A stretch of 10,595 nucleotides of DNA, taken from assembly GCA_028679275.1 (NCBI GenBank), contig JAJRBV010000075.1, positions 1-10,595 on the forward strand. The letters run 5' to 3'. The stretch is from Methanoregulaceae archaeon (GTDB lineage Archaea > Halobacteriota > Methanomicrobia > Methanomicrobiales > Methanospirillaceae). The translations under genes were made by a program, and so were the position numbers. Positions within the stretch are counted from its first letter, which is position 1; each line of letters begins with the position of its first letter. The notes below the pieces were generated by a model. The model was not told the DNA's origin, did no database searches, and saw only the letters and a list, made by a program, of their open reading frames with translations. Shown one piece after another: positions 1 through 10,595 of the stretch.

Positions 1-545
1 GTATCGGTGGTGAATGAGCAGGTGCGGTGGATGATGGCTATCGGGTCTCTGAGGCCTATCAGGAAGGCCGCGCCTCCGGCGGCAGCAGTGTACTCGAGGG
101 CATCGCTCGGCGCGCCCTGTGCAACATCCGAACCGATGGCAAATCCATACCGGATCATCTGGCTCTTTGCGAGTCCCATGCAGGTCTGGATCGCAGCGGT
201 TCCGGCCTTGCAGGCAAACTCGTAATCTGCTGCGGTCATGCAGGGGGTGGCCCCGATCGCCTCCCCGACCGTGCATGCCGTCGGCTTCACTGCGTACGGG
301 TGGGACTCCGAGCCTACGTATACTGCCCCTATCTCGCAGGGATCGACATCCCTTCTTCTGAGTGCGTTTCTTGCCGCCTCGACTGCGATGGTGGCTGTAT
401 CCTCATCAAGGTCCGGGACAGACTTCGAATACACTCCAAGTCCGCCTGTCACGTCATCGGCATTTGCGCCCCAGACCCGGGTGATCTCTTCCACCTTTAT
501 CCGGTAACGGGGGATATAGACCCCGTATGTGATGATTCCTACCAT
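1..545 (-). CDS. Hydroxymethylglutaryl-CoA synthase, archaeal type (3' part beyond left edge)
   Basis: The 181 visible N-terminal residues begin [16 protein letters not shown], typical of archaeal HMG-CoA synthase. This cytoplasmic enzyme condenses acetyl-CoA with acetoacetyl-CoA to HMG-CoA in the mevalonate route to isoprenoid lipids. Glu80 ([12 protein letters not shown]) and Cys112 ([10 protein letters not shown]) match the catalytic Glu and the acyl-accepting Cys of this thiolase-fold family. Archaeal members are about 350 residues, so roughly half is missing. The start at 545 lies inside the last codons of the upstream regulator (7-nt overlap), which implies translational coupling. In many archaea the acetoacetyl-CoA thiolase and a DUF35 protein follow this gene and would lie off the left edge; that is expectation, not observation. 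The family call is firm. Confidence 0.93.
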
Positions 546-1249
546 CGTTCATCCCTCAGGATTTCGCCTATCTCATCAATGCCCGTCATCGTGCAGAGCA
601 CGGTGATATGATCCCGCTCTGCCATCTTTGGCACGAGCGGGTGGACGAGCTCCGGTTCGATCCCCTGGAGAACCACGCATCGTGGTTTGAACGGGGTAAC
701 CCGTATCGCTACCATAGGGGACTTTCCGGAAGTCACATCGGTGAATATAAGTGCCCGCTCCGTGCTCCACCCGTATATCCGGTTGAACTCATTTGATGAG
801 AGCTGGGTAATTGCGTTGAGACTGTTGACAATCGTATAGCCGAAAATTGACTGGCTCAGGGAACCGCAGAGCGTTTTGCACGAGAGCAATTCGGCAAACC
901 TTGAAAGCATCACCGGTGAAGGGTAATCGAAGATGTCATAGATGACATTATCGTCAATATCGGTATACAGGATCTTTGCAAATTTTTTGATATACTTCCC
1001 GCCATTTGCCTCATCGATGGAAAGGATCGTATCGACGATTTTTCCAACGACAGCAGTGCCCGGGCTTTTTCTTCTCCCGCTCTCGTAATCGCTGATCACT
1101 GACGGGGAAACTTCGAGATGCTCACAGAGCACGCCCTGGGGAATGTTGAAACTCATTCTCCATTTCTTCAGGGCCTTGCCCGGAGAGTCTGAAAGCGTGA
1201 TCTCCCCTGCCATTTTTTCGGCAAGCAGATACCGCACATCAGATTTCAT
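539..1249 (-). CDS. HTH (XRE-like) transcriptional regulator, COG1709 type
   Basis: This 236-residue protein has an XRE-type helix-turn-helix at about residues 24-80; the segment [18 protein letters not shown] followed by [11 protein letters not shown] is the scaffold and recognition-helix region. Residues 90-236 form an archaeal C-terminal domain without a catalytic motif that I recognise. The length and position directly before HMG-CoA synthase resemble the COG1709 'predicted transcriptional regulator' that accompanies the synthase in other methanogens; that comparison is from memory. Its stop lies 7 nt inside the synthase gene, so the two are co-translated. It may regulate the mevalonate genes or itself; the ligand is unknown. 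The start at 1249 is supported by a TATA-like stretch about 30 bp upstream and no Shine-Dalgarno, so the mRNA is probably leaderless. Confidence 0.85.
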
Positions 1250-1273
1250 GCCACACTATGAGGGCAGGGGGGC

Positions 1274-1285
1274 TGATAAAATTAA
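1274..1285 (-). promoter_or_regulatory. Possible TATA box of the HTH regulator-HMG-CoA synthase operon
   Basis: On the minus strand this reads GTTAATTTTATC and sits about 25-36 bp before the start at 1249. It is the only AT-rich block in that stretch. The spacing fits a leaderless archaeal transcript. The match to the archaeal TATA consensus is moderate. Confidence 0.35.
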
Positions 1286-1325
1286 CGAACTCGGCTTCGA
1301 CATTTCACGAAATTTTTCCCATACG

Positions 1326-1364
1326 ATACTCATAAATAATAAGCATCTCAATTTTGATAAGTAT
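1326..1364. promoter_or_regulatory. Candidate operator: imperfect palindrome around the rbkR TATA box
   Basis: The left arm ATACTCATAA (1326-1335) and right arm TGATAAGTAT (1355-1364) are inverted with 8 of 10 matching positions, enclosing the TATA box and abutting the ATG. A direct repeat, ATAAGCAT (1339-1346) and ATAAGTAT (1357-1364), lies in the same region. RbkR proteins are known to bind palindromes upstream of riboflavin genes, so autoregulation is plausible. The region is AT-rich, so chance symmetry is possible. Confidence 0.3.
1332..1341 (+). promoter_or_regulatory. TATA box of the rbkR-ribB operon
   Basis: ATAAATAATA is centred about 28 bp before the ATG at 1365, placing transcription start at or within a few bases of the ATG. 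There is no Shine-Dalgarno before the ATG, so a leaderless mRNA is likely. Imperfect inverted arms flank the box (see 1326-1364). Confidence 0.5.
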
Positions 1365-2030
1365 ATGATCTTACCCGAGGATCTCCAGTGCCTGAAAGAG
1401 ATCGCCGTGAAGGGTGGACTGAAGGGGCCGGTGTGGGTCTCTTCCCAGTCTCTTGGGAGCGCGCTTGGCACGAGCCCGCAGACCGCTTCACGGCGACTCC
1501 AGTCGCTCGAGCGGAACCACCTCCTCTCCCGTTCGGTCAACCCTGACGGTCAGTATGTCACGATCACCCGGTACGGGGAGGAGCTGCTGCGGCATGAGTA
1601 TGCGGATTACTGCCGGGTATTTGGGAGCGGTCGGGAAGAATTCATACTCCAGGGTGCGGTGGTTTCCGGACTCGGGGAAGGCAGGTATTACATGAGCCTT
1701 GAACCCTATGTGCGGCAGTTCTCTGAAAAGATCGGGTTTGCTCCCTATCCGGGGACCCTGAACATCAGGCTTGAACCATCCAGCATCCAGATACGAAAAC
1801 GGCTGGACCAGCTGGAATGGGTAAGGATACAGGGATTTTCAGCGGAAGGCCGTACATTCGGCGACGCCCGCTGCCTGCCCTGCAGGATAGAGGGTATTCC
1901 CTGCGGCATCGTAATCCCGGGAAGATCCCATTACCCGGACGATGTCCTCGAACTGATTGCACCAGTGTCTCTCCGGGAGTCGCTCCGGGTGAATGATATG
2001 GATGAAGTGAAGGTTGAGGTGGCCCCATGA
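1365..2030 (+). CDS. ribK: CTP-dependent riboflavin kinase with N-terminal HTH (RbkR)
   Basis: This 221-residue protein has two parts. Residues 1-85 form a winged HTH, with the recognition region SPQTASRRLQSLERNHLL. Residues 90-221 form the DUF120 kinase domain, with GLGEGRYY (102-109), the stretch GFAPYPGTLNIRL and the segment IPGRSHYPDDVLELIAP. The kinase makes FMN from riboflavin using CTP, as in Methanocaldococcus MJ0056; FAD synthesis needs a separate enzyme. The combined architecture matches RbkR, an archaeal regulator of riboflavin genes that is also a kinase. The frame opens further upstream (1143), but that extension overlaps the divergent regulator and the promoter. ATG 1365 fits the domain start and the TATA spacing. 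Its stop overlaps the ribB start (ATGA), forming an operon. Confidence 0.92.
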   Translation: MILPEDLQCLKEIAVKGGLKGPVWVSSQSLGSALGTSPQTASRRLQSLERNHLLSRSVNPDGQYVTITRYGEELLRHEYADYCRVFGSGREEFILQGAVVSGLGEGRYYMSLEPYVRQFSEKIGFAPYPGTLNIRLEPSSIQIRKRLDQLEWVRIQGFSAEGRTFGDARCLPCRIEGIPCGIVIPGRSHYPDDVLELIAPVSLRESLRVNDMDEVKVEVAP

Positions 2031-2704
2031 TTGACGATGCATTGAAAGCCCTGCGGGAAGGGAAGTTCATCCTGCTCTATGATTTTGATGACCGGGAGTG
2101 TGAAACGGATTTTGCCATACGCTCTGACATGGTGCGCCCGGCAGATATTGCCCTGATGCGTAAAGATGGCGGCGGGCTTATCTGTACAGCGATTCATCCG
2201 GATGCAGCAGAACATCTCGGGCTGCCGTTTGCCAGTGAAGTGCTCCGTACCCGCACCGGTATCGCAGAAACAGTCGGGGATATCCCCTACGACCGGAAAA
2301 ACCACTCCTCGTTCTCACTCTGGGTGAACCATCGGGATACCTTTACCGGAATCACTGATAATGACAGGGCACTCACCATTACAGCCATTGCAGACCAGGT
2401 GAAACGGAGCCTGAACGGGGGAGGGTGCGACTTCCGCAGCCGGTTCCGATCACCCGGCCATGTGGCAATACTCAGAGCGGCCGAAGGACTTCTTTCCAGG
2501 AGGAGAGGCCAGACCGAGCTCTCTATTGCGATGGCGATCATGGCCGGGATCACCCCTGCTGTAACCGTCTGCGAGATGCTCGATGACCGATCAGGTCTTG
2601 CACTCTCCAAGAAGGATGCACAGGACTATGCGCGGAACCATAAGCTGGTATTCATTGAGGGAGACGATGTTCTTGAGGCATGGGACAGGCGATCGTCTCT
2701 TTGA
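2027..2704 (+). CDS. ribB: 3,4-dihydroxy-2-butanone 4-phosphate synthase
   Basis: This 225-residue enzyme converts ribulose 5-phosphate to 3,4-dihydroxy-2-butanone 4-phosphate plus formate, supplying the four-carbon unit of riboflavin. It carries the acidic metal/substrate loop YDFDDRECETDF (Glu24, Glu26), the GLICTAIHPD segment (51-60), the FTGITDNDRALTI segment (106-118), RSPGH (141-145) and the C-terminal VCEMLDD (181-187). The usual GHTE motif, whose His is a metal ligand in characterised enzymes, reads GQTE here (Gln162, codon 2510-2512). All other hallmarks are intact and the length is normal, so activity is likely but the change is worth noting. It is not fused to a GTP cyclohydrolase II domain, as is usual in archaea. 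It follows rbkR with an ATGA overlap. Confidence 0.93.
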   Translation: MIDDALKALREGKFILLYDFDDRECETDFAIRSDMVRPADIALMRKDGGGLICTAIHPDAAEHLGLPFASEVLRTRTGIAETVGDIPYDRKNHSSFSLWVNHRDTFTGITDNDRALTITAIADQVKRSLNGGGCDFRSRFRSPGHVAILRAAEGLLSRRRGQTELSIAMAIMAGITPAVTVCEMLDDRSGLALSKKDAQDYARNHKLVFIEGDDVLEAWDRRSSL

Positions 2705-2713
2705 TAGGGCGCT

Positions 2714-2735
2714 CCCCCTTTTCACTATCCCTTTT
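2714..2735 (+). terminator. Possible T-run terminator after ribB
   Basis: Two short pyrimidine-rich T runs (2719-2722 and 2732-2735) follow the ribB stop by 14-31 bp without a hairpin. Archaeal RNA polymerase can terminate on T runs alone, but these are short. Confidence 0.25.
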
Positions 2736-2765
2736 CTGAATCATGCAGATCCCGGCCTGCCTGAA

Positions 2766-2814
2766 CCGGCATGAATATCCCGGATGTTCCGGGAACTATA
2801 CTGGTTCATGCCGG
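2766..2814. repeat. Nested inverted repeat (two perfect stems)
   Basis: The outer arms CCGGCATGAA (2766-2775) and TTCATGCCGG (2805-2814) are perfect 10-bp complements. Inside them, TCCCGGA (2778-2784) and TCCGGGA (2788-2794) form a 7-bp stem with a TGT loop. The structure lies about 60 bp after ribB, with a TTTTT run further on at 2868-2872. It could be a 3' UTR structure, part of a small RNA, or a protein-binding palindrome. Confidence 0.7.
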
Positions 2815-2908
2815 ATTACCCATCCCGGGTATGGCAGCAATCCGGGCTGTGATACCGGTTTACCGCCTTTTTCCTTTGAATACAATCCTTCCGAAAATCT
2901 CTGTCCCC

Positions 2909-2914
2909 TATAAA
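2909..2914 (+). promoter_or_regulatory. TATA-like box without a following gene
   Basis: TATAAA within CCTATAAAC in a GC-rich surrounding. Transcription would start near 2935-2938. No gene follows at the right distance, so it may drive a small RNA or be fortuitous. Confidence 0.3.
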
Positions 2915-2935
2915 CGCCGCTGATGGCCAGTACCG

Positions 2936-3022
2936 GACAGGGACAGCGGGATGGTGACAGGAATCATCAATCGTGCAGGGTGTGTATTGGGGTACCTGCG
3001 TGTACCCCTGCCCCGTGTTTTT
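2936..3022 (+). ncRNA. Speculative small RNA candidate
   Basis: The expected transcription start from the TATAAA at 2909-2914 and the hairpin plus TTTTT at 2989-3022 would bound a transcript of about 87 nt. I recognise no known RNA family (not a tRNA, and no clear box C/D motifs). Support is structural only. Confidence 0.2.
2989..3022 (+). terminator. Hairpin followed by T run
   Basis: GGGGTAC (2989-2995) and GTACCCC (3002-3008) form a perfect 7-bp stem with a 6-base loop. A TTTTT run lies at 3018-3022, nine bases after the stem. The gap is longer than in a classic intrinsic terminator. Confidence 0.35.
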
Positions 3023-3035
3023 CGAACTTAAAACA

Positions 3036-3103
3036 GAGGTTCCCCTCTCACAGGTTACTGAAGCATACTAGACTGAAGGGAAAACCAGAGCAGGGGGAAC
3101 CTC
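3036..3103. repeat. 10-bp perfect inverted repeat with 48-bp spacer
   Basis: GAGGTTCCCC (3036-3045) and GGGGAACCTC (3094-3103) are exact complements. Each arm can also fold locally: GAGG/CCTC around TTCC on the left, GGGG/CCCC on the right. This could be alternative RNA folding or the ends of a tiny repeat element. I see no target duplication. Confidence 0.6.
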
Positions 3104-3182
3104 CCCTCGATCTCGAAACCGGTGAAATCGCGGAAGCAGTTCTCTGCCCCGTGCAGGGTATTGCTGTTGGATAACCCGGTAC

Positions 3183-3344
3183 TCATTTTTTTGCAAGTGT
3201 CAAAAGAGCTTCATCAGGGAGAAGCTTGGCAATGGAGCTCTTTGTCGGGCAGCGCCCGGTTTTGATCCCCCGTGCCTTTGCCTCCTCCTTCAGCACTTTC
3301 AGGTCAAGGTTTTTGACCAGTTCAGCCCTTTTCTTTTCATCCAT
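3183..3344 (-). CDS. Small SAP-like hypothetical protein
   Basis: This 53-residue lysine-rich protein contains [17 protein letters not shown] followed by [13 protein letters not shown]. The pattern of two helices joined by a G-x-K-T-G-like turn resembles SAP or Rho-N type DNA-binding modules. The frame extends upstream to an ATG at 3377, but I chose ATG 3344 because a TATA-like CCTTTATTG (3375-3383) would start transcription near 3353, downstream of that alternative. It lies 49 bp after the RPA-associated gene on the same strand and probably has its own promoter. A nucleic-acid binding role is inference from the fold pattern and location. It is short enough that its status as a gene is not certain. 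Confidence 0.6.
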
Positions 3345-3374
3345 CGTTGATCGGACGGAAATGTCTTTGCAGAA

Positions 3375-3383
3375 CAATAAAGG
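3375..3383 (-). promoter_or_regulatory. Possible TATA box of the SAP-like gene
   Basis: The minus-strand sequence CCTTTATTG is centred 35 bp before ATG 3344, giving a predicted leader of about 10 nt. It lies in the gap after the RPA-associated gene. Confidence 0.35.
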
Positions 3384-3393
3384 TTACTACCAA

Positions 3394-3987
3394 TCACATC
3401 CGTAACTGCGAGAGTGCGTCAAACACCATCTTCCGGAACACCGCGGGATCGGTATGGTACTCCTTCTGCGCCCTCTCCCCGTACGGGGTCGCTCCCATCC
3501 GGTCAATACGGTCAAGGGTGGCGAGAGAACAGTCGAGTACCCAGCGGTCCCTCGTGTCCTTGTCAACCGCAGTAACTGATTCGCACCGGATCGAGATCAG
3601 GGTCGCCCCATCAGGGGTTTCGTACACGTTCGGTTTTCCGGTAACTGCCACAAACGAGGGGGCTTCGATCCGTGCGATCTGCTGCATCGCTTCAGGCTGG
3701 TAACTCCCTGCCATGATGAAGAACGTGCCAGTCGGATCCACCACCCTCGCCCGGTAGAACATGTTCTGCTCTCCCTGCTTCTTCTTCTCTGTGAGGGTAC
3801 CGACAAGAAACACCCTGTTACATCGTTCTCCTGTCGGAAGGAGCACATACGTTGGGCTCTTTTCATCCTCCCCTTCCCGGAAGTGAATCCGGGTCTCCCG
3901 GAGTTCTGCGGCAAACACCCTCCGGGCAGGTTCCCGCTCGAATGTTCCCTCCCTTCGTGCAAAGGAAGGTCTATCCGGCATCGCCAT
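3394..3987 (-). CDS. RPA-associated OB-fold protein (COG3390, RPAP type)
   Basis: This 197-residue protein resembles the archaeal COG3390 family, described as an RPA-complex or RPA-associated subunit. An OB-fold core spans about residues 55-145, with RVFLVGTLTEK, the strand FYRARVVDPTGTFFIMAG (77-94), and FVAVTGKPNVYETPDG (112-127). The C-terminal helix region (175-197) ends in FRKMVFDALSQLRM. No zinc cluster is present. The ATG shares one base with the stop of the RPA large subunit (TGATG), so the two are translationally coupled and probably form a complex protecting single-stranded DNA in replication and repair. In haloarchaea the equivalent rpa operons often carry a phosphoesterase gene too; none is here. 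Confidence 0.85.
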   Translation of the reverse strand: MAMPDRPSFARREGTFEREPARRVFAAELRETRIHFREGEDEKSPTYVLLPTGERCNRVFLVGTLTEKKKQGEQNMFYRARVVDPTGTFFIMAGSYQPEAMQQIARIEAPSFVAVTGKPNVYETPDGATLISIRCESVTAVDKDTRDRWVLDCSLATLDRIDRMGATPYGERAQKEYHTDPAVFRKMVFDALSQLRM

Positions 3988-5228
3988 CAGAATGACCCCC
4001 CAGCCCTGTTCAGGAGTCCCGGTATCTCACCCGGATCAAAGTGAAGGAATCCGCATTCGGACACCAGAATCCGCTGGTCTATCTCCCTCCCCCTGCAGGT
4101 GAGGTACCGCCCGAGTATCCGCTCCCGTACCCGCAGGAACACTTCGTCCATACCGAGAGGATTATTCTCTGCAAGTTCTTTCGATTCGTGAATTGACATG
4201 CCGGTCAGCTGCTCCGTCGCCTCTCGCTGAACCAGAATCTCACGGGTTTCCCAGCCGTTATCCAGCCACCCCTTAATCCGGAGATCATAGAGAAATCCCG
4301 GCTGGATCTCATGCACCGGGCAGTAATTCTGACGGGAGAGAACACGGTTGCATCCTTCCACCGGGCACCGCTTGATGAGTCCGGACCCGGGTGCGATATG
4401 CACTAGTGCCCCGGAAAATACACCCTCGCCACCGCTTACCGGGATGTCCCCATCCTCGGGAAGAATCGTTGCGGTGGTGAGGTTGAGTGAGATGCGACCC
4501 TGATACTCGTCAACCAGGGCATAGTAGATGCTGTATACCGTACCCGGGACAAGTCGTTCCTTTCCCTCCTCTTTCCATATTACGAATTTTACGGTTCCTG
4601 ATTCATCGCCAACAAGTCCGGACTGGAGCATACGGTCATGGCTGGCTTCCCACTCCTGGATGAATTTTCCTCTGATACTTCCGATACCGGGTGTCAGGTC
4701 CCTTATCGGTATAGTCTTTGGGATCAACGGGGTTTCACTGGTGATCTCCTTTATTGTGGTCCCTGAATGGACCTTTACATTAGGGGATCCCTTATACTCA
4801 TCCACTACTACCGACTCGAAACGGTACCATGAGCCGACTGACAACCGCGGTGCATTTGCTTTTACCCAGACCACAAACCGCATCGCACCCGTGGAATCAG
4901 CAAGGATTCCTGTCTGGGAGATTGCACTTGAGTAGGATCCGGAGAGCGATACGACTTTTGCCTCGATGGTAGCCCAGTCCCCGGACGAGAGCTCGCGAAG
5001 CAGTTTCTTCTCTCCGGCTGCACCGGCAGACCCGGAACCGAGGTCCGGGATGGCGAGGTCACGGGCAAGCTCGTTTAACACGGTACGTTCGGCTTCCTGA
5101 GGCGGCACCCCGAACTCTTCGATGAGACGACGGAGTTTTCCCTCGATTTTTGCCGTATCGGCCTGGTGGCCTTTTGCACTTACTTTCAGGGAGATTCTTT
5201 CCGTTATACTGGAATAATCCATGTTCAT
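3987..5228 (-). CDS. Replication protein A large subunit (archaeal RPA, multiple OB folds with zinc finger)
   Basis: This 413-residue single-stranded DNA binding protein has a helical N-terminus (1-60), OB fold 1 (about 85-163, with ILADSTGAMRFVVW), and OB fold 2 (about 182-256, with LVGDESGTVKFVIW). The C-terminal OB region (about 265-395) contains a Cys3-His zinc finger, with Cys288, Cys293, Cys303 and His306. The two D-S/E-S-TG-x-x-x-F-V-V/I-W strands are the usual RPA OB pattern. It coats ssDNA during replication, recombination and repair. The start at 5228 follows GGAG at 5233-5236 by 4 nt; ATG 5222 (third residue, 10-nt spacing) is an alternative. A TATA-like box lies 33-42 bp upstream. 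It is the first gene of the operon with the RPA-associated protein. Confidence 0.92.
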   Translation of the reverse strand: MNMDYSSITERISLKVSAKGHQADTAKIEGKLRRLIEEFGVPPQEAERTVLNELARDLAIPDLGSGSAGAAGEKKLLRELSSGDWATIEAKVVSLSGSYSSAISQTGILADSTGAMRFVVWVKANAPRLSVGSWYRFESVVVDEYKGSPNVKVHSGTTIKEITSETPLIPKTIPIRDLTPGIGSIRGKFIQEWEASHDRMLQSGLVGDESGTVKFVIWKEEGKERLVPGTVYSIYYALVDEYQGRISLNLTTATILPEDGDIPVSGGEGVFSGALVHIAPGSGLIKRCPVEGCNRVLSRQNYCPVHEIQPGFLYDLRIKGWLDNGWETREILVQREATEQLTGMSIHESKELAENNPLGMDEVFLRVRERILGRYLTCRGREIDQRILVSECGFLHFDPGEIPGLLNRAGGSF

Positions 5229-5260
5229 ACATCTCCAGCACTAGCTAGAACTATCATTCA

Positions 5261-5270
5261 TAGATAAATG
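5261..5270 (-). promoter_or_regulatory. TATA box of the RPA operon
   Basis: On the minus strand CATTTATCTA is centred about 37 bp before ATG 5228. The predicted transcript start near 5240 leaves a leader of about 11 nt that includes the GGAG ribosome-binding site at 5233-5236. Confidence 0.45.
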
Positions 5271-5307
5271 ATCCGGGCGGGTAGCGAAAATGATAGCACC
5301 AGCTGCA

Positions 5308-5317
5308 GATTTAAGTA
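5308..5317 (+). promoter_or_regulatory. TATA box of the DUF1858 gene
   Basis: GATTTAAGTA is centred about 29 bp before ATG 5342, predicting an almost leaderless transcript. The GAGG at 5337-5340 is only one base from the ATG, too close for a normal Shine-Dalgarno. Confidence 0.5.
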
Positions 5318-5341
5318 CCTGCACCCTCAAACAATAGAGGT

Positions 5342-5536
5342 ATGGAAATTACGGCTGACAGCACAATTTACGACCTTCTGAAAGCAAAGCCTGAATCGGC
5401 CGAAGTGCTCTTCAAATTCGGGATGGGCTGTGTAGGATGTGCAATCGCACGCGGAGAAACAATCCGCGAAGCAGCCATGGTCCACGGGATCCCTCTTGAA
5501 GAACTCACGGCTGCACTGGGTATCAGGGAAGCCTGA
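5342..5536 (+). CDS. DUF1858 protein (hybrid-cluster-protein-associated redox disulfide domain)
   Basis: This 64-residue protein begins MEITADSTIYDLLKAKP and carries GMGCVGCAIARGETIREAA with a CxxC pair at Cys30 and Cys33, followed by HGIPLEELTAAL. This is the DUF1858 / 'redox disulfide' domain, often found next to or fused with hybrid cluster proteins in anaerobes. The CxxC pair suggests thiol redox chemistry or metal binding; the actual substrate is unknown. No hybrid cluster protein gene lies beside it here. It is transcribed alone, divergently from the RPA operon, and ends at a hairpin terminator (5558-5580). The length is normal for single-domain members. Confidence 0.88.
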   Translation: MEITADSTIYDLLKAKPESAEVLFKFGMGCVGCAIARGETIREAAMVHGIPLEELTAALGIREA

Positions 5537-5557
5537 AGAAGGCGGGGAGGGAATACC

Positions 5558-5580
5558 GGCGTGTCGACTCACGCCTTTTT
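5558..5580 (+). terminator. Hairpin-T-run terminator of the DUF1858 gene
   Basis: GGCGTG (5558-5563) and CACGCC (5570-5575) form a perfect 6-bp stem with loop TCGACT, followed directly by TTTTT (5576-5580). It starts 22 bp after the DUF1858 stop and overlaps the stop codon of the convergent cbiZ gene. Confidence 0.6.
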
Positions 5581-6450
5581 CCCGCTGGTTCTTTCCTTTG
5601 TTTTCAGTTCCAGGAGCGATGCCTCGGGATTTTGCATGAGATAGTCTGCAATTCCGGGATTGTGAAGGAGGGTGCAGCCTGCACAATTCCATACAGGTCT
5701 GTTTTTTGTAGTGCTTTTTACCCATTCCCCAAGGGATTCATCACCGCACGGATAAAAGGGGCAGTAGCAGAAATCACAGCGCTGCCCGTCAAAATGACAG
5801 GGATAATACGGGCAGGCCCGGGGCAGCCATTCGACCCAGTGGTCCCCGCCGTACCTCGAGAAAATGAAGTAGGAGGGGGCATCCCGAATCACGGTGCCCT
5901 CGTACCGCAGCAAGGCTTCAGGCACCCCGAAGAGAACCGCTGCATGGATCCTCCTGCCGGCTTCCGTAAGGGTTCCTGCATACGGGTGCACAACAGGTCC
6001 TTCCGAGGCAACGATTACCGCATCGGTGGGAGTTCCGGAAAAAAGGTGCCCTAGTCCCCTGAGCGCATCTGACTTTGCCTCAGTAGCCGTGATGATCCCC
6101 CCTGTGAGGGCAGCATCGGACATTCCCTGACCGCTGTGGAGGATAATATTAATAGTACCGCAGGATCCCGTATGAATCCCCGCGGAGATGAAAACGGTCA
6201 TAAAATCATACTGGAGGATGCAGAGGTGCTGCATCTTCACGGCGGTGATCAACCCGAAAAAATCACCCGGGAGCCCTTCTCGTGAAGTAACTGTGGAGAG
6301 CTCGCGGAGAGGATCCTGTTCATGCCAGTCCGGGGGCACCGTATGGTTAAGGAGCGTGCTGACCGTGCCGATTCCGCCCCCTGCACCCGTGCTTACCGAG
6401 CGGAACCTGCCCCGGACAAAGAGGGTGCCTTCCCGGAGATAGTACCTCAT
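5569..6450 (-). CDS. cbiZ: Adenosylcobinamide amidohydrolase (CbiZ) fused to a cysteine-rich domain
   Basis: This 293-residue protein has residues 1-200 matching CbiZ, with MRYYLREGTLFVRGRF, the STGAGGGIG turn (20-28), STLLNHTVPPDW (31-42) and MSDAALTGGIITATEAKSDAL (110-130, a key block). CbiZ removes the aminopropanol side chain from adenosylcobinamide to give adenosylcobyric acid, salvaging scavenged corrinoids. Residues 205-285 form a cysteine-rich small domain (PF04071-like), with Cys213, 218, 225, 228, 230, 235, 256 and 259, probably binding metal. This appendage recurs with cobalamin genes. The frame opens 18 codons earlier (6504), but ATG 6450 overlaps the upstream stop as ATGA and matches the usual CbiZ N-terminus, so I prefer it. 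It is the second gene of a two-gene operon. Confidence 0.87.
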   Translation of the reverse strand: MRYYLREGTLFVRGRFRSVSTGAGGGIGTVSTLLNHTVPPDWHEQDPLRELSTVTSREGLPGDFFGLITAVKMQHLCILQYDFMTVFISAGIHTGSCGTINIILHSGQGMSDAALTGGIITATEAKSDALRGLGHLFSGTPTDAVIVASEGPVVHPYAGTLTEAGRRIHAAVLFGVPEALLRYEGTVIRDAPSYFIFSRYGGDHWVEWLPRACPYYPCHFDGQRCDFCYCPFYPCGDESLGEWVKSTTKNRPVWNCAGCTLLHNPGIADYLMQNPEASLLELKTKERTSGKKA

Positions 6451-6809
6451 ACGACCGTGTAACGCGTCCGGTCCTTCAATTCCTGCTGCTTCCCGGCGTT
6501 CCATCCGGAAACTTCCTGGAGATACCCGGTCACCCTGCTTATCTGGACGACATCATGAGAACCGCAGTCGGGGCATACCGGTTCCCCGCAGAGGGGACAA
6601 TACTCAATCCCCGAAATAATCTCGTGGGAGCAGTGGCAGTGGTCAAGGGGGCACATGATCAGGAGGTGTTCCTCGCCGCACTGCGGGCAGGGCTTCTCAT
6701 CGACTATGAGATGACAGGTGTGACACTTATAACGCCGCTCGGCAACGGGGATGTCTTCAAGCTTCCTGTACTTTTCAGCCAGTTTCTGCTGTTCCTCGCT
6801 CCATTGCAT
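6447..6809 (-). CDS. Small NrdD C-terminus-like zinc protein (annotated elsewhere as anaerobic ribonucleotide reductase)
   Basis: This 120-residue protein is rich in Cys pairs: CHTC (29-32), CPQC (41-44), CPLDHCHC (53-60), CPLC (71-74) and CPDC (79-82). Its last 45 residues copy the C-terminal end of class III ribonucleotide reductase NrdD: the four-Cys zinc site followed by SRVTGYL (91-97, with Gly95 at the glycyl-radical position) and the GWNAGKQQELKDRTRY tail. The roughly 500-residue catalytic barrel is absent, so it cannot reduce nucleotides alone. It may supply or replace a radical domain, bind metal, or act as a regulator. The promoter (6831-6840) predicts a leaderless mRNA. Its stop overlaps the cbiZ start (ATGA). 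Similar small proteins carry the NrdD name in methanogen genomes, from memory. Confidence 0.75.
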   Translation of the reverse strand: MQWSEEQQKLAEKYRKLEDIPVAERRYKCHTCHLIVDEKPCPQCGEEHLLIMCPLDHCHCSHEIISGIEYCPLCGEPVCPDCGSHDVVQISRVTGYLQEVSGWNAGKQQELKDRTRYTVV

Positions 6810-6830
6810 ACAGTAAAATGGGTGATTCAG

Positions 6831-6840
6831 TATTTTAAAG
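6831..6840 (-). promoter_or_regulatory. TATA box of the NrdD-like/cbiZ operon
   Basis: The minus-strand sequence CTTTAAAATA is centred 26 bp before ATG 6809, the classic spacing for a leaderless archaeal transcript. Confidence 0.55.
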
Positions 6841-6907
6841 TTTAGAAGGGCCCCTTCCGCCTCAGGTGACTCATAGGGCTCATCAGCAGATCAGTATCGT
6901 CTTCTCA

Positions 6908-7543
6908 TCACAGGCGGAGAGGGGCAAACTGTGCAGCAGCAGAAGCCGGGTCGGGGGAGCTGTAGATCTGGCGGCCGACGATGATACCATCCACGAGTCC
7001 CGCAAGAAGGGCGGGATCGCCGCCCTGGGCGCCGACACCAGGGGAATAGATCTTCTTTTCTCCAACAATGTTCCGTAACAGAAGGACGCGGTCCGGCCGG
7101 GTGGCTGGTGCAATGATGCCATCTGCCCCAAGCCTGATCGCGAGTTCTGCGATACGTTCGGCGACACCCCCATGGAAAAACTCTTCTGCACCGGGGTGGC
7201 TCATCTCGGCAACGATAAAACATTCCCCGCCGTGTTCATGGGCTGAACTGATACATGCCTCTGCCGAATCGCCACCGGTAAAACCATGACAGATGATCCC
7301 TGAGAACCCGCGCGAGAAGACCTGCCCTGCGATAAGGCGGTTTGTGTTCGGGATGTCAGCGACCTTGAAGTCAGCGATCAGGGGAAGACCCGTTGCCCGG
7401 AGTTCTCCAGCAATGGAAAGACCCGATGAGAGCACCAGGGGGTACCCAATCTTGATCGCATCGATGTACGGGGCGCACTGCCCTGCAATGCGGAGTGCAT
7501 CAACCTTACTGGTAACATCAAGGGCAAGGATCAGCCGGGTCAT
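6908..7543 (-). CDS. pyrF: Orotidine 5'-phosphate decarboxylase
   Basis: This 211-residue TIM-barrel enzyme catalyses the last step of UMP synthesis, decarboxylating OMP. It shows the N-terminal substrate strand LILALDV (4-10), KIGYPLV (31-37), the catalytic DFKVADIPNTN (58-68, with the Asp58-Lys60-Asp63 array), HGFTGGDS (86-93), APATRPDR (145-152), the phosphate-binding SPGVGAQGGDP (167-177) and GIIVGRQIYSS (186-196). The length is normal for archaeal enzymes. Its ATG overlaps the stop of the upstream deoxyhypusine synthase-family gene (ATGA), so it is translated from that gene's transcript. I see no convincing terminator in the roughly 100 bp before the next gene. Confidence 0.95.
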   Translation of the reverse strand: MTRLILALDVTSKVDALRIAGQCAPYIDAIKIGYPLVLSSGLSIAGELRATGLPLIADFKVADIPNTNRLIAGQVFSRGFSGIICHGFTGGDSAEACISSAHEHGGECFIVAEMSHPGAEEFFHGGVAERIAELAIRLGADGIIAPATRPDRVLLLRNIVGEKKIYSPGVGAQGGDPALLAGLVDGIIVGRQIYSSPDPASAAAQFAPLRL

Positions 7544-8469
7544 CGCTCGATCCGCTCCAGCACAGCCGCGACCAGCATCGGCAGGGTGATGGTTGCGTCA
7601 CCATATACGGTAACCGCTGAAGCATCCTCAGTAATTTTACCCCATGACCGTGCTTCATCAAGGGTAGCACCGGAAAGCCCTCCGAGATCCGGCCGGTCCC
7701 CGGTCAACTGGACTGCGTAGGTGAACCCCTTCGGTGTCATCAGCATACTCTGGAGGATGAAATTCTTCGGCACACCTCCACCAATGAGCAATGCGCCGGC
7801 CCTTTCTGCGGTGAAACAGCGATCGATCAGATCTTTCATATCAGAGAATGCATCGACTGAGATTTTTCCTTGCTGGGAAAAAAGCCAGCACTGGAGGCCT
7901 ATCATCGAGTCGGCTACCGCTGGACAGTACACGGGTACACCTTCTGCTGCTGCCGTGGCGAGAATCCCTCGGTCGAGCCGGCGCCCGAGCAGAGTCATCA
8001 GCTCTGTGATAGCATATCCTCTCCCGGGATCGAGCGAAGCAAGAGAATCCTGGATGAAATGCTCAAACGTGATAAACGCATCATTCGGGAGGTATACATC
8101 ATAAATGCGGTTTATCTCGTCCTGCCTGAGCTCGATGTCAGAACAGAACGCGGAGCCGTGATAATGCCGGCATCCGAGTGCCTCGATGATATCGTGGGTG
8201 AGATTGGCCCCGGTGCTGACAAGGACATCGATATGTCCGCGTGAGATGAGATCGCTCACGATGCCACCCATTCCGGCAGGGACCATCGCACCTGCAAGCC
8301 CGAAAAACTTCACGATGTTCCTGTCAGTAAGCATCCTTTCATAGATATCTGAAGCCCGGGCAAGCGCCCCCCCGTTATACGCTCCTGCCCTGGCGAGCTG
8401 GCGCATCAGCTCGTCCACGCTCATCCCCGGCCGTAGCGATACCTGCTCAACGGGCTGCCCGAATTCCAT
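7540..8469 (-). CDS. Deoxyhypusine synthase family protein (DHS-like)
   Basis: This 309-residue enzyme belongs to the NAD-dependent deoxyhypusine synthase family: STGANLTHDI (85-94), the FxGLAGAMVPAGMGGIVSDL segment (55-74) and SWGKI (275-279) with the active-site Lys278. Canonical DHS transfers an aminobutyl group from spermidine to a lysine of aIF5A. Here the GGGVxKH motif reads GGGVPKNF, so the position of the catalytic His (human His288) is Asn236. The block TGDRPDLGGLSGATLDEA resembles bacterial and methanogen 'deoxyhypusine synthase-like' proteins more than canonical DHS. The substrate may therefore be aIF5A or a free polyamine (homospermidine-type synthesis); I cannot decide from sequence. 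It has its own promoter and is coupled to pyrF. Confidence 0.88.
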   Translation of the reverse strand: MEFGQPVEQVSLRPGMSVDELMRQLARAGAYNGGALARASDIYERMLTDRNIVKFFGLAGAMVPAGMGGIVSDLISRGHIDVLVSTGANLTHDIIEALGCRHYHGSAFCSDIELRQDEINRIYDVYLPNDAFITFEHFIQDSLASLDPGRGYAITELMTLLGRRLDRGILATAAAEGVPVYCPAVADSMIGLQCWLFSQQGKISVDAFSDMKDLIDRCFTAERAGALLIGGGVPKNFILQSMLMTPKGFTYAVQLTGDRPDLGGLSGATLDEARSWGKITEDASAVTVYGDATITLPMLVAAVLERIER

Positions 8470-8494
8470 GCTCAGAATTAAGATCCCTCATACG

Positions 8495-8500
8495 TTATAA
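8495..8500 (-). promoter_or_regulatory. TATA box of the DHS-like/pyrF operon
   Basis: TTATAA (within ACTTATAACG on the minus strand) is centred about 29 bp before ATG 8469, predicting a transcript start within a few bases of the ATG. No Shine-Dalgarno is present. Confidence 0.55.
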
Positions 8501-8584
8501 GTGCGTTTACAAAGGCGCCTGACTTCAGGATGATGGTGAAGAGGGGAACAGCAGAAGGAATCTTTTCGTTTTCCCGGGTCAGAA

Positions 8585-8594
8585 CCTATATACC
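8585..8594 (+). promoter_or_regulatory. TATA-like box of the type IIG-like gene
   Basis: CCTATATACC lies 15-24 bp before ATG 8609. The spacing is a little short for a leaderless start at this ATG, yet no other in-frame start is nearby. The 139-bp divergent gap also holds a small palindrome, CCTGACTTCAGG (8518-8529). Confidence 0.4.
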
Positions 8595-8608
8595 ATTACC
8601 TTTGTGTC

Positions 8609-10595
8609 ATGCAAGCACCTCTGTCACTACCCGGTCTGATTGAGCAGTACTACGCCCGTCGCTCGCATTTTGCGGAGGGGGATACAGGCAGACGGGAGAT
8701 ATGCAGGAGCTTCATCGATCCGGTCCTGGGATATCTTGGATGGGAACCGGTGGAATCCCGGGGATGCAGAACCCGGAAGATCGGGTTTACGCGGGAGGTT
8801 CCCGTCCGTATCTCCGGCCGGGTAACCTGTATCGATTATGTTCTCTGCACCGGTTCAGGGGGCGTTCTTGCAATCATGGTCGGGAATCATTCCGCTGCCG
8901 GTTTATTTTCTGCAAAGACCGTTCTCGATCTCCGCAGGTATGCCTGGAGCGCCGGACTCCGGCTCGCCATCTTCACGAACTTCGGGGAATCCGCTGTATA
9001 CGATGCCACGATCCCGGTGCAATACGGAGACGATGAAGCCACAGCACGGATTGCCACGGTCACCGCTGACCAGTTCGTAGAGCGGTGGGATCGGATTGTG
9101 GGATTGATCTCCCGGGAATGCGTTTTGAGGGGATCACGGGACATTTCCCTTCAGGAGAAGGGTGATGAAGAGAAGGAATGCGGGGTCGGGCAGATGCTCA
9201 GTGCCGACCTCGAAGAGTGGCGGCTCCACCTCGCCAAAAGAATTGCCCTCCGTAACCATGGTCTTTCTGCGGAGTCCATCAACGAGGTGGTGCAGCACAT
9301 CATAACCCGGATCCTGTTTCTCCGTATCGCAGAGGACAGGGGGATCGGGCAGTACGGGCAGCTTTGCAGGGTCACTGAGGGGGGTTTTGCCTATGGCAGG
9401 CTCTGCGGACTTTTCAGGCATGCTGAGGATGAATATGGTAAGGGGCTTTTCTGTTTTGGAGAAGGAACACACACGAACGAGTCTGCCGATACGCTGACGC
9501 TCACCCTGCTCATCGATGACGAACCGATAAAAAACATCATCACCCAACTCTCTCCTCCGAAGAGCCCGTACGAGTTCTCGGTCATCCCAGCGCAAATCCT
9601 CGCTGAGGCATTTTCCCTGTTCCTTGGGAAGGTGATCCGGCTTACCCCCGGGAATCATGCACTCGTGGAGGAGCGTCCCGAAATACGGAAGGCCGGAGGT
9701 CCTTCCGGCACTCCGCGGGAGATAGCGGAATACATCGTGAGAAAAACCCTTGATGAGCGCGTGACTGGAAAAACACCCCGGGATCTTGCAGGTATCCATG
9801 TGCTCGATCCCGCCTGCGGATCCGGGCTTTTCCTGGTCAATGCGTTTGAATACCTCCTTGACTGGCATCTCAGCTGGTATACTGATAACCTTGTACCTGC
9901 CATAGAGCGGGGGGATTCCTCTCCTGGTGAGATCGGGGGTTTCCTTCATGGACCGGAGAAGGAGGGGGAACCAGGGCGTGTCCTCCCTGTCACCCGCTCC
10001 AGAGGGAGTGAGGGGAATTCAATACGGGAAGAGACAATCTGGGAACTTACGGCAGATGAGAGAAAGAGGATCCTGCTTGCCATGATTTTTGGGGTGGACA
10101 TCGACATGAGGGCGGTCCAGACAACCAGGCTCCTCCTCCTTGTAAAATTTATTGAAAGCTTTGATAACAACGGCGGCCTCCCCCTCCCGGATCTTTCCGG
10201 AACTATCCGGTGCGGAAATTCACTTGTCGGGTCCGATATTGTTGAGGATCCTGATGCATCCCTGATCGATCCCCGCTCACGGGAACGGCTCCGTGTGTTC
10301 GACTGGGAAGACGCATTCCCTGGAATCATGGCATCGGGAGGTTTTGACGCGGTCGTTGGTCATCTCCCACGATTTCGCAGGGAAACGCTCAGGGGAGAGA
10401 AGGAGTATCTTGAAAAACGGTACAGGACGTATTCCGGAACGGCAGAGCTTTATCACTGCTTTATTGAGAAAGGAATCTCGCTTCTCAGGCCGGGGGGACA
10501 GTTCTCCGCCATCTTACCTGATGCATGGCTGCGTGCGGACCATGGAACGATGCTCCGGGTATTCCTGGGCGGATTAGGAATACGGGAGATCATCG
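8609..10595 (+). CDS. Type IIG (Eco57I/MmeI-like) restriction-modification protein with degenerate catalytic motifs (runs off right edge)
   Basis: The frame is open from ATG 8609 to the edge: 662 codons with no stop. Residues 1-165 resemble the N-terminal PD-(D/E)xK nuclease of type IIG enzymes, with FIDPVLGYLGWE (35-46), IDYVLC (75-80), LRRYAWSAGL (108-117) and FTNFGE (122-127). A helical region (195-345) includes ITRILFLRIAEDRG. The gamma-type N6-adenine methyltransferase follows, with DPACGSGLFL (400-409, AdoMet site), IFGVDIDMRAV (493-503) and CGNSLVGSD (535-543). Downstream family residues (KRYRTYSGTAELY, LLRPGGQFSAILP) are intact. The catalytic NPPY motif reads HLPR (585-588) and the nuclease ExK reads VGN (91-93). 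A polar insertion (437-471) follows motif I. The target-recognition domain would lie beyond the edge. Either this is a pseudoenzyme or it uses unusual catalysis. Confidence 0.88.
   Translation, partial: MQAPLSLPGLIEQYYARRSHFAEGDTGRREICRSFIDPVLGYLGWEPVESRGCRTRKIGFTREVPVRISGRVTCIDYVLCTGSGGVLAIMVGNHSAAGLFSAKTVLDLRRYAWSAGLRLAIFTNFGESAVYDATIPVQYGDDEATARIATVTADQFVERWDRIVGLISRECVLRGSRDISLQEKGDEEKECGVGQMLSADLEEWRLHLAKRIALRNHGLSAESINEVVQHIITRILFLRIAEDRGIGQYGQLCRVTEGGFAYGRLCGLFRHAEDEYGKGLFCFGEGTHTNESADTLTLTLLIDDEPIKNIITQLSPPKSPYEFSVIPAQILAEAFSLFLGKVIRLTPGNHALVEERPEIRKAGGPSGTPREIAEYIVRKTLDERVTGKTPRDLAGIHVLDPACGSGLFLVNAFEYLLDWHLSWYTDNLVPAIERGDSSPGEIGGFLHGPEKEGEPGRVLPVTRSRGSEGNSIREETIWELTADERKRILLAMIFGVDIDMRAVQTTRLLLLVKFIESFDNNGGLPLPDLSGTIRCGNSLVGSDIVEDPDASLIDPRSRERLRVFDWEDAFPGIMASGGFDAVVGHLPRFRRETLRGEKEYLEKRYRTYSGTAELYHCFIEKGISLLRPGGQFSAILPDAWLRADHGTMLRVFLGGLGIREII

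What the first reader, a model, noticed from the sequence alone, without database searches (positions are those of the whole stretch)
10346..10375. Type IIG methyltransferase with the catalytic NPPY motif replaced by HLPR
In gamma-type N6-adenine methyltransferases motif IV (N/D-P-P-Y/F) holds the target adenine and is essential. Here the line that normally reads FDxVxGNPPYxR is FDAVVGHLPRFR (residues 579-590, His585 codon at 10361). Flanking residues match the family on both sides, the AdoMet site DPACGSG is intact, and the frame is open. At least four base changes separate GGT-CAT-CTC-CCA-CGA from a functional GNPPY, so a single sequencing error or frameshift does not explain it. The protein probably binds AdoMet and DNA but cannot methylate, suggesting co-option as a pseudoenzyme, for example a sensor, a scaffold or a partner in a defence system.
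Basis: partly seen in the sequence, partly recalled or inferred. Interest (0 to 1): 0.78.

Follow-up and report, generated by a model that had tools for sequence, protein, structure and literature searches.

The report
Conserved dead restriction enzyme in methanogens
A gene that looks like a DNA-cutting and DNA-marking defence enzyme has lost the key residues of both active sites, yet methane-making archaea have kept it largely intact at one fixed chromosomal place, so it probably now does another job, most likely binding DNA.

Summary
The ORF at 8609-10594 (cut by the contig end) is an Eco57I-type Type IIG relative with HLPR in place of NPPY. It is not a lone mutation: all 19 listed clade members with a readable motif IV lack NPPY, and the clade has also lost the nuclease ExK. 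The nearest outside relatives (43-46% identity) nearly all have both. A rooted tree puts this clade and ~800-aa nuclease-less relatives into one motif-dead clade (98/99) nested among active enzymes. The gene sits at the junction of two housekeeping genes, dhs and tiaS, in 7 of 12 genomes of the genus (both flanks seen in 4); 4 show the empty site. dN/dS is 0.24-0.31 (0.05-0.15 for neighbours), with no region released. The target-recognition domain diverges less than in active relatives. So this is a conserved pseudoenzyme rather than a decaying gene. AdoMet site and recognition domain are kept; my best mechanism, inferred, is catalysis-free sequence-specific DNA binding, perhaps gated by AdoMet. 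A decoy or sensor for anti-restriction proteins is the main rival. Two of 18 clade proteins have truncated C-termini, so constraint is not absolute.

The parts
8609..10594 (+). pseudo-Type IIG gene, 662 codons, cut by the contig end (full-length relatives 992-1028 aa)
8609..9148 (+). nuclease-like N-terminal domain (residues 1-180); no Pfam nuclease match here, PF04313 is matched in the active relatives P0024 and P0041
8882..8890 (+). G92-N93-H94 in place of the nuclease E-x-K; Asp76 (codon 8834) kept
   Evidence: alignments
9806..9826 (+). motif I DPACGSG, AdoMet site, intact
10097..10105 (+). D497-I-D499 of GVDID, kept in dead and active relatives
10211..10225 (+). CGNSL (residues 535-539); G536, N537, S538 invariant in the 23 sequences of A1, dead and active
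10361..10372 (+). motif IV, HLPR in place of NPPY
8557..8568 (+). GGAATCTTTTCG, 40 nt upstream of the start codon; exact in 3 of 7 copies, one mismatch in the other 4; candidate promoter or operator element
7540..8469 (-). deoxyhypusine synthase (dhs), divergent left neighbour that marks the locus; the right neighbour tiaS of relatives lies beyond the contig end

Best explanation
A Type IIG restriction-methyltransferase gene lost both catalytic centres in the ancestry of this lineage, and its protein was kept as a non-catalytic, sequence-specific DNA-binding protein. Shown by sequence: loss of N, P and Y of motif IV and of E and K of the nuclease; retention of motif I, GVDID and CGNSL, of the predicted methyltransferase fold and of the recognition domain; purifying selection over the whole length; a fixed chromosomal place; a recognition domain that diverges less than in active relatives. 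Inferred: that it still binds AdoMet, that it binds one DNA sequence stably, and that this binding is its function (gene regulation or chromosome organisation, with AdoMet as a possible ligand).
Against: dN/dS is roughly 2-6 times that of the neighbours and above the three active pairs (0.04, 0.13, 0.19), so constraint is relaxed. P0005 (703 aa) and P0007 (762 aa) lack the normal C-terminus. Four of 12 genomes of the genus have the empty site, so the gene is dispensable. The upstream 12-mer has no second exact copy in six genomes, so no regulon was seen. Recognition-domain conservation could serve protein contacts instead of DNA. The structural matches have a large rmsd (18.7 A for CamA), so domain positions differ. 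The root rests on one long-branched row (L131), with L053 and L049 next to it.
Confidence: 0.5

Rival explanations
1. Decoy or sensor: the dead enzyme is kept as bait for viral DNA-mimic anti-restriction proteins, sparing active systems or triggering a response.
For: The fold matches methyltransferases solved with the DNA mimic Ocr (8q56, 9ex7, 8zek, 7eew, 2y7c). Bait needs no catalysis. Evolution is fast relative to neighbours. G003 does carry other methyltransferase-like ORFs with NPPW and DPPF, so there may be something to protect.
Against: Neighbours look like housekeeping genes and no effector is next to it in L041 or L042. Bait need not conserve the recognition domain more than active enzymes do.
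Confidence: 0.19
2. Slow decay: a former selfish restriction gene on its way out, with no function.
For: dN/dS above that of neighbours and active pairs; two truncated members; empty site in 4 of 12 genomes.
Against: 13 full-length clade members plus P0122 have no stop. Of 1000 neutral runs per pair, none stayed stop-free for three clade-1 pairs and 9 did for the close ~800-aa pair L092-L093. dN/dS stays 0.24-0.31 from dS 0.23 to 1.23 instead of rising. Dead relatives span several genera.
Confidence: 0.12
3. Changed chemistry: the pocket acts on another substrate (RNA, modified base) with an unusual motif IV.
For: AdoMet motif kept in clade 1. In the ~800-aa relatives a new motif G[AS]PPPYRPF is itself conserved (APPP 103 and SPPP 8 of 120 listed), and six of the ~800-aa locus proteins keep N-P-P and lose only the aromatic residue.
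Against: In clade 1 the N and Y positions drift (H, D, S, Y, N and H, G, M, A, R, W), which is not how a catalytic site evolves.
Confidence: 0.09
4. Non-catalytic partner of an active methyltransferase, in the manner of METTL14 with METTL3 (recalled).
For: Fold and AdoMet site kept. Some genomes have other PF07669 proteins: G003 (632 aa, NPPW), G008 (1327 aa, NPPY), G005 (two, 491 and 503 aa).
Against: G010 and G011 (88 and 89% complete) show no other PF07669 protein, and those of G003, G008 and G005 are of different lengths. No second gene is conserved beside it other than the housekeeping neighbours. Other methyltransferase families were not searched.
Confidence: 0.07

Closest known systems
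Type IIG restriction-methyltransferases of the Eco57I/MmeI/BpuSI kind (PADLOC REase_MTase_IIG PDLC03604)
   Same: Domain order, PF07669 and, in full-length relatives, PF12950; collinear over residues 7-653 of the window ORF
   Different: Both catalytic centres lost; no PF04313 nuclease match in P0001, P0002, P0013 or P0122
DnmA/YeeA of Bacillus subtilis (PMC9973331, passages seen)
   Same: Homologue of MmeI without a restriction motif, kept by the host
   Different: DnmA methylates GACGAG and was made inactive only by the engineered Y465A; here methyltransferase residues were lost in nature
CamA, M.BseCI and M.TaqI (PDB 8cxs, 7qw7, 2adm)
   Same: Methyltransferase plus recognition-domain fold
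   Different: These are active and carry an NPPY-type motif IV (recalled)
~800-aa Methanoregula proteins such as P0186 of Methanoregula formicica, annotated as Eco57I methylase
   Same: Same dead clade on the tree (the formicica copy is L063), at the same tiaS-dhs place, motif IV changed
   Different: Nuclease domain absent; motif IV is G[AS]PPPYRPF, or NPPEG, NPPDG, NLPDG and others
Eukaryotic dead methyltransferase partners METTL14 and DNMT3L (recalled)
   Same: Conserved methyltransferase fold without catalysis
   Different: Unrelated lineages; no partner found here

Membership tests
Type IIG restriction-modification enzyme | PD-(D/E)XK nuclease residues | tested here: not met
   Of 16 clade proteins with letters there, K94 is kept in 0 and E92 in 1; at least 97% of 99 actives have each
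Type IIG restriction-modification enzyme | gamma-class motif IV (N/D/S)PP(Y/F/W) | tested here: not met
   0 of 19 clade proteins
Type IIG restriction-modification enzyme | AdoMet motif I | tested here: met
   DPACGSG in the window; DPACSSG, DPACRSG, DPACGPG or DSACGSG in a few relatives
Type IIG restriction-modification enzyme | recognition domain in the same chain | tested here: met
   PF12950 over its cut-off in P0002, P0013, P0122; for the window protein itself it lies beyond the contig end
Type IIG restriction-modification enzyme | methylates and cuts a DNA site | not testable with these tools
   needs protein or methylome data
Orphan adenine methyltransferase | intact catalytic motif IV | tested here: not met
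BREX PglX / DISARM DrmMI | companion defence genes next to it | tested here: not met
   in L041 and L042 the neighbours are dhs, a CbiZ-like protein, a zinc-ribbon protein and tiaS (Pfam) and, by my own reading of the sequence, pyrF, RPA and thermosome; PADLOC ranks IIG (320.6 bits) far above DrmMI (60.7) and PglX (45.8)
Pseudogene | stops or frameshifts, dN/dS near 1 | tested here: not met
   dN/dS 0.24-0.31 and no stop inside the copies of the seven occupied genomes; but 2 of 18 database clade members are truncated

The most novel reading that the evidence does not exclude
Methanoregulaceae hold an old, catalytically dead family of restriction enzymes turned into AdoMet-sensing, sequence-specific DNA-binding proteins (regulators or chromosome organisers). 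It arose once, lost the nuclease domain in one branch, and is counted today as Type IIG restriction-modification.
Probability: 0.3. Interest if true: 0.85.

Novelty: new variant of a known kind. Interest (0 to 1): 0.66.

Why it matters
Restriction enzymes are usually thought to stay active, lose the nuclease and become orphan methyltransferases, or decay (general knowledge). Here a lineage lost both activities and was kept. If it binds DNA, it is a natural route from restriction enzyme to DNA-binding regulator, and it makes testable what such a protein is good for besides catalysis. It also warns that domain-based annotation takes these genes for working restriction-modification systems, in an order that a survey describes as rich in Type IIG genes (PMC10609329, passages).

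Tried and rejected
Sequencing error or a single odd strain: rejected, 19 of 19 readable clade members lack NPPY. A second NPPY beyond the contig edge: none in the clade's proteins. Two paralogues in the window's own genome: doubtful. Contig C184 of G000 and contig C28 of G010 overlap by 191 identical bases, so at least one was probably binned wrongly.

Midpoint rooting in the first tree left the direction open and joined long branches (L075 with L077). Many rows, among them L060, L066, L068, L069, L074, L075, L077, L084, L087, L088, L090, L093, L094, L097, were left out of the rooted tree of 46 rows. L068 (GHPPSTL) sits among the actives, so at least one more loss is independent. The remoter degenerate relatives of other genera were mostly not placed on a tree.

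In one search my filter accepted KPPY (P0040) as canonical; P0146 reads NQPY. Both keep the nuclease EAK and stay among the actives. P0052 (active by motif IV) reads KAEK at the nuclease site. P0042 (470 aa) ends before motif IV and is not counted. dN/dS used stop-to-stop frames, so a few codons before the start are included. L045-L050 and L045-L112 are the same pair.

Literature: searches, 84 of one open-access library; no listing described a conserved inactive Type IIG family. Most subscription papers are not in it.

Full report
What is there. The window is one whole contig (C15) of a 1.01-Mb, 64% complete assembly. Its nearest named relatives are Methanoregulaceae archaea. An ORF starts at 8609 and runs off the right end at 10594 (662 aa). 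Pfam gives PF07669 Eco57I over residues 493-652; PADLOC gives a Type IIG model over residues 7-653. Residues 585-588 are HLPR where the family has NPPY.

The loss is shared and double. Of the 120 best homologues listed (of 7748 hits), P0001-P0017 lack NPPY; P0042 is too short to tell; the other 102 have it except P0040 (KPPY). A second search with an alignment of 13 clade members added P0121 (NLPG) and P0122 (EPPH). So 19 of 19 readable members lack it. Comparing 18 clade members with 99 actives, 276 columns are at least 97% uniform in the actives; 121 of them are kept and 61 are gone in the clade. The 61 include E92 and K94 of the nuclease (one clade member still has the E) and N584, P585 and Y587 of motif IV (P0002 numbering). 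Motif I, GVDID and CGNSL stay. The N and Y positions of motif IV vary in the clade, so the site looks unused rather than redesigned.

One origin. A first tree of 84 rows, with the nuclease and motif IV columns left out, separated actives from dead rows with one exception, L068. A second tree of 46 rows with a site-mixture model included four outside active enzymes (L131, L053, L049, L119) and was rooted on L131. It placed all 24 dead rows in one clade with support 98/99 inside the actives, and 98% of 200 bootstrap trees keep actives and dead rows apart. The window's clade with P0122 has 100/100; the ~800-aa type only 84/79. L131 has a long branch, so the root is likely but not certain.

A fixed place. 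In G003 and G010 the gene lies alone between deoxyhypusine synthase and TiaS, followed by a 305-aa protein and, by my reading, the thermosome (dhs and tiaS named by Pfam). In G008 and G011 the gene's contig holds dhs and a scrap of tiaS; G005 shows each flank on its own contig; G004 shows the tiaS flank; the window shows the dhs flank. That is 7 of 12 genomes of the genus. In G001, G006, G007 and G009 tiaS and dhs matches lie about 40-60 bases apart: the empty site. In G002 neither flank was found. In a second genus (g5, which includes Methanoregula formicica) the same gap is often 3.5-33 kb. I fetched 20 intervals chosen for a large gap, one of them from another genus. Eighteen hold a relative of about 800 aa without the nuclease domain and with a changed motif IV; one (G116, Methanoregula sp. 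fen_60) holds an NPPY enzyme; one (G033) holds no family member. In seven the fetched stretch reached only the dhs side and in one (L089) only the tiaS side. A second NPPY case is fen_80 (G117), spread over two contigs. So the place accepts active and dead forms and may be an insertion hotspot. Shared descent at the locus between the two genera is plausible, not shown.

It is under selection. dN/dS (Nei-Gojobori) for the gene is 0.31 (L043-L044, dS 0.23), 0.29 (window-L041, 681 codons, dS 0.70), 0.28 (L041-L042, dS 1.23), 0.24 (L042-L044) and 0.25 (L042-L043); YN00 gives 0.41, 0.33, 0.23, 0.28 and 0.28. The partial copies of G005 give 0.23-0.43. Neighbours in these pairs give 0.05-0.15. Active pairs give 0.04 (L045-L050, 494 codons, dS 1.9), 0.13 and 0.19. 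The ~800-aa pairs give 0.17-0.31. Windows of 100 codons lie between 0.12 and 0.56 in the four pairs examined. In 1000 neutral runs per pair at the observed dS, none stayed free of stops for three clade-1 pairs and 9 did for the close pair L092-L093. Against this: the constraint is weaker than on neighbours and on active relatives, and P0005 and P0007 end early.

The recognition domain has settled. In active relatives it is the most variable of the seven parts compared (mean entropy 1.56; 1.13 in 13 clade members). At equal identity of the methyltransferase part, clade pairs keep a more similar recognition domain: 0.55 (n=19) against 0.43 (n=295) in the bin 0.60-0.65; 0.59 (7) against 0.47 (1141) in 0.65-0.70; 0.75 (3) against 0.50 (2034) in 0.70-0.75; 0.83 (6) against 0.60 (288) in 0.85-0.90. 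The nuclease-like part goes the other way in most bins (0.54 against 0.59, 0.58 against 0.62, 0.81 against 0.88), but not in 0.70-0.75 (0.73 against 0.65) and 0.90-0.95 (0.93, one pair, against 0.92). The dead ~800-aa type (104 sequences) shows the same for the recognition domain from 0.60 upward. Pairs are not independent, so this is a pattern, not a p-value. It fits a protein that keeps one binding surface, not one that switches specificity.

Structure. AlphaFold2 on P0002 with 61 sequences gave pLDDT 81.6 and pTM 0.75; on P0186 with 46 sequences 85.4 and 0.74. Both match DNA-bound adenine methyltransferases, CamA first. A shared fold does not prove binding.

How it most likely works. Inference: with the AdoMet pocket and recognition domain kept and both chemistries gone, the protein binds a DNA sequence and stays there. 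DnmA of B. subtilis offers the closest experiment: Y465A removes the base-flipping Tyr, abolishes methylation, raises the EC50 for DNA four-fold and was judged to leave DNA scanning intact (PMC9973331, passages only). Whether the bound protein regulates genes, shapes the chromosome or catches viral inhibitors cannot be told from sequence. The upstream element GGAATCTTTTCG, exact in 3 of 7 copies and with one mismatch in the other 4, and without any other exact copy in six genomes, suggests a kept promoter or self-regulation.

Wider family. A third search with the ~800-aa protein of G043 gave 292 hits, 120 of them listed, none of these with NPPY; 103 read APPP and 8 SPPP. Six of the ~800-aa proteins at the locus (L078, L079, L084, L087, L090, L096) keep N-P-P and have lost only the aromatic residue, so their loss of activity is less sure than that of the window's clade. 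Remoter relatives without a recognisable NPPY occur in further genera. A survey of archaeal restriction-modification systems counts more than one Type IIG gene per genome in Methanomicrobiales, and its main text does not use the words inactive, degenerate or pseudogene (PMC10609329, passages). Part of that count may be dead proteins.

Verdict. The function is open. I put 0.85 on a conserved non-catalytic protein and 0.5 on DNA binding as its main job.

Noticed in passing
L066, L078-L080, L082-L085, L087-L097, L107: ~800-aa Eco57I-like proteins without nuclease domain and with changed motif IV, at the tiaS-dhs locus or beside dhs or tiaS of Methanoregula-like genomes; of 120 listed relatives of one type 0 have NPPY and most read G[AS]PPPYRPF.
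   Followed up: partly
L118, L120-L129, L133-L143, L075, L077, L060, L069: More remote relatives without a recognisable NPPY in about nine further Methanoregulaceae genera. Neighbours are shared in three groups (g6 with g4; g11, g8 and g14; g16); g15, g7 and g10 rest on one genome each.
   Followed up: partly
L001 (G000:C184) and L040 (G010:C28): Two contigs from different assemblies overlap by 191 identical bases, so at least one of them is probably binned into the wrong genome.
   Followed up: partly
tiaS-dhs junction in L041, L042, L045, L066, L078-L097, L099-L102: The junction is empty in many genomes and filled with about 3.2-33 kb in others: a possible insertion hotspot between two core genes.
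   Followed up: partly
window 8557-8568: GGAATCTTTTCG upstream of the gene: exact in 3 of 7 copies, one mismatch in 4; exact copies in six genomes only at such a locus.
   Followed up: partly
window 539-6809: Ordinary genes by Pfam: HTH regulator, CTP-dependent riboflavin kinase, DHBP synthase, CbiZ-like protein, zinc-ribbon protein.
   Followed up: no
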